The translations under genes and the position numbers were made by a program. The notes under the pieces are model-generated. The model had not been told where the DNA came from, made no database searches, and saw only the letters and a program-made list of their open reading frames with translations. A DNA stretch of 64,000 bases. It comes from Chitinophagaceae bacterium. GTDB lineage: Bacteria > Bacteroidota > Bacteroidia > Chitinophagales > Chitinophagaceae. Location: positions 62,001 through 126,000 of the forward strand of contig CANGIY010000004.1 in the NCBI GenBank assembly GCA_947454235.1. The letters run 5' to 3'. Each line of letters starts with the position of its first letter. Within the stretch, counting starts at the first letter, position 1. Below, piece after piece: positions 1 through 64,000 of the stretch.

Positions 1-1469
1 TCAACAAAAGCAAATCTCCTGCGTATCGCGTAGTCAATATGCCCTACACTACGATCAGCAGTATTCATAGTCCCAATGATATACAAATTTGGAGGCATTA
101 TGAGATCATTAGTACCTCCATCAAGTGTGTACAGTGATTTCACTTTTTCTCCTCGATATTCCAGAGCATATATTAATTCACCGAGAACTGAGGGCAGATT
201 GGCGCGGTTGATTTCGTCAATGATTAATACGTAATTATATTTTATTGCGCCCGATTCGTAATTTCGCCAAGCAACGTCAGCTAGGTCACCAAGCAGCCTA
301 TTCACTGTCGAATAAGTAACATCCCCATCATTACTTTTAGCACTTATGCCCCTTACGAAATCCTCATAACCGTAAGATGGATGGAACTGAACCAGTTTAA
401 TATACGGCTCAGAAACCTTTTCGAGAAGGTACTTTGTGATTCCTACCACGTAGCTTCCCTGACCACCTTCAGTAAACTCAGACACTAGTCGATCGTCATT
501 CCAATTTAAACAACAGTTTTTAATGTGTGTGTAGTTTACTGTTCGTTCACTTTCGGCTCCTTTTGGAAGTATTCGAATAGCTGGATTGATATTAGAGATG
601 ATGGCAAAAGTGTTTGAGTTTTCCGGAGAGTTAATAGTGAGGCCTTTAACAATATGTGAGGCGATAAACTGATCATCTACCAGAGCCCTTACCTCCTTTG
701 ATAAAATATCCTTTGCGAGTATTTTTGCAAACCTTGTTTTTCCTGTTCCTGGAGGACCCTGAAGGACTATTTGTTTTTTTTGAAGCAGTAAATCAACGAT
801 TTCCTTTTTCATAATTTCTGGTTGAATATTTTTAATATTTTCTTCTAATTTGGTTACTAACGACCTGCTGCACCAATAAACTTTATTCGAAAGGGTCGAC
901 CGTTCTCTTTTTGTATTTTTATTGCCATCCCATTTAAATACAAGCCTTGAAAAATATCGCTTGTCTATCTCCGCTCCATTTGAATTTATGTAAGCTTTTA
1001 TAAGATTGACTAGATCATGCCAATGATTGTTATTTTCTAAATTGTGGTAATACTGTGCTGATCTTCCCTCAGCGGTAATTTGTTGAATTTTACCTTTTTG
1101 ATGATTGTTTGCCAATGTTAGTAGAAATTCCCTGAATTTGTTATCGCCATTAACAATTATTTCCGGGATTACAATTGATTCAAGATTGCTATCTCCACTA
1201 CCTTGCGGCCAGTCATGTACTTCATTGTCCAACCAAAAAACTGGGGCGTCAAAGTATTTGATTATTTCTCGCTTTCTTTTTACATTACTTAAATTTGAAA
1301 TATCTTTGTAATATAACTTGTCGGTGGTGAATGATTGTCCGTTATAGTTGTATGTCACTACCAGGACCAATTGACCATTTACGCGTTCTTCGTTGGTAGT
1401 TACATCATTTTCTTCAATGCTAAGAGCATTGAAGAAATCAATAAATTCTATCAGTGTCGCATTTTCCAT
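1..1469 (-). CDS. McrB-like AAA+ ATPase/GTPase, type IV restriction motor subunit (3' end outside window)
   Basis: Reading leftward from ATG at 1469 gives 489 codons with no stop before the window edge, so the C-terminus is missing. The AAA+ core shows Walker A GPPGTGKT (about residues 238-245), Walker B LIIDEINRAN (D418/E419) and the motif GTMNTADRS (about residue 470). The NTAD signature is typical of McrB, where it goes with GTP use. About 230 N-terminal residues precede the motor; this is where McrB proteins carry the modified-DNA reader, but I do not recognise the fold. McrB forms a ring that drives the McrC nuclease on DNA with modified bases. The gene starts 13 bases after the HNH gene, so it is probably the third gene of that operon. 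A mcrC-like gene would be expected just beyond base 1. The family is clear; the exact system is inference. Confidence 0.85.
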   Translation of the reverse strand, partial: MENATLIEFIDFFNALSIEENDVTTNEERVNGQLVLVVTYNYNGQSFTTDKLYYKDISNLSNVKRKREIIKYFDAPVFWLDNEVHDWPQGSGDSNLESIVIPEIIVNGDNKFREFLLTLANNHQKGKIQQITAEGRSAQYYHNLENNNHWHDLVNLIKAYINSNGAEIDKRYFSRLVFKWDGNKNTKRERSTLSNKVYWCSRSLVTKLEENIKNIQPEIMKKEIVDLLLQKKQIVLQGPPGTGKTRFAKILAKDILSKEVRALVDDQFIASHIVKGLTINSPENSNTFAIISNINPAIRILPKGAESERTVNYTHIKNCCLNWNDDRLVSEFTEGGQGSYVVGITKYLLEKVSEPYIKLVQFHPSYGYEDFVRGISAKSNDGDVTYSTVNRLLGDLADVAWRNYESGAIKYNYVLIIDEINRANLPSVLGELIYALEYRGEKVKSLYTLDGGTNDLIMPPNLYIIGTMNTADRSVGHIDYAIRRRFAFV

Positions 1470-1482
1470 TATTTAAAATTGT

Positions 1483-2532
1483 TCAGCCAGGCAATTTTAT
1501 TCCAAGTTGTGTGCAAATATCTCTTTTCAACTTGCCGATGGCATGATGGTTTATTTCATTTTTATGCATTGGAACATCTTGATTCTCAAGAATATCATCG
1601 ATACTTGTGTCAGGGAGCACAAATATGAATGGGAATTGCCGCTTAACCCCCAATGAATATCTTGGACTGTGGTTGTTTATTTTGTTTACAAGCTTATACA
1701 GTGCCCTTTTGTGTGACTGTTCATAACGCTGTATAATTTCAAAATCTTTTAACGCTTGGTCCGTTGAATTTGAAGCAAATTTTTCTTTGTAGGTGATTTT
1801 AATTTCGCCTAAATTTTTGGGCTTGATATTACTAATTTCAAAATTGTAAAAGTCATCAAATCTTTTGTGAAAAGGATTAAAATGGTGGTCAATATTGAAG
1901 TCTTTTTCTCCTTTTAAATATGCGTTACATGGGGAACAACCTGGTATCAAATTGAAAAAAGATAACCCAAGATAAGGATGCCGACTTCGAGGATAGAAAT
2001 GATCGATTTGAAGTAGTGCCATATCTGCCTGTTTACCCGTCAAACCACTTGTCCGAACGATTACTGGAATAAGGTTCTCATTGCAGTACGGACAATAGAC
2101 TAGGTTGAGATCTCTACAGTTCGCCTCACATTCTGGGTGATCTCTATACAGTGCCTTGTAGGCAAACACATGCTTAACAATTTTACCGAAATCATTCAAT
2201 GACGCTTGTTCATAGTTGACGCTATTGCACAAAAAGTTAATTCCAAAACCAGAGCTAATTTCATTAATTATTTGTTTCAAAACCCCGGGTCTGCCGGTTA
2301 TGACGCGCTTAAGATTTTTATAATTATTGCCGAGAAAATAGTCCCAAAATCTAACTCTATCGTTAAAGGCAGCTGTATTATCTATATTTCGCCTCGTTTT
2401 TATTCTTCCAATTAACGACGAGGTAGCATGATAGTTAACTCCATCAGCATTAATTGGTGCTATCAAATTATCATAGTGCCTTGCTGCTACTAAATCAACA
2501 TCGACGATAGCATTATCTTGAACTTTGATCAT
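1483..2532 (-). CDS. HNH endonuclease, PtuB-like (Septu-type defence)
   Basis: This 349-aa protein has an HNH fold: zinc knuckle CPYC (C147/C150), the catalytic pair QIDHFYPRS (D177, H178), then NLIPGCSPCN (N194, C199, C202) and downstream HH/H residues around 216-222. This zinc-bound HNH layout is that of the PtuB nuclease of Septu and of the HNH partner of some retrons. About 140 N-terminal and 120 C-terminal residues have no recognised domain. The start codon lies inside the 3' end of the ATPase gene (20-base overlap), which implies translational coupling and a stoichiometric partner. No reverse transcriptase is visible nearby, so a stand-alone Septu-like pair is more likely than a retron. 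The protein is longer than I would expect for a minimal PtuB. Confidence 0.8.
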   Translation of the reverse strand: MIKVQDNAIVDVDLVAARHYDNLIAPINADGVNYHATSSLIGRIKTRRNIDNTAAFNDRVRFWDYFLGNNYKNLKRVITGRPGVLKQIINEISSGFGINFLCNSVNYEQASLNDFGKIVKHVFAYKALYRDHPECEANCRDLNLVYCPYCNENLIPVIVRTSGLTGKQADMALLQIDHFYPRSRHPYLGLSFFNLIPGCSPCNAYLKGEKDFNIDHHFNPFHKRFDDFYNFEISNIKPKNLGEIKITYKEKFASNSTDQALKDFEIIQRYEQSHKRALYKLVNKINNHSPRYSLGVKRQFPFIFVLPDTSIDDILENQDVPMHKNEINHHAIGKLKRDICTQLGIKLPG

Positions 2533-4303
2533 CTACCAAACGTTTAATTTGCAACTTAATGATATCCTCCCCTATACTATTCAATAATGTAAAATCAGCT
2601 TCTTTGAACGGAATTTTTGAAACTGCTTTAGTTGCTAATATGTTGATTTTTTTAGCAGCAAAACGGCTTATCAAATTGCCGTCTAAAAAGAAAGCATCAA
2701 GATATAATTCACCTATATTTCCACCGAATGTTTCGCCCTCAATTTTCTCATTGGGTATTACATTACAAAGACCATTTTGGTCTTTTTTCAAAAAAATTAG
2801 GTTATTCTTAGTCAAGTCTGATATCAAAAATGGAGAATGTGTAGTTAGAATTAGCTGAATCTCCTTCCCGTTAAAAATTTTCGGTAACGCTTCGAGTAGC
2901 TTATATAGATATTCAGTCTGCCACTTAGGATGAAAATATAAATCCCCTTCATCTAATGTAATTAATATGCTTCCGGACTTGATGTCGTTTTTAATGGAGT
3001 GGAACCTACTGAAAAGATTTAAAAATGCTTTATGTCCGGAACTTATACCATTCCATTCAATTGCGTAATCTAAATTACTGCCGGTTGAGGCTCTTAAATA
3101 TCTATAAATGAATGATTCTATCTCAGGGTTGTATTCAGAACGAAATTGTATTTTTCTATTTGAGTGGGTTCCTTCATGTTGTTTTTCAACGCCATAATAT
3201 TCAAATCTACCTAAGTCAGACAAAAACATTGCTTTCTCTATAGCGTATGGATATTCTGCATCGATATAACGTGAAATGTCATTAGTGATTACCCCGTGAA
3301 TTTCATTTATTCTGGCATCCTTTAATTGCTCTAAACATATCTTATCAAGTTCCTTTCTCAGTCCATTCTTTCCGTCATTTTGTTTTGAGAATTCTTCGAA
3401 TTTTAGAATCCTCAGTTCTTGATCCTTATTAGTTTCTTCGGTCCTAAAGTCTCTCCCAACCTGTGGCGCAAATTCATTTATAATAAAGTCAATATAGAGA
3501 AGAAAAGCGGTCAAATAGTATATAGATTTCGAGGATTGATTGTCTGTTATCTTTTTTCGAAAACTGACACAAAATCTTGTTAGCTCAGAATAATCTTCAT
3601 CCAATATGGTAGCCATTTTTCGGTCAAACGCCTTTGAACGGGTATAGATGTAACTCCAATTTGGGGAAGTCAGATTAACGTGTGTGGGTCTTAAATTAAA
3701 TGGCAATCGATCCGTCACAAGACCCTCTTCTTTTTGAAGGAAGTCAAATTCCGAACTTTTCATGAAAAGAATTTGATTTTGAATTTCCTTTTTAAACTTA
3801 GTCATTATGCCTTCACGATATTGATTTTGAATTTGTGTATTAGTTGAAATGTCGTAAACCTTCTTGCCAAAATCGTGTCGTCGGCCATCAAAAATATTGG
3901 AGCAGTAAATCGCTTCTACGTAAGTTTCATAATCGTAATTTATATACGTAAGATTATCATTTAAATTGCTCTTAATGGTTTGGACAAGGTATGTGACAAG
4001 GGTAAATCTATCATTTCCACAAAACACCATGAAAAATGGCTCGGCAATCTTCGTATTGCCTTCGCACAAAGCATAATTTATTAGTTCCAGAACATTCGTT
4101 TTTCCAGACGCATTCTGACCAACTATTGCTGTAACATTTGTTATCGCTGGGTTTTCAAAGAAATTATCTATCCATTTTTCATTGGGTCGAATTTCTAAAA
4201 ATGACCGTTCTTTATCGTAGTTGAAAATATATTTAGAGGAGATGTTGAAACCTTGTTCCACAATATTCCTAAATTTTTCAACCCATATGTATGCTAACTC
4301 CAT
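2513..4303 (-). CDS. AAA/ABC-type ATPase, PtuA-like (Septu-type defence)
   Basis: This 596-aa ATPase belongs to the RecF/OLD-like group. It has Walker A GQNASGKT (residues 62-69), an ABC-like signature ISSGHKAF shortly before Walker B ILITLDEGD (D451/E452), and an H-loop LTTHSP (H489). The insert between residues 90 and 420 is long and helical. No TOPRIM nuclease domain follows, unlike OLD proteins, and the short C-terminal tail fits PtuA, which relies on a separate HNH nuclease. In Septu, PtuA senses phage infection or nucleotide state and controls PtuB. It is the first gene of the three-gene minus-strand operon. The start at 4303 follows an AT-rich promoter-like region with no clear TAnnTTTG box. 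The ATPase assignment is secure; the Septu assignment rests on the gene pair. Confidence 0.82.
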   Translation of the reverse strand: MELAYIWVEKFRNIVEQGFNISSKYIFNYDKERSFLEIRPNEKWIDNFFENPAITNVTAIVGQNASGKTNVLELINYALCEGNTKIAEPFFMVFCGNDRFTLVTYLVQTIKSNLNDNLTYINYDYETYVEAIYCSNIFDGRRHDFGKKVYDISTNTQIQNQYREGIMTKFKKEIQNQILFMKSSEFDFLQKEEGLVTDRLPFNLRPTHVNLTSPNWSYIYTRSKAFDRKMATILDEDYSELTRFCVSFRKKITDNQSSKSIYYLTAFLLYIDFIINEFAPQVGRDFRTEETNKDQELRILKFEEFSKQNDGKNGLRKELDKICLEQLKDARINEIHGVITNDISRYIDAEYPYAIEKAMFLSDLGRFEYYGVEKQHEGTHSNRKIQFRSEYNPEIESFIYRYLRASTGSNLDYAIEWNGISSGHKAFLNLFSRFHSIKNDIKSGSILITLDEGDLYFHPKWQTEYLYKLLEALPKIFNGKEIQLILTTHSPFLISDLTKNNLIFLKKDQNGLCNVIPNEKIEGETFGGNIGELYLDAFFLDGNLISRFAAKKINILATKAVSKIPFKEADFTLLNSIGEDIIKLQIKRLVDDQSSR

Positions 4304-4615
4304 AGGATAATTCTTAGTGGTTTGATATTATACTCCTTGAAAATCGTTTATTTTTATTAATATATATGTAAGGTGTGTTAAGGTTAAATATTTTTAATAG
4401 ATTGTTTTAATCTCAAAAATACGAAAATTTTTAGACTAAGGCTTTTAAATTAAAGTTTTTTAAGCGTATGCCCCCCAACCCCCATTTTCAATCACCACTT
4501 ACTCCCAACCAAAAGCTTGCCCCCACAATATCTTAACACCCACAACATCCTCCTTCAAATTCCACCACGCCTCACCCCACATCAACCCCAATTTTTTACA
4601 GTCCATGAATTATTG
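4304..4615. other. Divergent intergenic region, AT-rich then strongly C-rich
   Basis: This spacer separates the defence operon from hmgA. Bases about 4304-4465 are AT-rich and probably hold the defence promoter, though I find no good TAnnTTTG box. Bases about 4468-4590 are almost free of G on the plus strand and full of C runs, so the minus strand carries several G runs of four to six. I see no ORF and no RNA gene here. Confidence 0.5.
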
Positions 4616-4623
4616 TACTTTTG
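4616..4623 (+). promoter_or_regulatory. Bacteroidota -7 promoter box (TACTTTTG) for hmgA
   Basis: The sequence matches the Bacteroidota -7 consensus TAnnTTTG. It ends 15 bases before the ATG at 4639, so the transcript would start near 4628-4630. That makes the in-frame TTG at 4621 impossible as a start. The -33 element is not clear: only a T-rich stretch is seen at 4591-4597. Confidence 0.5.
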
Positions 4624-4638
4624 ACCAAACCAAAATCA

Positions 4639-5796
4639 ATGCCGCATTATTATTCGTTAGGCGAAATTCCGTCTAAACGCCATGTGCAGTTTCGCAGGCC
4701 CGATGGTGGCTTGTATTCTGAACAATTGTTCAGTACTGAGGGCTTTTCTTCTGATTATACATTACTATACCACGTTCACCCGCCAACAAAAATCTTACGT
4801 ACTGCCGAGCCGGTAAATGTTGCTCCGGTTGCTGCTACCGATAATATTTTGAAGCACAGAAGCTTCATGGGCTTTAAGGTGAAACCTGAAGCCGACTATT
4901 TGAAAAGCAGGAAGGTGGTATTGTTCAATAACGATTGCCATATTTCTCTGGCGGCACCTACGAAGGGGCTTACGGGCACCGAGTTTTTCAAAAATGCCGA
5001 TTGTGATGAAGTGATTTTCATACACGAAGGCACCGGTGTTTTAAAGACGCAATACGGTCAAATCAAGTTTGGCTATGGCGACTACTTGGTAATACCGCGC
5101 GGCAGTATTTACCAAATACATTTCAACGACGAAAACAATCGTTTGTTCATTGTTGAATCGCCAACACCTATCGTATTCCCTAAACGTTATCAAAGTAAAA
5201 ACGGACAACTGCTGGAGCATTCACCATTTTGTGAGCGCGACATCAGGAAGCCATCTAATCTTGAAACAATCGATGAAAAAGGTGAATTCCTGATCAGCGT
5301 GAAAAAGAAAGGATTGATGTATCCGTTCTGGTACGAAAGTCACCCGTTTGATGTTGTGGGTTGGGATGGTTGCTTGTATCCGTATGCATTCAGCATTCAC
5401 GACTTTGAACCAATTACAGGTAGGGTACACCAGCCACCGCCAGTGCACCAAACATTTGATTCGCACAATTTTGTGATATGTTCGTTTGTGCCAAGGTTAT
5501 ATGATTATCACCCGAATGCGATTCCTGCGCCATACAACCACAGCAATATCGATAGCGATGAGGTATTGTACTACGTTGACGGAGATTTCATGAGCCGTAA
5601 ACACGTTGAGCGAGGTATGATAACGCTGCACCCAGCGGGTATTCCACACGGTCCACACCCCGGTGCGGTTGAAAAAAGCATAGGCGCAAAAGAAACGAAG
5701 GAGTTAGCCGTAATGGTAGATACCTTCCATGCGCTAAAAATGGCAGTTGATGCAGTTGAATTAGAAGACGAAACATACATTTCAAGCTGGTTATAA
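4639..5796 (+). CDS. hmgA: Homogentisate 1,2-dioxygenase
   Basis: This cytoplasmic non-heme iron enzyme opens the ring of homogentisate to maleylacetoacetate in tyrosine/phenylalanine breakdown. The 385-aa protein has a two-cupin layout. Near the C-terminus, YNHSNIDSDEVLYY (H301, E308) and LHPAGIPHGPHPG (H331, H337, H340) supply the likely iron ligands. At 385 residues it is shorter than the roughly 430-445 aa of proteobacterial and animal enzymes, and I believe this is usual for the Bacteroidota form. I chose ATG 4639 because the promoter box overlaps the upstream TTG. The gene for the preceding pathway step, hpd, follows after 38 bases, so the two probably form an operon. Confidence 0.92.
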   Translation: MPHYYSLGEIPSKRHVQFRRPDGGLYSEQLFSTEGFSSDYTLLYHVHPPTKILRTAEPVNVAPVAATDNILKHRSFMGFKVKPEADYLKSRKVVLFNNDCHISLAAPTKGLTGTEFFKNADCDEVIFIHEGTGVLKTQYGQIKFGYGDYLVIPRGSIYQIHFNDENNRLFIVESPTPIVFPKRYQSKNGQLLEHSPFCERDIRKPSNLETIDEKGEFLISVKKKGLMYPFWYESHPFDVVGWDGCLYPYAFSIHDFEPITGRVHQPPPVHQTFDSHNFVICSFVPRLYDYHPNAIPAPYNHSNIDSDEVLYYVDGDFMSRKHVERGMITLHPAGIPHGPHPGAVEKSIGAKETKELAVMVDTFHALKMAVDAVELEDETYISSWL

Positions 5797-5834
5797 ACAG
5801 CGAAAAAACATACATAAAACCAAAACTCAGTAAA

Positions 5835-6965
5835 ATGGATACAATGACCGTGAGCCAGAAAATGCAACAGGCTCAGGATTTCTTACCAATCAATGGTACC
5901 GATTACATTGAAATGTATGTCGGTAATGCAAAGCAATCGGCACATTTTTACAAAACTGCTTTCGGTTTCCAGTCGCTCGCGTATGCGGGTCCTGAAACGG
6001 GTGTGCGCGATAGAGCTTCTTACGTACTTCAGCAAGGTAAAATTCGCCTGGTACTTACAACTCCGTTGAATTCAGAGAACCCAATTACACAACACATTGC
6101 TAAACATGGTGATGGTGTTAAGATATTGGCATTGTGGGTTGATGATGCTTACAAAGCATACGAAGAGACCATGAAGCGTGGCGCAAAATCGTACCAGGAG
6201 CCAATTACATTGAAAGATGAAGATGGCGAAGTGCGCATGAGCGGCATTTATACATACGGCGAAACAGTACACATGTTTGTTGAGCGCAGTAACTATAAAG
6301 GCACTTTTATGCCGGGTTACAAGCCTTGGAAAAGCTCGTACAACCCAACTGATACAGGTTTGCTGTATGTTGACCACTGCGTAGGTAATGTGGGTTGGAA
6401 CAGAATGAACCCTACAATTAAATGGTATGAAGATGTAATGGGCTTTGTGAACATTCTTTCTTTCGACGATAAACAAATCAATACCGAATATTCAGCGCTC
6501 ATGAGTAAAGTAATGAGCAATGGCAACGGTTTTGTGAAATTCCCGATCAACGAGCCGGCTGAGGGCAAGAAAAAATCTCAAATTGAGGAATACCTTGACT
6601 TCTACGAAGGCGAAGGTGTGCAGCACATTGCAGTAGCTACCAACGATATTGTTGCGACTGTAAAAGCGTTGATGGCGCGCGGCGTTGAATTCCTTGATGC
6701 TCCACCAGCAGCATATTACGAAGAGCTACCTACAAGGGTAGGTAAAATTGACGAGGACATGGCGCCTTTGCAGGAACTCGGTATTTTGGTTGACTGTGAT
6801 GAAGAAGGTTATTTGTTGCAATTGTTCACTAAACCGGTTGAAGACCGCCCTACACTTTTCTTTGAAATCATTCAACGTAAGGGTGCTAAAAGCTTTGGCG
6901 CGGGTAATTTCAAGGCTTTGTTCGAATCAATTGAAAAAGAACAAGCGAAAAGAGGAAATCTGTAA
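5835..6965 (+). CDS. hpd: 4-hydroxyphenylpyruvate dioxygenase
   Basis: The enzyme converts 4-hydroxyphenylpyruvate to homogentisate, the substrate of the upstream hmgA product. The 376-aa protein has the two vicinal-oxygen-chelate halves of the family. The Fe(II) triad is visible as H181 (YVDHCVG), H264 (GVQHIAVAT) and E344 (LFFEIIQR), and the C-terminal helix RKGAKSFGAGNFKALFESIE is the usual active-site lid. Length is normal. Two in-frame ATGs lie close together (5835 and 5844); the first is given. A rho-independent-type hairpin follows the stop codon, closing the hmgA-hpd operon. Confidence 0.95.
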   Translation: MDTMTVSQKMQQAQDFLPINGTDYIEMYVGNAKQSAHFYKTAFGFQSLAYAGPETGVRDRASYVLQQGKIRLVLTTPLNSENPITQHIAKHGDGVKILALWVDDAYKAYEETMKRGAKSYQEPITLKDEDGEVRMSGIYTYGETVHMFVERSNYKGTFMPGYKPWKSSYNPTDTGLLYVDHCVGNVGWNRMNPTIKWYEDVMGFVNILSFDDKQINTEYSALMSKVMSNGNGFVKFPINEPAEGKKKSQIEEYLDFYEGEGVQHIAVATNDIVATVKALMARGVEFLDAPPAAYYEELPTRVGKIDEDMAPLQELGILVDCDEEGYLLQLFTKPVEDRPTLFFEIIQRKGAKSFGAGNFKALFESIEKEQAKRGNL

Positions 6966-6990
6966 TTCAATCATAATTACTTCCATATTC

Positions 6991-7020
6991 ACCCCCGGCA
7001 ATGCGTCGGGGGTGTTTTGG
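6991..7020 (+). terminator. Terminator after hpd
   Basis: ACCCCCG (6991-6997) pairs with CGGGGGT (7007-7013) across a 9-base loop that can pair further, and a short T-rich tract follows. It lies 26 bases past the hpd stop codon. Confidence 0.6.
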
Positions 7021-7052
7021 TTTAATGGGAGTGATGAAATTTTTTGAAAGCT

Positions 7053-7087
7053 TTTGTAGGCTTTTGCCTCGCCTTTTGTTATTTTTG
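7053..7087 (+). promoter_or_regulatory. Bacteroidota promoter for rsh
   Basis: A -33 TTTG (7053-7056) and a -7 TATTTTTG (7080-7087) are separated by 23 bases, within the 17-23 range known for the group. The predicted transcript start near 7093 leaves a leader of about 18 bases before the ATG at 7111. A second TTTTG at 7062-7066 is too close to the -7 box. Confidence 0.55.
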
Positions 7088-7110
7088 AAATTCACCCAAT
7101 TCGCGACGTT

Positions 7111-9354
7111 ATGCAAAACCAACCTTTGCTCAACTATACTATTTCTGACGAAGAAGAAAAGAAGACCATACTTCGGGAATACCGTGCACTGTTGCGCGCC
7201 TTGAAAACCCGTATTAAAAAAGGTGACAAAGTAAGGTTGCGTACTGCTTTTGAAATGGCGGTAGAGGCGCATAAACACATGCGTCGTAAGTCGGGTGAGC
7301 CGTACATCTTGCATCCGTTGGCAGTAGCCAGAATTACGGTTGAAGAGATAGGCCTGGGGGTAACAAGTTCTATTTGTGCGCTTTTGCACGATACTGTTGA
7401 AGATACTGAAATCACTTTTGAGGACATTCAGCGCGAGTTTGGTGAGAAAATTGCACGTATCATAGATGGGCTTACTAAAATCAGCAATGTGGTTGATATC
7501 AAGGGCGATACCACAATACAGGCTGAAAACTTCAGGAAAATACTTTTGACGCTAATTGAAGACCCTCGGGTTATTCTCATTAAGCTGGCTGACAGGTTGC
7601 ACAATATGCGCACACTTGAAAGCATGAATAAGGAGAAACAACTGAAAATAGCGTCAGAGACTACTTACATATATGCACCGCTGGCACACAGGCTGGGTTT
7701 GTACGAGATAAAGTCGGAAATGGAAGACCTCGCTATGAAGTACACATTGCCCGAGAAGTATGTGGAGATAGCCAGATCGCTCAATGAAACCAAGCGCGAC
7801 AGAACCCGTTACATCAATGAGTTCATTAAGCCTTTGAAAGAATCGTTGCAGAATGTTGGGTTGGAGTTTGATATTTACGGCAGACCTAAGTCGATTCATT
7901 CTATTTACAATAAGATGCAAACCAAGCATGTTGCTTTCGATGAAGTTTATGACTTGTTTGCTATACGCATCATATTAAATTCACCATTCGAGCGGGAGAA
8001 AGAAGATTGTTGGAAGGCCTACTCTGTGGTTACCGACCAATATCACCCAAGTACCGAGCGATTGCGCGACTGGATAAGTGTACCCAAGGGCAATGGTTAC
8101 GAGGCATTGCACACAACCGTAATGGGTCCCGGTGGTAAGTGGGTAGAAATCCAAATCCGTTCGGCACGTATGAATGAGATTGCGGAAAAAGGGCTTGCAG
8201 CACACTGGAAGTATAAAGAGGGAACGGCGCCTGAAAGTAAATTGGATGATTTCATTGAGCACCTGCGCGAGATACTCAGTAACTCTGATACCGATACGCT
8301 GGACTTTATTCAGGATTTTAAGCTTGACCTGTTTACTGAAGAGATTTATTTATATACCCCTAAGGGCGATATGAGGGTATTGCCTAAAAATGCAACCGCG
8401 CTCGATTTTGCTTTCGATATACATACCCAACTGGGCATGAAGGCAATTGGTGCTAAGGTGAACTACAAGTTGGTGCCGCTTTCGCACAACTTGCACAGTG
8501 GAGATCAGGTAGAAATTATTACGTCATCGAAGCAAAAACCCACTGAAGAGTGGTTGAAGTTTTTGACAACTGCCAAAGCAAAATCGAAACTCAAACAGTA
8601 TTTTAAAGAACATAAGCGCAAGCAAATTGAAGAGGGTAAAGAAAAATTGCGGTTAAGGCTTGAAAAAATCAATGCCCACATGTCGCATTACAACCTGAAC
8701 GAGATATGCGCACACTATAAAAAGAGCAACCCGAACGAGCTTTACTTTGCAATAGTCACTGAAGGGCTCGATTTAAATGAACTGCATCAGTTTGGTATAG
8801 CCGGGGGTAAATTAACGCATCCGGGTAAGGAGCCTAAGCAAGAAACTCAGCCTGCAAGCAACGAAGCAGCGGCAGCCAAGCCAATGCCGCCTAAGGGTGA
8901 AGCCGTGATTTTGGGTGGAAATTCTGATAAGTTTGTATTTAAGTTTGCCTCGTGCTGTCAGCCAATTAATGGCGACAATGTGTTTGGCTTCCTGACTGAA
9001 AAAGGCGACCTCGTAGTACACCGTACCGATTGTAACAATGCACAGCGTTTATTGGCTAACTACGGACACAGAATAGTAAAAACCAAGTGGGCGAAAAACA
9101 AGGAAATTTCATTCCTTTCAGGCATCAGGATTGTGGGGCTTGATGATGTGGGTGTTATTCAAAAAATCACCAACGTTATTTCCGGCGACCTGAAAATGAA
9201 CATGCGCAGCCTGAGCATCGATTCGAATGACGGTATTTTTGAAGGAACCATCATGGTGTATGTACACGATAAGGAGGAACTGGACAAACTCGTAAACGGC
9301 ATTATGACGCTAGAGGGTATTCATAAAATTGAAAGGCTACAGAACACCAATTAA
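7111..9354 (+). CDS. rsh: Bifunctional (p)ppGpp synthetase/hydrolase (RelA/SpoT homologue)
   Basis: The 747-aa protein has full Rel/SpoT architecture. The N-terminal HD hydrolase keeps HDTVEDT (H93/D94), so hydrolysis is likely intact. The synthetase domain (about 240-380) has GRPKSIHSIYNKM, YDLFAIRIIL and EIQIRSARMNEIAEKG. The TGS domain (about 400-465) contains YLYTPKGD, a helical/CC region holds FKFASCCQPINGD (about 610), and the ACT/RRM domain ends the protein. It sets the level of the stringent-response alarmone in answer to starvation. It is a single-gene unit with its own promoter and converges on the minus-strand gene at 9367 with a 12-base gap. Confidence 0.95.
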   Translation: MQNQPLLNYTISDEEEKKTILREYRALLRALKTRIKKGDKVRLRTAFEMAVEAHKHMRRKSGEPYILHPLAVARITVEEIGLGVTSSICALLHDTVEDTEITFEDIQREFGEKIARIIDGLTKISNVVDIKGDTTIQAENFRKILLTLIEDPRVILIKLADRLHNMRTLESMNKEKQLKIASETTYIYAPLAHRLGLYEIKSEMEDLAMKYTLPEKYVEIARSLNETKRDRTRYINEFIKPLKESLQNVGLEFDIYGRPKSIHSIYNKMQTKHVAFDEVYDLFAIRIILNSPFEREKEDCWKAYSVVTDQYHPSTERLRDWISVPKGNGYEALHTTVMGPGGKWVEIQIRSARMNEIAEKGLAAHWKYKEGTAPESKLDDFIEHLREILSNSDTDTLDFIQDFKLDLFTEEIYLYTPKGDMRVLPKNATALDFAFDIHTQLGMKAIGAKVNYKLVPLSHNLHSGDQVEIITSSKQKPTEEWLKFLTTAKAKSKLKQYFKEHKRKQIEEGKEKLRLRLEKINAHMSHYNLNEICAHYKKSNPNELYFAIVTEGLDLNELHQFGIAGGKLTHPGKEPKQETQPASNEAAAAKPMPPKGEAVILGGNSDKFVFKFASCCQPINGDNVFGFLTEKGDLVVHRTDCNNAQRLLANYGHRIVKTKWAKNKEISFLSGIRIVGLDDVGVIQKITNVISGDLKMNMRSLSIDSNDGIFEGTIMVYVHDKEELDKLVNGIMTLEGIHKIERLQNTN

Positions 9355-9366
9355 GGTTCAAATCAA

Positions 9367-11457
9367 TTACTTGAGTGTTAACGGGCTGGAAGTGGGTTGC
9401 CACTCATAGTACGATTCATCTCCGTACGTGCCAATGAGGCGAGGCTTGAAGCGTTGCACAAACGCTGCTGTAGCATTGTACCAAACCATTGATTCCTGCC
9501 TGCCGCCTGTGCGCAGCCCTGCTTCGTTGGGTGATGCCAATAGTTTGTTGTTAACGACAACCAGTACCGGGCGGGCGTTTAGTCTTTGCGTAATCGAAGT
9601 GTCAGCAATTCCTTTCCCGAGCCAATTCAGCATTTTTATCGAAAAATCGGGAGGGGTGCGGGAGAGCTTAACCGACATCAACGGAAGATGACTTAGCGTT
9701 GCTAACTGCATGTTTTGTCTGCTCCAGTCGTTATTTTCATCAATGGTATGGTCGTAGTCTTCACTGCCAACTATGTAATAAGGAATAGGGAGTATTGCCT
9801 GGTAGTGGGAATAATCGATAGGTGCTGTTATATCGCGACGGGTGTTTTTAGCGCTCAGTACATTTTCAAAATAGCCGTATTTACTCATGTAATTAGTTAG
9901 GTCAACCACTTCCCACAAACCGACAATTGAAATTGCAACAAAGCCAATTGTATAGGTGCGCAGACTGTACACTTTTTTCAATTCGTTGAGCACAAAGAAC
10001 AGCCAGATGTAGTAAGTCCAAAAGAACGGCCAAGAGAAACGGGATAAATTCCTGAATTGCTCCACCATTGGTGTAACGAAATGCAGGTAGAGAAAAGGGT
10101 TCAGGATATTAGGGAACTCGGCTGCGTATCGCCCAATGAAGAGAAACACCATTAGCCCAATCACCAAAATTTGAGCCAATTTTCTTTTAGTGCGCGTTTT
10201 ATAATCGGCAATGGTTTTTTGAATGAATCTTTTGAATGAAGGGGAGAACATAAAAGCCCCGACTAGCAACATCGCTAATGCTGATACAACCATCAGCACC
10301 TGTTTTTCGGGTGCCAGTGCATTAAAACTTTTAAAAGGGCTGAAAAATACAAGCGGGTCTCTATTGGTACCATATTGTTCACCGAAAGACACCATCAGGC
10401 AAATGAAGCTTCCCCAAAATACCGGAGCGAGTACGGCGTGCCGAAAAAATGATTTCTGAATGCTAAAAAAGTGACTACGAAATTGTCTGTTCAAAACCGC
10501 TCCAAGCCATAGTACACTGAAACAAAGCAATCCTATATTACCCAGGTAGATTTTTGTTTCAATATTTGACTCCATAGTGCTGGCAAGCGGAAAGCCCAAA
10601 GTATGGAAGTCGTAATGGGTAAAAAACATGAAGAAATTGGACTTCATATTGGCATGGTCATAGTCCATGGCGCCTGCTTTTCTCAACTTATAATAGCCAT
10701 CGGTGAGGCGTACAATAGAGTAGGGAACACCTACACCCAGCGCAGGTATCGCTAACGTATAAAGAAAGGAGTTGAATGATTTTTTGGTAACAGCTTCCAC
10801 AACAGCCTTGTACATCAACGTACTGCCGATAAAAACCGCCAGAATTGCGACATAGTACCCATGAATGAAAAACGAAATGGCGATTAATAAAATAAGACCT
10901 AACGTAGCAACATTTCGCCTTAGCGCGTTAGACCATTTTTCAAGCAGTTCGTACAACAGCAAAATCGCGAGTACCACTATAAACGAAAGAGACAGATTGA
11001 AATGTCCTGCCAATATGCGGGAAGTTTGAATGTTCGTCCATGGTAGCACTATGGCAAGTAATAGTACAACCCTATTGTCGGCAATTATTTTTGAAAATAG
11101 CTTAAAGGTGAGTAATGAGCAGACAAGGATGTTGAGCAATACCATGGCATTAAACGCCGGAATAGCCAATGATTTGTTGCAGCCTAATTGTTTGTACAAA
11201 AAGGCAAAAAGCGGAGTATTATCAGTGAAATAGATATAGTCGCCGAAGGGGTATGCCATTGAATGGTAGGCGAGTGCGCTACCCGCAGTGGGTTCTTTTA
11301 CATAGCTATCGAGCGTGAAGTAGTTTTTCATTCCATCGAACGAAATACAAAACATGCCGTCAAAGCCATTTTTTATAAACAGCGGAAATGCAATGAACAG
11401 GAACGCTGATTGAATAATTATCAGAATAAGATAGGCGTTAAGTTTCCCCTGCTTCAT
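9367..11457 (-). CDS. Polytopic membrane protein, GT-C glycosyltransferase-like
   Basis: The 696-aa protein has about eleven to thirteen hydrophobic segments, the first at residues 8-28. Just after it lies FDGMKNYF, an acidic residue in the first outer loop where GT-C glycosyltransferases place the catalytic Asp. A soluble C-terminal part (about 530-696) follows the membrane region. This layout matches lipid-linked-sugar mannosyl- or arabinosyltransferases, but I see no motif that fixes the donor or acceptor. The gene lies 15 bases downstream of the beta-propeller lipoprotein gene, probably in one transcript. A YfhO-like or other membrane protein is an alternative. Confidence 0.5.
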   Translation of the reverse strand: MKQGKLNAYLILIIIQSAFLFIAFPLFIKNGFDGMFCISFDGMKNYFTLDSYVKEPTAGSALAYHSMAYPFGDYIYFTDNTPLFAFLYKQLGCNKSLAIPAFNAMVLLNILVCSLLTFKLFSKIIADNRVVLLLAIVLPWTNIQTSRILAGHFNLSLSFIVVLAILLLYELLEKWSNALRRNVATLGLILLIAISFFIHGYYVAILAVFIGSTLMYKAVVEAVTKKSFNSFLYTLAIPALGVGVPYSIVRLTDGYYKLRKAGAMDYDHANMKSNFFMFFTHYDFHTLGFPLASTMESNIETKIYLGNIGLLCFSVLWLGAVLNRQFRSHFFSIQKSFFRHAVLAPVFWGSFICLMVSFGEQYGTNRDPLVFFSPFKSFNALAPEKQVLMVVSALAMLLVGAFMFSPSFKRFIQKTIADYKTRTKRKLAQILVIGLMVFLFIGRYAAEFPNILNPFLYLHFVTPMVEQFRNLSRFSWPFFWTYYIWLFFVLNELKKVYSLRTYTIGFVAISIVGLWEVVDLTNYMSKYGYFENVLSAKNTRRDITAPIDYSHYQAILPIPYYIVGSEDYDHTIDENNDWSRQNMQLATLSHLPLMSVKLSRTPPDFSIKMLNWLGKGIADTSITQRLNARPVLVVVNNKLLASPNEAGLRTGGRQESMVWYNATAAFVQRFKPRLIGTYGDESYYEWQPTSSPLTLK

Positions 11458-11472
11458 TTTTGATAATTACAG

Positions 11473-12438
11473 TTAAGGTATAAGCTTATAAATGGTGCCA
11501 TTATCGCCCACAACTATTATATTGTCGTTTGCAACGCTTATTGATGTGAGCAATTGTGATGTGAACGTGGTGTATTGCGACCAGTTATGCCCTCCGTCCT
11601 GTGTATAAATAACCACACCTTTTTCGCCAACAGCCCATCCGTGAAGGGCATCAGAAAACTTGATGTCGTACAAGTGATAAGATACTTTGGTGATGTCGTT
11701 ACCGTTTCTCAGTACTTCCCAGCTATTGCCTTTGTCGTTTGAATGGTAGACGCTGCCTACGCTGCCGCACATATAAATATCGTCACCCACCAAGTCCATC
11801 GACATGAAATTATCGCCTTTCACATTGAGCAGTGTCCATGTTTTGCCGCCGTCATCGGTTCGGTAGGCATTGCCAAAGCCGCATATATAGCCGGTCAGGC
11901 TGTCTTTCATGCGAATACAATTAAACTGCCACGGGTAGGCATCGCGGCTCCAAACGTGGTATGATGAATCAACCCTTGTCATGATGCCCTCACTGAAACT
12001 GATACCCCCAACCACAAAATACGTATTGTCGTTCATGACTGCGATATCGCGAAAGAAGTTATGTTCGATTTGCTCAAATTTCCAGCTTTTACCAGTGTCG
12101 TTAGAATACCACAGTTTGCCCTCAAAGCCAACACAATAGTAACTGCCACCCGGCCCGGTAGTAGCACCGAACAACATTTGCTGTTCGTTACTATTCGCAT
12201 TTCTTTGCCATGTTGTGCCGCCGTCGTGGGTAACAAGAATCAACGATTCTTTGTACCAGCTACCGCCACATATAATACCATTTTGGGCATCGAGAAATAG
12301 GACTTTATTCAGTCGGTCGGTGTCGGAGGCACTTTCAATTTTTATAACTTTATTGAAGTGGAGCATGTCTTTTTTGCACCCCACGGCACAAAGCCACAGT
12401 GCAGCAAATAACCAAACTTGTTTCCTGAAAATTACCAT
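11473..12438 (-). CDS. YCF48-like beta-propeller lipoprotein
   Basis: The start at ATG 12438 gives 321 aa with a lipoprotein signal peptide (hydrophobic core, then LCAVGC, Cys 21). The body holds five to six repeats of the type DGG-T/K-TW followed by a WAVG-like strand, for example DDGGKTWTLL, SNDKGNSWEV and TQDGGHNWSQ. These are typical of YCF48/BNR seven-bladed propellers, which usually bind partners rather than catalyse. It should sit in the outer membrane or periplasmic face. An in-frame upstream start (12483) would bury the signal peptide behind 15 extra residues, so I rejected it. The membrane protein at 9367 is directly downstream. Confidence 0.7.
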   Translation of the reverse strand: MVIFRKQVWLFAALWLCAVGCKKDMLHFNKVIKIESASDTDRLNKVLFLDAQNGIICGGSWYKESLILVTHDGGTTWQRNANSNEQQMLFGATTGPGGSYYCVGFEGKLWYSNDTGKSWKFEQIEHNFFRDIAVMNDNTYFVVGGISFSEGIMTRVDSSYHVWSRDAYPWQFNCIRMKDSLTGYICGFGNAYRTDDGGKTWTLLNVKGDNFMSMDLVGDDIYMCGSVGSVYHSNDKGNSWEVLRNGNDITKVSYHLYDIKFSDALHGWAVGEKGVVIYTQDGGHNWSQYTTFTSQLLTSISVANDNIIVVGDNGTIYKLIP

Positions 12439-12490
12439 TTTAAACAAAGGCAAAATAACGCAATTCAGCCGATATAGTTGCAAAATAACT

Positions 12491-12546
12491 CCTCATCCCC
12501 GGCCCTTCTCCATGAATGGAGAAGGGTGATTGATGCCGGTGGCATC
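12491..12546 (+). repeat. REP-like palindromic element, left copy
   Basis: It is built of CCCCGGCCC, a perfect 10-bp inverted repeat (12503-12512 with 12517-12526, loop TGAA), and the small palindrome GATGCC-GGT-GGCATC (12532-12546). Its reverse complement aligns over almost its full length with 16152-16207. The two copies differ mainly inside the hairpin, where the stem is kept by paired changes. No T-tract follows, so it does not look like a simple terminator. Confidence 0.6.
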
Positions 12547-12612
12547 AATATCTTTGATATTAATTGTTAAGTCTTCTATGGATAAGTAGGCGCAGGAATC
12601 TGAATTTTTAAG

Positions 12613-12710
12613 GGGCTTGCGAACAATCCAAGCTGTGAAGTGTTCGTTGGTTTTGACAGCAAATCAATTCTGCAAGATTTTGTAACCTCAATTTACAATA
12701 TTTGCAGGAT
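12613..12710. repeat. Hairpin direct repeat, copy A
   Basis: This stretch is closely similar to 14286-14386 (copy B) and more weakly to 15391-15486 (copy C). It contains a degenerate inverted repeat around TCTGCAAGATTTTGTA. Each copy lies just downstream, in minus-strand terms, of an immunity-like gene. The remaining bases between 12547 and 12755 hold no gene that I can see. Confidence 0.6.
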
Positions 12711-12755
12711 ATATAACACACTTTATTCTCAAAATCCTATCCAGACAATAACGAC

Positions 12756-12992
12756 TTATTTAGACTTGTACTTTCCCCTTATTTTGGTTTCAATCTTTTT
12801 TATTTTTCTTGAATCATCTTTTGCCGTCCCAGCCTTTCCTTCCATCTTAATTCCGTCAATGTAGTAATAAATCAGATTTGTAGTGTCACCACCTTTCTTG
12901 TGATTAATCATCTGTCCAGCATCATTTTTTTTGGACAAACTACATGACACTAATGTACTAATTAGCATAAAAATAATCGATCTTTCCTTCAT
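12756..12992 (-). CDS. Small lipoprotein, possible immunity partner of the RHS tip
   Basis: This 78-aa protein has a lipoprotein signal: ISTLVSC, with Cys at residue 18, after a hydrophobic stretch. The rest is short and charged, ending KIKKIETKIRGKYKSK. I recognise no family. It starts five bases after the stop codon of the RHS-tip gene, the place where contact-toxin systems keep their immunity gene. A lipid-anchored immunity protein would suit a toxin acting in the periplasm. The toxin/immunity role is inference from position and size. Confidence 0.5.
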   Translation of the reverse strand: MKERSIIFMLISTLVSCSLSKKNDAGQMINHKKGGDTTNLIYYYIDGIKMEGKAGTAKDDSRKIKKIETKIRGKYKSK

Positions 12993-12997
12993 GGTAT

Positions 12998-14182
12998 TTA
13001 TTCTTTAGGGGGTAGAACGATTTGATTCCGTCCACCTGGGGTTAATTTTACATTTCCTCCTTCATCTTTTTGGGTATTATCAATATTCGCCTTAAAAGCT
13101 ACGCCTTTTATTTTGCCATTCTTGTATGCGCGATACCAAGTAGCAAGCGATAAATTACCATATGCCGGCGCTAAGGGCGAAAACTGATATTTTTTGCCAA
13201 ACTCTGAATTTTTAAAATATTTCTCGGACTTCCCGTTGTCTTTGTATGATTTATACTGAGATAAATCAGCTCCCAACTCTAGCCCTGAGTTTTCTTTAAT
13301 TAGACCCTCTGCAATTTCCAATTCCCCATTTTTTGTTTCTATTTCATCTTGCATGTCATACCCAAGTGTTGTCTGTGTCCCATCATTATTTAATTTAAAA
13401 CCAAACTTCCCTTCATCATATTGACTAGCTCCAATCAGTTCATCGCCTATAGTTGTTACTTTGCTATTAAATTCGGTAAGTTTGCTTGATACCTCGACCA
13501 TTACTCTATTATTTTTAAAATCAAAAGCGGTTTCCCCAATTAGGTTTGGGTCTGTACTCCCTGATGTCATTACAGTCGTATTTGCATTGACATAATACTC
13601 AACTTTACTTGAAACAAGATTATCTAACTTAGCTCTATAATCCTTGCCTGCTAAACTATATACCTTATTATATGCTTCTTCCGATACTTTATCCGCAAAA
13701 ATTACAATTCTACCATCAGGGTCATAAGCTCTAATAGGAGTATTAAGTGCATATACATAAGGGCTTGCGAAAGGGTATACTGCACTTAATGGGTCAACAC
13801 TTATCCAACGTGCACCCCTACTATCATACCCCCTCGCACCATAATCCAAATGATTTCCCTTACCAGCCCATTCGTCATCTTTCAATTTTCCATTATACCC
13901 ATATGCATAAACTCCTTCATCGCACACCTTTGTTATCACCAGCTCGGGGGTGAAGGAAATACTGTCTTTTACAATACTGTCTATAACTATTGTAGTTGTC
14001 GCAAATACGGAAGGTGCTGTGATAGACAGATGTATCTCATTAAAGTAGGAGGGAGTAAAATAAAAGTGTTTAGTTTTTGGTGCAAAAATAGACACGACAT
14101 GTGTTTGCCCTGGCAACGGCATACCAGTTGGGTAATAATAGAAATTAGGCATAGTCGATGTATTTTCAACTGGTTGGGGCAT
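12998..14182 (-). CDS. RHS C-terminal tip with variable toxin-like domain (orphan cassette)
   Basis: The 394-aa protein lacks the long YD-repeat shell but keeps the end of an RHS protein. YYYPTGMPLPGQTH (about 15-28) is followed by YGYNGKLKDDEW, LDYGARGYDSRGARWISVDPLS and ANTPIRAYDPDGR-like signatures (about 93-160), which mark the RHS-associated core. After the core, about 235 residues of unrecognised sequence (from GRIVIFADKV) should be the variable effector domain. Between the YYYPTGMPLPG strand and YGYNGK there is an unusual 60-residue insert. The start ATG overlaps the stop codon of an upstream remnant frame as TAATG. A small lipoprotein gene follows after five bases. It probably serves as a displaced tip that can recombine into a full RHS gene located elsewhere. 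Confidence 0.72.
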   Translation of the reverse strand: MPQPVENTSTMPNFYYYPTGMPLPGQTHVVSIFAPKTKHFYFTPSYFNEIHLSITAPSVFATTTIVIDSIVKDSISFTPELVITKVCDEGVYAYGYNGKLKDDEWAGKGNHLDYGARGYDSRGARWISVDPLSAVYPFASPYVYALNTPIRAYDPDGRIVIFADKVSEEAYNKVYSLAGKDYRAKLDNLVSSKVEYYVNANTTVMTSGSTDPNLIGETAFDFKNNRVMVEVSSKLTEFNSKVTTIGDELIGASQYDEGKFGFKLNNDGTQTTLGYDMQDEIETKNGELEIAEGLIKENSGLELGADLSQYKSYKDNGKSEKYFKNSEFGKKYQFSPLAPAYGNLSLATWYRAYKNGKIKGVAFKANIDNTQKDEGGNVKLTPGGRNQIVLPPKE

Positions 14183-14285
14183 TAACTGTCAGTTCCTGTT
14201 CCATAAAAGTAACGAAAACCATTCAAAACTGGCGCAGGGGTTAAAAATGCCAGTCCTTTCGATTCTCGTTTCAAACGAGTACCAG
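14182..14285 (-). pseudogene. Remnant of an RHS-type cassette end
   Basis: An open frame reads TGTRLKRES, then GLAFLTPAPVLNGFRYFYG and a stop at 14182-14184. The same motif family (GLAF-TP-APV-NGF-YFYG) recurs in the remnant at 15925-16116, where it continues into GNGSDYLPEKN. This shows that both descend from one tip. The frame has no start of its own and is fused to hairpin repeat B at its upstream side. Its stop overlaps the next start (TAATG), so ribosomes reading it could re-initiate on the RHS tip. Confidence 0.5.
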
Positions 14286-14386
14286 TGAGCTTGTAAAAAA
14301 TCCAAGCTTTGAAGTGTTCGTTGGTTTTGCCAGCATATCAATTCTGCAAGATTTTGTACACCTCAATTTACAAATCTTGCAGAATA
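14286..14386. repeat. Hairpin direct repeat, copy B
   Basis: This copy contains the best-preserved inverted repeat: TTCTGCAAGATTTTGTA pairs with TACAAATCTTGCAGAA with one bulged base (about 14339-14384). It shares the flank GAAGTGTTCGTTGGTTTTG with copy A. It lies immediately downstream of the immunity-like gene at 14454-14813 and may end its transcript, although no T-run follows the hairpin. Confidence 0.6.
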
Positions 14387-14453
14387 ATCAACCTATCCTT
14401 TTTACAAAACCCTTTACGGACGCACGTTTGAGCCTTTTTTGAGGCCCGACTAA

Positions 14454-14813
14454 TTAATCGCATTTTATTTTGAACTCACACACACTGTCTCCTTTTGTTA
14501 CTCTTACTAATTCTGAGTGAGCAGACTTAAATATAGAATCGCCAACCTCCCAATATCTCAACTCAGGAAACCCCTTACTAAAAGTCACTTTACACAAATC
14601 GAGAGAATAGATATTATTACTATCGTTTATAGCAACGGAAACGTTTTCTGACTTTCGACTAACAACCCTTACAATAACTCCTATTAACTTCGCCTCGCAG
14701 GTTCGAGTTCGAAATTTTCCATAATCTCGAGTATTTAAGTATACTCGAAAGTTTCCGATTACAGCAAAAGTAAGAAAGAACGCCAATAATAATTTTTTTA
14801 ATTTACTATTCAT
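14454..14813 (-). CDS. Small membrane-anchored protein, immunity-like paralogue 1
   Basis: The 119-aa protein has one N-terminal transmembrane segment (about residues 8-25, LLLAFFLTFAVIGNFRVYL) and a soluble domain with conserved RTCE, VGDSIFKSAHSELVRVTKGDS and a CEFKIKCD end. It is a paralogue of the 119-aa protein at 15558-15917, and the last 93 bases of the two genes are identical. I recognise no family. It starts eight bases after the stop of the tip-like gene at 14822, so it is probably the immunity partner of that product. Confidence 0.55.
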   Translation of the reverse strand: MNSKLKKLLLAFFLTFAVIGNFRVYLNTRDYGKFRTRTCEAKLIGVIVRVVSRKSENVSVAINDSNNIYSLDLCKVTFSKGFPELRYWEVGDSIFKSAHSELVRVTKGDSVCEFKIKCD

Positions 14814-14821
14814 TTTATTTT

Positions 14822-15304
14822 TTAATTATCATCTTTTGGATCAATTGGATTCAAAATATTCCATCCTGAAACATCTACATTTTTTTTAGGCAAGTAATCA
14901 CTCCCATTTCCGTAAATCATCCAATAGTAGGTCTGATTTACAGACATGCCCTTCGTTTTATTTTTTAGCAAATCCAAAACTTCCCCAACTTTCTTGGTAG
15001 CACCAGCCTTACTACCAAAAGACGGATTCCAAGCAATCTCAAATCCTCTCCAATAGTTTCCTTCAAAGTGTTCTTCTAAAGGATCTCTTGCCGTAAATGC
15101 AGCAATATTACCACCTATTGAACCTACTCCTGCACTAAACGACAAACCCCAGAAATAACCAGTCCAATTAAAACCATTTCCAACGTATTCATCACTACTC
15201 CTTTGATCTTTTTCATTTACCGCCCATGCACAAAATATACCAACAGTACCACTCGCACTATAGTCTTTTGATAATCCAAGGAATCCCCCTAAATAAGTAT
15301 GCAA
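14822..15304 (-). CDS. RHS-type cassette tip, putative effector
   Basis: The 160-residue product has no family I recognise. It is rich in Gly, Trp and Tyr (WTGYFWGLSFSAGVGSIGGNIAAF, so possibly membrane-active) and ends in IYGNGSDYLPKKN, VDVSGWNILNPIDPKDDN. That tail is repeated almost exactly in the remnant at 15925-16116. The frame stays open upstream of the ATG to about 15383 (reading NLVWHTRGEKKGDYKY), so the protein may be the end of a longer or broken reading frame. It lies directly upstream of an immunity-like membrane protein and so fits a toxin tip/immunity pair. The start is uncertain. Confidence 0.45.
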   Translation of the reverse strand: MHTYLGGFLGLSKDYSASGTVGIFCAWAVNEKDQRSSDEYVGNGFNWTGYFWGLSFSAGVGSIGGNIAAFTARDPLEEHFEGNYWRGFEIAWNPSFGSKAGATKKVGEVLDLLKNKTKGMSVNQTYYWMIYGNGSDYLPKKNVDVSGWNILNPIDPKDDN

Positions 15305-15390
15305 CTCAGGATATTTATAATCTCCTTTTTTTTCACCTCTGGTATGCCATACTAGATTTATACCAGTTTGAACTCAGACTAAAGGGTCGT

Positions 15391-15486
15391 CTAGGGCTTG
15401 CGAAAAATCCCTGTTGAGATGTATTTGTTGTATCTACAAGTATGCCAAATTTGTAAGATTTTTGAACCTAAATCAAAAATACTTGT
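15391..15486. repeat. Hairpin direct repeat, copy C (diverged)
   Basis: It begins GGGCTTGCGAAAAATCC, close to copy A (GGGCTTGCGAACAATCC). The rest has drifted, and the outer arms are now only CAAGTA and TACTTG. Position relative to the upstream immunity-like gene is the same as for copies A and B. Confidence 0.4.
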
Positions 15487-15557
15487 TTGACATTACACAC
15501 TCCTAAGTCTCAATAACTTTTTAGACAATACTTTCGGTCAATTTAAACTGCGACTAT

Positions 15558-15917
15558 TTAATCGCATTTTATTTTGAACTCACACACACTGTCTCCTTTT
15601 GTTACTCTTACTAATTCTGAGTGAGCAGACTTAAATATAGAATCGCCAACTTGCCAATGTCGCGATCTAATGAATCCTTTCAAGTAGGTTATCTTGTACA
15701 TATCTAGTGAGTATATATTGTTGCTATCGTTTATAGCCACCGTAATGTATTCTGTTCTATTGTTCACTACCCTTATTATCACTCCTTTTAGCCCCGTTTC
15801 ACAAGTCCGGTTTCTAAACTTTCCGTAATCCCTATTTATTAAAAAAACATAAAAGTTACCGAGAATTAAAAAAGTGACGAAGAATGCCAGCAGTATTTGT
15901 TTTATTTTTCTATTCAT
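15558..15917 (-). CDS. Small membrane-anchored protein, immunity-like paralogue 2
   Basis: I chose ATG 15917 because it gives 119 aa, the same length and the same N-terminus pattern as the paralogue at 14454-14813; two in-frame ATGs lie slightly upstream. It has one transmembrane helix (about 8-25) and the same soluble domain, with RTCE, DSNNIYSLD and an identical last 31 residues. The 93 bases covering that end (15558-15650) match 14454-14546 exactly, whereas upstream the two genes have diverged strongly. This mosaic suggests recombination between cassettes. It follows a tip remnant whose stop is at 15925-15927. Confidence 0.55.
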   Translation of the reverse strand: MNRKIKQILLAFFVTFLILGNFYVFLINRDYGKFRNRTCETGLKGVIIRVVNNRTEYITVAINDSNNIYSLDMYKITYLKGFIRSRHWQVGDSIFKSAHSELVRVTKGDSVCEFKIKCD

Positions 15918-15924
15918 TTTCATT

Positions 15925-16116
15925 TTAATCGTCTTTTGGATCAATTGGATTCAAAATATTCCATCCTGAAACATCTACATTTTTTTCTGGCAAGTAATCA
16001 CTCCCATTTCCATAAAAGTAATGAAAACCATTCATAACTGGCACAGGGGCCAAAGGCGTTGCAAACGCCAGTCCTCCCAATACTTCCCGAATAGAAAAGT
16101 TTCGGGACAGGCTGTT
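15925..16116 (-). pseudogene. RHS-type cassette tip remnant
   Basis: An open frame between two stops reads SIREVLGGLAFATPLAPV, PVMNGFHYFYGNGSDYLPEKN and VDVSGWNILNPIDPKDD. Its end is nearly identical to that of the tip gene at 14822, while its front resembles the remnant at 14182-14285. There is no start codon; upstream the RHS-like phrase WYLNGTRLK continues in another frame (about 16110-16140), which shows a frameshift. It appears to be a decayed tip left in front of a preserved immunity-like gene. Confidence 0.5.
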
Positions 16117-16151
16117 TCAAACGAGTACCATTGAGATACCAGTGAGACAAA

Positions 16152-16207
16152 GATGCCATCGGCATCTTTGCTCCCACCTCCGCTGGCGGAGATGGGCCGG
16201 GGTAGAG
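16152..16207 (-). repeat. REP-like palindromic element, right copy (inverted)
   Basis: It runs GATGCC-ATC-GGCATC (16152-16166), then a hairpin with CTCCGC/GCGGAG arms, then GGGCCGGGG. This is the reverse complement of the layout at 12491-12546, with the same block order and spacing. The two copies flank the whole RHS cassette array in opposite orientation. Confidence 0.6.
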
Positions 16208-16256
16208 GTAGACAAAAAAGCACTTATTCCAACTCGGGAAAAAATCTTCCTCAAAA

Positions 16257-16290
16257 AGTGATGTAAATCACATTTTGGATGTTATCTTTG
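16257..16290 (+). promoter_or_regulatory. Crp/Fnr-like palindrome with -7 box, no downstream CDS
   Basis: AGTGATGTAAATCACA (16257-16272) has perfect GTGAT/ATCAC arms. Ten bases on is TATCTTTG (16283-16290), a match to the Bacteroidota -7 box. The predicted plus-strand transcript starts near 16296, but no plus-strand gene follows before the convergent cytochrome c gene. The remaining bases to 16438 hold two copies of a 37-base repeat and a minus-strand terminator. Confidence 0.4.
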
Positions 16291-16316
16291 TCATGAGAGT
16301 GTAAACTCGAAAGAGA

Positions 16317-16353
16317 AGCAGCCCGACTATAAAACCAAAATCAGCACATTTTT
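16317..16353 (+). repeat. 37-base direct repeat, copy 1
   Basis: The stretch starting AGCAGCCCGACTATAAAACC recurs at 16403-16439 with one mismatch. Copy 2 abuts the 3' end of the cytochrome c gene; copy 1 has lost the partner strand of the terminator stem. Confidence 0.65.
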
Positions 16354-16380
16354 ACACCTGTAGCCCTTATTAATCAGCAC

Positions 16381-16412
16381 AAAAAAAGGGGCCGCTTAGA
16401 AAAGCAGCCCGA
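16381..16412 (-). terminator. Terminator of the oxidase operon
   Basis: On the minus strand GGGCTGCTT pairs with AAGCGGCCC across a short loop and is followed by seven T. It lies about 27 bases after the stop codon of the cytochrome c gene, the last gene of the operon. Confidence 0.75.
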
Positions 16413-16439
16413 CTATAAAACCAAAATCAGCGCATTTTT
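16403..16439 (+). repeat. 37-base direct repeat, copy 2
   Basis: This is the second copy of the repeat at 16317-16353 (36 of 37 bases alike). It includes half of the operon terminator stem and touches the last base of the cytochrome c gene. Confidence 0.65.
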
Positions 16440-16912
16440 TATTGAAGTTTAGCCCTAATAGCTTTCACTTCGTCAGCAGTCACAGGGCCTCCGCTATTGC
16501 CAAAATTGCTGTATACATAAGTAAGAACAGCGGCAATCTCTTCATCTTTCAGATTCTGAGGAGGCATTGTGTTGTTGTATTTTACTCCGTTCACAACAAG
16601 TTCGCCGGTTTTACCTTTGATAACCTGTGTGACAGTTTTTTCCTTGTCAGCAATAAAGTCAGACTTTGCAAGTGGTGGGAAGGTGTTAGGTACACCCGCG
16701 CCGTTTGCCTGATGGCATGCAATACAAGTTTTCTTATAAATTTCTTCTCCGTTTGCAGCACCACCCGTTGCAGCAGCAGGAGCCGCAGCTTCAGTTTTTG
16801 CAGGAGCTGCAGCAGTTTCAGCAGGTTTAGAAGCTTCATTTGAGCCACCACCACATGATGCCAGGATGAAAAGGCTCATCGCTGATAAAGAAGCAAAAAA
16901 CAGTTTTTTCAT
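16439..16912 (-). CDS. Lipoprotein c-type cytochrome (oxidase operon)
   Basis: The 157-aa protein has a lipoprotein signal (ILASC, Cys 20), an Ala/Pro/Glu-rich flexible linker (about 25-52) and one cytochrome c domain. Heme attachment is at CIACH (C63, C66, H67), and M116 in NNTMPPQ is the likely sixth ligand. Such tethered cytochromes pass electrons to the CuA site of the oxidase. It is the last gene of the cox operon and is followed by a clear terminator. Length and domain order are ordinary. Confidence 0.9.
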   Translation of the reverse strand: MKKLFFASLSAMSLFILASCGGGSNEASKPAETAAAPAKTEAAAPAAATGGAANGEEIYKKTCIACHQANGAGVPNTFPPLAKSDFIADKEKTVTQVIKGKTGELVVNGVKYNNTMPPQNLKDEEIAAVLTYVYSNFGNSGGPVTADEVKAIRAKLQ

Positions 16913-16950
16913 TTTTCTTTTCTCGGTTTTTTATGTTGTTAATTAAAAAG

Positions 16951-17151
16951 TTATTTAGTTCGTTTTTTCAGCCAGATCAGCATTCCGCTCATGCCACCAA
17001 TAGGTATCAATGCAAGGAAAGCAGTGACTGATTTATAAGCATGTACCACTTTTTTGCTTCCACCACCACCTTGGCACATAGGGCACGCGTCGGCCCAGTA
17101 GGGCAGAGTGATGAGCATTAATGTAGCTGCAATTTTAATTGTCTTTTTCAT
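16951..17151 (-). CDS. Small membrane protein with CPMC motif (oxidase operon)
   Basis: Starting at ATG 17151 gives 66 aa: a signal-like hydrophobic stretch (ATLMLITLPYWADA), then CPMCQGGGG, then a second hydrophobic segment (FLALIPIGGMSGMLIWL) and a basic end. The gene begins one base after the heme o synthase stop, so the two are translationally coupled. I recognise no named family. The CxxC on the periplasmic side, inside an oxidase operon, suggests a role in copper or thiol handling during oxidase assembly, but this is inference. An upstream in-frame ATG (17169) would overlap ctaB. Confidence 0.65.
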   Translation of the reverse strand: MKKTIKIAATLMLITLPYWADACPMCQGGGGSKKVVHAYKSVTAFLALIPIGGMSGMLIWLKKRTK

Positions 17152-17152
17152 T

Positions 17153-18013
17153 TTAAAGCATTTTTTCAATCACCAATATGATTAAAACAATCGGTAAGTA
17201 GGCGATAGAACTCAACATGAGCCTGAGTGCAGTTTTGTTGGTTTGGTTGCGGTAGTGAACATATGAAAAAGCAGTGAGTATGGCGCCTGCAATAGCGACT
17301 GTCCAATAAACATGAACTCCGCAACTTTCATACATAGCCAGCAAGAAAGCAGCCGGAATCATAAGAAAGGTAGAGACCATCATCAACGCCGCAGTACCTT
17401 TACATTTGCCGCCGGCAGGCAACATCCTGATGCCTGACTTCGCATATTCTTCTTCCTGCAACCATGCAATTGACCACGTGTGCGGAAACTGCCATACAAA
17501 CTGAATCAGGAATAATATAATTGCTTCGTGAGTGATGGTTCCTTTTGCTGCTACAACACCAATAACCACCGGCAACGACCCCGAGATTGCTCCCGGAACC
17601 ACTGTAAGCCATGTTTTTTTCTTCAGTGGAGTGTAAATGAAGCCGTACATTATTAATGCCACAGCACCCAACATTCCACACAGAAGACTTATTTTGTTGA
17701 GTAAAATTACTCCCGCAAAGCCAGTACTTAAGGCAAGAATTAATGCCTCGTTCGATGCCATTCTGCCATCAGGCAAAGGACGTAGCATTGTGCGCTTCAT
17801 CAATTTATCTGACGATCTCTCAAGTATTTGGTTGATGATATTAGCCGAGCCTGTAATCAGAAATCCACCTATAGAAAGTAGAAAAATGGTAGCAGGTTGA
17901 ACATTGCGGTGTGTTGCCCACAAATACGCCATCGACGCAGAAAACACCACCATGAATGAAAGGCGTACTTTCATCAATTGGGCATAATCGCGGATTTTCG
18001 TTTTAATATTCAT
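17153..18013 (-). CDS. ctaB: Protoheme IX farnesyltransferase (heme o synthase)
   Basis: The 286-aa protein belongs to the UbiA prenyltransferase family, with about eight to nine transmembrane segments. The allylic diphosphate-binding region reads NIINQILERSSDKLMKRTMLRPLP (in part, about 60-85), as in CtaB/CyoE. It farnesylates heme b to heme o, the precursor of heme a for the oxidase encoded upstream. It is the sixth gene of the operon, and its stop nearly touches the start of the small CPMC gene. Length is normal. Confidence 0.93.
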   Translation of the reverse strand: MNIKTKIRDYAQLMKVRLSFMVVFSASMAYLWATHRNVQPATIFLLSIGGFLITGSANIINQILERSSDKLMKRTMLRPLPDGRMASNEALILALSTGFAGVILLNKISLLCGMLGAVALIMYGFIYTPLKKKTWLTVVPGAISGSLPVVIGVVAAKGTITHEAIILFLIQFVWQFPHTWSIAWLQEEEYAKSGIRMLPAGGKCKGTAALMMVSTFLMIPAAFLLAMYESCGVHVYWTVAIAGAILTAFSYVHYRNQTNKTALRLMLSSIAYLPIVLIILVIEKML

Positions 18014-18035
18014 GGAATCAATTCTTTTTTGAAGG

Positions 18036-18632
18036 TTAACTCAAATAAACCAGATAATACAAACAAGGCCATATTGCCACTACAAATATCCAATAGATAG
18101 CAGTACTGTCAATCAGACTTTTTGGGCTAGGGTGGGTACCTGTTGTAATTTTACGCATCATGTAAAAAAGAGTAAATACACCTGCCAACACGTGTATGCC
18201 GTGTGCTCCAATAATGGTATAGAAAAACGCACCATACATACTCGATTTAGTGGTCAGTCCGAAGTGCAGCATTTTTGCCCATTCGCTGCCTTGAATTGCC
18301 AAAAAGGTCGCACCCAACAAAACCGTGAGCATCATCAGGTTTTTACCAATCACTTTATTGTCAGAAAGGGTATTTCTTTTGTTTTTCGCTGCAAACATCC
18401 ACATTGTGACGCCGCTTGCCAGTAAAACAACGGTATTTACACCCGTGACAGCAATAGGCAAACGAGGTTGTCCCGGAGGAGGCCAGGCCATAGCACCTGC
18501 TTTATTTACTATGTATGCACTTATCAGGCCGGCGAAGAACATCATTTCTGTTGCGAGCAGAAAAATCATTCCAACCACCCCGTCAGAGGCTACTTTTTTT
18601 TCATGAACGCGCGCTGAGAATTCGAGTTCCAT
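18036..18632 (-). CDS. Cytochrome c oxidase subunit III (second copy in operon)
   Basis: The 198-aa protein has five transmembrane helices in the heme-copper oxidase subunit III pattern, including GMIFLLATEMMFFAGLISAYIV near the N-terminus and GAHGIHVLAGVFTLFY (about 143-158), with the conserved His of the family. A second, distinct subunit III gene lies at 19027. Two subunit III-type genes around a subunit IV gene is a common Bacteroidota arrangement. The protein stabilises subunit I and its proton-uptake path. Confidence 0.88.
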   Translation of the reverse strand: MELEFSARVHEKKVASDGVVGMIFLLATEMMFFAGLISAYIVNKAGAMAWPPPGQPRLPIAVTGVNTVVLLASGVTMWMFAAKNKRNTLSDNKVIGKNLMMLTVLLGATFLAIQGSEWAKMLHFGLTTKSSMYGAFFYTIIGAHGIHVLAGVFTLFYMMRKITTGTHPSPKSLIDSTAIYWIFVVAIWPCLYYLVYLS

Positions 18633-18659
18633 AGAATTGATTTTTGGTTTTAGAAAGAA

Positions 18660-19007
18660 TTAATATTTCGGTACAACTTCACGGTGCACCATTGGCACAT
18701 CGGGGAATACACCCAGAAAGAACACGAGTAGTATAAATACTGCTGCAAAAACGGCCACCCATATTAGTATGTGCTCGTAACGCAGGTGCATGAAGTTTCT
18801 AACAACTAGCCCAATTTTCCAGAAGGCAACTACAAATACTATTGTGATGGCAATGTTTACAGGTAAATGGAATTCGAACACTGCAAGGCTGATACCAAGC
18901 ATTGCGAGCAAGTATATAAGTACCCTAAAATAGTTGGGGTGCCCGTGGTAGTCCGTCTTTACATCAGGGTCAACAACACTACCGTTGTCGTGAAATTTAT
19001 GTTCCAT
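18660..19007 (-). CDS. Cytochrome c oxidase subunit IV-like protein
   Basis: The 115-aa protein has three predicted transmembrane helices (about 28-46, 52-70 and 84-104) and a HLRYEH motif after the second. This matches the small bacterial subunit IV (CyoD/COX4_pro type). The position between two subunit III genes supports the call. It probably aids assembly or stability rather than catalysis. Confidence 0.82.
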   Translation of the reverse strand: MEHKFHDNGSVVDPDVKTDYHGHPNYFRVLIYLLAMLGISLAVFEFHLPVNIAITIVFVVAFWKIGLVVRNFMHLRYEHILIWVAVFAAVFILLVFFLGVFPDVPMVHREVVPKY

Positions 19008-19026
19008 AATATGAAGTTTTTAATGG

Positions 19027-19629
19027 TTATTTAGCGATGTACAATAATGGGAATAAGAAGATCCATACAAGGTCAACCATGTGCCAGTACATACCTGCAA
19101 GTTCAACACGGTGAATATTTTTGCCCTTACCAATTTGCATCATAATGATGAAAATGGTAGTCATACCTGCAATTACGTGTAGTGCGTGCAAACCCGTCAT
19201 AATGTAATAAAACGACCAGAAGAGCGATTTCACACCTTCGCCTTTTGCCACCATTGCCGGGCTGGTGAAAGTTAGTCCTTCACTTATTTCCCTGGAGTAT
19301 TCTATTGATTTAATACAGAGGAATGCCAACCCACCAACAATGGTGAGGAACATATAAAGCTGTGCACGTTTTATGTTGTTTTTATTTGCCTCGTTGTGTG
19401 CCAGTACAATTGTAAAGGAACTCAAAAGAAGCACACATGTGTTGATGGCACCAAACATGGTAGATGTGTGTACTGCTTCTGCTCCCCATTCTGGGTAACG
19501 GATGCGGTTTAATAGGTAAACCGCGATAAGACCACCGAAGATGATTAATTCACCCGCTATCAGGGTCCACATAGCCAAACGGCCCTGTGGCACTTGCCTG
19601 ATGTCTAATGCTTTTGTGTTGTTACTCAT
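19027..19629 (-). CDS. Cytochrome c oxidase subunit III (first copy in operon)
   Basis: The 200-aa protein has five transmembrane helices and subunit III signatures: TLIAGELIIFGGLIAVYLLNR near the N-terminus and GLHALHVIAGMTTIF (about 146-160). It follows subunit I by 36 bases. It differs clearly from the copy at 18036, so the two are old paralogues, not a recent duplication. Confidence 0.88.
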   Translation of the reverse strand: MSNNTKALDIRQVPQGRLAMWTLIAGELIIFGGLIAVYLLNRIRYPEWGAEAVHTSTMFGAINTCVLLLSSFTIVLAHNEANKNNIKRAQLYMFLTIVGGLAFLCIKSIEYSREISEGLTFTSPAMVAKGEGVKSLFWSFYYIMTGLHALHVIAGMTTIFIIMMQIGKGKNIHRVELAGMYWHMVDLVWIFLFPLLYIAK

Positions 19630-19665
19630 AACTATAATTGAATAGGTTAATGATGATTGTTTTTA

Positions 19666-21354
19666 TTAGTTAGCAACATTTTGAGGTATGAAGTCATCTT
19701 TTGCATCAGGCACGCTGTATTCGTACGGTCCACGATAAACTTCAGGGAAAGTTTCGAAGTTGCCATGTATTGGCGGCGTATCAGTAACCCATTCAAGCGT
19801 TGCTGCATTCCATGGGTTTTTGGCTGCTTTTTTACCTGATGAAAGTGTTTTGAATAAGTTGAGTACAAACACTAACTGAGACAAGATGAGGCAGATAGCA
19901 CTGATGGTAGCCACTTTTTCGAACGTGCTGTATGGTTCCATAGCTACGTTACCAAAGAAAGAGTAGTCGTTGATTCTTCTGTGTTGACCATGAAGACCGT
20001 TGAAGAACAAAAGGAAGAACGTACTGTTAAAGAAAATTGTTGTTAACCAGAAGTGTATTTTTCCCAAAGTAACATTCAGTTCTTTTCCTAAATATTTAGG
20101 GAACCAGAAGTAGAACGCAGCGAAAAAACCAAAGAAGATATCAGGGAATAATGTGTAGTGGAAGTGTGCAACTACGAAGTAAGAATCATGCGCATAAATA
20201 TCAAACGCATTTGAACCAAGGAACAAACCTGTAAGTCCACCTACAAGGAACAATGCAACAAAGCCAAGAGCAAACATCATTGGTACAGTGAATTTGATAG
20301 AACCGCCCCAAAGTGTTGCCATAAAGGCCAGGAAGATGCCTGCAAAAGGAATAGAAATGATGATGGTGCCTACAGAGAAGAAAGTAGCCATGCGTGGATC
20401 GATACCAGAAACGAACTGGTGGTGTGCCCAAACTACTACTGATAAAACTGCTGATGCAAGTGCGAGATAGATAATGGTTTTGTATGCAAAAAGTGGTTTT
20501 CTCGAGAATACAGGGATGATTTCGCCAAGTACCCCAAGAGCAGGCAACAAAAGTACATATACTTCAGGGTGACCAAAGAACCAGAACAAGTGTTGCCACA
20601 AAATAGGGTCGCCACCTCTTGAAGCATCGAAGAAACCTGTACCAACAATGTTATCAAGCAACAACATAAATGCACCGGCAACAAGCGGACCGCAAGAGAA
20701 CATGAAGATTACTGAGGCAATATCAAGGAACCAAACTATCAAAGGAATTCTCCAAGGTGTCATGCCTTTTGCTCTTTTATTAATTGTAGTAACAAGGAAG
20801 TTGATACCCCCCATCAGCATTGCAACGAATTCAAGAGCTACAGCTAGAATCATTAAGCTGGTGCCAGAGAATAGAGCAGTAAGCAAATCGGGACTGGTAT
20901 TCATGTAGCCACCTGCTGAAAGGGGAGGGTACATTGTCCAGCCACCGCCAAATGCACCACCCGGTACAAAGAACGCAGCAATAAGTACAATCGCACTTAA
21001 AGTGAATATCCAGAACGAAAGCATGTTAAGGAATGGGAACGCCATATCGTCGGTGCCAACCATTGTTGGAATCAAAAGGTTACCCAGACCTGAAAGGAGA
21101 ATTGGCATACCAACCCAAAACACCATAATCATGCCGTGGTTGGTAATGAAAGTATTGTACTGTTGTGGCAATAACTGACCAAACAACGGAATGTCTTTTC
21201 CGGGAAAGGCAAGGTTGTACCTGAATACATAAGCTAAAAATCCGCCAATTACCGCCATCAATAGACCAACAGTTATATACTGTATGCCAATCACTTTGTG
21301 GTCGGTGGAAAAGAGGTACTTGCTTGCAAAGCTTTGTTTATGACCGTGTTCCAT
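19666..21354 (-). CDS. ctaD: Cytochrome c oxidase subunit I
   Basis: The 562-aa catalytic subunit has twelve helices and all metal ligands: H73 (TNHGMIM) and H399 for the low-spin heme, H262 with E264 and the cross-link Tyr266 (GHPEVYVL), H311/H312 (WAHHQF) for CuB, and H397 (VAHFHY) for the high-spin heme. WQHLFWFFGHPEVY is intact. It reduces O2 to water and pumps protons across the inner membrane. It is second in the operon after subunit II. Length is typical for A-type oxidases. Confidence 0.96.
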   Translation of the reverse strand: MEHGHKQSFASKYLFSTDHKVIGIQYITVGLLMAVIGGFLAYVFRYNLAFPGKDIPLFGQLLPQQYNTFITNHGMIMVFWVGMPILLSGLGNLLIPTMVGTDDMAFPFLNMLSFWIFTLSAIVLIAAFFVPGGAFGGGWTMYPPLSAGGYMNTSPDLLTALFSGTSLMILAVALEFVAMLMGGINFLVTTINKRAKGMTPWRIPLIVWFLDIASVIFMFSCGPLVAGAFMLLLDNIVGTGFFDASRGGDPILWQHLFWFFGHPEVYVLLLPALGVLGEIIPVFSRKPLFAYKTIIYLALASAVLSVVVWAHHQFVSGIDPRMATFFSVGTIIISIPFAGIFLAFMATLWGGSIKFTVPMMFALGFVALFLVGGLTGLFLGSNAFDIYAHDSYFVVAHFHYTLFPDIFFGFFAAFYFWFPKYLGKELNVTLGKIHFWLTTIFFNSTFFLLFFNGLHGQHRRINDYSFFGNVAMEPYSTFEKVATISAICLILSQLVFVLNLFKTLSSGKKAAKNPWNAATLEWVTDTPPIHGNFETFPEVYRGPYEYSVPDAKDDFIPQNVAN

Positions 21355-21399
21355 AAAATATGTTATAAAACTTTGATTAGTTAGTGAATAATGTGTTTG

Positions 21400-22161
21400 T
21401 TATTTTTTGTCAGCAGCTTTAGTTGAATCTGCCTTTGCGGTTGTGTCGATAGCAGGAGCCGCCGGCTTAGGTGCGTTTGCCGAATCTTGTTTAGCATAAA
21501 GCGCAGCCATGTATTTATCGTAGTCTTCTTTTGTATCAACAACAATGTAGTTTCTCATTTTTGAGTGAAGCACACCGCATATTTGAGAACATACTACTTC
21601 GTACTTACCTACTTTGGTAAAATTCGCCCATTTTACGTGGGTACGACCCGGAATAACATCATACTTGGTTCTGGCGTTTGGCAAAAACACATCATGCACA
21701 ACGTCGCGGGCGCGCAATTCCATAATGATGTTGGTATTGATAGGAACGTGTAATTCGCTGTTGGCTTCATTGATAACAATATCATCAGCGGTCATCACTT
21801 TTCCGTCTTTACCGGCATAGTTAAACACCCAGTTCCATTGAATACCAGTGATACCTACACGAATGCCATCGGTAGGAACATCTTCTTCGATTTTTTCCCA
21901 GGTACCATGTTCTGCATACATGATTATAAAATCACTCATGGCAAGCATAATCAGTGCATACATTACCCATTTGAAATGGCTTTTCTTTTCGCCCGTTATG
22001 TATTGGGCTTTAGGGTTTCTTTTTTCGCTGTAACGAAACATGGGGTAAAACAGCACGACAACGCTGATGACAAATGCAATTGCAACGAAGGTTAAGATGA
22101 GGTAGAACAAATTGTCTATCTCCTGACCATACGTGGTTGCGTTTTCCGGAAAAATGTTCAT
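21400..22161 (-). CDS. ctaC: Cytochrome c oxidase subunit II
   Basis: The 253-aa protein has two N-terminal transmembrane helices (about 18-40 and 65-82) and a periplasmic cupredoxin domain. The CuA ligands are visible: H156, C191, C195, H199 and M202 in CSQICGVLHSKM. The Glu often seen between the two Cys is a Gln here. The C-terminus is an Ala/Lys/Asp-rich tail and no heme c domain is fused; the operon supplies a separate cytochrome c. It accepts electrons and passes them to subunit I. It is the first gene of the operon, with a long upstream region containing a Crp/Fnr-like palindrome. Confidence 0.95.
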   Translation of the reverse strand: MNIFPENATTYGQEIDNLFYLILTFVAIAFVISVVVLFYPMFRYSEKRNPKAQYITGEKKSHFKWVMYALIMLAMSDFIIMYAEHGTWEKIEEDVPTDGIRVGITGIQWNWVFNYAGKDGKVMTADDIVINEANSELHVPINTNIIMELRARDVVHDVFLPNARTKYDVIPGRTHVKWANFTKVGKYEVVCSQICGVLHSKMRNYIVVDTKEDYDKYMAALYAKQDSANAPKPAAPAIDTTAKADSTKAADKK

Positions 22162-22289
22162 AAATCTATCGTTTTACAATAATTGTGAATGAATCAGTTT
22201 TGTTTTTCTAAGACTTCCAATTCGATTGAGAAAACAGAAGGTGCTTTGAAAAATTCTCTGCAAGTATATTCACCGATAAAAATTATAAA

Positions 22290-22305
22290 TGTGATGTGAG
22301 TCACA
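22290..22305. promoter_or_regulatory. Crp/Fnr-like operator upstream of the oxidase operon
   Basis: TGTGA (22290-22294) and TCACA (22301-22305) with a six-base spacer form an exact match to the classic CRP-type palindrome. It lies about 130 bases before the subunit II start. The rest of the 494-base intergenic region (22162-22655) is AT-rich; beyond a -7 box for the divergent DUF983 gene I see no gene or RNA in it. Confidence 0.5.
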
Positions 22306-22631
22306 AACCGCTGAAAATCATACTGGTATTGGGTTTTAAGGCTAAAAAAAATTTAAATTAGGGATATAAAATGCATAAAATCGGCATGATCAAAATCAGT
22401 TTTTTGCCTTTTGTTTCTACAATTCAGTGACAAATCGACGACTTAAATCAGTTGTTATTAAAGCTTGGTTTGTGTCGCGAATTTTAAGCTAGTCTCAAAA
22501 ACAAAAGAGTAGATGTTCCTAATTTACTTTTGCCGTCAACTACATTATTTGTTTTGTCAATTTACGCTAAACTAGAGCCAATAGAAAGGGTGACTTTAAT
22601 CATGTTTAGGTTTAATTGCAGCAGCAATTGG

Positions 22632-22639
22632 TAACTTTG
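22632..22639 (+). promoter_or_regulatory. Bacteroidota -7 box (TAACTTTG) for the DUF983 gene
   Basis: An exact TAnnTTTG match lies 16 bases before ATG 22656. A possible weak -33 is TTTA at 22605-22608 with 23-base spacing. Confidence 0.45.
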
Positions 22640-22655
22640 TTTAAATTTTTCTTCC

Positions 22656-23066
22656 ATGCCAGAAAATAAACCAGCAGCGCTTCCGGCTATTTTGCATAAC
22701 AAATGTCCAAATTGCAGAAAAGGTTCAATGTTTACTCAAAAAAGAATATTCCCGCTTTCTCACATGCTTGAAATGCCAGACCATTGTCCTGAGTGCGGTC
22801 AGAAGATGGAGATTCAGCCCGGCTTTTACTACGGTACAGGATATGTGAGCTATGCGCTTTCTGTAGCTTTATTTATGTTCAATTTGGTGTGGTACTGGAT
22901 GTTTTTCGGGCTTTCTTATAAAGACAATTCTATCTTTCACTACCTCATTACCAGCATTGCAATAGTGTTGTTGGTGCAGCCCTACATGATGCGCATTTCA
23001 CGCGTGCTTTATTTGTGGATGTTTGTACGTTACGATTCTTACCGAAGAGATGAAGCTACACATTAA
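22656..23066 (+). CDS. DUF983 membrane protein with zinc ribbon
   Basis: The 136-aa protein begins with two Cys pairs, CPNC (about 17-20) and CPEC (about 44-47), which should form a zinc ribbon. YYGTGYVSYA and two to three hydrophobic helices follow. This is the DUF983 layout. Genes of this family often neighbour cytochrome oxidase genes in many phyla, as here, but the biochemical role is not known to me. It is divergent from the oxidase operon and ends two bases before the convergent TauE/SafE gene. Confidence 0.8.
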   Translation: MPENKPAALPAILHNKCPNCRKGSMFTQKRIFPLSHMLEMPDHCPECGQKMEIQPGFYYGTGYVSYALSVALFMFNLVWYWMFFGLSYKDNSIFHYLITSIAIVLLVQPYMMRISRVLYLWMFVRYDSYRRDEATH

Positions 23067-23068
23067 TC

Positions 23069-23821
23069 TTAGAAGTGCAGGTGTTTGTGTAACACTTCAA
23101 AGGCTGCAATCGAAATTACAATGGCCGTAACTCTTTTTACGGCTGTATGACTTAACCACTTTAGACCCATTACAGAGCCAAGTTGCCCACCCGCAAATAC
23201 ACTTAAGGCAAGTATAAAAATCAATTGCCAATCGCAAGCTGTGTCGTTCATAGTTGCAGCTTGCCCGGCAATGCCAGCTACTGAATTAACTAAAATGAAC
23301 ATGCTGGATGTTGCAGCTATTTTTTTCGCGGCATCCCATTTCAATATGTTTAGAATGGGAGAAAGGAAAATGCCACCGCCAATACTCACCATGCCCGATA
23401 GAATGCCTATTACACCACCCAGTCCTGCACTAAATAAAGGGCTGGTTATGAATTTTTTTGGTGCGGTAACTTCTTGTTTTTCTTTAATGAGTAATGCGCC
23501 GGCAGCAAACAACAGTGTTATGCCCAGCAGCACAAAAAAAGTATCGTCTTTTAATTTGAATTGTGCACCCAGATAGGTAAGAGGAATGCTGGCAACAACA
23601 AGCAGAACGAGTTTCTTCCAGGGCATCTGGTCTTTTGCAACAAAATGAAAAGTGCCACCAGTAACTACAACAATGTTACAAATAAGTGCAGTAAGTTTGA
23701 TTTGAGGGATATTTTTAATAAACAAAGATAGAATTGCCAGATAGCTGGACCCACCGCCAAAGCCAACTGAAGCATAAACGAAAGAAATTGCAAAAAATGC
23801 CGCAATGAGTTCCCAATGCAT
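23069..23821 (-). CDS. TauE/SafE-family anion permease
   Basis: The 250-aa protein has about eight transmembrane helices and the repeated glycine-rich family motif GFGGGSSYLAIL (about 21-32) and GMVSIGGGIFLSPIL (about 143-157). The family exports sulfite, sulfoacetate or related small organosulfur anions across the inner membrane; the substrate here cannot be read from sequence. It is a single gene, convergent with DUF983. Confidence 0.85.
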   Translation of the reverse strand: MHWELIAAFFAISFVYASVGFGGGSSYLAILSLFIKNIPQIKLTALICNIVVVTGGTFHFVAKDQMPWKKLVLLVVASIPLTYLGAQFKLKDDTFFVLLGITLLFAAGALLIKEKQEVTAPKKFITSPLFSAGLGGVIGILSGMVSIGGGIFLSPILNILKWDAAKKIAATSSMFILVNSVAGIAGQAATMNDTACDWQLIFILALSVFAGGQLGSVMGLKWLSHTAVKRVTAIVISIAAFEVLHKHLHF

Positions 23822-23971
23822 GGTAGGGTTAATATTTATGGTTTAAGAAGCTCATCAATCGAAGGGTGTCGCTAGTAATTCATTTAAAATGATTTCATGA
23901 AAGTACGTTAAACGCACAATAATAAATAATTTTACACGCGCCGGGGCTGTATCCGGTTGTAATTCGTTCCA

Positions 23972-24625
23972 ATGTCAGAGACAAATTCACTCAATCCGAT
24001 AGTTAAGTTTTTTGCCAATTTTGTTTCGTGGGTGTGCCACCCGGTATTCATGCCTATCATCATGGCGGTGGCACTCATGTATCTGAGTCCCAACAGCTTT
24101 GCCGGCTTAAGCGACAAAAACCTAAACCTGTGGAAGATTATGATTACAGCTAACGCCGTTTTCTATCCATTGTTCAGCATTTTTATGTTGAAGCCATTAG
24201 GGTTTATCAAGAGTTACTATATGCCCGATTCAAAAGAGCGGATTATACCGCTTTTGCTCACTATGATTTTCTATTTCTGGACAAGCCATGTATTCAATAA
24301 TATTTCCGATTCATTGGTACCATTGGTGCTGAGGGTTTTGTTATTGGGTAATTTTTGGGGTGTAATAGTACTTTTTATCATCAATATTTTCACGAAAATA
24401 AGCATGCATACTGCCGCCGCCGGGGGGATGGTTGGTATTATAATAGTGCTGATGATTATGAGTCCGGTGAATATGGTGTATCCATTTTTTGCTTCGCTTA
24501 TTATTGCCGGCATAGTTGGTACAGCCCGCATGTTATTAGGCGCTCATCAACGCGGCGATATCTGGCTGGGTTACATAGTTGGTGTTATTGTACAGGTTGC
24601 GGCGTATTACTATATGCGTAAGTAA
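23972..24625 (+). CDS. PAP2-superfamily-like membrane protein
   Basis: The 217-aa protein has about six transmembrane helices. Near the C-terminus ARMLLGAHQRGD fits the PAP2 phosphatase motif R-x5-H-x3-D, and SMHTAAAGG sits where the second motif (PSGH-like) is expected. The first PAP2 motif (K-x6-RP) is not obvious; SKERIIPLLL is the best candidate. It may be a lipid phosphatase or a non-catalytic relative. The spacer to the ExbB gene (24626-24790) shows no further feature that I can support. Confidence 0.6.
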   Translation: MSETNSLNPIVKFFANFVSWVCHPVFMPIIMAVALMYLSPNSFAGLSDKNLNLWKIMITANAVFYPLFSIFMLKPLGFIKSYYMPDSKERIIPLLLTMIFYFWTSHVFNNISDSLVPLVLRVLLLGNFWGVIVLFIINIFTKISMHTAAAGGMVGIIIVLMIMSPVNMVYPFFASLIIAGIVGTARMLLGAHQRGDIWLGYIVGVIVQVAAYYYMRK

Positions 24626-24790
24626 TTTAAAGGCGCTGATTTTAAATTTTAAGATTTCGTTGTTGCAATATAGTTGGTGTTATGCCGTTGTTTCATTCAC
24701 ACACAGCGTTGAAAACTTTATGCATGATGTGGGAGCACTAAAAGGGCTGAACATTCAATAATTGCTATCTTTACTTTCGAATATTAGACT

Positions 24791-25492
24791 ATGTACTGGT
24801 TTACAGGATTGTTATTACAGGCAGGTGATTCTGCAATGAAGGCTATGGCGGCAGGTGCAACTCAACCGGCACCGGAAAAGATTTCACTCATCAAATTGTT
24901 GATGGAGGGTGGGGTGCTAATGATACCGCTTCTGTTGTGTTCTTTGGTATTGGTGTACTTTTTCGTTGAGCGGTTCATTGTTATCAAGAAAGCAAATACT
25001 GCCGATGCTAAGTTTTTGTTTCAGGTGCGCGACCAACTATCGAAAGACAATATCGATGGTGCAAAACAAGCATGCAAAAACAGCAACACTCCGGCATCGC
25101 GCATGGTAGAAAGGGGCTTGAACAACATTGGTAAACACATAAGTGTGGTAGAAAAGTCAATGGAGAACACAGGAAAGCTGGAGGTATACAAACTGGAACG
25201 TAATCTTTCTATCATCTCTACAATCTCCGGTATCGCACCAATGTTTGGCTTCCTGGGTACCATTGCCGGTATGATTATTTTGTTCTTCAATGTACAGCAT
25301 CAGGGCTTTTCGCTTGATGGTATTGCAGCAGGTATTTATACTAAAATGGTGACTTCGGCTAGCGGTCTTATCATTGGTTTGCTTGCGTATGTGGGACATT
25401 CGTTCCTCAATGCCCAAATCAATAAAGCAGTGAATACGATGGAAGAAGCGGCAGTTGAATTTCAGGATATATTATTGGAACTTAATAACTAG
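24791..25492 (+). CDS. exbB: ExbB/TolQ/MotA-family proton channel
   Basis: The 233-aa protein has three transmembrane helices, one near residues 40-60 and two in the C-terminal half. The C-terminal half holds the family motif TISGIAPMFGFLGTIAGMI and then KMVTSASGLIIGLLAYVGHSFLNAQ. With ExbD it turns the proton gradient into mechanical energy, driving TonB-dependent uptake or a Tol-like system. The ExbD partner starts six bases after its stop. No tonB lies next to the pair, so the driven system cannot be named. A promoter-like TATCTTTA lies upstream at about 24766. Confidence 0.88.
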   Translation: MYWFTGLLLQAGDSAMKAMAAGATQPAPEKISLIKLLMEGGVLMIPLLLCSLVLVYFFVERFIVIKKANTADAKFLFQVRDQLSKDNIDGAKQACKNSNTPASRMVERGLNNIGKHISVVEKSMENTGKLEVYKLERNLSIISTISGIAPMFGFLGTIAGMIILFFNVQHQGFSLDGIAAGIYTKMVTSASGLIIGLLAYVGHSFLNAQINKAVNTMEEAAVEFQDILLELNN

Positions 25493-25498
25493 TACACG

Positions 25499-25903
25499 AT
25501 GAATTTACGAGGGCGATTACGGGAAGAACCTCATGTGCATTCATCGGCGTTGAATGACATTTTGTTCATATTACTTTTGTTTTTTCTGATTATCTCAACA
25601 TTGGCGAACCCTAATGTAGTGAAACTCAGCAATCCGAAAGCCAACAGTGATACCAAAACCAAACAAACGGTGGTTGTATCTATCAACGCGCAACAACAAT
25701 TTTTTGTAGGTACAACTCCGGTTCCTTACGATTCGTTGAAGAATTACATAGCTGCAGTGGCGGTTAAGGCACAAGATGCCGAGCCTACAGTAGTTATCAA
25801 TGCCGACAAGCAAGCAACTGCCGATAACATTGTTGCAGTGATGCGAGCAGCACACGACTTGAAGATGCGCACCGTATTGGCAGTAGAAAATAACAACAGA
25901 TAA
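25499..25903 (+). CDS. exbD: ExbD/TolR-family protein
   Basis: The 134-aa protein has one N-terminal transmembrane helix starting LNDILFILLLFFLI, with the conserved acidic residue (D20) needed for proton coupling, and a periplasmic domain ending near residue 130. It pairs with the ExbB product just upstream. Length and layout are normal for the family. Confidence 0.86.
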   Translation: MNLRGRLREEPHVHSSALNDILFILLLFFLIISTLANPNVVKLSNPKANSDTKTKQTVVVSINAQQQFFVGTTPVPYDSLKNYIAAVAVKAQDAEPTVVINADKQATADNIVAVMRAAHDLKMRTVLAVENNNR

Positions 25904-25963
25904 TTATTGGTGTTTATAGCGGAAATGGCTACATTTGCGCTCCCTGAACAACGGATCAAGTAA

Positions 25964-26047
25964 GCCCAGGTGGCGAAATTGGTAGACGCACTGTGTTCAG
26001 GTCGCAGCGTCCTTACGGATGTGCTGGTTCGAATCCAGTCCTGGGCA
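25964..26047 (+). tRNA. tRNA-Leu (anticodon CAG)
   Basis: The acceptor stem GCCCAGG pairs with CCTGGGC, with discriminator A. The anticodon stem CTGTG/CGCAG encloses loop TTCAGGT with anticodon CAG. There is a long class II variable arm, and the T-arm contains GGTTCGAATCC. No CCA is encoded. The size of 84 bases is normal for a leucine tRNA. Confidence 0.93.
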
Positions 26048-26048
26048 C

Positions 26049-26207
26049 AAAAAAGAGAAAGGGAGCGGTGAGCGAGAGCGAACCCTCCTTTCTCTTTTTT
26101 CCCTCGCTCCCGCTCAGTTTCTCGCTCTAAAAAGAGAAAGGGAGCGGTGAGCGAGAGCGAACCCTCCTTTCTCTTTTTTCCCTCGCTCCCGCTCAGTTTC
26201 TCGCTCT
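26049..26207 (+). repeat. Tandem duplication (79-base period) containing the tRNA-Leu terminator
   Basis: Two near-identical 79-base copies (about 26050-26128 and 26129-26207) follow the tRNA directly. Each holds a 13-bp inverted repeat, AAAAAAGAGAAAG with CTTTCTCTTTTTT, that can end transcription. The first unit would serve as the tRNA terminator; the second is a spare copy. The unit is also rich in GAGCG/CGCTC words that can pair with each other. Confidence 0.7.
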
Positions 26208-26252
26208 AAAGTCTTAATTTCGTTTTCCGCATAAAACCCACAACTTCATTTT

Positions 26253-26600
26253 ATGTTCCCATACGAAAATCTTGAAGTATATAAGATAGCTTACGCTACC
26301 AATAAGATTATATACAACTTGATAAAAGGGAACAAGACGATTCCGGGATACGCAAAAGACCAATTAGGTAGAGCCAGCCTGAGTATAATGCTCAATATAG
26401 CAGAAGGAAGTGCAAAATTCAGTAATAAAGACAGGCGGAATTTCTTTGTCACTGCGCGTGGATCAACCTTTGAATGTGCTGCATTAGTCTCTTTTTTACA
26501 TGAAGAGATTGAAATTCCTGCAAATGTTTTTGACGAGGTTAACAAAGCATATGATTCACTTTCCAGAATGCTGTTTACGATGATTAAAAACCTTGATTAG
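26253..26600 (+). CDS. Four-helix-bundle protein (23S rRNA intervening-sequence protein family)
   Basis: The 115-aa protein matches the S23/IVP four-helix-bundle family: LEVYKIAYATNKIIYNLI at the N-terminus, then DQLGRASLSIMLNIAEGSAK and an RNFFVTARGSTFECAALV motif. Members are found inside 23S rRNA intervening sequences and also, as here, as free-standing genes. Their function is unresolved; a nucleic-acid or membrane-repair role has been suggested for relatives. Its place just after the tRNA-Leu terminator suggests an accessory insertion. Confidence 0.85.
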   Translation: MFPYENLEVYKIAYATNKIIYNLIKGNKTIPGYAKDQLGRASLSIMLNIAEGSAKFSNKDRRNFFVTARGSTFECAALVSFLHEEIEIPANVFDEVNKAYDSLSRMLFTMIKNLD

Positions 26601-26698
26601 CACTAAATTAGTAAGTGATTCATTCTCGATTATTTTAGTCAGTTTTTGGAGTCGTGAGTTTGAGAGCGAACACCTCACTCTGAACTTTTCTTCTTTCC

Positions 26699-27343
26699 TT
26701 ACTCCACACAATACACATCAAAATCAATTTCTAAATTGAGTTGATGCAGGCGTTTGAGAGTGGTAGCGGAGATGGTGTGGCGATGGGGTACTCCGAGCTG
26801 TTTGAAAAATGTTGTGGTGACTCTTATCGTGCATTCAGATGCATGAGTAAGTGCAACAATACCTTCGCTATCGGTTTCAAGTATGTTTAATAGACTTTCC
26901 AGTTGAGCGTTATAGTTCATTATTTCCGCATCAGGTTCAACGAAAAAAGCACTAAAACGTTGCAATACGGTTCTGTTGGGAATCGGGTCCCCTTTTGTCC
27001 ATCCATCATTGGGAGAGATTTTAGTATACGCTGAAAGTTCGCTAAAGTTTAAATCTTCACTCATCGCTCTAAACCAAGTACTATACCTAGGCTCCACCCA
27101 CGATGAAATGACGTTATGCGGTGTGGCATCTCCAATTTGTATCGCGAGGTAAAAGTCTTTGTATTCGTGTTTGAAGAAAAAAACAGTCGAGCCCGGAAAC
27201 AGTTCGTTGTTCGTATTGAACAGTTTGAGGACATCGTTTTCGATTTTGAGTTTGTAACGATTCAAAAATTGCTGTGTGAAATCCAGCGTCGGAGATGAAA
27301 TTTCATAGAGGGCAATTTGTAATAAGTGGTTATTAGTCATCAC
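26699..27343 (-). CDS. DUF4279-like protein, paralogue 1
   Basis: The 214-aa soluble protein has an N-terminal part (about 1-130) with FPGSTVFFFKHEYKDFYLAI and EPRYSTWFRA, and a C-terminal part (about 135-214) resembling DUF4279: a turn with RHTISATTLKRLHQLNLEIDFDVY. DUF4279 proteins are often annotated as immunity-like, but no mechanism is established to my knowledge. The neighbour at 27399 shares both parts at low identity. There is no signal peptide, so it should be cytoplasmic. Confidence 0.5.
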   Translation of the reverse strand: MMTNNHLLQIALYEISSPTLDFTQQFLNRYKLKIENDVLKLFNTNNELFPGSTVFFFKHEYKDFYLAIQIGDATPHNVISSWVEPRYSTWFRAMSEDLNFSELSAYTKISPNDGWTKGDPIPNRTVLQRFSAFFVEPDAEIMNYNAQLESLLNILETDSEGIVALTHASECTIRVTTTFFKQLGVPHRHTISATTLKRLHQLNLEIDFDVYCVE

Positions 27344-27398
27344 GAATTTTAAAAGTAAGGTTTTTGAATTGGGTGTTTTTACGGTTGGCTAGAAATGT

Positions 27399-28064
27399 TT
27401 AATCAAAAAGTTTGATTGGGATACCACTATTTTTTTCGATAAAGCTGATGCTCACGTTTAATTCAGTCAATTTTGCAATTGTTTCATTATCAAGCAGGTA
27501 GCCTCCAAGGTGACCATTGCCGATATAGAAATCTGACTCAACTTCTAAACACCCATTTGCTCTACCAACCAATCTATTAATGCCCGAGGCGTCTCCTAAT
27601 AGATAGTCGAGAAAGCGTTTTAACTGTTGCTTGAAATTCCCTGGCCAAGGAGTCGATTCAATCACCAATTTCGTGCTTTCTTCTGTTTGAGCGTGAGTAT
27701 TGATTGTTATTGTTTCATTACCTGAAAGTGAAATGATTGCTTGCAATTCATCGGCTGAGAGCTGATTTGAGCTGGCAATAAACCTGATTTTGTGCCGAGG
27801 TTCATTCCACGTAAATGTAACTTTAGGCTCAATTTTGATATTGACCCTAACAGCAAAATAGAAGCTATAATCTTTTACTTGAAAATAGACAACGGCATTA
27901 TCAGGAAATTGCTCGTAGTCAATGCAGAGTATCCTTGGCACTCCATTTTCAAATTCAATTTCATGAACATCTAAATACTGTTGCGTGACTCCAAAATTTT
28001 TTTGAATAATTTCATCGCTGGCAATGGCTATGATATCAGCTTCAGAGTGGGGGTGTAAACTCAT
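27399..28064 (-). CDS. DUF4279-like protein, paralogue 2
   Basis: The 221-aa protein lines up with paralogue 1: FPDNAVVYFQVKDYSFYFAV against FPGSTVFFFKHEYKDFYLAI, NEPRHKIRF against EPRYSTWF, and LDNETIAKLTELNVSISF against ISATTLKRLHQLNLEIDF. The pair is an old tandem duplication. The two genes lie 55 bases apart in the same direction. The 158 bases upstream (28065-28222) show no feature. Confidence 0.5.
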   Translation of the reverse strand: MSLHPHSEADIIAIASDEIIQKNFGVTQQYLDVHEIEFENGVPRILCIDYEQFPDNAVVYFQVKDYSFYFAVRVNIKIEPKVTFTWNEPRHKIRFIASSNQLSADELQAIISLSGNETITINTHAQTEESTKLVIESTPWPGNFKQQLKRFLDYLLGDASGINRLVGRANGCLEVESDFYIGNGHLGGYLLDNETIAKLTELNVSISFIEKNSGIPIKLFD

Positions 28065-28222
28065 AATTATTGAATGAAGGTAATAAATGTTTGTGTTAAA
28101 AGGTATGGTAATATTGGCAATTAACCACCCTTCGTTCAGAAATCATGAAGCGGTTGCGCAATAGGTAAGCTCAATGAAAATTTGCAGTAAGAATCTTTGA
28201 AATCATAAGGGTTCAAATGCAT

Positions 28223-28426
28223 TTATTCGTCATCTGCCTCCAATGTAAAAATGGCATTCACAGTGGTATCGAAGTAATGTGACATTTTAAGCGCCAGGGT
28301 GGTAGAAGGGATGTATCTGCCAGATTCAATTGAGTTAATTGTTTGTCGTGACACACCCAGTTTATCGGCCAACTCTTGTTGCGTGATGTTCTTCTTAGCT
28401 CGTTCTACTTTAATTGTGTTTTTCAC
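28223..28426 (-). CDS. XRE-family HTH transcriptional regulator
   Basis: The 67-aa protein is almost entirely an HTH_3 domain: RAKKNITQQELADKLGVSRQTINSIESGRYIPSTT. This compact form is typical of the regulators placed next to small membrane proteins of unknown role. Its ATG overlaps the stop of the upstream membrane-protein gene by four bases (ATGA), which implies translational coupling. It may control its own operon. Confidence 0.88.
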   Translation of the reverse strand: MKNTIKVERAKKNITQQELADKLGVSRQTINSIESGRYIPSTTLALKMSHYFDTTVNAIFTLEADDE

Positions 28427-28851
28427 GCCATTGTAAGTTTCCTGAACCCAAAAGTAAAGTGGTAGGTCAGCAGCATATAAATGATTTGTTGTTGTCCGTA
28501 CGAGTCGCCAAGTGCACCGCCGAATGCGATATCGAAAATGGGGTGTAGGATAGAAGAGAGAATACCTGTGAAAAAGCTCATGGCAATAGCCACCAGCCTG
28601 ATGTGCTCCAGCATTTCATCTTCTTTTTCATCCTTCGTCCAAGCAATCAGGAACAACCCCAATATAAATAAGTCCACCACCAGTACCTTCATTTGTGTCT
28701 TTTGCATTCCCCACCAGGAAATGTCGGTTAGCTTAATGGTAAACCCCACAACCGCAGTCAATACAATCATCAGTAACCCTACAAATTTGAACTTGTAAGG
28801 CAACAGCAACAGCTTGTTTTTGTTCAGTTTACTCGTGTTCATGTAAAGCAT
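28423..28851 (-). CDS. Four-helix membrane protein coupled to an HTH regulator
   Basis: The 142-aa protein has four hydrophobic segments (about 24-42, 54-72, 88-105 and 118-135). A second ATG three codons in (28842) may be the true start. I recognise no family name. It forms a two-gene unit with the XRE regulator through a four-base overlap. Such pairs in other bacteria have been linked to sensing or to toxin-like control, but nothing here proves either. Confidence 0.6.
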   Translation of the reverse strand: MLYMNTSKLNKNKLLLLPYKFKFVGLLMIVLTAVVGFTIKLTDISWWGMQKTQMKVLVVDLFILGLFLIAWTKDEKEDEMLEHIRLVAIAMSFFTGILSSILHPIFDIAFGGALGDSYGQQQIIYMLLTYHFTFGFRKLTMA

Positions 28852-28923
28852 AGTTTTCTTAATGACAAATATACTTTACATTTTGGAAAAGAGATAGTCG
28901 ATTGGTAGATTTTTTGGTTTTCA

Positions 28924-29922
28924 CTACCTACTCAACAACGCCACACACTCCGTAAGCAGTTTTTGTTTGTTGATGGAGACAACGCCTACCTCTTCGCATA
29001 CAAGTCCGCCGGCGAGGTTGGAGATTTCAGCCATCAGGTGGCTGTTTTTGGTGATGGAATAGACCAACGAAGCCGTCGCAATTACAGTATCACCTGCACC
29101 TGAAACATCGGCGATGTTGCGTATGTGGCACGGTATAACTGCGGTTTTTTCCGGGGACGCATAAAACACACCTTTCTCAGATAGTGTAATGAACGTCACT
29201 TTGTGGTTCAGTTTGTCAGCGAGGTGTTGGTGCGCTTCGCTGAGTTCGTTGGCGTTGACTTGTTCTATTGCAATGTTTAAACCCTCTCTTACTTCTTTCA
29301 GGTTGGGTTTAAATATGTCCACGTTTTTGAAAGAGAGGAAGTTTTTCTTCTTGGGGTCAACTGCCGTTACAATGCCCAAATGTTTACAGTGTTCTGTAAT
29401 GCGGTGAATCACATTTTCTTTCAGCACACCCTTGTTGTAGTCTTCAAAAATCAGAACATCAGGTTTTTGTATCTGTAGAAAACGGAGTACAGTATCAATG
29501 AACGGGTGCTCTTCTTCGGTGTTCAGGTCGTTGGTGCTTTCGTCGTCAATACGCAGCATGTGCTGGTTGCGCGCAATGATGCGCACTTTGGTTGTAGTAG
29601 GGCGGTGTTCGCTTTTCATGATACACGATGTATCAATGCCCGCCTTTTGAGCAAGGTCTATAAGCAGGTCTCCATCCTGGTCGGCACCCACTACGCTCGC
29701 CAGGCTCACTTTTGCGCCGAGTGCAATACAGTTCAGTGCGACATTCGCGGCTCCACCAAGTCTGCTTTCTTTTTTGTTGAGTGCGACCACAGGTACAGGT
29801 GCTTCAGGAGAAATCCTGTCAACATTTCCCCACCAATAATTGTCCAACATCACATCACCCACTACCGCAACATGGAGTGAGCTCATTTTATCAAAAAGTT
29901 GGTGAAAATCCTGAACCGTCAT
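28924..29922 (-). CDS. D-glycero-beta-D-manno-heptose 7-phosphate kinase (RfaE domain I)
   Basis: The 332-aa PfkB/ribokinase-family enzyme has GGAANVALN (about 56-64), IFEDYNKGVL and the catalytic DVSGAGDT motif (about 272-279). It is only the kinase half; the adenylyltransferase half found in fused HldE is absent, so a separate gene must supply it. It phosphorylates heptose 7-phosphate on the way to ADP-heptose for LPS core. Its start overlaps the permease stop by four bases. Confidence 0.88.
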   Translation of the reverse strand: MTVQDFHQLFDKMSSLHVAVVGDVMLDNYWWGNVDRISPEAPVPVVALNKKESRLGGAANVALNCIALGAKVSLASVVGADQDGDLLIDLAQKAGIDTSCIMKSEHRPTTTKVRIIARNQHMLRIDDESTNDLNTEEEHPFIDTVLRFLQIQKPDVLIFEDYNKGVLKENVIHRITEHCKHLGIVTAVDPKKKNFLSFKNVDIFKPNLKEVREGLNIAIEQVNANELSEAHQHLADKLNHKVTFITLSEKGVFYASPEKTAVIPCHIRNIADVSGAGDTVIATASLVYSITKNSHLMAEISNLAGGLVCEEVGVVSINKQKLLTECVALLSR

Positions 29923-31331
29923 TTTTTATTCTGTGTTATGTAATATACAGGTATGCCCAATAGCACTATGAGCAGTCCCATACCCGAATTCATTGGCTCG
30001 GCTATCATTAATGCGCAACAAATGAATGTCGCTATAAAAATGTAGAAAATTGGAACAATGGGGTAGCCAAAAGCTTTGTAAGGTCTTGGGGCATCTGGGC
30101 GTGTTTTACGCAATTTGAAGATACCTGCAATGGTGAGTATGTAAAACAGCAATACTGTAAACACAACAAAACCCAATAAAACATTGTACTGTCCGCTCAG
30201 GCATAAAATACAAGCCCAAAGGCATTGCATCCACAATGCTTTTTGAGGTACACCTTTATCATTCAGCGACGCTGCCTGTTTCAGAAACAGCCCATCCTGT
30301 GCCATGGTGTAGTACACGCGAGCTCCTGAAAGTATCAAACCATTGTTACAGCCGAAGGTCGAAATCATAATAAGCACTGCAATTATTTTAGCGCCATCGG
30401 TACCAAATATTTTGAGAGCAGCAGAGATAGCCACTCTGTTATCCTGACTTTGTGCAATTTCCGAAACACTGAGTACATGTAAGTACATCAGATTCATAGT
30501 AACATAAAGTACAGTTACAGTCAGCGTACCCAGGAAAAGCGAAAGACCGATATTGCGCTCAGGGCGTTTGAGCTCACCGGCAATAAAGGTTACATTGTTC
30601 CAGGCATCACTACTGAATATCGCACCCACCATCGCACTACTCAATGCTAAGATTAACACATTGCCTGTAAGACTTGAATGGCTGATAGCACCGCTTGTAA
30701 TTTCAATCTTCATAGCCTGGAAAGCATTGGTCATATTAAAATGCCAGATGCTGCCATCTTTCGCAAGTGCAAACCCAAAAATAATAAGTCCTGCTATAGC
30801 TACCAGCTTAGCTGAAGTGAATACAAACTGTATGATCTTGCCACTCTTAACCCCACGGGTATTGATGTACGTAAGCAAAATAATAGTAGCCAGCCCTACG
30901 ATTTGTGCGGCTGAAATATGAAACCCTTCTTGTGTACCTAATAATATATGTCCATCACCAAGGTCTTTATTTAGGTAGCCGGCAAACTTGCCAAAGGCAA
31001 CGCCTACAGCCGCAATGGTACCCGTTTGTATTACTGCAAAAAATGCCCACCCATACAGGAAGCCCCAAAGTTTGCCGAATGCCTCACGCAAGTACACGTA
31101 CTGACCGCCGGCGTTGGGGAACATAGCACTTAATTCGCCATAACTGAGGGCGGCAGTAAGAGTAATGAATCCCGAAATAGCCCATACAGCCAACAGCCAA
31201 CCGGCACTGCCCACTGTTTTCGCGATGTCGCAGCTAACAATAAAAATACCCGAGCCAATCATTGACCCAATTACTATTAGTGTGCCGTCGAGCAGCGATA
31301 GCGACCGCTTAAAGTGTTGTTCCTGTTCCAA
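29919..31331 (-). CDS. APC-family amino acid permease
   Basis: The 470-aa protein has twelve transmembrane helices and the APC signature GSMIGSGIFIVSCDIAKTVG near the N-terminus, then YGELSAMFPNAGGQYVYLR. It resembles the LAT-type branch used for amino acid antiport or uptake; the substrate is not readable from the sequence. It lies 11 bases after the OmpH-like gene and overlaps the heptose kinase gene, so the three share a transcript. Confidence 0.9.
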   Translation of the reverse strand: MEQEQHFKRSLSLLDGTLIVIGSMIGSGIFIVSCDIAKTVGSAGWLLAVWAISGFITLTAALSYGELSAMFPNAGGQYVYLREAFGKLWGFLYGWAFFAVIQTGTIAAVGVAFGKFAGYLNKDLGDGHILLGTQEGFHISAAQIVGLATIILLTYINTRGVKSGKIIQFVFTSAKLVAIAGLIIFGFALAKDGSIWHFNMTNAFQAMKIEITSGAISHSSLTGNVLILALSSAMVGAIFSSDAWNNVTFIAGELKRPERNIGLSLFLGTLTVTVLYVTMNLMYLHVLSVSEIAQSQDNRVAISAALKIFGTDGAKIIAVLIMISTFGCNNGLILSGARVYYTMAQDGLFLKQAASLNDKGVPQKALWMQCLWACILCLSGQYNVLLGFVVFTVLLFYILTIAGIFKLRKTRPDAPRPYKAFGYPIVPIFYIFIATFICCALMIAEPMNSGMGLLIVLLGIPVYYITQNKK

Positions 31332-31342
31332 TGGGGTAGCGA

Positions 31343-31936
31343 TTATTTTTTGTTTTTCTTATAGTCGGCGTTAATCGCTTCTATAAACTCTTTAGTAATG
31401 TCGTATTGTTTTTTGCCATACAACATACCGTTTTTCTGCATTTCAGAGTACGTGAAAATAAAATCGTAGTTTTTCTCTTTGTTGTATTTGGCAATGAAAC
31501 TATCAAGTTTGGTATTGATTTCAATCAATGCGCTGTCTTTGATTTTCATCAATTGCTCAGAATAGTTTTGTTGCAGTCCTTCAAAACTCGACTGTAGCAT
31601 TGCAAGTTGGTTTTGCGCCTCACCCAATTCGCGTTGGTTCATACCTTGCGCTTTTGACTGAATACCCACTGCCTGGCGCTCCAGGTCTTCTTTATTTCTT
31701 TTGAGTTTATTGGCAAATTCTTCCTTAGCTTTCTTAATCATCTCGTCTTTTTCCGAAACCAAATCGAAATGAGCATTGAAAGAGTCGATGTTGATGTAGG
31801 CAATTTTTACACCACTTTCGCCAGACTTATTGGCGTCTGCCGCATTGCCTGCTTTTGAATTGTTGTTTTGACAACTGAATAGAAAGGTTGCTCCCAAAAA
31901 TGCAATCAGGGAAAGGAATTTAGCTTTTGAAGTCAT
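31343..31936 (-). CDS. OmpH/Skp-like periplasmic chaperone, lipoprotein form
   Basis: The 197-aa protein has a lipoprotein signal (FLFSC, Cys 22), a Ser/Asn/Gly linker, then the OmpH start KIAYINIDSF and a long coiled-coil region (about 65-145) with many Lys/Glu/Gln. The end motif YDFIFTYSEMQKNGMLYGKKQYDIT is typical of the family. Skp-type chaperones hold unfolded outer-membrane proteins. The lipid anchor is common in Bacteroidota members. Confidence 0.85.
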   Translation of the reverse strand: MTSKAKFLSLIAFLGATFLFSCQNNNSKAGNAADANKSGESGVKIAYINIDSFNAHFDLVSEKDEMIKKAKEEFANKLKRNKEDLERQAVGIQSKAQGMNQRELGEAQNQLAMLQSSFEGLQQNYSEQLMKIKDSALIEINTKLDSFIAKYNKEKNYDFIFTYSEMQKNGMLYGKKQYDITKEFIEAINADYKKNKK

Positions 31937-31954
31937 TTGCGCAAATTAATGGTT

Positions 31955-31962
31955 CAAATTTA
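31955..31962 (-). promoter_or_regulatory. Bacteroidota -7 box (TAAATTTG on minus strand) for the ompH-permease-kinase operon
   Basis: An exact TAnnTTTG match on the minus strand ends 18 bases before the OmpH-like start. No good -33 element is visible. The rest of the 225-base spacer to tgt holds no other gene. Confidence 0.4.
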
Positions 31963-32144
31963 GTGCTTTAACTGAAATGACATTTATAGCAATACTTAAG
32001 CATTTGTGAAGGTTAGTAAATAGTGGCAAAGTGTGGATAGAGTGGCGGTGTTATGAGAGGTGAAAAATAAGTAGCTCAAACGCTTGCCGCACCATTTTCA
32101 CCTATTTTTATCTTTTACACCCATCGACACATCTACTATAAGTT

Positions 32145-32152
32145 TATCTTTG
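32145..32152 (+). promoter_or_regulatory. Bacteroidota -7 box (TATCTTTG) for tgt
   Basis: An exact TAnnTTTG match ends nine bases before the tgt ATG, so the mRNA would have almost no leader. A good -33 is not seen. Confidence 0.4.
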
Positions 32153-32161
32153 CTGCACTGA

Positions 32162-33292
32162 ATGGAATTCAAACTCATTGGTAGCGACAGCAACTCAAAA
32201 GCCAGGGCAGGGGAGATAACCACTGCTCATGGTACTATCCAAACACCCATTTTCATGCCGGTAGGCACTGTGGGTACGGTTAAGGCGGTAACTCATGCGC
32301 AATTAAAGGAAGAGGTAAAGGCTCAAATTATTTTGGGCAATACTTACCATTTATACTTGCGCCCCGGTACCGATACATTGCAACAAGCAGGTGGACTGCA
32401 CCGTTTTTCTGGTTGGGATCGTCCTATACTTACCGATTCGGGTGGGTATCAGGTGTTCTCGTTGGCAGCAAACCGTAAGATAAAAGAAGAAGGTGTGGTG
32501 TTTCAGTCGCACATTGATGGTTCAAGACATCTTTTTACGCCTGAAAACGTGATGGATACCCAACGTGCAATTGGTGCCGATATCATTATGGCATTTGATG
32601 AATGTCCGCCTTACCCATCAGAGTATGGTTATGCTCGCAAGTCAATGGACTTAACACATCGTTGGTTAAAGCGTTGTGTAACTCATTTGGGTGCTACCGA
32701 ACCATTGTATGGTTATGAGCAAACATTGTTCCCCATTGTGCAGGGCAGTACTTACTCCGACCTAAGAAAAGCGTCTTGCGATTACATCGCTTCTATGGAG
32801 TGTGATGGTAATGCTATTGGTGGTTTATCAGTTGGTGAACCGGAAGAGATGATGTACGAGCTATGTGGGTTGTGTTGCGAAAACCTACCTGAAAACAAAC
32901 CAAGGTATTTGATGGGAGTTGGTACTCCCTGGAATATTCTGGAGAATATTTCCTTAGGTGTTGATATGTTCGATTGCGTGATGCCTACAAGAAACGGCAG
33001 AAACGGAATGTTGTTCACTTCTAAAGGTGTCATCAATATCAGGAATAAGAAGTGGGCAAACGATTTCAGTCCTGTTGATGCTGACCTCGATTGTTTTACC
33101 AGCAACCATTATTCAAAGGCATATCTTCGTCACTTGTTTGTATCGGCCGAAATACTTGCATTGCAAATTGCCAGCATTCACAACCTTAGTTTTTACCTGT
33201 GGTTGGTAGGTGAGGCTCGTAAACAGATCATTGCTGGTACATTCAATTCATGGAAGAACGAAATGATCCCGGTACTTAAAACCAGACTGTAA
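32162..33292 (+). CDS. tgt: tRNA-guanine transglycosylase
   Basis: The 376-aa enzyme swaps guanine 34 for preQ1 in tRNAs with GUN anticodons (queuosine pathway). TDSGGYQVFS holds the active-site Asp (D92); GNAIGGLSVGEP and MFDCVMPTRNGRNG carry the base-binding loop and the nucleophile (D271). The C-terminal zinc site is unusual: where the family has C-x-C-x2-C ... H, this protein has L309, C311, S314 and H340, so two of four ligands are gone. Fold and active site otherwise look complete. lptG follows after eight bases. Confidence 0.93.
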   Translation: MEFKLIGSDSNSKARAGEITTAHGTIQTPIFMPVGTVGTVKAVTHAQLKEEVKAQIILGNTYHLYLRPGTDTLQQAGGLHRFSGWDRPILTDSGGYQVFSLAANRKIKEEGVVFQSHIDGSRHLFTPENVMDTQRAIGADIIMAFDECPPYPSEYGYARKSMDLTHRWLKRCVTHLGATEPLYGYEQTLFPIVQGSTYSDLRKASCDYIASMECDGNAIGGLSVGEPEEMMYELCGLCCENLPENKPRYLMGVGTPWNILENISLGVDMFDCVMPTRNGRNGMLFTSKGVINIRNKKWANDFSPVDADLDCFTSNHYSKAYLRHLFVSAEILALQIASIHNLSFYLWLVGEARKQIIAGTFNSWKNEMIPVLKTRL

Positions 33293-33300
33293 CCTCACGA

Positions 33301-34398
33301 ATGAACTTTGCCTCACCCATAAAAAAGCTCGATTGGTACATCATCAGGAAATTCCTGGTGACTTTCGTTTTTGCGATTATGGTGTTGGCTGTTATCAGCT
33401 GCGTTATTGACTATTCCGAAAAGGTTGATAATATAGTATCCAAAAAAGCACCGGGGGCGGTAGTAGCAAGTTACTACATCAATTTTATACCGCATATTAC
33501 GGCGTTGTTGTTCCCGTTGTTCATATTCATTGCTACTATCTTCTTTACTTCTAAGCTTGCCTACAAGTCTGAAATTATTGCAATGATATCTTCGGGTATC
33601 TCGTTCAATCGTTTTTTAAGACCTTATTTTATTGGGGGGGGATTTTTGTGCCTAGGTTCATTATATGCCAATCACTGGTTGATACCCAATGCCAATAAGG
33701 TGATTGTAGCTTTTGAGAATAAGTATATCAATGATGGTAATTTTGGTCCTTCAACTGAAAATATCCATTTGGGTATAGGCAAGGGGCACATGATTTATTT
33801 CCAGAGTTTCAGTTTCATTTCTAATTCGGGTGTCCATTTTTCTTCTGATAAAGTAGAGGGGCTATTGCTCAAGGAAAAAGTAACTGCCGATTTTGTGACG
33901 TATGATTCGGTACACAAAACATGGCACTTACAAAATGTGGTCATTCGCCGGAATCACAGTGAACTAAAGGAAACTGTTGTTTCGCTAAAGACACTTGATG
34001 TTCCGTATCATTACACTCCGGCCGACCTGAATCGAAGAGAGGAAATGAAAGATGCCCTAACAACGCCTGAGCTATTGAGCTTTATTGCTACTGAAAAAAT
34101 GCGCGCGCGTGAAAGCCTGAGTCCTTTTTATCTTGAATTGCACCGTAGGTCGGCGCAGCCATTTGCAGGTATTGTGCTTACTATTATAGGCGCATGTATT
34201 GCATCAAAGAAAATAAGGGGTGGTAGTGGTTTGCACTTGGCTATTGGAATTGCTTTGAGTGCCATCTACATACTATTTGGTCAGTTGTTTTCGGTGTTTT
34301 CAACCAAGGCATCGCTCGATCCATTCATAGCCACATGGATTCCCAATCTCATTTTTACAGGAGTCGCAGTTTACTTGTACCGGAAGCAGATAATATAG
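33301..34398 (+). CDS. LptF/LptG-family LPS export permease
   Basis: The 365-aa YjgP/YjgQ-family protein has six transmembrane helices, three near each end, around a periplasmic beta-jellyroll region (about 130-240). The N-terminus reads LDWYIIRKFLVTFVFAIMV, as in the family. It forms the inner-membrane channel of the Lpt machine that pulls LPS from the bilayer. Whether it is LptF or LptG cannot be decided here. It lies eight bases after tgt and converges on speA with a four-base gap. Confidence 0.88.
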   Translation: MNFASPIKKLDWYIIRKFLVTFVFAIMVLAVISCVIDYSEKVDNIVSKKAPGAVVASYYINFIPHITALLFPLFIFIATIFFTSKLAYKSEIIAMISSGISFNRFLRPYFIGGGFLCLGSLYANHWLIPNANKVIVAFENKYINDGNFGPSTENIHLGIGKGHMIYFQSFSFISNSGVHFSSDKVEGLLLKEKVTADFVTYDSVHKTWHLQNVVIRRNHSELKETVVSLKTLDVPYHYTPADLNRREEMKDALTTPELLSFIATEKMRARESLSPFYLELHRRSAQPFAGIVLTIIGACIASKKIRGGSGLHLAIGIALSAIYILFGQLFSVFSTKASLDPFIATWIPNLIFTGVAVYLYRKQII

Positions 34399-34402
34399 GG
34401 GG

Positions 34403-35821
34403 TTACTTGATGTAACCCAGAATCTTCAACATGCTTTGTGGAGTTTGCTCTTTTGCATAAAGCCAGTCAATCAAATTGCCATCTTTGTCGTACTCCACTA
34501 CAATGTGCTTAGGTGAAGGTATCATACAGTGCTTAATACCACCATACCCCGATAGCTGATCTTGATAAGCGCCAGTATGGAAGAAGCCAATGTACAATGG
34601 TTCGTTAGAGGTTTTATCCTTAGTTACTTTAGGTAAAAACACTGCATTGATGTGTTCCTCGGAAGTGTAGAAATCATGACTGTCACAGGTGAGTCCGCCA
34701 AGGTGCACTTCATGGTATTCTCTATCCCACTTATTTATAGGTAACATCAGAAACTTTTCGCCAATACCCCAAGTGTCGGGCAGGGTGGTAATGAACGAGC
34801 TGTCAATCATGTACCAAATCTCCCTGTCATTTTGCATTTTCTCATCTAAAACGCTGTACACTACGGCACCAGATTCACCTACTGTAAAAGAACCAAATTC
34901 AGTGTAGATGTCGGGAGTATCAACTTTATGTTTTTTACAAACTCGTTTAATGGTTGCAACAATCTCATTAATCATGTATTTGTAATCGTAGTCGAATCCA
35001 AGAGAGTGCTTAATAGGTAAACCGCCTCCAATATCTAAACCGTCCAGTTCAGGACAAATCTTTTTCAGTTGGCAGTACAAGTTCAAAACCTTGTTCAGTT
35101 CACTCCAGTAATACACATCATCTTTAATGCCTTTGTTCATGAAGAAGTGCAACATTTTGAGCTGAAATTTCTCATTGCCTTTAATTTTATCAATGTAAAA
35201 TTCCAGAACGTCGCGGCTTCTGATGCCTAAACGAGATGTATAAAAGTCGAATGATGGTTCTTCTTCTGTGGCAATACGTATGCCTATGTTTACGGGCGTT
35301 TTAGAGCGAATTGATTTTTTGTAGTCCTCAAATTCGTTCATGTTGTCGAGAATAGGAACAACATTTTTAAAACCGTCGTTTATTAACTGTGCAATGCTTT
35401 TTGTGTAGGCTCTTGTTTTGAAACCATTACAAAGGATATGGATATCCTTTGTGATTTTTTTTCGGTTGTACAACTGCCTGATGATATCAATGTCATAATC
35501 GAATGAAGTTTCGATATGTACGTCATGGCGCAGCGTTTCTTCTACAATAAAGGAGAAGTAAGAGCTCTTCGTGCAGTAGCAATAATAGTAGTTGCCTTCG
35601 TACTTGTGCTTTTTGAGTGCATCAGCAAACATTTTCTTTGCCCTGTTAATCTGCATCCCAATCTTTGGTAAGAACGTCAACTTGAATGGAGTACCATACT
35701 TGGCAATCAAAGCCATAACGTCAACATTGTTGAACAGTAAGGTATCGTTGTCGTTTACATCAAAACCATCTTGTGGGAAGTGGAATGTCTGCTTAACAAG
35801 GTCGTAATAAGTATTGCTCAT
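34403..35821 (-). CDS. speA: Biosynthetic arginine decarboxylase, short form
   Basis: The 472-aa PLP enzyme of the alanine-racemase fold makes agmatine from arginine for polyamine synthesis. YYYCYCTKSSYFSF holds the likely PLP lysine (K85); LDIGGGLPIKHS (about 265) is the glycine-rich phosphate loop; GGLTCDSHDFY contains the C-terminal catalytic Cys. It is much shorter than the enterobacterial SpeA (about 630-660 aa) but fits the compact Bacteroidota form. A related diaminopimelate or ornithine decarboxylase is less likely given the CDSHDFY segment. Confidence 0.82.
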   Translation of the reverse strand: MSNTYYDLVKQTFHFPQDGFDVNDNDTLLFNNVDVMALIAKYGTPFKLTFLPKIGMQINRAKKMFADALKKHKYEGNYYYCYCTKSSYFSFIVEETLRHDVHIETSFDYDIDIIRQLYNRKKITKDIHILCNGFKTRAYTKSIAQLINDGFKNVVPILDNMNEFEDYKKSIRSKTPVNIGIRIATEEEPSFDFYTSRLGIRSRDVLEFYIDKIKGNEKFQLKMLHFFMNKGIKDDVYYWSELNKVLNLYCQLKKICPELDGLDIGGGLPIKHSLGFDYDYKYMINEIVATIKRVCKKHKVDTPDIYTEFGSFTVGESGAVVYSVLDEKMQNDREIWYMIDSSFITTLPDTWGIGEKFLMLPINKWDREYHEVHLGGLTCDSHDFYTSEEHINAVFLPKVTKDKTSNEPLYIGFFHTGAYQDQLSGYGGIKHCMIPSPKHIVVEYDKDGNLIDWLYAKEQTPQSMLKILGYIK

Positions 35822-35864
35822 TGCTATCGAAGAGGTCGCCGAATTAACTGTTTAAAATACAGTC

Positions 35865-35872
35865 CAAAATTA
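35865..35872 (-). promoter_or_regulatory. Bacteroidota -7 box (TAATTTTG on minus strand) for speA
   Basis: An exact TAnnTTTG match lies 43 bases upstream of the speA start. Beyond it, around 35916-35935, is a small inverted repeat with GACATG/CATGTC arms of unknown role. Nothing else is seen to 36020. Confidence 0.35.
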
Positions 35873-36020
35873 TAAAGTTTGAACTATAAATCACCCCTTT
35901 TGGAAAATTATTAGACATGATTTTTTACATGTCCTCGGTCATGTTCTATCGCTCAGAAATAATAGTTGATGCTACAAAAAAACTATAGAGATTTCGAATC
36001 AATCCGAGCGCGGTGTGGTG

Positions 36021-36590
36021 CTACCTGATATACGTCAGTTCGCCTTCATCATTCATTCGTGCTATGCGGGAGGGGCTGGTGGGGGTATTGTCGTTTTGGC
36101 GATGTTGAACCACATAGTCAACGTTTTGTTTAATGGCATCGGCAACTTCATGAAAGTGAGAAGGTGAAGGTGTGCCTGAAATATTTGCAGAAGTAGAAAT
36201 AACAGGTCGTTGTATTCTCTTTATTAATGCCCTGCAAAATGGGTCGGTTGTAACTCTTATCCCCACACTGCCGTCTACAGCTAACACATTCAAAGGGAAT
36301 TCCAATGCCCCGTCATATATTATAGTAGTCGGTTCGTTCAGAGCTTCTACTATCGCAATGATGTCAGGGTGAGGGGCGGCTACATATTGTATAATATCGC
36401 GTGCATCAGCAAGCAATACTATCAGGCTTTTGTTGGCGGGGCGTTGTTTTATTTCAAATACTTTTTCAACTGCTGCTTCATTCAATGCATCGCAACCAAT
36501 ACCCCAAATAGTGTCGGTAGGGTAAAGGAAAGCACCGCCCGCTTTTATTGTTGCCACGCAATTCTTTATATCGTTTTCGAAGTCCACCAT
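36021..36590 (-). CDS. tsaC: L-threonylcarbamoyladenylate synthase (TsaC/YrdC/Sua5 family)
   Basis: I chose ATG 36590 (MVDFENDIKN; 189 aa); the more upstream start at 36623 would lengthen the overlap with the heptosyltransferase-like gene. The YrdC fold is recognised by YPTDTIWGIGCDA (about 24-36), FEIKQRPANKSLIVL and the SANISGTPSP motif. It makes threonylcarbamoyl-AMP for the t6A modification next to the anticodon. The start still overlaps the upstream gene by 25 bases, so the two are probably co-translated. Confidence 0.88.
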   Translation of the reverse strand: MVDFENDIKNCVATIKAGGAFLYPTDTIWGIGCDALNEAAVEKVFEIKQRPANKSLIVLLADARDIIQYVAAPHPDIIAIVEALNEPTTIIYDGALEFPLNVLAVDGSVGIRVTTDPFCRALIKRIQRPVISTSANISGTPSPSHFHEVADAIKQNVDYVVQHRQNDNTPTSPSRIARMNDEGELTYIR

Positions 36591-37573
36591 AATAATTGTT
36601 GGTTTGTGATGTTTTCTGCACACTTGAAGTGTCCCTTAGGGCACGCCTTGTGACCGTGTACACCACAAGGGCGGCAATCTAATGTTTTACCGGTATCAAC
36701 AATTCTACCATTTGGGCGAACTGGTCCAAAGCCGAAGCGGTTATCGGTAGAGCAAAATACTGAAGTAACAGGAGCGTTCATTGCTGATGCAAAATGTAGG
36801 GGAGCTGAATCGTTGGTATAGTTCATTGCAGCATCTCGCATTAGTGCTGCCGATTGCAGGAAGTTACATTTGCCACATAAGTTTGTTACTTGTCTGCTTT
36901 TTACCCCGTTTACAATTGAGTCCCCTAGTGCTGTATCGCCCGGACCGCCTGTAATATAGACTGAATATGTTTGCGGCAATGCCTCAATCAGTTCTACCCA
37001 CTTATGAGCCGGAAACTGTTTTGTATACCAAACTGATGCCGGAGCAATCACTACAAATGGTTTCGATTTATACCCCTGAACATGTTTAAAATCATTTTCG
37101 GTAGGGTAGAGGGCAGGGAACGCCGGTGTGTTGTTGGTAAGGCTATTAATCAGTAGTTGGTTGCGCTCAATTTCTGTAATTGGGCTGTCGGGCGAATCAG
37201 AAAAAACATGCTTTATTGTATTAGTGTACACCCATGCCATCGGGTTTTTATCGAACCCCGCTTTGAATGAAGCACCGGAAAGCATTACAATAAACCCTGA
37301 TGAAGCGAACCTGTGTGGGTTTACGACATGGGTGTATTTATTGCTTCGCACTCTAAAAGCCATTGAAACCAGGTTCTTTATTTTACCTTTCTTTTTATCC
37401 CATACCAGTACTTCTTTAATGTACGGGTGGCCGGTTAAAAGCCCTTCATTCCCTTTGCGAACCAAAAAGTCAATTTGGGCATCGGGGTAATGTTGGTGCA
37501 GCTTCTCAATGAGTGCTGTTGCCAGTACAACATCTCCTGTAAATGCAGTTTGTATAACCAAAAATTTATACAT
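36566..37573 (-). CDS. Glycosyltransferase family 9, heptosyltransferase-like
   Basis: Starting at ATG 37573 gives 335 aa beginning MYKFLVIQTAFTGDVVLATALIE, the GT9 N-terminal strand-loop. The C-terminal half has TGGPGDTALG and NDSAPLHFASAMNAPVTSVFCST, the ADP-sugar-binding region. It should add heptose to LPS core from the cytoplasmic face, in line with the heptose kinase gene at 28924. A GTG at 37579 is an alternative start, but it overlaps the predicted -7 box. Confidence 0.85.
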   Translation of the reverse strand: MYKFLVIQTAFTGDVVLATALIEKLHQHYPDAQIDFLVRKGNEGLLTGHPYIKEVLVWDKKKGKIKNLVSMAFRVRSNKYTHVVNPHRFASSGFIVMLSGASFKAGFDKNPMAWVYTNTIKHVFSDSPDSPITEIERNQLLINSLTNNTPAFPALYPTENDFKHVQGYKSKPFVVIAPASVWYTKQFPAHKWVELIEALPQTYSVYITGGPGDTALGDSIVNGVKSRQVTNLCGKCNFLQSAALMRDAAMNYTNDSAPLHFASAMNAPVTSVFCSTDNRFGFGPVRPNGRIVDTGKTLDCRPCGVHGHKACPKGHFKCAENITNQQLLWWTSKTI

Positions 37574-37578
37574 CGGCA

Positions 37579-37586
37579 CAAAACTA
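37579..37586 (-). promoter_or_regulatory. Bacteroidota -7 box (TAGTTTTG on minus strand) for the GT9 gene
   Basis: An exact TAnnTTTG match ends five bases before ATG 37573, which predicts a leaderless or near-leaderless transcript. This is the reason to prefer 37573 over the GTG at 37579. Confidence 0.4.
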
Positions 37587-37648
37587 ATTCAGAAACTGCT
37601 TTCGAAAGGATTTAACAAAAAAAATCTCTGTTATTCGCTATTTGGCAC

Positions 37649-37656
37649 TAAATTTG
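37649..37656 (+). promoter_or_regulatory. Bacteroidota -7 box (TAAATTTG) for the DUF1573 cluster
   Basis: An exact TAnnTTTG match is followed by a leader of about 32 bases to ATG 37695. A weak -33 (TCTG, 37627-37630) lies 18 bases upstream. It supports starting the gene at 37695 and not at an earlier in-frame ATG. Confidence 0.45.
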
Positions 37657-37694
37657 TTTCACATAATTTTAGAAACAAAAAAACACTATATAAA

Positions 37695-38228
37695 ATGAAA
37701 AAGCTAATTCTCCTTTTGAGCGTGTTTGTAATCACAGCAACCGTGTCAGATGCTAAAGACAAAAAGAAGAAAAAAGAAGACAAGGGTGCTACGCTTCAAT
37801 TAAACGATAACACAAACTTAAATGCTTCGACGCCGGGTACCGGTGCAGCTACGCCTGCATCTAATCTTAAGCCAGAAGACATGGATTTCAATGAAATGAA
37901 CCATGATTTTGGTGAAGTATTGGAAGGTCCTGATGCTCTTTGCAAATTCGTAATTACAAATAAGGGTAAAGAACCATTGGTGATTCAGAAAGCGCAAGCT
38001 TCATGTGGTTGTACAGTACCAACTTACTCTAAAGAGCCAATTGCACCAGGTGGAACAGGTACTATCGATGTGGCATTCCATACTCAAGGTAAACCTGCTG
38101 GTCAGTTTAATAAATCAATTACTATTACATCTAACGCTGGTGTAAAGGTGTTGAATATCAGAGGTAGTGTAGAAAAAGCGCCTACAACTTCCGCGCCTGA
38201 GAACCTGTCAATGATGAAAATCAACTAA
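37695..38228 (+). CDS. DUF1573 protein 1, secreted
   Basis: The 177-aa protein has a signal peptide (MKKLILLLSVFVITATVSDA), a Lys-rich then Thr/Ala/Pro-rich linker, and one DUF1573 domain: DFGEVLEGPDALCKFVITNKG, SCGCTVPTYSKEPIAPGGTG and a final strand INIRGSV-like. DUF1573 is an Ig-like periplasmic domain frequent in Bacteroidota; its function is not known. It is the first of three related genes in a row. Confidence 0.85.
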   Translation: MKKLILLLSVFVITATVSDAKDKKKKKEDKGATLQLNDNTNLNASTPGTGAATPASNLKPEDMDFNEMNHDFGEVLEGPDALCKFVITNKGKEPLVIQKAQASCGCTVPTYSKEPIAPGGTGTIDVAFHTQGKPAGQFNKSITITSNAGVKVLNIRGSVEKAPTTSAPENLSMMKIN

Positions 38229-38278
38229 TGTATTGGGCTAAAGCCCTTTAGAATTTATATTTTTACAAAAAAACAGAA

Positions 38279-38761
38279 ATGAAAAAAGTAATAGTAACGG
38301 TATTCTGTCTTTCAATTGCTTCTTTTGCGACACATGCTCAAGAAAAAAAGGCACCGGAAGTAAAAGCTGCACAAACGGAAGAAGTAGACCCGAAGGCTGC
38401 AAAATTTCAATTTAAGGATCAGGATAATACGCACAATTTCGGCGAAGTGCCTGAAGGTCCTTCTGCTGAATATGACTTCGAATTTAAAAATGTAGGTAAA
38501 AAACCAATCGTTATCACCGAAGCTCATGGTTCATGCGGCTGCACGGTACCTACATGGCCGAAAGAACCAATTCTTCCTAAGAAAAAGGGCACCATCCACG
38601 TTACTTATAATACAAATGGAAGAGTAGGTCCTATTACTAAAGACGTTACAATTACATACAACGATGGTAAAACGGCTAAATTGTTCATCAGAGGTACTGT
38701 AAAGGCTAAACCTGCTGAGTCAAAACCAACGCCACCACCACCACCGGCACCAAATCATTAA
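38279..38761 (+). CDS. DUF1573 protein 2, secreted
   Basis: The 160-aa protein has a signal peptide cut near THAQ, a DUF1573 domain with HNFGEVPEGPSAEYDFEFKNVG and SCGCTVPTWPKEPILPKKKG, and a Pro-rich tail (PTPPPPPAP). It follows the first DUF1573 gene by 50 bases. That gap holds a small GGGCT/AGCCC inverted repeat but no strong T-run, so read-through is possible. A good terminator follows the gene. Confidence 0.85.
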   Translation: MKKVIVTVFCLSIASFATHAQEKKAPEVKAAQTEEVDPKAAKFQFKDQDNTHNFGEVPEGPSAEYDFEFKNVGKKPIVITEAHGSCGCTVPTWPKEPILPKKKGTIHVTYNTNGRVGPITKDVTITYNDGKTAKLFIRGTVKAKPAESKPTPPPPPAPNH

Positions 38762-38780
38762 TATTAAACTTTTTATAGGG

Positions 38781-38807
38781 CCGTCCGGTAATACGGACGG
38801 TTTTTTT
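38781..38807 (+). terminator. Terminator after the second DUF1573 gene
   Basis: CCGTCCG (38781-38787) pairs with CGGACGG (38794-38800) and is followed by seven T. This is a textbook rho-independent terminator 20 bases after the stop. The third DUF1573 gene starts 11 bases beyond and must depend on read-through or a promoter overlapping the hairpin. Confidence 0.8.
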
Positions 38808-38817
38808 AATTCAATAA

Positions 38818-39246
38818 GTGATGAAAAAATTATTGTTTTTGCTTTTTGCAGCTTGTTCTATAGCTCCGGCTTTTACTCATGCTCAAGCACCTGCCCAGCA
38901 AGAGACTAAAGTTGATGCACCTCGTTTCAAATTTGTTGAAGGTGATGTATTTGACTTTGGTAAAGTTGAACAAGGACCAGATGTATTTCATGAGTTTGAA
39001 TTTGTAAACACTGGAACGCAGCCGCTTGTAATAGTTGATGCAAAGCCTTCTTGCAGTTGCACAACACCTGAATGGCCCAAAGAACCAATTCCACCTGGTG
39101 GAAAAGGTAAAATAAAAGTGGGCTTCCATGCCACCAAGGCAGGACTTTTCAACAAAGAAGTATACATTCAAAGCAATGCCTACATACCGACGGGCGAAAA
39201 AAGATACACTATCTACATCAAAGGTGAAGTAAAAAACAAGGACTAG
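38818..39246 (+). CDS. DUF1573 protein 3, secreted
   Basis: The 142-aa protein has a signal peptide ending near FTHAQA and one DUF1573 domain: FDFGKVEQGPDVFHEFEFVNTG and SCSCTTPEWPKEPIPPGGKGK. It has SCSCT where the other two have SCGCT. It is the shortest of the trio and lacks a tail. A strong hairpin terminator follows. Confidence 0.85.
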   Translation: MMKKLLFLLFAACSIAPAFTHAQAPAQQETKVDAPRFKFVEGDVFDFGKVEQGPDVFHEFEFVNTGTQPLVIVDAKPSCSCTTPEWPKEPIPPGGKGKIKVGFHATKAGLFNKEVYIQSNAYIPTGEKRYTIYIKGEVKNKD

Positions 39247-39262
39247 TTTAAAATAATTTTAT

Positions 39263-39296
39263 GAAAGGTGTACGCAAGTACACCTTTCTAATTTTT
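39263..39296 (+). terminator. Terminator after the third DUF1573 gene
   Basis: GAAAGGTGTAC (39263-39273) and GTACACCTTTC (39278-39288) form an 11-bp perfect stem with loop GCAA, followed by TAATTTTT. Confidence 0.8.
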
Positions 39297-39319
39297 AATG
39301 CATTTAGTACTTTTCGGGC

Positions 39320-39742
39320 ATGAAAAAACAGTGGCTTGTTTTATTGGGTTTTGCAGTGGCATTATGTGCCTGTAACGGAAGCATACAGTCCGGTGAATCG
39401 GTAAAAAAGGTAGGTGGAGATGTTGTAGAACAACCTAAATCGGTACCGCATGCAGGAAACAAAAAGCTGCTGTTTGTATATTCAATAAGCGGCGCCGGAT
39501 TGATGGGGTATTTTAATGATAGTTCTATTAGTGTATGCCCCGGCTGTGACCCCTGTACTCAAAATTTTGAGACCCTTTACACAATTGAGTCTATGGGTAA
39601 GTACTCCATGGGTAATGATTGCCTGATTACGCACATTGGCGATAGGGTAGATACGGTTGCTTATAAACGCAATGGAAAGGTGATTCCTGATTGGATAATG
39701 GTAGATGGCAATTGGCTTATACCACCACAAAACTGTAAATAA
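39320..39742 (+). CDS. Hypothetical lipoprotein
   Basis: The 140-aa protein has a lipoprotein signal (FAVALCAC; Cys at about 17 and 19). The mature part contains a CPGCDPC cluster (about 73-79) and a late Cys, which suggests disulfides or metal binding. I recognise no family. It sits between the DUF1573 terminator and the convergent DUF5686 gene, which ends four bases away. Confidence 0.55.
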   Translation: MKKQWLVLLGFAVALCACNGSIQSGESVKKVGGDVVEQPKSVPHAGNKKLLFVYSISGAGLMGYFNDSSISVCPGCDPCTQNFETLYTIESMGKYSMGNDCLITHIGDRVDTVAYKRNGKVIPDWIMVDGNWLIPPQNCK

Positions 39743-39746
39743 AAGC

Positions 39747-42221
39747 CTAGAATTCGGCAGAAATACCGAAGGTTACACTGCTGTTTAACTTGCCATTCAT
39801 GTTTTCAGTAATTTGGGTGAAATAACCGCAATTCAAAGTAAGATACAAAACATTGAAATAGTTGAGCTTGACTAAATTATTGAGTATTATGCCGCCTTCC
39901 TGGTAGGTTTTGAATGGCGTAGAGAATACTACTCCATTTTGAGATTCAGGGTTGGTTAGTGTACCACTTAACCACCCATATTGTAAACCAATGCTTGGAG
40001 CCGAGCTGAATTTATGGCTTACCAACTCAACATTGTATAATTTCCAGTCGAATTGATGATTGAAAGTCCCACCAATAAAGGCATCGGAATAGAAATCATA
40101 AGGTCGCATGGTCATGAGTCCGCCAAAAAGGTACAAATTGGAACTTGTTTCCCCAACTGATTTTTGACTACCGTTATAACCTGTTCCGGCAAATAACTTA
40201 GACAGAGGTAATGTTTCTTTTTCACTCCAAATTTTGCCCGCTTTTATGAGTATTTTCTCTTTTCCCAATCGGTTGAAGTGCTTTTCAGCGAATATGCCCG
40301 CCAGTGCTTTAATATAATTGCTTGACCACCCCGATGAGGAAATGTTTCCATAGGTTACATCGCCGAAGATGATTGGATATTTTGAACCATTAGAGTAGTA
40401 GCGACCAAAGTATGGGTAGGTGCGTTCAGCGTAGGCATACCTAAGTTTCAGCCCGTAGGAGACATCCGTAAAGTTTGTATGAGAACCTGATCCCTGCATG
40501 AAGTTGTAAGTGTACCTTGGTTCTATTGTATTATTTTTGTAGTTGATTTCCAGCGATAAATAGCCTAGTTTCTTTTTTAATTTAACTGTGTAACCCGTTA
40601 CTTCATCGACCCTGCTTAGTAGTAAATAGTTTAGGTAGTCGGCATCAATTTCCTTGTTTATTTTTACCCTCCCCGGGTCTTCATAATCTTTTGAATATTC
40701 GAATCCCAAGGAAAATTCATGGTTTTTGTCGAAAAATAGTTCTCCAAAACCACCATATTTCATTTTGTGATCCTGAGTGCCATAACCAAACCAGCATCCT
40801 ACAGAAAGCCATTTAATTAAATTTTCGCTTGTTTGAATACCAAGACCTAAGCGGGTATTTTCAAATTTATTGAATGCTAACAGCCGCATGAGATCAAAAT
40901 CAAGGAATTTATAGTGTAGTAGTCCTTCCGGCAACCGATTCATGAACGACACGATTTGATCGAATTTGAACTTATTGCCGATACTGTCCATAAACTGGTA
41001 GGTATTTATTTCTCTATGGTCGAGAGAAATGGGGCGCATTTTTTGCCAATTGGAGTCGGTAAGAGCATCAGCTTCTACTGCAAATTTTACAGTATGCGCG
41101 CGATCAAATTTAAAATCAACCCTTTGTTTAAAGCTTACTGAGTCAATGAGCGATGACCCTTTAAGATCGTAAATGATTGTTTTTGACTTACCTGCGGGTA
41201 ATTCCCACGAAATGTAATAATTCAGGTGTAAAGGGAACCATTTTGAAATGCCGTTGTCATCAACTAAGCTGTATTCTTGTTCAATGCCAACATCACGCTT
41301 AAGTGAGGTGTCGAACACTTTAGCAATCAGGTGCGAAATAGCATATCCTTTCGAGTTAATAAAAACGACGCCATCCATTTCATCAGCTGTCTTGTTTTTC
41401 GGATGGAATTCGATTTGCCAAACTGTATCCGTGCCAATAAAAAGCTGATCGATTAGCTTGAATTTGTAATGCGTTTTGTATCCCGTTGAAACAGGGTTGT
41501 GGTAATCTTTGTTGTTGAGCGTAATATATTCGTTGTAAGAGTGGAATGGTAAAATGTCGGTAACCAGCCCCAAATACATTGCTTTTTTAAGCCCCGAAAA
41601 TCTTGTGCCTTTTACTTCTTCCTGCAAGTGTTGGGGCGATTTCCATGTGCGTTTGCTATAGGTTTCTGTCATCAAAAGGTGCTGGTTTTCATACATTTCT
41701 TGTATCTCCCGCATTTCCCTTGACGTATCGATTGCTGAAGGTTTTGCATCAATCAACATTTTATAATAGACGTTGCAACTATACCACTCATATTTGTCAG
41801 GGTTATTGATTTTTTTCTGTTCAATTGCTTTATTTAGTACATCATAAATAATCTCCCTGTCGGGCCTAACCACTACTTGTTCAAGGTTTTTGCCATCAAT
41901 TGTCAGGAAAATAGTATCGAGGTTATAGGGAAGGTTTATTTGCTCATCACGAAATCCTAAACATTTAATTTCCAATGTTTTATAAAGTCCTGTAGTAATG
42001 CTGAATTTGCCATCGAGGTTGGCAATTGTGCCGTTCTGTCCATGGTCAAAGCGGATAGTAGCAAACGGAACGGTGCTTTGAGTTGACTTAGAGAAAAGAA
42101 TAAAATTGCGAGTTTCCTGCGCCTGACTTAATACGATTGAGAAGATGAAAAAGGGAGTAAGAAAAAAGATTTTTCTTATTGCAGTATCAGCAAAATTGAA
42201 TTGAAAACAAGTGTCTACCAC
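39747..42221 (-). CDS. DUF5686 / carboxypeptidase-like regulatory domain outer-membrane protein
   Basis: The 824-aa protein has a signal peptide ending VLSQAQ, an N-terminal carboxypeptidase-regulatory-like Ig domain (about 42-118; FATIRF, DGKFSI, LGFRDEQI), and then a long beta-strand-rich region ending in an aromatic-rich terminal strand (SSVTFGISAEF), as expected of an outer-membrane barrel. This is the DUF5686 architecture common in Bacteroidota; the role is unknown. The start is GTG at 42221, overlapping the upstream stop by seven bases; no in-frame ATG lies before the signal peptide. Confidence 0.75.
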   Translation of the reverse strand: MVDTCFQFNFADTAIRKIFFLTPFFIFSIVLSQAQETRNFILFSKSTQSTVPFATIRFDHGQNGTIANLDGKFSITTGLYKTLEIKCLGFRDEQINLPYNLDTIFLTIDGKNLEQVVVRPDREIIYDVLNKAIEQKKINNPDKYEWYSCNVYYKMLIDAKPSAIDTSREMREIQEMYENQHLLMTETYSKRTWKSPQHLQEEVKGTRFSGLKKAMYLGLVTDILPFHSYNEYITLNNKDYHNPVSTGYKTHYKFKLIDQLFIGTDTVWQIEFHPKNKTADEMDGVVFINSKGYAISHLIAKVFDTSLKRDVGIEQEYSLVDDNGISKWFPLHLNYYISWELPAGKSKTIIYDLKGSSLIDSVSFKQRVDFKFDRAHTVKFAVEADALTDSNWQKMRPISLDHREINTYQFMDSIGNKFKFDQIVSFMNRLPEGLLHYKFLDFDLMRLLAFNKFENTRLGLGIQTSENLIKWLSVGCWFGYGTQDHKMKYGGFGELFFDKNHEFSLGFEYSKDYEDPGRVKINKEIDADYLNYLLLSRVDEVTGYTVKLKKKLGYLSLEINYKNNTIEPRYTYNFMQGSGSHTNFTDVSYGLKLRYAYAERTYPYFGRYYSNGSKYPIIFGDVTYGNISSSGWSSNYIKALAGIFAEKHFNRLGKEKILIKAGKIWSEKETLPLSKLFAGTGYNGSQKSVGETSSNLYLFGGLMTMRPYDFYSDAFIGGTFNHQFDWKLYNVELVSHKFSSAPSIGLQYGWLSGTLTNPESQNGVVFSTPFKTYQEGGIILNNLVKLNYFNVLYLTLNCGYFTQITENMNGKLNSSVTFGISAEF

Positions 42222-43045
42222 CTTCTACCAATACCAACTTTAAAGAATAGTGTATAGAAAATGTCTTGCGCATCCTGGTTTGCCATAAGTTTCACCTGTT
42301 GCGAATAATAGTCGATTCCTCCGCCCACTTCCAGTCCCAAAACTGATCTTTTGTCTGTGGCAAAATCAAATCGGAATGAAGTTTTCAACGAGCCGCCCGG
42401 AATAAAAACCATTTCATTAAAGCCTTTACTGAAACCTGCGCCACCTGCAATAGAGCCTGCAGTTTTAGGTAAAAACTCGTTTTGGTTGTCGTCAGAGTAT
42501 TTTATCGGGTCAGTGTAGTTTGTTAGGTATATGTAATAAGGTTTCAATAAACCCAATGAAAAATCAAGTGTATTTACCCAGTGAATTGAAACGGAACCCT
42601 GATCCGGTTTTCCGGCAATTAATTTTTGGTAGCCTGTTCCAATATTAAGTGTATAGAAATTGTTGATTTTACCATACTTGAAAGATCGGGTTCCACCGGT
42701 GGCAGATGGTACAGCACTAGTAATTTTGTGTTCCTTAGGGTGGTACTTTTCAGTGATTTCAAATTCCCAAAAAAGCTGATTATGAAACATATCAACCCGT
42801 TTCATGTCGTTTGTTTTAGCTTTCCCGTAGTTGAAATAAACGCCCCAGCCGTCAGAAATGCCCCTCATACCCATACTGAATTCAGTTACAATAGGTTTCG
42901 GAGGTTTTACTTTTTCGGGTACATTCGCAATTACAACAGGAACAACTTTTTTAGATGTATCAGATGATAATATAGTCTCATTTTGTGCCTGTAATTTGTT
43001 TACAGTACAACAAAACATAAACAGTATGCATCCTATTTTGTTCAT
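42215..43045 (-). CDS. Putative outer-membrane beta-barrel protein
   Basis: Starting at ATG 43045 gives 276 aa with a signal peptide (MNKIGCILFMFCCTVNKLQA). The mature protein has alternating strands rich in aromatic and Gly residues (for example FSMGMRGISDGWGVYFNYG) and ends in a short aromatic motif GIGRRW. I recognise no named family. It overlaps the DUF5686 gene by seven bases, so the two products are probably made together and may act together at the outer membrane. Upstream in-frame starts would bury the signal peptide. Confidence 0.55.
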   Translation of the reverse strand: MNKIGCILFMFCCTVNKLQAQNETILSSDTSKKVVPVVIANVPEKVKPPKPIVTEFSMGMRGISDGWGVYFNYGKAKTNDMKRVDMFHNQLFWEFEITEKYHPKEHKITSAVPSATGGTRSFKYGKINNFYTLNIGTGYQKLIAGKPDQGSVSIHWVNTLDFSLGLLKPYYIYLTNYTDPIKYSDDNQNEFLPKTAGSIAGGAGFSKGFNEMVFIPGGSLKTSFRFDFATDKRSVLGLEVGGGIDYYSQQVKLMANQDAQDIFYTLFFKVGIGRRW

Positions 43046-43156
43046 ATAATGCGAAGGGTTTCTGAAGCTATAACAACGCATAAAGTGAGTTATTATTGGC
43101 TTCGATGCCTTTTTATTTGTTGAAATCAATGTAAATTTAGCGAAAATTAGACAATA

Positions 43157-43570
43157 ATGACAGCAAAAGTTGAATATAATGGCGAATTGCGCACGACATG
43201 CACGCATTTGAAATCAGGAAGCACTTTTGAAACAGATGCACCTACCGATAATTTTGGTAAAGGAGAGCGTTTTTCTCCTACTGATTTGGTAGCTACTGCG
43301 CTTGCGTCATGCATACTAACCACACTCGGTTTACATAAACTCACAAAACATATAGATATTGTTGGTGCTACATGTATGGTTGAAAAAGTGATGGTTGCAC
43401 AACCACGCCGTCGTATTGGTGAAGTCAACATCACAATGAGTTTCCCGAAGGGTAGCATCTATTCGGCAGAGGACAGAGCTGCCATTATTGAAGTGGCAAA
43501 CACTTGTCCGGTAATTGAATCGTTGCACCCAGATTGTAAAAAAGGGCTGGTGATAGATTGGAATGAATAG
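43157..43570 (+). CDS. OsmC-family peroxiredoxin-like protein
   Basis: The 137-aa protein has the two redox Cys of the family: ALASCILTTLG (about C52) and ANTCPVIESLHPD (about C117), spaced as in OsmC/Ohr proteins. It should reduce organic hydroperoxides in the cytoplasm. It is a single gene; a near-match -7 box (TAAATTTA, about 43131) lies upstream. It converges on the adhesin-like gene with a gap of three bases. Confidence 0.85.
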   Translation: MTAKVEYNGELRTTCTHLKSGSTFETDAPTDNFGKGERFSPTDLVATALASCILTTLGLHKLTKHIDIVGATCMVEKVMVAQPRRRIGEVNITMSFPKGSIYSAEDRAAIIEVANTCPVIESLHPDCKKGLVIDWNE

Positions 43571-43573
43571 TTG

Positions 43574-46500
43574 TTACTCTTTCACTACACGTTCGGTTTT
43601 TATCGTGTTACCATCAGTATCGCGAATAGTTAGAATATATATTCCGCCTACAAGGTTTTCCAGATTGATAGAATCGCCTAAATGATTGGGAACAAGTATA
43701 CGACCGTCGGCGGCTCTAAGCTCAATGTATATTGTTTTTGAAACAGTTACGTTAATTATTGAATGAGTCGGATTGGGGGATATTGAAATATCTTGTGGTT
43801 GTAATGAAGATGCCTCCATTTGCGGCATGTTGCCTGTTCGAATGGTATATATCGGGCTTATCGTTTGGCAACCATTGCTATCAACCACTCTTACAGTATA
43901 GTCGGCGTTCATTGTGGTGTGATAAAACCTGTTCGTTGCTCCGGAAATCGGTGCCATGTCTCTAAACCATTGGTAAGTTAAGAATCGGGTTGAAGTACTC
44001 AGATTGGCTCCGTCATAGAGTATTACCGGGTTGGGCACTGCAAATTGCGTTACCCATTGATCGGTAGAAGGTGATGTGCATACAGAACCAATAGAAACAT
44101 TGCATGAATATCTTCCTGATGTATTTGCATTATAAGTTGCATTTGTTGCGCCTATTATGGTTGCGCCGTTTTTTAACCACTGGAAGTTTAATCCACTAGT
44201 CGATGTAATATCGAGTCCTAAAACAGCGTAGCCACCCCAACAGAATGAAGTTGCCGTTAAGGGTGTAACATGTGGCGCATTGAGTATTGAAACATTTATT
44301 GACGTTCCAGACGTTGAGCTGCATCCCAAAAACGAAGTAACCCTCAACGAATAGTTGCCTGAAATTGTTGCGGTATAGCTTAAATTGGTGGCGCCTGAAA
44401 TTGTTATTGATCCACGCAACCATTGGTATGTAGTTCCGGTACCACCTGTTATACCATTCAGGTTAACTGTTGAACCAGAACACACAGTTGTTGCGCCAAC
44501 CGCTGTGATGTTAGCATTTGGTGATGATAGTTCAGTTACTGGAATTGCTGTTGATGTAGTCGTACAGCCGTAGCCATTTGTTACTGAAACTGTGTAATAG
44601 CCTGTTGTGTCTGCGATAATGCTATTACTTGTAGCACCTGTTATTGCTGTCGATCCATAAAACCACTGGTGTCTAGCGCCTGTTGTACAAGTATCCGTTA
44701 ATGTAACACTTCTGCCGGGGCAGAAAGTAGTACTTCCACTGGTAGTGATAAAAGTGATTGGGGCAGGTAAGAAATGAGTTGAAACAGATGGGGAAGTTGC
44801 ATAACATCCTGCTCTGTTTGATACGATTACACTATAGTTTCCTGTATCTGTGACATTGAAAAACGAACTATAGGCACCGGATATTGCGATGCCATTTTTT
44901 AGCCATTGGTATCTCAAGCCTATACCTGTTGTAGCGTCAAGCTCTACGGAAGTGCCGGGGCAAATGGTAGTTGCTCCCATTGGAGTTAAAGTAGCCGATG
45001 CGGGACTAACACTTATAACCGTCGTTGCCGATGCACCTGTGCAACCGAAGGTATTGCTTATTCGTACATTGTACATACCTGAGGTGGATGCTACGTAGTA
45101 ATTGTTGGTTTCACCTGAAATAGCAGCCGCACCATTGTACCATTGATATGTATAACCGATGCCGGTTGAAGCTGTGAGTAGAGAGTAGTCGCCTGGACAA
45201 AGGTCTGTGTCTCCAAGAGCTGTTATCAGGCTAGCTGGAGTGGGGTTAATTGTAATGTTTTTAGTGGTAGGACAGCCAACAACCGCATAAGATAACGTCA
45301 CTGTTCCGGTTGTTACACCTGTCAAGATGCCTGCACTCGATACTGTTGCGATACTTGTATTACTACTTATCCAAGTTCCCCCGGTTATACTGTCGGAATA
45401 GGCTGATGTTATACCCTGGCAGATGTTAATTGCACCTACGATTGCCGGTGGGGTGGGGTTTACTGCTACATTTTCAACTGCGCTTGTTGCCATACATCCA
45501 TTAGCATCTGTTACTTTTACATTGTAGCTGCCTGTTGTGTTTGCCGTGTAAGAATTGCTTGTAGCACCTGATATTGCAGTACCTCCGTTCGACCATTGGT
45601 AGGTGTTACCTAGGAGGTAAGGTAGTGTAAAAGTGACTAACCCGCCATTACAAAATGTATCACTTCCTGATTTTGATACTAGTACGCCAGGTAAAGAGAG
45701 TATGTTAATCCTGAATGCGTTATTGGCTGTTGTATCGCTGCAACCTGCTGAATTAAAGACCACTAATCTTATGTTGTATGAGCCGCTTCCTCTTAAAATA
45801 TAGCTTGAGTTGGTTGCACCGGAAATGGCGGTTGTGCCATTGTACCATTGATAAGATAAACCAGCAGGGCCATAAAATACGCCGCTGTCACTTGCGCAGA
45901 ATGTTGTTGTGCCTGAGTATGTAATACTTGCTACTGGGCGAGGGTCAACTGTAACTGGTGCGGATGTAGATGTATCAACACAGCCGTTTCCGTTGGTAAT
46001 TACAACGAAATAGCTACCTGTAGTTGATGCACGGTAGGTTGAATTTGTAGCCGCTGAAATTACTCCCGAAGCATTGTACCATTGGTAAGTGTAGCCTGCA
46101 CCTGTTGAAGCTGATATTGTAATAGTACCCGGAGCACAAATTCTTGATGCACCGGATATTGATGCTGTTGCGGTAGGAGCTGCGAGTATATTGACTGCAA
46201 CAGATGCAGTACCAGTGCAGCCATATATATTAGTTGCTACAACTGAGTAAGTTGTTGATGATGAAGGTATTTCACTAAAAAGACTATTAGTTGCTCCGCT
46301 GATGGCTGTTGCTCCCCGATACCATTGCCAGCGTGTTCCATACCCTGAAATTTCTGATAAAGATATTGCGGTTCTTGGGCATACATTAATAGGCCCCGTC
46401 GGGCTGATTGAGGCACTGAATGGTGCCGCTATTCTAACCGAAACAGTATCGGTTGTTGCGCAAATACCGGAGTCAACTACAGAAACGGTGTATGTAGTTG

Positions 46501-47218
46501 CGCTGGTTGGGCTAGTTAATACGGTGCTCCCCGTTGTTGTCGTTAGTCCGGAACCAGGCGACCAGGTATATACTGAAGTGCTTCTTGCTCCGCTGCTAGA
46601 TAAGCGACTTGAGCCGCCCCTACATATTGTCGAGGGAGTTGCAGTAGTAGTTAAAGTGGGTGTTGTACAAGTAGCAATAAGGTAAAAATCTTGCGCTTCG
46701 CCATACCTGCCCGAACAAGGGGCTGTGTAGGAATACGCAGGTTCTGTGTGGAATACACGGAGGTGTAAACGTGTGTTTGTAACTATGCCTGAAAGTGGAA
46801 TAGTGAAAGAATAAATGGCTGAATCGCCACCCGATGTGGCTAGGGTAGTCATAGAACCCACCAACTCGCTGGAAACGTATGAGTTATCATTATTCCAGTC
46901 TACAAATATGTAGAGGTTTGAAGAATAAGAAGTTGAGCATTTGTGAATATTAAAATTCACTGTTGAACCTGTGGGTGCTGACACTCCTTGAGTGCTGAAA
47001 TAATTGAAATACGTGGAACCGCTGCCACTACAGGATGACCTACCGGTACTCACCGTAGAAGTTACACCTGAACCGTAGGCTGTAACACTTGTGAAATATG
47101 CATAGGAGCAATATGAAATCGAAGTTGCCGAAGTTGCAGAGCATTGCGCATTGGTTTTAAAATTTTGAAGAATAATCAGTATCAATGCCAGTATAATGTT
47201 GCGAATGCTTAGTTTCAT
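43574..47218 (-). CDS. Type IX secreted Ig-repeat protein (GEVED domain, sorting domain)
   Basis: Starting at ATG 47218 gives 1214 aa. Order: signal peptide (ends KTNAQ), a GEVED domain (about 70-190; LYIFVDWNNDNSY, LHLRVFHTEP, GEAQDFYLIATC), then about eleven Ig/PKD-like repeats with the pattern YQWY-NG-ISGATN-Y-TG-Y-V-V-N-GC, and a C-terminal type IX sorting domain (SPNPTHSIINVTVS ... GIYILTIRDTDGNTIKTERVVKE, in part). It should be exported by the T9SS and attached to the surface, probably as an adhesin. One repeat (about 590-660) instead has the WISSNTSIATVSSAGILTGV pattern of a Big_2 domain. Confidence 0.88.
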   Translation of the reverse strand: MKLSIRNIILALILIILQNFKTNAQCSATSATSISYCSYAYFTSVTAYGSGVTSTVSTGRSSCSGSGSTYFNYFSTQGVSAPTGSTVNFNIHKCSTSYSSNLYIFVDWNNDNSYVSSELVGSMTTLATSGGDSAIYSFTIPLSGIVTNTRLHLRVFHTEPAYSYTAPCSGRYGEAQDFYLIATCTTPTLTTTATPSTICRGGSSRLSSSGARSTSVYTWSPGSGLTTTTGSTVLTSPTSATTYTVSVVDSGICATTDTVSVRIAAPFSASISPTGPINVCPRTAISLSEISGYGTRWQWYRGATAISGATNSLFSEIPSSSTTYSVVATNIYGCTGTASVAVNILAAPTATASISGASRICAPGTITISASTGAGYTYQWYNASGVISAATNSTYRASTTGSYFVVITNGNGCVDTSTSAPVTVDPRPVASITYSGTTTFCASDSGVFYGPAGLSYQWYNGTTAISGATNSSYILRGSGSYNIRLVVFNSAGCSDTTANNAFRINILSLPGVLVSKSGSDTFCNGGLVTFTLPYLLGNTYQWSNGGTAISGATSNSYTANTTGSYNVKVTDANGCMATSAVENVAVNPTPPAIVGAINICQGITSAYSDSITGGTWISSNTSIATVSSAGILTGVTTGTVTLSYAVVGCPTTKNITINPTPASLITALGDTDLCPGDYSLLTASTGIGYTYQWYNGAAAISGETNNYYVASTSGMYNVRISNTFGCTGASATTVISVSPASATLTPMGATTICPGTSVELDATTGIGLRYQWLKNGIAISGAYSSFFNVTDTGNYSVIVSNRAGCYATSPSVSTHFLPAPITFITTSGSTTFCPGRSVTLTDTCTTGARHQWFYGSTAITGATSNSIIADTTGYYTVSVTNGYGCTTTSTAIPVTELSSPNANITAVGATTVCSGSTVNLNGITGGTGTTYQWLRGSITISGATNLSYTATISGNYSLRVTSFLGCSSTSGTSINVSILNAPHVTPLTATSFCWGGYAVLGLDITSTSGLNFQWLKNGATIIGATNATYNANTSGRYSCNVSIGSVCTSPSTDQWVTQFAVPNPVILYDGANLSTSTRFLTYQWFRDMAPISGATNRFYHTTMNADYTVRVVDSNGCQTISPIYTIRTGNMPQMEASSLQPQDISISPNPTHSIINVTVSKTIYIELRAADGRILVPNHLGDSINLENLVGGIYILTIRDTDGNTIKTERVVKE

Positions 47219-47528
47219 TGTGTGCGAGCTTGTCAAGTTTTTGGGCGCAAAATTCCAATGGATTGTTCATATAAAGGATGGTTGATAGGTGAACAAATGA
47301 TTAAGAAATTATGAAGTAAAAACTTAGGGAGGTGGAGTTTAGGTTTTTCAGTACCCCCTCCGATAACTTTTAGTTTTTGACAACATTTTTTTTAGAAATT
47401 TTTGGTTAAACGCCCCAAAAGCTGGTTTGTTTAGGTTAAAAAAAAAGTTAAAAAGGTAAAAAAAATGTTAATGAGGGAGACCTAACGCTTGTTTGGTTGA
47501 GGTATTAAAGAAAAACGGAATTTATGAT

Positions 47529-47544
47529 TGTGATGTGCATCACA
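47529..47544. promoter_or_regulatory. Crp/Fnr-like operator between the two adhesin-like genes
   Basis: TGTGA-N6-TCACA is an exact match, with GTGAT/ATCAC arms around GTGC. It lies about 310 bases upstream of the minus-strand adhesin and 705 bases upstream of the plus-strand one. The 1031-base intergenic region (47219-48249) is otherwise AT-rich with long A and T runs and no credible ORF; another -7-like box (TACTTTTG) is at 47776. Confidence 0.45.
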
Positions 47545-48082
47545 CTTTGAAGATGCTTTGAATTCCGGAGAAATAAAATTGTTTGTGTTGACAAAATATG
47601 TTTGCTAGAAAATAAAAATAATATAAAAAGAAAATGTAAAAAGAAGTTAACATGAAAATCGGTGTTTGTACATGAGACCTATCTAAAAGTTTGAAAATAA
47701 ACGTAAAACAAAGATGGAAAAAAACAAAGTAAATAGTAAACGCTTTTGAATTTAAGTTAGGAGCCTAGTTTTTTTTACTTTTGGTTGATGTGTTGTTGTT
47801 TTGTCAAACACTATTAGGTATTAGTGAAATGTAATATTTAATATAAACAAATAAGAAAAAATTATCTCTGATGGTGCGGCTTTGAGTTGATTTCTAGGGA
47901 TATGAAGTATAATTATGTTTAAAATTAAGGATATAATAAAATCAACGAGAGTAAAGCTTAGTAAAACATATAGTTAAAATTGCAGAAAAAAGTAAATGCG
48001 TAAATCTTGCGTTGACATTTTAATAACAATCAATTCACAATGATAGTTTGCATTGTTGGAATGAGTAAAAATTGTTCGTAAA

Positions 48083-48111
48083 TTTGGAAGTTGAACTAAA
48101 ACTTAACTTTG
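48083..48111 (+). promoter_or_regulatory. Bacteroidota promoter for the giant adhesin gene
   Basis: The -33 TTTG (48083-48086) and the -7 TAACTTTG (48104-48111) are separated by 17 bases, an ideal match. The predicted leader is about 130 bases. An overlapping second -7 match (TAAATTTG, 48079-48086) has a TTG 23 bases upstream, so two nested promoters are possible. Confidence 0.55.
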
Positions 48112-48249
48112 AAGTAATACTGCGTTGTTGAAAAATTAACGTGATGGAAGGGTAGGGCGGTTCAACAAAACTTGTCACCAAAAGAGATAAAACTTAACTA
48201 AACAATGATAAGAGAGGGAAAACAATCAATCACAATTAAATTAAACATT

Positions 48250-51200
48250 ATGAGGAGAGTCATTACATTACTTCTGCTCTGCTGCCTGGGAGGGGTGGCA
48301 CGAGCACAAACGACGGCGAATGGGTACACGTGGAGTCAGAGTAATTCCACGTATACTGCTATTTCCGGTGCTACCTCGGCGATTGCGTCCGGGTGGAACG
48401 ACAACGTGGTCTCAGGCATTGATGTTGGGTTCACATTCAACTACATGGGGTCCAATTACACCACCGTGTCGGTTAGTTCGAATGGTTGGATTGCATTTGG
48501 TTCGGTTACGCTGACAACTACCACTTACACTGGTATATCTACCCTTGGTGGAGGTACCAACGGTGTTGTTTGTGCGGCTTCTATGAACTTGCAGGATGCT
48601 GCTTCCGGCGGATCGGCGATTACATATACTACCACTGGTAGTTCGCCAAACAGGGTGTTCACGATTCAATGGACCAATTGCCGATTCTCGGCTGGTGCTG
48701 AAAGCTTGAACTTCCAAATTAAATTATATGAGACTTCTAACATCATATCTGTAGTTTATGGTACATGGGCTACTTCAGGTTCTACCCGCACAATGCAGGT
48801 GGGTATCCGTGGTACTGCCGTTACTGATTATAGTACCCGTACTACCACTACTAACTGGTCTGCTACTACACAAGGTGCACAAACCAGTACAATGACACGT
48901 ACCACAGCCATTAACCCGGCAAGTGGTCTTACCTATAGCTGGTGCCCTTCTGGTGCGCTTCCTTCAGTTTCTGTATCACCTACTTCAGGTTGTTCTTCTT
49001 ATTCTGCTACTGCTTCAGGTGCTTCAACTTATTCATGGTCACCTGCTACTGCTCTTTCTGCTACAACTGGTTCATCTGTTTCCGTTTCTGGTTCTGCAGG
49101 TTCAATTTATTCAGTGGCGGGTCTAAGTTCAAATGGTTGTTCTAGTTCGGCTTATACGACTGCTCAGACATTTACTCCAATTGCAACTGCGAATAGAACT
49201 ACTGTCTGCGCAGGCGATACAACTATGTTGAATGCTTACATTGATAGTACATATGCGGTATTAGCTGGAACTTATTCTTTGACACCTACTACGGGTTTTG
49301 CAACTGCAACTTCGGGTGACGATGCATCGGCTTCTATTTCTATTCCATTTACTTTTAATTTCTTTGGAACTAACTATACTTCTGTTAATGCTTGTACAAA
49401 TGGGCATATCAATTTCGGTGCTGGTACTAATACAGGATATCCTGGTGCAGCATTGCCTAATACTACGCAACCAACTAGTGTAATCTCTTTGTTTTGTCAT
49501 GACATGAACACTGGTACGGTGCTTTATGGTACAATTGGTTCTGCTCCTAACAGAATTTTTGTAATTGACTGGACTTCTTACGGCGACTTTTCTGGTACCG
49601 GTGTAAATACTGGTCAAATCAAATTGTATGAGACTACGAATGTTATCGAATGCCACGTATCTAGAACGACCGGTACTAGTGCATATTTAAAAGTGTGCGG
49701 AATTCAAAATGCACGAAGAACAATCGGTTACAATGCTCCAGGTCGTAATGGTGTTGTTTATCATTTCAATACTTCCGGCGAAGCTTGGCGTTTTGTACCT
49801 TACCAAGGTCAAAGTGTTAGTTATTCTTGGGCACCATCTGCGGGTCTTAGTAGTGCTACTTCATCTTCTCCAATTGCTACTGTTTCTGCAACTACGACTT
49901 ACACTTTAACTGCTACAATTGGTAGCTGTACTTACACTACAACAAAAACAATTACTGCTAATCCGTTGCCATCGCTTTCAATCAGCCCTTCTGCAGGTTG
50001 TTATGGTGTGGCAATGACTGCAACTGGTGCTTCAACTTATTCATGGGCTCCGGCAACTGGTTTGTCTTCAACAAACACCGCTGCAACTACACCAACTCCT
50101 GGGTCAGCGACAACTTACACGCTTACAGGTACAAGTGCTGCCGGTTGTGTTAGTACTACTACAAAAACGGTCAACTTATTACCTACAGTTAGTGTTTCAC
50201 CAACTTCAGGTTCTTATTGTGTTGGTGGTACTGCAGTTTCTTTAACAGCATCAGGTACAGATTCATATGCTTGGAGTCCAAGTGGAACTTTAAGCGCAGC
50301 AACTGGTGCTTCAGTGAATGCAACGCCTTCATCAAATACAACCTATACAGTCACAGGTACTGATGCTACGACAGGTTGTTCTAACAGAGCGACTACCGCG
50401 ATAGCTTCAAACGCAGCGCTCGGTGGTATTATGCCTTATGTTGCTTCAGATACTGTTATTTGCTACCCAGGTTACTCACTAATGTTAGAATTAGGCGGTA
50501 CAGGCGGTACATGGTCAACTTCTGATGCTGGTATTGCAACTATGGATGCCTCAGGTAGCGTTTACCCTGTAAGCCCTGGTGGAGTAACTTTATACTATAC
50601 TAATGCATGCGGAAGCGATTCTTTGCGCGTTAGGGTTGCTTCTGGCGGTTTTACATTGAGTGTTACGCCTTCAACAGCGACATATTGTTCTTCTGGAAGT
50701 CCTGTGACTATGACAGTTTCCAGCTCTGATGCTGGTACTGATACTTGGTTGTGGACTGATATTAGTGGAGGTGCACCGATAGGTCTTTCTACTGCTTCAT
50801 CAGCAACTGTTACTGCTACACCTTCAGTTACAGCTACGTATGCTATTTTTGGTACTAACAGCAGTTCTGGTTGTCACTCATCTACAACAGCTACTATTAC
50901 AAACAACACTCCGGCTGCAATTGCAGGTGGTACTACTTCAATTTGTTATCCTTCAGGTACAACAACCTGGACTGATGCAACTTCAGGTGGTACATGGAGT
51001 TCTTCAAACACGAGTGTTGCTACAGTTGATGCGACAACCGGTGTTATTACTGCAACTGGTGTTGGTTCAGCAACTATAGCCTATACTGTAAGTGCTACAG
51101 GTTGTTATGTTACCAGGAACATTACAGTGAATGGATTGCCTTCAATTTCAGCAACGCCATCTACGGCTGTTGCCTGCGGTGGTACTGCTGTATCAATTAC

Positions 51201-54200
51201 GGCAAGTGGTGCTACAACATATTCATGGGCTCCTTCTACTGGTCTTTCTGCTACAACAGGTGCAACTGTAACAGCTAACCCTGCTTCGACAACTACTTAT
51301 ACAATAAGTGGTACTTCGTCAGGTTGTACGGCTACACTTAATAAAACTGTAAGCGTTGTTGCTACAGGATTTACTGCTACAGTTACAGCGACTCCATCTT
51401 CTATTTGTCCGGGTAGCTCAACTACGTTGACTTCTGCTACCTCAGCAAATAACTACAATGTAGCGAGTGTTTCTTATGCATTGGAATCGTTTACTTCGTC
51501 TGGTTCAGTAACAGGTGACGACGTTTATAGCGGTGTAATCACAATTCCATTTACGTTTAACTATTTCGGTACAAACTATACTGGTATCAATATCAGTACT
51601 GATGGATGGGTAAGTTTCACTCATACCGGTACAACATTACCTGCTGGTTACACTAACTACGGATGTCCAACTGCTTCACTTCAAGGTGAAATTGGTGCTG
51701 GTATCGCATTTGGTGTACATGACTTACTTGCGTCAGGTTCAATGATTACTTATGGTACGAATGGTACAGCGCCTAACAGGAAATTTATTGTTTATTTCAA
51801 TGCACTCGCTGACTATTCAGGTGGTGGTTCTGAAACAGGTCAAATCATCCTGTATGAAACTTCGAACATTATTGATATCATGATTGGTTCAATAACTCAC
51901 CCTTCATATGCGTCAACGGTTGGTCTTCAAAGCAACACTGGTACAGTGGGTATTGCACCTCCGGGTAGAAGCGCAATGGCTGCAGGTACGACGGTTTCTA
52001 CTTCTGAAGGATGGAGATTTACAATGCCTCCAACATCGCCTACTTATTCATGGGCTCCGTCAGCTACTGTTGCTACAAGCACAGCTTCTAGCACTTCAGC
52101 TACGCCTTCTTCAACAACAACTTACACTCTTACTATTACTGATACTTCATCAGGTTGTATTGCTACTGCATCTACTCCTGTAACTGTTTATACCGCACCT
52201 ACTTTGGCTATTTCGCCTTCAGTCGTTTGTGCTGGTAGTAGTATGACTGCTGGTGGTGCAGTTACTTATTCTTGGTCACCGGCTACCGACCTTAGTGCGA
52301 CTACAGGTGCTACTGTTGTTCCTACACCATCAAGTGCTGCAACATATACAGTTACTGGTATAGATAGTCATGGTTGTATAGGTACAGCATCAACAACTGT
52401 AAATATACCTCCAACAGTTTCTGTAACTCCAACAACGGGTTGTTCACCTCAAACGCTAACAGCGTCAGGTGCAACTACTTATTCTTGGACTCCATCTGGT
52501 TCACTTTCTGCTGCTACAGGTTCTTCAGTAACAGCTAGTCCTTCTGGTTCTGCTGTAACTTACACAGTTACAGGTACAGATGGTGTTGGTTGTACTGCAA
52601 CTGCGACGGCTAATGTTGGTCCTGCACCTTCAGGTATTTCAGGTACAACAACAGTGTGCGTTACTTTAACTACTGCATTGAGTTCTGATGTAGCGGGCGG
52701 TTCTTGGACATCAAGTAACACTTCAATTGCAACGGTTGATGCAACAACAGGTGTTGTAACTGGTGTAGGTGCTGGTACTTGTGATATCACTTACACAGTT
52801 GGTACTTGTTCACCAATCTATACTTCAGTTACGGTACTTACAAGTCCAGCTTTAAGTGTAACAGCAACTGGTTGTGCTCCATCAGCTACGTTGGTTGCAT
52901 CTGGTGCAAGCACGTATTCTTGGTCTCCATCTGCAACTTTAGATGTTTCTACTGGTTCAACTGTTTCTGCTAGTCCTTCTGTTGTTACAGTTTACACTGT
53001 AACAGGTAGTAATGGTAGTTGTGCTGTAACAGCAACTTCAACAGTTTATCCTACTCCGGCTTCAATTACTGGTACAACAACAGTTTGTCAAGGCAGCAAT
53101 ACTACACTTGCTGACGCAACGGCTGGTGGTGCATGGAGTTCTTCAAATACTTCAATTGCCACAGTTGACGCGACTACTGGTGTTGTTCGTGGTGTTTCTG
53201 GTGGTACAGTTACAATTAGCTATGGCTATAGTGCATGTGCATCTTCTTCAGCTACAACTACAGTAACTGTAAATAGTCTGCCATCAACTACATACACTGG
53301 TACTTCTAACTGTACATCTTCTGGTGTTAGTTTGACACTTTCTTATGCTGGTGGTGGCGGAACCTATTCATGGGCGCCATCTACATACCTCAGTGCAACT
53401 ACTGGTTCTTCTGTAACTTGTACGCCAACTACTAGTACTACATACACAATTACTGCAACTGGTACTGGTGGTTGTACTTCAACAACTACATTACCAATTT
53501 CGGTAGTTGCTTCAACACCTGAAACTCCAACTGCTACGCCTTCGAGCACATGTAGTGGTGGTACTTCTACTTTGGCTGCAACAGTGCCTTATTCAGGTTA
53601 TTCACTTTCTACAATTTCGTACTCGTTTGTTTCGCAGACAAGTCCTTCTGCCGGTCCTTCTGGTGATGACGTTTCTTCTACTGCTACTATTCCATTTACA
53701 TTTAACTACTATGGTACTAACTATACTACCATTAGTATGTGTACAAATGGTTTCTGTCAGTTTGGTGGAACTGCTACGAGCTATCCTGCTGCAACTTTCC
53801 CTTCAACTACAATTCCAGGTGCAATTGCATTGTTCTGGGCTGATGACTGGATGGGTTCTCCGGGTGCAATCACTTACTCAACTGAAGGTACTGCTCCTAA
53901 CCGTAAGTTTGTAATTCGCTATGCAGGTTGTTCACCTTGTTGTTCATACACTGGTGGTCTTGATGGTGAAATCATTCTTTACGAAACAACAAACGTGATA
54001 GATATCCTCGTTTCTAGCCAAACAAGTACTGCAAATCACACTTGTGGTATTAACAATCTTACAGGTACTGCTGCTGTGTGTCCATCAGGTCGCAATAACG
54101 CATCTTATACCATTTCAACACCTGAGGCTTATCGTTTCACACCTGTATCATTCACTTATGCATGGTCTCCTGCAACTAGTTTGAGTGCAACTACTGGTAC

Positions 54201-57200
54201 AAGCGTTACATTAACTTCGGCACCGGGTGCTGGTACGTATACTGTTACTGCTACTGATGCTGGTTCTGGTTGCTTCTTTACAGGTTCAACTACAGTTTCT
54301 GTTGGTGCTATTTCAGTTGCTGTTACAAATCCGGTTTCTGTTTGTTCTGGTGCTACTGGTACCTGGACATTTGTTGGACCTGCAAGTGGTACTGTTTATT
54401 ACAACATCGGTGGTGGTTCTACTACAAGCGTTGCTCTAAACAGTTCTGGTATTGGTACAGTTACTGCAACAATATCTGCTTCAACTACACTTAATTTAGT
54501 TAGTGTAACATCAGGTTCATGTTCTAACTCATTGACAGGTTCTTACACAATTATTCCTTATTGCGTATGTACACCTCAATACTACTATTATACTATACTT
54601 GGTTCAGGATATCCTGCGTCAACTTATGCTATGAATGCGGTTTCTATTCCTTCAGGTTATGGCAGTACAAGTCTTAGCGATGCGTTCACTCCAACGGCTG
54701 CAGGTTATGTAGATCGTACTAGTGTAACTCCAATTCAAATGATGCAGAGTCTTACTTATTCTGGTACAGTAACATATTCAGCTTCTAGTATGTATTATGA
54801 GAATCAGATTTGGATTGACTTTGATGATGATGGAACTTTCGCTAGTTCTGAAGCAGTAACAAGTGTATTTGGTTTAGGTGGTTGTACAACTGCTAGGACT
54901 AATGATGCGTTCTCGTTAACTATTCCTTTGACCGCTACTACTGGTAGCCACAGGATGAGGGTTCGTAATGCAATGACGTATGCATGTACTAATGATGCAT
55001 CGATGAGTCCTTGCGCGTATAACACTACTAACTACTATTATTATGGCTCTTGTGCAGACTATCAAGTAACAATTGTTGCGTTGCCGGCTTGTTCTGGTAC
55101 TCCAACTCCTGGTACAGCAGCTGCATCTGTTTCAAGTGGTTGTTCTGGTTACTCTTCTACAATGTCAGTTACTGGTGCTACAGCAGCATCTTCTATGAAC
55201 TATCAATGGCAATATTCTACTGACGGTTCATCTTATAGTGATATCTCTGGCGCAACAAGCACTACTTATGCTGCTACTGTAAGCAATCCGAATGAATACT
55301 ATAGGCGCGTAATGACTTGTACTGTTAGTAGTTTGTCTGCTACGTCAAGTGCAATTTTGGTTCATGCTACTCCTGCTATTACTGGTTCAGTTAACGTTTG
55401 TCAGACTGGAACTACTACACTTTCTGACGGTCTTGCTGGTGGTACTTGGTCTTCAAGTGCAACAGGTACAGCTACAGTAAACAGCTCAACAGGTGTTGTT
55501 ACAGGTGTTGCTGCTGGTGCAGTAACTATCAGCTATGCTACTACGGGTTGTACTCAAACTTATGGCATGAACGTACTTGGAGTTCCGGCTTCAATTACTG
55601 GTGCAACTTCAGTTTGTCGTACATTCACAACAACGCTTGCTAACACAGTTTCAGGTGGTGCTTGGTCGTCAAGTGATACTACTAAGGCTACTGTAGGTAG
55701 TTCTACAGGTGTTGTTACGGGTGTTACAACAGGCGCAGTGACTATCACTTATTCAACTGGTTGTGGTACTGCTGCTACATATAGTTTTACCGTAAATACG
55801 CAGCCTTCTGCTATTACTGGTGTTGCTTCAATTTGTACATTGTCAACTACAACACTTGCTGATACATTCAGTGGTGGTACTTGGACAATTTCATCTACTA
55901 CAATTGGTACAATTGGTTCATCTTCAGGTTTGTTCAGTTCGTCTTCAACAACGGGTACTGCAACAGTTACCTACACTATTGGTTCATGTTATGCAACTCG
56001 TCTTCAGTCAGTTGGTACAACATCTCCTGCTTCAATTACTGGTACTACCAGCGCTTGTATAGGCGCTACTTCGACACTTGCTGATGCAATTGCAGGTGGT
56101 TTGTGGTCTAGCTCAAACACTGCTATTGCGAGTGTTGATGCAACGACCGGTGTGGTTACAGCAGTAAGTAATGGTTCTGCGACAATTACATATGATAATG
56201 GTTGTGGGTCAGTGACTACTTCCTGGACTTCGAATGGTACTGCGGTAACACTAGGCTATAGCAGTGGCTCACTTTCTAGTCCTGCTGCTGTTTGTAGCGG
56301 TGGTACTTTGAACTTGACATCAGGAACTACATCTGGAGGTACATATTCATGGACTGGTCCTAATAGTTTCTCTTCAACTTCTCAGAACCCTACAATCAGT
56401 TCTGTAACTCCTTTGGCATCTGGTGCTTATACATTCAGTGCAACAGTGGGAGGTTGTTCTACAGGTAACCAAACTATGTTTGTGGCTGTTGATGCTGTTC
56501 CTACTGTTACTGCAACAGCTTCTTCTAGCACGTTGTGTTCTGGTGGTTCTACGTCACTTTCTTCTAGTGTAAGTTCTCCGGCAACTGGCTCTTACGTATT
56601 GAACGCTATTCCTTATAGCTTCACTACTTTGACTTCGCCAACAACTGGTCCTACAACAGATGATGCGACTTCTACAATCACGTTGCCATTTACATTTAAC
56701 TTCTATGGAGTTAACTACAGTACTTTGTATTTGTGTTCTAATGCATGGATGAGCTTTGTAACTTCATCAACAAACCTTACAAACTATGCATTGCCAAGTA
56801 CTTCAGCTCCATTGGCTTCAATCAATGTGGGTATGAAGGACATGAACCCTGCTTCAGGTGGTAGCATCACATACCAAACATTTGGTACTACTCCTAACCG
56901 TCGTTTTGTAGTTAGCTATAACGGTGAGGCTGCATTCAGTGGTTCTGGTTCTGTTACTTGTCAGGTTATTCTTTATGAGACTACCAACATTGTTGACATG
57001 ATGATTTCTCAATCAAATGCGATTTCTTCAGGTGGTAATGCTAGTAGAACATTCGGTATACAAAATGCTGCTGGTACAAGTGCATTGACTTTAGTTGGTC
57101 AAAATGCACAGGATAATCAAATTGCTGTGGCACAAGGTTGGAGATTTGAACAACCGGTTTATTCTTATACTTGGACTCCTTCTACGTTCTTGTCAGCAAC

Positions 57201-60200
57201 AACTGGTACTCCGGTAGCGGCTACTTCAATGACTACAACAACTACATATTCTGTAACTGCAGTTGATGCTTACAGCGGATGTACTTCAGGTGGTGTTGGT
57301 ACAAGGACAATTACAGTTAACCCTAACCCGACTGCTTATGCAGTAACTGGTGGTGGTGCTTATTGTTCTGTTCCAGGTACAGGTGTTAACGTAGGCCTTG
57401 GTGGTTCTGAAACAGGTGTTAACTACACTTGGACAAACGGTTCTGGTTCTACCGGTACAATTTCAGGTACAGGTTCTAGCCTTGACTTCGGTTCAATTAC
57501 TCCAGTAGGTACTTACACAGTTTCTGCTGCTAACGCAACAACAGGTTGTACTTCTTCAATGACTGGTTCGGCTTCTGTAACTATGAATACTAGCCCAACG
57601 GCTTACAACGTAACTGGCGGTACTGGCTGTAGTTCAACTGGTGTTACAATGGGTGTTGATAACTCACAATCAGGTGTTTCTTACCAATTGTATAATGGTG
57701 GTTCTACTTCAGGTTCAGCAGTTGCTGGTACAGGTTCAGCTATTTCATTCGGTTCAATCTCTGCTGTTGGTACTTACACTGTAATGGCAACAGGTACGGG
57801 TGGTTGTACAACAGCAATGACAGGTTCTGATACTGTTAACGCTAGCCCTACTGCTTATGCGGTAACTGGTGGTACAGCATGTTCTGATATTGGTGTTGAT
57901 GTTGGTGTGTTTGGTTCTGAATCAGGCGTGTCTTATCAATTGAAACTTGATGGTTCTCCAGTTGGTTCTCCGCTTTCAGGTACAGGTTCTGCACTTGATT
58001 TCGGTGTTCAAACAACTCCTGGTACTTACACTGTTGAGGCTTCTGCTTCTGGTTGTAACACTACAATGACAGGTAGCGCAGTAGTAAATACTACTCCTTC
58101 TGTTTCATTGGGTGCTAATCCAAGTGTGTGTCTTCCAGCTTCTGGCGGTACTACTGCTTCAATTTCTTACTCAATAACTGGTGGTTCTCCTACTACTTAT
58201 AGCATTTCATGGTCTTCAGCAGCTATCACTGATGGTTTCTCTAACGTATCTGGTAGTTCATTAAGTGGTGGATTTATTGGTATGTCAGTTCCTTCAACTG
58301 CTTTGGGATCTTATTCAGGTTCAATTACTGTGAGCAATGGTTCTTGCACAAGTGCTGTTTATACATTCTCAGTTACTGTTTATGCTTACCCTACGGCTGC
58401 TATTACTAGCGTAACTGTTCCTTGTGTAGGTGATGCAACTTCAATCACAATTACAGGTACAAGTGGTGCAACTATTAGCTACAATGTTGATGGTGGTACA
58501 GTATCTACAGCAACTTTAACTGGTGGTACATATGTAATCAACTACTCACCTACAGATACTACTCATATTTGGGGTTTGATTTCTGTGGCAAATGCAGTTT
58601 GTACAACTTATGTTGACAGTGCTGATACGATTGTTCCAACTCCAATGCAATGGATTGGTGGTACAGTTGGTATGGAATCTGATTGGAATACTGCTACTAA
58701 CTGGTCTTGCGGATATGTTCCAACAGCATCTAATGATGTGACTGTTCCTTCAGGAACTACTTATTCTCCTGCTATTGCTGCTTCTGCTTCTGGTTATTCT
58801 AAATCATTGACTATTGCTTCTGGTGCTTCTGTATCGTTAGGTTCAGGTTCAGCTTTAAGTGTTGTTGGTAATTTGTCTAACAATGGTACAGTAAGTGGTT
58901 CAGGTACATTGACTATGAATGGTTCTACTGCGCAAACTGTATCTGGAGTTGGTTCTATCAGAAACTTCGATGTAAACAATACATCAGGTGTTACTGTAAC
59001 TGCTGCTTCTCAAGTGACTATTAAAGCTACATTGTCTGTAACATCTGGTTCACTTGCAACTGGCGATAGCGTAATTCTTGATGCTGATTCAACTACAACG
59101 GCTCGCGTTGCTACATTGCCTTCTGGTTCTACGATTTCTGGTCAGGTTCGCGTATTTGCTTACTTCGGTTCAGGTCGTCGTGCTTATAGGTTCTGGGCTC
59201 ATCCATTCAACGGTGATTTGCCTTTGAGTCAAGTTCAAAACTACATTGATGTTACCGGTCCTGGTGGTTCAACTAACGGTTTCACAACTACTGGTGCAAA
59301 TGCTGCTTCTGCCTTCAGATACTACACTTATGGTGGTAACTCTGGCTTAGCATCTGATCCGGGTTGGAGACAATTTGCAAGTGCTCTTGGTACTCCTGAC
59401 AGTAACTTGTTGAAGCGTTACATGGGTATTCGTATATTCTATCGTGGTGCTAAAGGTGAAGGTTTAGGTTATCCTCCATACACTGTAATTTCAGCAACTA
59501 AAGTTGCACAGTGGGGTACTTTGAACCAAGGCGATCAAAATATTACAATGGCGAAAGGTTCAGCTAACCCTAACCAAATGTATAACATGATTGGTAACCC
59601 TTATGCTTCTCCGGTAGATATCGGTACAGTAGTTTACAATGCAAAAGTTGCAGGTAACGTTAATGGTACAGCGTTCTACGTATGGAATCCATACTTGGGT
59701 ACAGCAGGTCAGTTCGTTCCAATTACAATTGGTACTGGTGCTGCATCTCCTTACTACCTCCAAGCTTCAATGTGCTTCCAGGTTAAAGCTCAAGTTGATG
59801 CTTCTCAGTTGAATTTCCACGAGACAAATAAATCTGCTACAGCTTCTACTAACTTGTTGAAAGCGTTGCCTGATAACATTTCATTGTTCGTATATGATGC
59901 AAACAATCACCCTTACGATATGACTTATGTAAGGTTTGATGATAGAGCAACTACAGGTACTGATAATGATTATGACGCGACTAAAGCAATTGGTGGCGCA
60001 AACGACGTTTACTTCTATAGCTTATCTAGCGATAACGAAAAAATGTCAATTGATGCTCGTCCGTTCAAAGAAAATAGTGTTGTTCCATTGGGCTTCCATA
60101 GCGACTATGCACAAGACTATATCATCAAAGTTGAAGGTTCTGCTGTTCCTGAAGGTTCTTCAGTTTACTTGCACGACCGTTTGTTAGACCAATACACACA

Positions 60201-60549
60201 AGTGAAAACTGGTGCTGAATACAGGTTCTCTGTAACAAACGATACTAAAACTCAAGGTGAAAACAGGTTCGAACTTACAATGACTGCAGGATCTGCTAAA
60301 GGTCTTCAAGTTAACGTAACTCCTAACCCTGCTAGCGACGACGTTAAGATTACATTTAACGCTGCTAAGAAAAACAACGTTAGCATCAGAGTAACTGACC
60401 TTACAGGTGTGAGCATCTTCTCGAAAGATTTGGGTGCTACTCAAACAGGTACAGTAGTTGTTCCTATGAGCAACTTTGCTTCAGGTGTTTACATTGTTGA
60501 ATTGACTTCAGGTAAAGAGAAAGTTTCTCAGAAACTGATTAAAGAGTAA
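48250..60549 (+). CDS. Giant type IX secreted adhesin-like protein
   Basis: Starting at ATG 48250 gives 4099 aa with signal peptide MRRVITLLLLCCLGGVARAQ; an in-frame ATG at 48205 would add 15 residues before it. The body is Ser/Thr/Gly-rich. It holds five copies of a roughly 180-residue module with the pattern GDD-IPFTFN-YFGTNYT-CTNG ... NRKFVI ... GQI-LYETTN-I (DNA at about 48354-48870, 49273-49800, 51475-52025, 53617-54155 and 56617-57155). Between them are PKD/Ig-like repeats (YSWAPATGLSATTG ...) and Big_2-like repeats (SSSNTSIATVDATTGVV). A GEVED domain (about 54565-55080; WIDFDDDGTF) and a C-terminal sorting domain (NVTPNPASDDVKITF, GVYIVELTSG) follow. It should be a T9SS-exported surface adhesin or matrix protein. 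Confidence 0.9.
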   Translation: MRRVITLLLLCCLGGVARAQTTANGYTWSQSNSTYTAISGATSAIASGWNDNVVSGIDVGFTFNYMGSNYTTVSVSSNGWIAFGSVTLTTTTYTGISTLGGGTNGVVCAASMNLQDAASGGSAITYTTTGSSPNRVFTIQWTNCRFSAGAESLNFQIKLYETSNIISVVYGTWATSGSTRTMQVGIRGTAVTDYSTRTTTTNWSATTQGAQTSTMTRTTAINPASGLTYSWCPSGALPSVSVSPTSGCSSYSATASGASTYSWSPATALSATTGSSVSVSGSAGSIYSVAGLSSNGCSSSAYTTAQTFTPIATANRTTVCAGDTTMLNAYIDSTYAVLAGTYSLTPTTGFATATSGDDASASISIPFTFNFFGTNYTSVNACTNGHINFGAGTNTGYPGAALPNTTQPTSVISLFCHDMNTGTVLYGTIGSAPNRIFVIDWTSYGDFSGTGVNTGQIKLYETTNVIECHVSRTTGTSAYLKVCGIQNARRTIGYNAPGRNGVVYHFNTSGEAWRFVPYQGQSVSYSWAPSAGLSSATSSSPIATVSATTTYTLTATIGSCTYTTTKTITANPLPSLSISPSAGCYGVAMTATGASTYSWAPATGLSSTNTAATTPTPGSATTYTLTGTSAAGCVSTTTKTVNLLPTVSVSPTSGSYCVGGTAVSLTASGTDSYAWSPSGTLSAATGASVNATPSSNTTYTVTGTDATTGCSNRATTAIASNAALGGIMPYVASDTVICYPGYSLMLELGGTGGTWSTSDAGIATMDASGSVYPVSPGGVTLYYTNACGSDSLRVRVASGGFTLSVTPSTATYCSSGSPVTMTVSSSDAGTDTWLWTDISGGAPIGLSTASSATVTATPSVTATYAIFGTNSSSGCHSSTTATITNNTPAAIAGGTTSICYPSGTTTWTDATSGGTWSSSNTSVATVDATTGVITATGVGSATIAYTVSATGCYVTRNITVNGLPSISATPSTAVACGGTAVSITASGATTYSWAPSTGLSATTGATVTANPASTTTYTISGTSSGCTATLNKTVSVVATGFTATVTATPSSICPGSSTTLTSATSANNYNVASVSYALESFTSSGSVTGDDVYSGVITIPFTFNYFGTNYTGINISTDGWVSFTHTGTTLPAGYTNYGCPTASLQGEIGAGIAFGVHDLLASGSMITYGTNGTAPNRKFIVYFNALADYSGGGSETGQIILYETSNIIDIMIGSITHPSYASTVGLQSNTGTVGIAPPGRSAMAAGTTVSTSEGWRFTMPPTSPTYSWAPSATVATSTASSTSATPSSTTTYTLTITDTSSGCIATASTPVTVYTAPTLAISPSVVCAGSSMTAGGAVTYSWSPATDLSATTGATVVPTPSSAATYTVTGIDSHGCIGTASTTVNIPPTVSVTPTTGCSPQTLTASGATTYSWTPSGSLSAATGSSVTASPSGSAVTYTVTGTDGVGCTATATANVGPAPSGISGTTTVCVTLTTALSSDVAGGSWTSSNTSIATVDATTGVVTGVGAGTCDITYTVGTCSPIYTSVTVLTSPALSVTATGCAPSATLVASGASTYSWSPSATLDVSTGSTVSASPSVVTVYTVTGSNGSCAVTATSTVYPTPASITGTTTVCQGSNTTLADATAGGAWSSSNTSIATVDATTGVVRGVSGGTVTISYGYSACASSSATTTVTVNSLPSTTYTGTSNCTSSGVSLTLSYAGGGGTYSWAPSTYLSATTGSSVTCTPTTSTTYTITATGTGGCTSTTTLPISVVASTPETPTATPSSTCSGGTSTLAATVPYSGYSLSTISYSFVSQTSPSAGPSGDDVSSTATIPFTFNYYGTNYTTISMCTNGFCQFGGTATSYPAATFPSTTIPGAIALFWADDWMGSPGAITYSTEGTAPNRKFVIRYAGCSPCCSYTGGLDGEIILYETTNVIDILVSSQTSTANHTCGINNLTGTAAVCPSGRNNASYTISTPEAYRFTPVSFTYAWSPATSLSATTGTSVTLTSAPGAGTYTVTATDAGSGCFFTGSTTVSVGAISVAVTNPVSVCSGATGTWTFVGPASGTVYYNIGGGSTTSVALNSSGIGTVTATISASTTLNLVSVTSGSCSNSLTGSYTIIPYCVCTPQYYYYTILGSGYPASTYAMNAVSIPSGYGSTSLSDAFTPTAAGYVDRTSVTPIQMMQSLTYSGTVTYSASSMYYENQIWIDFDDDGTFASSEAVTSVFGLGGCTTARTNDAFSLTIPLTATTGSHRMRVRNAMTYACTNDASMSPCAYNTTNYYYYGSCADYQVTIVALPACSGTPTPGTAAASVSSGCSGYSSTMSVTGATAASSMNYQWQYSTDGSSYSDISGATSTTYAATVSNPNEYYRRVMTCTVSSLSATSSAILVHATPAITGSVNVCQTGTTTLSDGLAGGTWSSSATGTATVNSSTGVVTGVAAGAVTISYATTGCTQTYGMNVLGVPASITGATSVCRTFTTTLANTVSGGAWSSSDTTKATVGSSTGVVTGVTTGAVTITYSTGCGTAATYSFTVNTQPSAITGVASICTLSTTTLADTFSGGTWTISSTTIGTIGSSSGLFSSSSTTGTATVTYTIGSCYATRLQSVGTTSPASITGTTSACIGATSTLADAIAGGLWSSSNTAIASVDATTGVVTAVSNGSATITYDNGCGSVTTSWTSNGTAVTLGYSSGSLSSPAAVCSGGTLNLTSGTTSGGTYSWTGPNSFSSTSQNPTISSVTPLASGAYTFSATVGGCSTGNQTMFVAVDAVPTVTATASSSTLCSGGSTSLSSSVSSPATGSYVLNAIPYSFTTLTSPTTGPTTDDATSTITLPFTFNFYGVNYSTLYLCSNAWMSFVTSSTNLTNYALPSTSAPLASINVGMKDMNPASGGSITYQTFGTTPNRRFVVSYNGEAAFSGSGSVTCQVILYETTNIVDMMISQSNAISSGGNASRTFGIQNAAGTSALTLVGQNAQDNQIAVAQGWRFEQPVYSYTWTPSTFLSATTGTPVAATSMTTTTTYSVTAVDAYSGCTSGGVGTRTITVNPNPTAYAVTGGGAYCSVPGTGVNVGLGGSETGVNYTWTNGSGSTGTISGTGSSLDFGSITPVGTYTVSAANATTGCTSSMTGSASVTMNTSPTAYNVTGGTGCSSTGVTMGVDNSQSGVSYQLYNGGSTSGSAVAGTGSAISFGSISAVGTYTVMATGTGGCTTAMTGSDTVNASPTAYAVTGGTACSDIGVDVGVFGSESGVSYQLKLDGSPVGSPLSGTGSALDFGVQTTPGTYTVEASASGCNTTMTGSAVVNTTPSVSLGANPSVCLPASGGTTASISYSITGGSPTTYSISWSSAAITDGFSNVSGSSLSGGFIGMSVPSTALGSYSGSITVSNGSCTSAVYTFSVTVYAYPTAAITSVTVPCVGDATSITITGTSGATISYNVDGGTVSTATLTGGTYVINYSPTDTTHIWGLISVANAVCTTYVDSADTIVPTPMQWIGGTVGMESDWNTATNWSCGYVPTASNDVTVPSGTTYSPAIAASASGYSKSLTIASGASVSLGSGSALSVVGNLSNNGTVSGSGTLTMNGSTAQTVSGVGSIRNFDVNNTSGVTVTAASQVTIKATLSVTSGSLATGDSVILDADSTTTARVATLPSGSTISGQVRVFAYFGSGRRAYRFWAHPFNGDLPLSQVQNYIDVTGPGGSTNGFTTTGANAASAFRYYTYGGNSGLASDPGWRQFASALGTPDSNLLKRYMGIRIFYRGAKGEGLGYPPYTVISATKVAQWGTLNQGDQNITMAKGSANPNQMYNMIGNPYASPVDIGTVVYNAKVAGNVNGTAFYVWNPYLGTAGQFVPITIGTGAASPYYLQASMCFQVKAQVDASQLNFHETNKSATASTNLLKALPDNISLFVYDANNHPYDMTYVRFDDRATTGTDNDYDATKAIGGANDVYFYSLSSDNEKMSIDARPFKENSVVPLGFHSDYAQDYIIKVEGSAVPEGSSVYLHDRLLDQYTQVKTGAEYRFSVTNDTKTQGENRFELTMTAGSAKGLQVNVTPNPASDDVKITFNAAKKNNVSIRVTDLTGVSIFSKDLGATQTGTVVVPMSNFASGVYIVELTSGKEKVSQKLIKE
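48354..57155 (+). repeat. Five dispersed 180-residue modules within the giant adhesin
   Basis: The modules share the order IPFTFN(F/Y)(F/Y)G-NY, a Cys/Ser-Asn-Gly/Ala-W/F turn, AP/TPNR(K/R)FV(I/V), then QI-LYETTN(I/V)I, and end near WRF or YRF. The first copy is the most diverged and shortest. They are separated by 0.5-2.5 kb of Ig-like repeat DNA. The fold resembles nidogen-like or secretory-leader domains seen in other T9SS proteins, but I cannot name it securely. Confidence 0.6.
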
Positions 60550-60570
60550 TTTTAGTAAATTATTCATAGT

Positions 60571-60610
60571 AAAACTGCCCGGCCTTAAATGGTTGGGCAG
60601 TTTTCTTTTA
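60571..60610 (+). terminator. Terminator of the giant adhesin gene
   Basis: AAAACTGCCC (60571-60580) pairs with GGGCAGTTTT (60595-60604). GGCC/GGTT extends the stem by four weaker pairs, and a T-rich tail follows. Confidence 0.8.
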
Positions 60611-60632
60611 TATGGGGCAGTCCAAATTGAGC

Positions 60633-60668
60633 ACAAAAAATGGGCTGCTCATTTGTAGAACAGCCCAT
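60633..60668 (-). terminator. Terminator of the luxC-like gene
   Basis: On the minus strand ATGGGCTG pairs with CAGCCCAT, with three more pairs inward, followed by six T. It lies about 26 bases after the stop of the acyl-CoA reductase gene. Confidence 0.75.
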
Positions 60669-60693
60669 CGTTATTTTGTGAAGTTTTTTAATG

Positions 60694-61692
60694 TTAGCCT
60701 AGGCTAGAAAGGAATGCCATAGTGTCTACACCGTCAGCATAGCTATTGAGTTGCGGTGATTGTGATTTTCCAAAAGGTATAAAGTCGCTTCCAACAATTG
60801 CTTGAATATTTTCGTCGGTTTTCAATCGCTCAATTTCCTTTTCCAGGTTTTCGTAATACTTGTAATGTAACACACTAACAGCCGAGAAAGGCATGTCATT
60901 TTCTACCAATAGAAGACTGTCATTGCTCATATAAGGTACCCTGTTAAGTAAGTACAATGCAAGATGGTAGTCGTAATTATTTTTGTATTTGTTCAGATCG
61001 GCATAATGGTTATGGCGTTTACAAGCATTGACCAACGGTTCAAAATTATATTTTTTAGGAACCAATACTTGAGTTACGTTTCTACATCCGAGTCCATAGA
61101 ACATGTAAATATCATCTGCGAGTGCTTCCAGATCATTTTCTGATTCATTGCCTGTGAGCAATGCCACCGATGTTCTGTTTTTTCGAATGATATTTGGAAC
61201 ATTCCCAAAATATTGTTCAAAGTACCTGGAAGTATTATTGCTTCCGGTTGCAATATATGCATCACAACCTGCGATTCTCTCGTCAAATACTACTTGATCT
61301 TTTGCGGCAGGATAGAGGTCGCACATGTAGTTGAATATTCCTTTCATCAATTCTTCGTCTTTCGATGATAGTTTAATTCTTGCTTTGTGCCCTGAAAGAA
61401 ATAAACATAAAAAGTCATGAAACCCCACCAATGGAATATTGCCTGCCATTACAATACCAATTGTTTTTGGAGAGGTGGTAGTAGAATAGTTTTTAACCCA
61501 ATTGGTTAGCTTTTCTTTTTCGAGGAATTCATTACAAATGCTTTTCACTGCATAGTCGATATGTTCTTCGGTGAACCATGCATTTTTGCCAATAGCTTTA
61601 AATTTGATGCGCTGCCATTCTTCATCATGCGCATTTAACCAACTACCTACCTGATGTAAAAGTTCAATTTTTTTTCTTGTTTCAGGATTCAT
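60694..61692 (-). CDS. LuxC-type acyl-CoA/fatty-acyl reductase
   Basis: The 332-aa protein fits the LuxC-like acyl-CoA reductase family, an aldehyde-dehydrogenase relative. GIVMAGNIPLVGFHDFLCLFLSGH (in part, about 78-101) is a nucleotide-binding region, and MFYGLGCRNVTQVLVPK (about 198-214) carries the catalytic Cys. LuxC is usually about 480 aa; this shorter form is common in Bacteroidota. The luciferase or acyl-transferase partners are absent here. It may form an aldehyde or alcohol for lipid or flexirubin/aryl-polyene chemistry, but that is a guess. It is monocistronic with its own terminator. Confidence 0.82.
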   Translation of the reverse strand: MNPETRKKIELLHQVGSWLNAHDEEWQRIKFKAIGKNAWFTEEHIDYAVKSICNEFLEKEKLTNWVKNYSTTTSPKTIGIVMAGNIPLVGFHDFLCLFLSGHKARIKLSSKDEELMKGIFNYMCDLYPAAKDQVVFDERIAGCDAYIATGSNNTSRYFEQYFGNVPNIIRKNRTSVALLTGNESENDLEALADDIYMFYGLGCRNVTQVLVPKKYNFEPLVNACKRHNHYADLNKYKNNYDYHLALYLLNRVPYMSNDSLLLVENDMPFSAVSVLHYKYYENLEKEIERLKTDENIQAIVGSDFIPFGKSQSPQLNSYADGVDTMAFLSSLG

Positions 61693-61709
61693 GTTTATAA
61701 ATTAAGTTG

Positions 61710-61717
61710 CAAAAGTA
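61710..61717 (-). promoter_or_regulatory. Bacteroidota -7 box (TACTTTTG on minus strand) for the luxC-like gene
   Basis: An exact TAnnTTTG match ends 17 bases before the ATG at 61692. A -33 element is not clear. Confidence 0.4.
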
Positions 61718-61759
61718 CCGGATTCTATTCACAGAAACTTTTAAACTTGCCTCATAAAT

Positions 61760-61963
61760 TTAGCGGATTAATTCACCTTTAACGCAGTGTTGAATTAGAA
61801 AAGTACCTAGGCGAAGGTCCTTCCTTGCATCAGAGTAAGCTTCAGCATGTGAATTATAAACTCCATAAACATCTTTGCCTTGTATTACCAAATACTTGCC
61901 ATTGTATTGCGCAAGGAATTTGTCCTCATTTTTGAGGTAATACTTAATTTCTGTATCTAACAT
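61760..61963 (-). CDS. Small DUF5678-like protein
   Basis: Starting at ATG 61963 gives 67 aa: EDKFLAQYNGKYLVIQGKDV, YGVYNSHAEAYSDARKD and FLIQHCVKGE. The NGKYLVIQGKDVYGVYNSHAEAY segment is that of DUF5678, a small domain often fused to or found near proteases and toxin-antitoxin genes; its role is unknown. A longer in-frame start at 62071 would add 36 hydrophobic residues of low coding quality, so I prefer the short form. The next 250 bases hold no gene other than a -7 box. Confidence 0.6.
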   Translation of the reverse strand: MLDTEIKYYLKNEDKFLAQYNGKYLVIQGKDVYGVYNSHAEAYSDARKDLRLGTFLIQHCVKGELIR

Positions 61964-62185
61964 GCTTACTGTGGTTGTGTTGTTAAAAATACAATCAGAT
62001 TTTTTTCCATCGCTAAGAATAGCTACAATTAACAAAATGTTAAGGTGGATTTTAAAATTGACAATATACAATGAAAGGAAAACAAAAAGTTGATTAAAAA
62101 GAGATGTAAAAAGAGTTGTTTTACATTGAGTTATGTAGTTAGTATTGTCGTTGAAAAATCGCTCCCTAGTTTGGGCCTACTTTAC

Positions 62186-62193
62186 TATATTTG
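62186..62193 (+). promoter_or_regulatory. Bacteroidota -7 box (TATATTTG) for rnd
   Basis: An exact TAnnTTTG match lies 20 bases before ATG 62214. The TTTG at 62170-62173 is too close to serve as -33. Confidence 0.4.
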
Positions 62194-62213
62194 TACATAG
62201 CAAAATTGGTTAA

Positions 62214-63392
62214 ATGCAGTTGTCCCTCGTTCATCGAAATATTAGAATTGAGTATGTAGCAGATGAGCAAAGTTTATTGGATGCTATTAAGGAAATTAAT
62301 CAGTGCAAGGAAATTGGATTTGATTTAGAGTTCGATAGAGATAGGTTTCAATATGGCTTTAATTTGTGTCTTATTCAGGTTGCATTACCTAAAAAGTGTT
62401 TTGTAATAGATCCGCTAAAAGGCTTTGATTTAAAACCACTTTTTGCAGTTTTTGAAAATCCGGACATTTGTAAGGTTGCAAGTGCGTGCGACCAGGATTT
62501 AAGATTGTTGCACACACTTAATTGTAAACCTAAAAACGTATTCGATACCGATATTGCTGCAAAATTACTAGACTACGAGTTTTCTAGTATTTTGAAACTT
62601 GTTGCCGCGAAGTTTGATGTTGAAATGAACAAACAATTGCAAACCAGCAATTGGGGTCTAAGACCGTTATCTATAGCTCAAATAACCTATTCAGTTGAGG
62701 ATGTGATATTTCTTATTAGGCTAAAGCATATTCTCGAACAAGAGGCAAAGGATAGGGGAGTGCATGAATGGTTAGAAGACGAGTGGTATTGTCTCGATCA
62801 GATAGCCTACGAGGTGGCTGATGAAAATAACTTGCTCGGCAAGGATGAAAAAAAACTGAGTCCTTACCACCAGTTTGTAATCAATGAACTTTTGAAGTAC
62901 AGGGAAAAAATTGCTCAGAAATTTAAACGCCCACCCAATCATATTTTTCCGAAAGCCCTTATATTATCAATAGCGTTTGAAGAAATCGACCCTAGGAACT
63001 GGACTTCCCAGGTAGGTATATACCCTTCGTTGAAAAACGAATCTTTTGCTGAGAGTATTACACAGTTGTATCATGGTGCTGTTGCAAAAGCAAATGAACA
63101 AAAGCTCAATAGAAAGACTGATTACCAGATGATGACTGATGAAGACAGAAAACGTGCATCAATTGCAAAGTTTGAAAATGAAAGGATAAAACAAGAAGTA
63201 TTCCAGCCCATACAACAATTGATTGCCGATAGGTATGGCAAGTTTACCAGCAGATATATTTTAAGCAATGCAAAGGTTACCGATATACTGCAAACCGATG
63301 CCAGAATTGGTGATTTTAAAGCCAATTATAAAAAACAGCTAATTTTACGCTGTGCAGATGAATTGGGGATTGATGTCAATCCGTTTTTCTAG
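62214..63392 (+). CDS. rnd: Ribonuclease D (DEDDy 3'-5' exonuclease with HRDC region)
   Basis: The 392-aa protein has the exonuclease motifs FDLEFDRDR (D37, E39), ACDQDLRLL (D93 or D95) and YSVED (Y159, D163), the DEDDy set. A C-terminal HRDC-type helical region (about 215-290) and a further helical tail follow. RNase D trims the 3' ends of tRNA and other stable RNAs. It lies 21 bases before rimM, with trmD next, so it may belong to an RNA-maturation operon. Confidence 0.85.
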   Translation: MQLSLVHRNIRIEYVADEQSLLDAIKEINQCKEIGFDLEFDRDRFQYGFNLCLIQVALPKKCFVIDPLKGFDLKPLFAVFENPDICKVASACDQDLRLLHTLNCKPKNVFDTDIAAKLLDYEFSSILKLVAAKFDVEMNKQLQTSNWGLRPLSIAQITYSVEDVIFLIRLKHILEQEAKDRGVHEWLEDEWYCLDQIAYEVADENNLLGKDEKKLSPYHQFVINELLKYREKIAQKFKRPPNHIFPKALILSIAFEEIDPRNWTSQVGIYPSLKNESFAESITQLYHGAVAKANEQKLNRKTDYQMMTDEDRKRASIAKFENERIKQEVFQPIQQLIADRYGKFTSRYILSNAKVTDILQTDARIGDFKANYKKQLILRCADELGIDVNPFF

Positions 63393-63413
63393 CATTTCAA
63401 AACTTAAGAATTC

Positions 63414-63920
63414 ATGATTAGAATTGGTAGACTTGTGGCGACCCATGGCCTCAACGGGGCTATTGTGTTGACACACGTAATGGGTGATGGTAAGTGGCTT
63501 AAAAAGGAATTACCTTTGATGGTTGAAATCAACAAGGGCAGTTTCATACCTTATTTTTTGCGCGATTTTAAATTGCACGGTGACGAAGAGGCTGTTATTT
63601 TTTTTGAAGAGGTAGATACTGTAGACGCTGCTAAAAGACTGGTGCAAAAAAATATCTACCTCGATCAGGAAGAGTTGAAGGAATATGTGAAGAAGTCGCC
63701 GCTTTTATGGATTGGGTTTAATGTAGTGGATGCTAAATTGGGTTCATTGGGTCCTATGGTCGATGTATTGGAATCGGCCGGACATTGGCTGGGTAAAATT
63801 ATGTACAATGGAAACGAGGCTCTGATTCCGCTTGTGAACCCGGTACTTATAGAGGTAAACGCCCGCAATAAATGGATCAGGGTAGACCTTCCTGATGGAC
63901 TTTTGGAGATATATTCATAA
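63414..63920 (+). CDS. rimM: Ribosome maturation factor RimM
   Basis: The 168-aa protein has the two-domain RimM layout: an N-terminal barrel starting MIRIGRLVATHGLNGAIVLTH and a C-terminal PRC-barrel with GKIMYNGNEALIPLVNPVLIEV. It binds S19 and helps mature the head of the 30S subunit. The neighbour order rimM-trmD is conserved in many bacteria and supports the call. Confidence 0.93.
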   Translation: MIRIGRLVATHGLNGAIVLTHVMGDGKWLKKELPLMVEINKGSFIPYFLRDFKLHGDEEAVIFFEEVDTVDAAKRLVQKNIYLDQEELKEYVKKSPLLWIGFNVVDAKLGSLGPMVDVLESAGHWLGKIMYNGNEALIPLVNPVLIEVNARNKWIRVDLPDGLLEIYS

Positions 63921-63938
63921 AAAATAGATTTTTGCTCG

Positions 63939-64000
63939 ATGAGAATTGATATAATTTCGGTGGTGCCTGATTTGCTGACTAGTCCATTTGCACACAGTAT
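63939..64000 (+). CDS. trmD: tRNA (guanine37-N1)-methyltransferase, N-terminal fragment (cut by window end)
   Basis: Only twenty codons are visible: MRIDIISVVPDLLTSPFAHS. This matches the TrmD start (I-D-I-T/I-x-x-P-x-x-x ... SPF). It lies 18 bases after rimM, the usual neighbour. The enzyme methylates G37 of tRNAs; the rest lies outside the window. Confidence 0.85.
   Translation, partial: MRIDIISVVPDLLTSPFAHS

Follow-up and report, generated by a model that had tools for sequence, protein, structure and literature searches.

Does a tight run of genes that joins a Septu-like ATPase and HNH protein to a McrB-type motor encode one composite defence machine, two modules sharing an operon, or two systems that merely lie side by side? 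The question is raised by the first positions of the stretch of DNA analysed here (the window, 64,000 nucleotides of a contig from a Chitinophagaceae bacterium), where four defence genes follow one another on the minus strand in the order ATPase, HNH, McrB, McrC. The initial annotation had proposed either a composite system or a compact defence island with shared transcription. The features concerned are as follows.

4303..2513, minus strand: ABC/SMC-type ATPase of the PDC-M62A family (PtuA-like), 596 aa, first gene of the operon
2532..1483, minus strand: HNH nuclease of the PDC-M62B family (PtuB-like core), 349 aa
1..1469 in the window, minus strand: McrB, 593 aa, with its end 312 bases left of the window (L002:15688-17469)
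about -1606 to -305, outside the window, minus strand: McrC, 433 aa (L002:14394-15695)
4304..4620, no strand: spacer of 317 bases between the operon and the divergent gene, from ORF positions
4621..5796, plus strand: divergent neighbour gene, its sequence read as homogentisate dioxygenase

The ORF coordinates bear out the spacing described at the outset: the ATPase and HNH reading frames share 20 bases (2513-2532), and a gap of 13 bases (1470-1482) separates this two-gene cargo from mcrB, directly before which it stands. The DNA left of base 1, where mcrC was to be sought, indeed carries it, overlapping the end of mcrB by 8 bases. The spacer upstream of the ATPase gene is the presumed promoter site of the operon. 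There are no hsd genes beside the operon, the upstream gene being divergent and non-hsd, and the three N6_Mtase loci of the same genome all lie on other contigs.

The downstream half of the run resembles the McrBC type IV restriction system of E. coli K-12, with an AAA+ McrB bearing NTAD followed by an McrC with PF10117 and a D...DxK motif. McrB matches AAA_5 above the cut-off (5.3e-17), and its residues 348-575 match E. coli McrB in the PDB (3.4e-29); Walker A lies at 238-245 and the signature MNTAD, identical across the 10 McrB proteins aligned, at 468-472. Scored on its window part only, McrB misses the cut-off of the NCBIfam E. coli McrB equivalog (103 of 637 bits). McrC matches PF10117 (1.1e-28; 100.6 bits, cut-off 23.9), and D331, D344 and K346 are invariant in 10 aligned rows. 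The N-terminal ~205 aa of McrB show no recognisable domain and no Pfam match before residue 207, and searches of plasmids and of the collected ORFs returned no relatives of this part; the structure model of the McrB fragment has a pLDDT of 37.6, too low for use. CoCoNuTs are assigned here to the McrBC branch with a deletion in the NxxD motif. A CoCoNuT-type McrB was ruled out here, the NxxD signature of the window protein being complete (NTAD). An McrBC branch marked by this deletion is described in PMC11090510 (in part).

The upstream half belongs with PDC-M62, a PADLOC-DB candidate system composed of M62A and M62B. The ATPase matches PDC-M62A (PDLC04734) over residues 1-592 of 596 and the HNH protein matches PDC-M62B (PDLC04743) over residues 71-346, with values of 1.3e-90 and 2.6e-42 that are far above chance, and gene order and overlap are the same. 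PDC-M62 differs from the window operon in that its hits show A and B models only, and McrB and McrC match no PDC-M62 model. The initial label "Septu-like" holds at the superfamily level, where the pair shares with Septu (PtuA-PtuB) and with the PtuAB effectors of retrons Ec78/Eco7 the succession of an ABC ATPase and an HNH protein; as a precise identity it gives way to PDC-M62, which matches better. The PtuA and PtuB models match the pair partially (3.6e-20 and 5.6e-9), and three NCBIfam cut-offs were missed: NF041760 (57 of 500 bits) and NF041761 (15 of 150), both models of retron Ec78 effectors, and TIGR02646 (16 of 52). In the Bacillus cereus group, many PDC-M62 loci are called Septu by DefenseFinder (PMC11811056, partial text).

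The ABC ATPase motifs and the HNH core residues of Septu are intact in the window pair. The ATPase, which also matches AAA_15 (1.9e-14), carries Walker A G62-x-N64-xx-G67-K68, the signature S421-S422-G423, Walker B D451-E452 and H489; these residues are invariant in 20 aligned rows, with S422 in at least 90%. Against the PDB, its profile retrieved PtuA-type effector ATPases as the best matches (3.1e-15), namely retron Ec83/Ec78 PtuA and PtuA 8ee4. The zinc and catalytic residues of the HNH protein (C147, C150, D177, H178, N194, C199, C202 and N203) are invariant in 31 aligned rows, and the alignments show conserved catalytic residues in all four proteins of the operon. The HNH protein had been singled out as long, and it does exceed the matched PtuB models (349 aa against 212-250); for its own family the length is normal, the family median being 344 aa. 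Its structure model has a mean pLDDT of 90.8, and the N-terminal ~140 residues, for which the sensing role suggested at the outset would be hypothetical, are modelled with confidence. Foldseek gave no usable match of this model in the PDB or BFVD, and the HNH profile matched no PDB chain, which says nothing against the HNH assignment. Of 80 related ATPase loci, 77 have a same-strand HNH gene that follows at a distance of no more than 400 bases, and in 65 of those 77 it overlaps the ATPase gene (median -8), so that a short overlap is typical of the family.

The association of the pair with McrBC was followed in the 80 closest ATPase loci, a 195-genome family sample and a 395-genome sample. Neighbour profiles were built in this analysis from few seeds, and HsdR matches may include other helicases. 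Besides the window's own, 36 of 55 McrC places (35 and G280), mostly the best-scoring, were opened. An obligate composite, in which all four proteins form one machine and the modification-dependent motor recruits the ATPase-HNH nuclease, would agree with the gene overlaps and with nine McrC backgrounds, window included, in which the pair immediately precedes mcrBC. Against it, most of the loci opened show one module only, either a pair with no McrBC in view or McrBC with no pair: McrBC is out of view at 73 of the 80 ATPase loci and likewise at all 11 HNH loci of relatives opened in the 195-genome family sample (one on a cut contig). The initial annotation had itself named such an outcome as refuting the composite. 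The composite system first suggested thus finds no support as an obligate unit and was dropped as the main reading; with McrC and ATPase trees that disagree and unrelated cargo in the same position, we regard it as highly improbable.

Counts over whole genomes give a similar picture. In the 395-genome sample McrC occurs in 50 genomes and the M62 ATPase in 7, the M62A phylum search having scored the best 3 candidates per genome, and the two are adjacent only in the window's own genome and in G283. Co-occurrence above chance, the test put forward with the composite idea, did not emerge either for M62A and McrC in this sample (2/6, p 0.16) or, among the 195 genomes of the family sample, for HNH and McrB (2/11, p 0.14).

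Where the two modules do meet, they meet in one way. The order hsd genes, ATPase-HNH, mcrB-mcrC on a single strand is found at 7 of the 80 closest ATPase loci and in one genome of a separate sample (L217); this recurrence with fixed polarity in eight loci besides the window makes the neighbourhood non-random. Within the 80 loci, McrB and McrC lie only downstream on the same strand (7/7) and type I matches only upstream on the same strand, one HsdM excepted. Uniform placement would yield about 0.008 such McrC neighbours in 80 loci, a rough figure that assumes genomes of 4.1 Mb. Seven of seven downstream same-strand placements have a probability of 6e-5 under four equal placements, or 1e-3 to 4e-3 if 4-5 independent events are counted.

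These figures weigh on another alternative, that of two modules side by side in a defence island, co-transcribed at most by accident and with no functional or selective link. The solitary occurrence of either module at most loci opened, the non-significant genome-level co-occurrence and the lack of McrBC in view at the window's nearest ATPase relatives all speak for such passive neighbours. A random island, however, would place McrBC on both sides and both strands, and the HNH-mcrB gaps of 9-20 bases in L085, L093 and L217 also argue against it; we judge this alternative quite unlikely. A larger distance of 183-706 bases, in some cases with a small ORF in it, separates HNH and mcrB in 5 of the 8 composites, which counts against a single operon. 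The compact defence operon of the initial annotation stands in its spacing and in the recurrent gene order; shared transcription would be its inferred part. A further candidate composite, G044, was not borne out: the contig with its pair, set in an hsd operon, is a different one from that on which McrBC starts at the edge, and no 21-mers are common to the outermost 600 bases of the two.

The trees bear on whether these meetings share one origin. Both are quick trees with SH-aLRT only, and the samples that supplied the McrC rows had been selected in different ways. The McrC tree took proteins of 250 aa or more. Excluded from the ATPase tree were L002, L016 and L019 (duplicates of the window, L091 and L109), L219 (a duplicate of L104) and best hits below 400 aa; its program flagged long branches, including those of L217 and L025. 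The nine pair-linked McrC, window included, stand at nine separate places on the McrC tree and need 9 changes, all nine forced by branches with SH-aLRT of at least 95. The pair label shows no clustering beyond that of shuffled labels (9 changes against a shuffled mean of 8.5), the "no pair" labels of L197, L202, L213, L214 and L228 being read from short contigs. The clade of the window comprises L075, the window, L073, L085 and L074, the label of L073 being undefined on a contig cut inside McrB. On the ATPase tree, which does not match the McrC tree, six relatives group with the window, none with McrBC in view. There the hsd+McrBC label is clustered (5 changes against a shuffled mean of 7.8), and the recurrence is therefore partly a matter of inheritance.

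What fills the position before mcrB is variable. Among nine hsd-mcrBC operons, the slot is empty in three and holds the M62 pair in one, a true PtuA/PtuB in one (1e-106 and 2.6e-59), a retron III-A-type RT with PRTase-CE in one, GmrSD-type genes in one and unnamed two-gene sets in two (L231 and L274). Related bacteria have several times placed a two-gene nuclease module of the window's kind at this position, so that the module looks like an interchangeable component of restriction operons rather than a new single machine. The window has no hsd genes beside its operon, and its place in this architecture rests on relatives for that reason.

The combination of type I genes, type IV genes and accessory modules recalls the immigration control region of E. 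coli (hsdRMS, mcrBC and accessory toxin-antitoxin genes), from which the window differs by the lack of adjacent hsd genes and by a Septu-like pair as cargo. In E. coli K-12, the order is hsdR-M-S-symE-mcrB-C. The accessory modules named for this region are brnAT, symE-symR and rpn (PMC12707154, in part), and type I genes oriented alike with McrBC are reported as a possible operon (PMC11090510, in part). A defence module inside a restriction operon, as in the window, is also described, near hsdS, for DarTG2, TgvAB and PrrC (partial texts of PMC12255303, PMC11411939 and PMC12707154). Those modules are flanked by hsd genes or form part of the type I locus, whereas that of the window lies directly before mcrB and those of its relatives between the hsd genes and mcrB. 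Embedded defence genes are thus already known in print; the present combination was not found among the literature matches listed, though the preprint of Payne et al. 2024 may have it.

We consider it probable that the locus consists of two separately working modules in one operon, as an hsd-less version of a restriction operon of the immigration-control type that has a slot for exchangeable modules. This reading is built on what was observed: the order and spacing of the genes, their families and conserved motifs, the scatter of the McrC partners, the constant polarity and the differing slot cargo. The four genes would form one transcription unit of two defence modules, each able to work alone and together acting in layers. 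By family, the first would be McrBC, a type IV restriction enzyme in which McrB, an AAA+ GTPase, would read DNA through a putative N-terminal domain and drive the PD-(D/E)xK nuclease McrC to cut modified phage DNA. The second would be the PDC-M62 ATPase-HNH pair, a Septu relative, whose ATPase may keep the HNH nuclease inactive until infection alters the state of the ATPase. The released nuclease would attack nucleic acid, either tRNA, as E. coli PtuAB systems do, or possibly DNA, and stop the infected cell. The pair would occupy the slot before mcrB, which in related Bacteroidota lies between hsdRMS and mcrBC and appears to hold exchangeable abortive-type modules. These biochemical activities, and with them the function of every operon protein, are predictions.

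A closer coupling can be imagined, in which the pair backs up the restriction enzyme much as PrrC does in EcoprrI. As long as McrBC (in other loci HsdRMS) functions, the pair would be silent; a phage inhibitor that blocks restriction, or DNA ends or NTP changes that signal infection, would free it to cut tRNA or DNA and so abort the infection. The fixed order of the pair inside restriction operons and the other abortive-type modules in the slot suit this idea, for which there are precedents in PrrC, which is embedded within a type IC locus and responds to the T4 peptide Stp, in RloC, which responds to DNA breaks (both PMC12707154, in part), and in E. coli PtuAB systems, which cut tRNA-Tyr (PMC13096335 and PMC11555353, partial texts). 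Most M62 loci, however, have no restriction genes in view, and the pair seems independent of them; the scatter of the McrBC partners over the McrC tree also argues against a specific protein contact. Such guarding is unlikely for this pair. We offer only as a tentative speculation its generalised form, that Septu-type pairs, M62 and PtuAB alike, were repeatedly recruited before mcrB as suicide nucleases acting on tRNA or DNA once type I or type IV restriction is blocked, which would make hsdRMS, pair and mcrBC an immune operon of three layers whose last resort can be exchanged.

Under the preferred reading of two modules in one operon, Bacteroidota keep differing whole defence modules (M62 pair, PtuAB, retron-type RT, GmrSD) at one defined position, after the type I genes and ahead of mcrB. 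The slot offers a route to unknown defence genes, such as the two-gene sets in L231 and L274, and its operons allow the idea that suicide nucleases act as guards of restriction enzymes to be put to the test. For annotators, M62/Septu and McrBC are here best counted as two systems until shown otherwise.

Insertion of the operon as one unit into an empty site was examined through the genus. hmgA was found in 10 of 11 genomes (own included; in two only as a 60% paralogue) and rimO in 9 of 11, own included. In two congeners, G198 and G202, both genes share a contig; they lie about 20 and 62 kb apart there and in the other order, and for this reason no simple empty site is seen. Single-protein queries, whose reach is close relatives, found no close relative of HNH or McrB in viral contigs, and none of the annotated genes of seven HNH-bearing plasmids opened is McrB or McrC, the annotation being incomplete. 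The HNH protein itself has one partial match in 50,697 phage records and relatives in 31 plasmid records, all below 60% identity.

The four genes at the left end of the window (bases 62001-126000 of contig C4 in G000, a genome of 4.17 Mb in 47 contigs) most likely represent a restriction operon that carries an exchangeable Septu-like module. They are consecutive, lie on the minus strand and are read leftwards from 4303.

Genes of the operon
4303-2513, minus strand: ATPase, 596 aa, by ORF reading
2532-1483, minus strand: HNH protein, 349 aa, by ORF reading; 20-base overlap with the ATPase gene
From 1469 to 312 bases left of the window, minus strand: McrB, 593 aa; 13-base gap after the HNH gene
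L002:14394-15695 (own locus extended left of the window), minus strand: McrC, 433 aa; 8-base overlap with mcrB

These positions bear out the tight, same-strand arrangement of ATPase, HNH and McrB genes described in the initial annotation, and the mcrC gene that it proposed to seek left of base 1 is present. A 317-base spacer separates the ATPase gene from a divergent gene which, from its sequence, we take to be the homogentisate dioxygenase gene hmgA; about 0.6 kb beyond mcrC lies a converging gene, presumably rimO, also named from sequence. The window's copy has no hsd genes and consists of the pair and McrBC only, and the three N6-methyltransferase loci of the genome sit on contigs other than the operon's. 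In two congeners (G198:C25 and G202:C14), distances of about 20 and 62 kb separate the putative rimO and hmgA, whose order is reversed; the chromosome region around the operon is rearranged relative to these genomes.

The ATPase matches the PADLOC family PDC-M62A over its full length (1.3e-90) and the HNH protein matches PDC-M62B (2.6e-42). Septu models match in part only (PtuA at 3.6e-20 for the ATPase, PtuB at 5.6e-9 for the HNH protein), and the pair proteins fell short of the NCBIfam thresholds set for PtuA, PtuB and TIGR02646. Compared with solved structures, a 20-row ATPase profile placed the retron Ec83/Ec78 effector ATPases at the top, with the PtuA entry 8ee4 at 1.1e-11. In the Bacillus cereus group, PADLOC PDC-M62 calls often correspond to DefenseFinder Septu calls, according to the available text of PMC11811056. 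McrB matches AAA_5, with McrB chains as its closest solved relatives, and McrC matches PF10117. Alignments revealed the conservation of the ATPase motifs (20 rows), the HNH core D-H...N...C-x-x-C-N (31 rows), the Walker A and MNTAD motifs of McrB and the D...DxK residues of McrC (10 rows each). Since its NTAD is complete, the window's McrB lies outside the branch marked by a deletion at this motif in the accessible part of PMC11090510, and this assignment was ruled out.

The length of the HNH protein, which the initial annotation suggested might include an extra sensing part, turned out to be ordinary, the median being 344 aa where an adjacent HNH gene is present (77 of 80 related loci). Its model, built with 31 sequences (mean pLDDT 90.8), is helical over roughly the first 140 residues, ahead of the CPYC...CxxC core, and Foldseek returned no usable match for this model in PDB or BFVD. 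The McrB N-terminus gave no Pfam match before residue 207 and no relatives in 72,556 plasmid records or, own copies aside, among 7,616 collected ORFs; its single-sequence model, with a pLDDT of 37.6, is of too low confidence for use.

A search of 84,980 species, one genome per species, with the ATPase alignment as query yielded 344 relatives; the best 80 were retained. In seven of these loci (L085, L086, L087, L093, L095, L099, L103), type I genes, with HsdR, HsdM and HsdS in variable order, precede ATPase, HNH, McrB and McrC, all on the same strand, and the same arrangement was found in G283 (L217), from a separate sample of 395 genomes. Across the best 80 loci, with about 0.72 Mb read in total on either side of the ATPase, all McrB/McrC matches lie downstream on the same strand, and all Hsd matches upstream on the same strand, one HsdM excepted. 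If placement were uniform, about 0.008 McrC neighbours of this kind would be expected in 80 loci, by a rough estimate that takes no account of defence islands. When islands are modelled with four equally likely placements, the probability of seven out of seven downstream on the same strand is 6e-5, or 1e-3 to 4e-3 with only 4 or 5 independent events. The neighbourhood of the M62 pair is non-random. Of the eight composites, L085, L093 and L217 have a gap of 9-20 bases between HNH and mcrB and the other five one of 183-706 bases, which in L095, a locus with several interrupted reading frames, is counted from the first HNH piece; in L086 and L099 a small ORF lies in the gap. Type I genes also adjoin the pair with no McrBC in view in L109, L111 and L091 (the truncated contig of G044). 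HsdR-type matches without HsdM occur in L092, L097, L104 and L140.

In L091 (6885-9783; G044:C168), hsdRMS-ATPase-HNH is followed by three genes for proteins of 419, 236 and 232 aa, the first presumably PD-(D/E)XK-like and the last DUF3800-like from a reading of their sequences. A slot of this type may hold more than one module. The McrBC of G044 is located at the edge of another contig (C124). Two genes appear repeatedly beside other M62 pairs (L031:328-2224, L084:8248-9832, L109:7094-8718), one for TcmP (three-Cys-motif partner) and one of the 'phage Gp37/Gp68 family', these names coming from annotation in L031 and from sequence resemblance in L084 and L109.

Approached from McrC, 36 of the 55 places other than the window's own were opened, mostly the best-scoring. 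Nine have hsdM and hsdS upstream on the same strand; L236, whose hsd genes are further away with one HsdS on the opposite strand, is a possible tenth such operon.

Content of the slot directly before mcrB in nine hsd-mcrBC operons
L206, L210, L215: empty between hsdS and mcrB
L217: M62 pair
L230: PtuA (1e-106) and PtuB (2.6e-59)
L198: retron III-A-type reverse transcriptase (2.5e-128), PRTase-CE protein (2.1e-25) and further ORFs
L203: two GmrSD-type genes, then HsdR
L231:6796-8348: two genes, 320 and 193 aa, no PADLOC match at 1e-5
L274:7146-9193: two genes, 180 and 494 aa, no PADLOC match at 1e-5

Given these differing contents, the position before mcrB is a site of varied modules, several of them abortive-type. 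The two-gene sets of L231 and L274 are candidate new defence modules.

The assembly of composites was followed on two quick trees, with SH-aLRT support without bootstrap; their rows were drawn from samples selected in different ways, and some of the 'no pair' labels derive from short contigs. Among 51 McrC proteins, the nine pair-linked rows, window included, occupy nine separate places. The pair label requires 9 changes, and branches supported at SH-aLRT 95 or above force all nine; it shows no clustering beyond that of shuffled labels (mean 8.5). The nearest McrC of a composite often accompanies a different cargo: true PtuAB for L095 (nearest L230), an empty slot for L093 (L210), and no pair directly upstream for L087 (L209) and L217 (L208). 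On the ATPase tree (96 rows), the window shares a 7-member group (SH-aLRT 96) with six other rows (L080-L084, L128), none of which has McrBC in view; the group next to it, of 17 rows (SH-aLRT 99), holds seven composites, and L217 stands elsewhere on a long branch. The composite label is clustered here (5 changes against a shuffled mean of 7.8), so that inheritance as well as new assembly contributes to the recurrence of composites.

At the genome level, the family sample (195 genomes) contains HNH relatives (E <= 1e-3) in 12 and McrB relatives (E <= 1e-20) in 13, own genome counted, and phmmer detected no McrB or McrC in view at any of the 11 HNH loci inspected in relatives. In the phylum sample (395 spread genomes), M62A (E <= 1e-30, best 3 candidates per genome scored) occurs in 7 genomes and PF10117 in 50 (56 places), again counting our own, and M62A adjoins McrC only in the own genome and G283. 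Without the own genome, co-occurrence was not significant in either the family (2/11, p 0.14) or the phylum sample (2/6, p 0.16). Because of this and of the scarce adjacency, neither the pair nor McrBC seems to require the other. The initial annotation's interpretation is supported in part: the recurring, ordered neighbourhood favours a compact operon, and a composite system of mutually dependent parts is not supported, co-occurrence not being above chance.

In the proposed working of the operon, McrBC would cut DNA carrying modified bases and the ATPase-HNH pair would form a second, abortive layer. For E. coli PtuAB, the available texts of PMC13096335 and PMC11555353 describe tRNA-Tyr cleavage upon infection and a defence that depends on the H-N-H residues as well as on the motifs of the ATPase. 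An M62 pair might cut either tRNA or DNA. Layered defence, the reading we prefer, fits the recurrence of the pair in restriction operons. The same recurrence is compatible with a guard that fires once restriction is blocked, a role we consider possible but of fairly low probability.

Several precedents exist, as far as the accessible parts of these publications go. Type I genes running in the same direction often accompany the E. coli K-12 branch of McrBC, as a possible operon (PMC11090510, whose main text contains neither 'HNH' nor 'Septu'), and the enteric immigration control region unites type I, type IV and toxin-antitoxin genes (PMC12707154). Accessory genes coupled to restriction, including PrrC and RloC, are discussed in the latter, such coupling having been proposed already in 2012 (PMC3506569). 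TgvAB resides within a type I operon (PMC11411939), and Septu embedded in Hma systems is mentioned along with 'guilt-by-embedding' (PMC12255303). DarTG2 sits between hsdS and hsdR according to the same source, whereas the window's pair lies directly before mcrB. Among the publications listed by our literature searches, none reports an M62/Septu pair located between hsdS and mcrB or immediately ahead of mcrBC.

Type I operons elsewhere offered two further observations. In the window's own genome, one such operon (L251:4223-7028, G000:C26) has two extra genes between HsdS and HsdR, which are another cargo behind hsdS; one of them, from its sequence, presumably encodes a caspase/CHAT-type protease of 467 aa. 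Near-identical type I operons, L266 and L267, occupy both ends of one contig (G293:C1); their hsdS pieces, interspersed with an ORF of 350-382 aa, are found on both strands, and this could be an invertible specificity locus.
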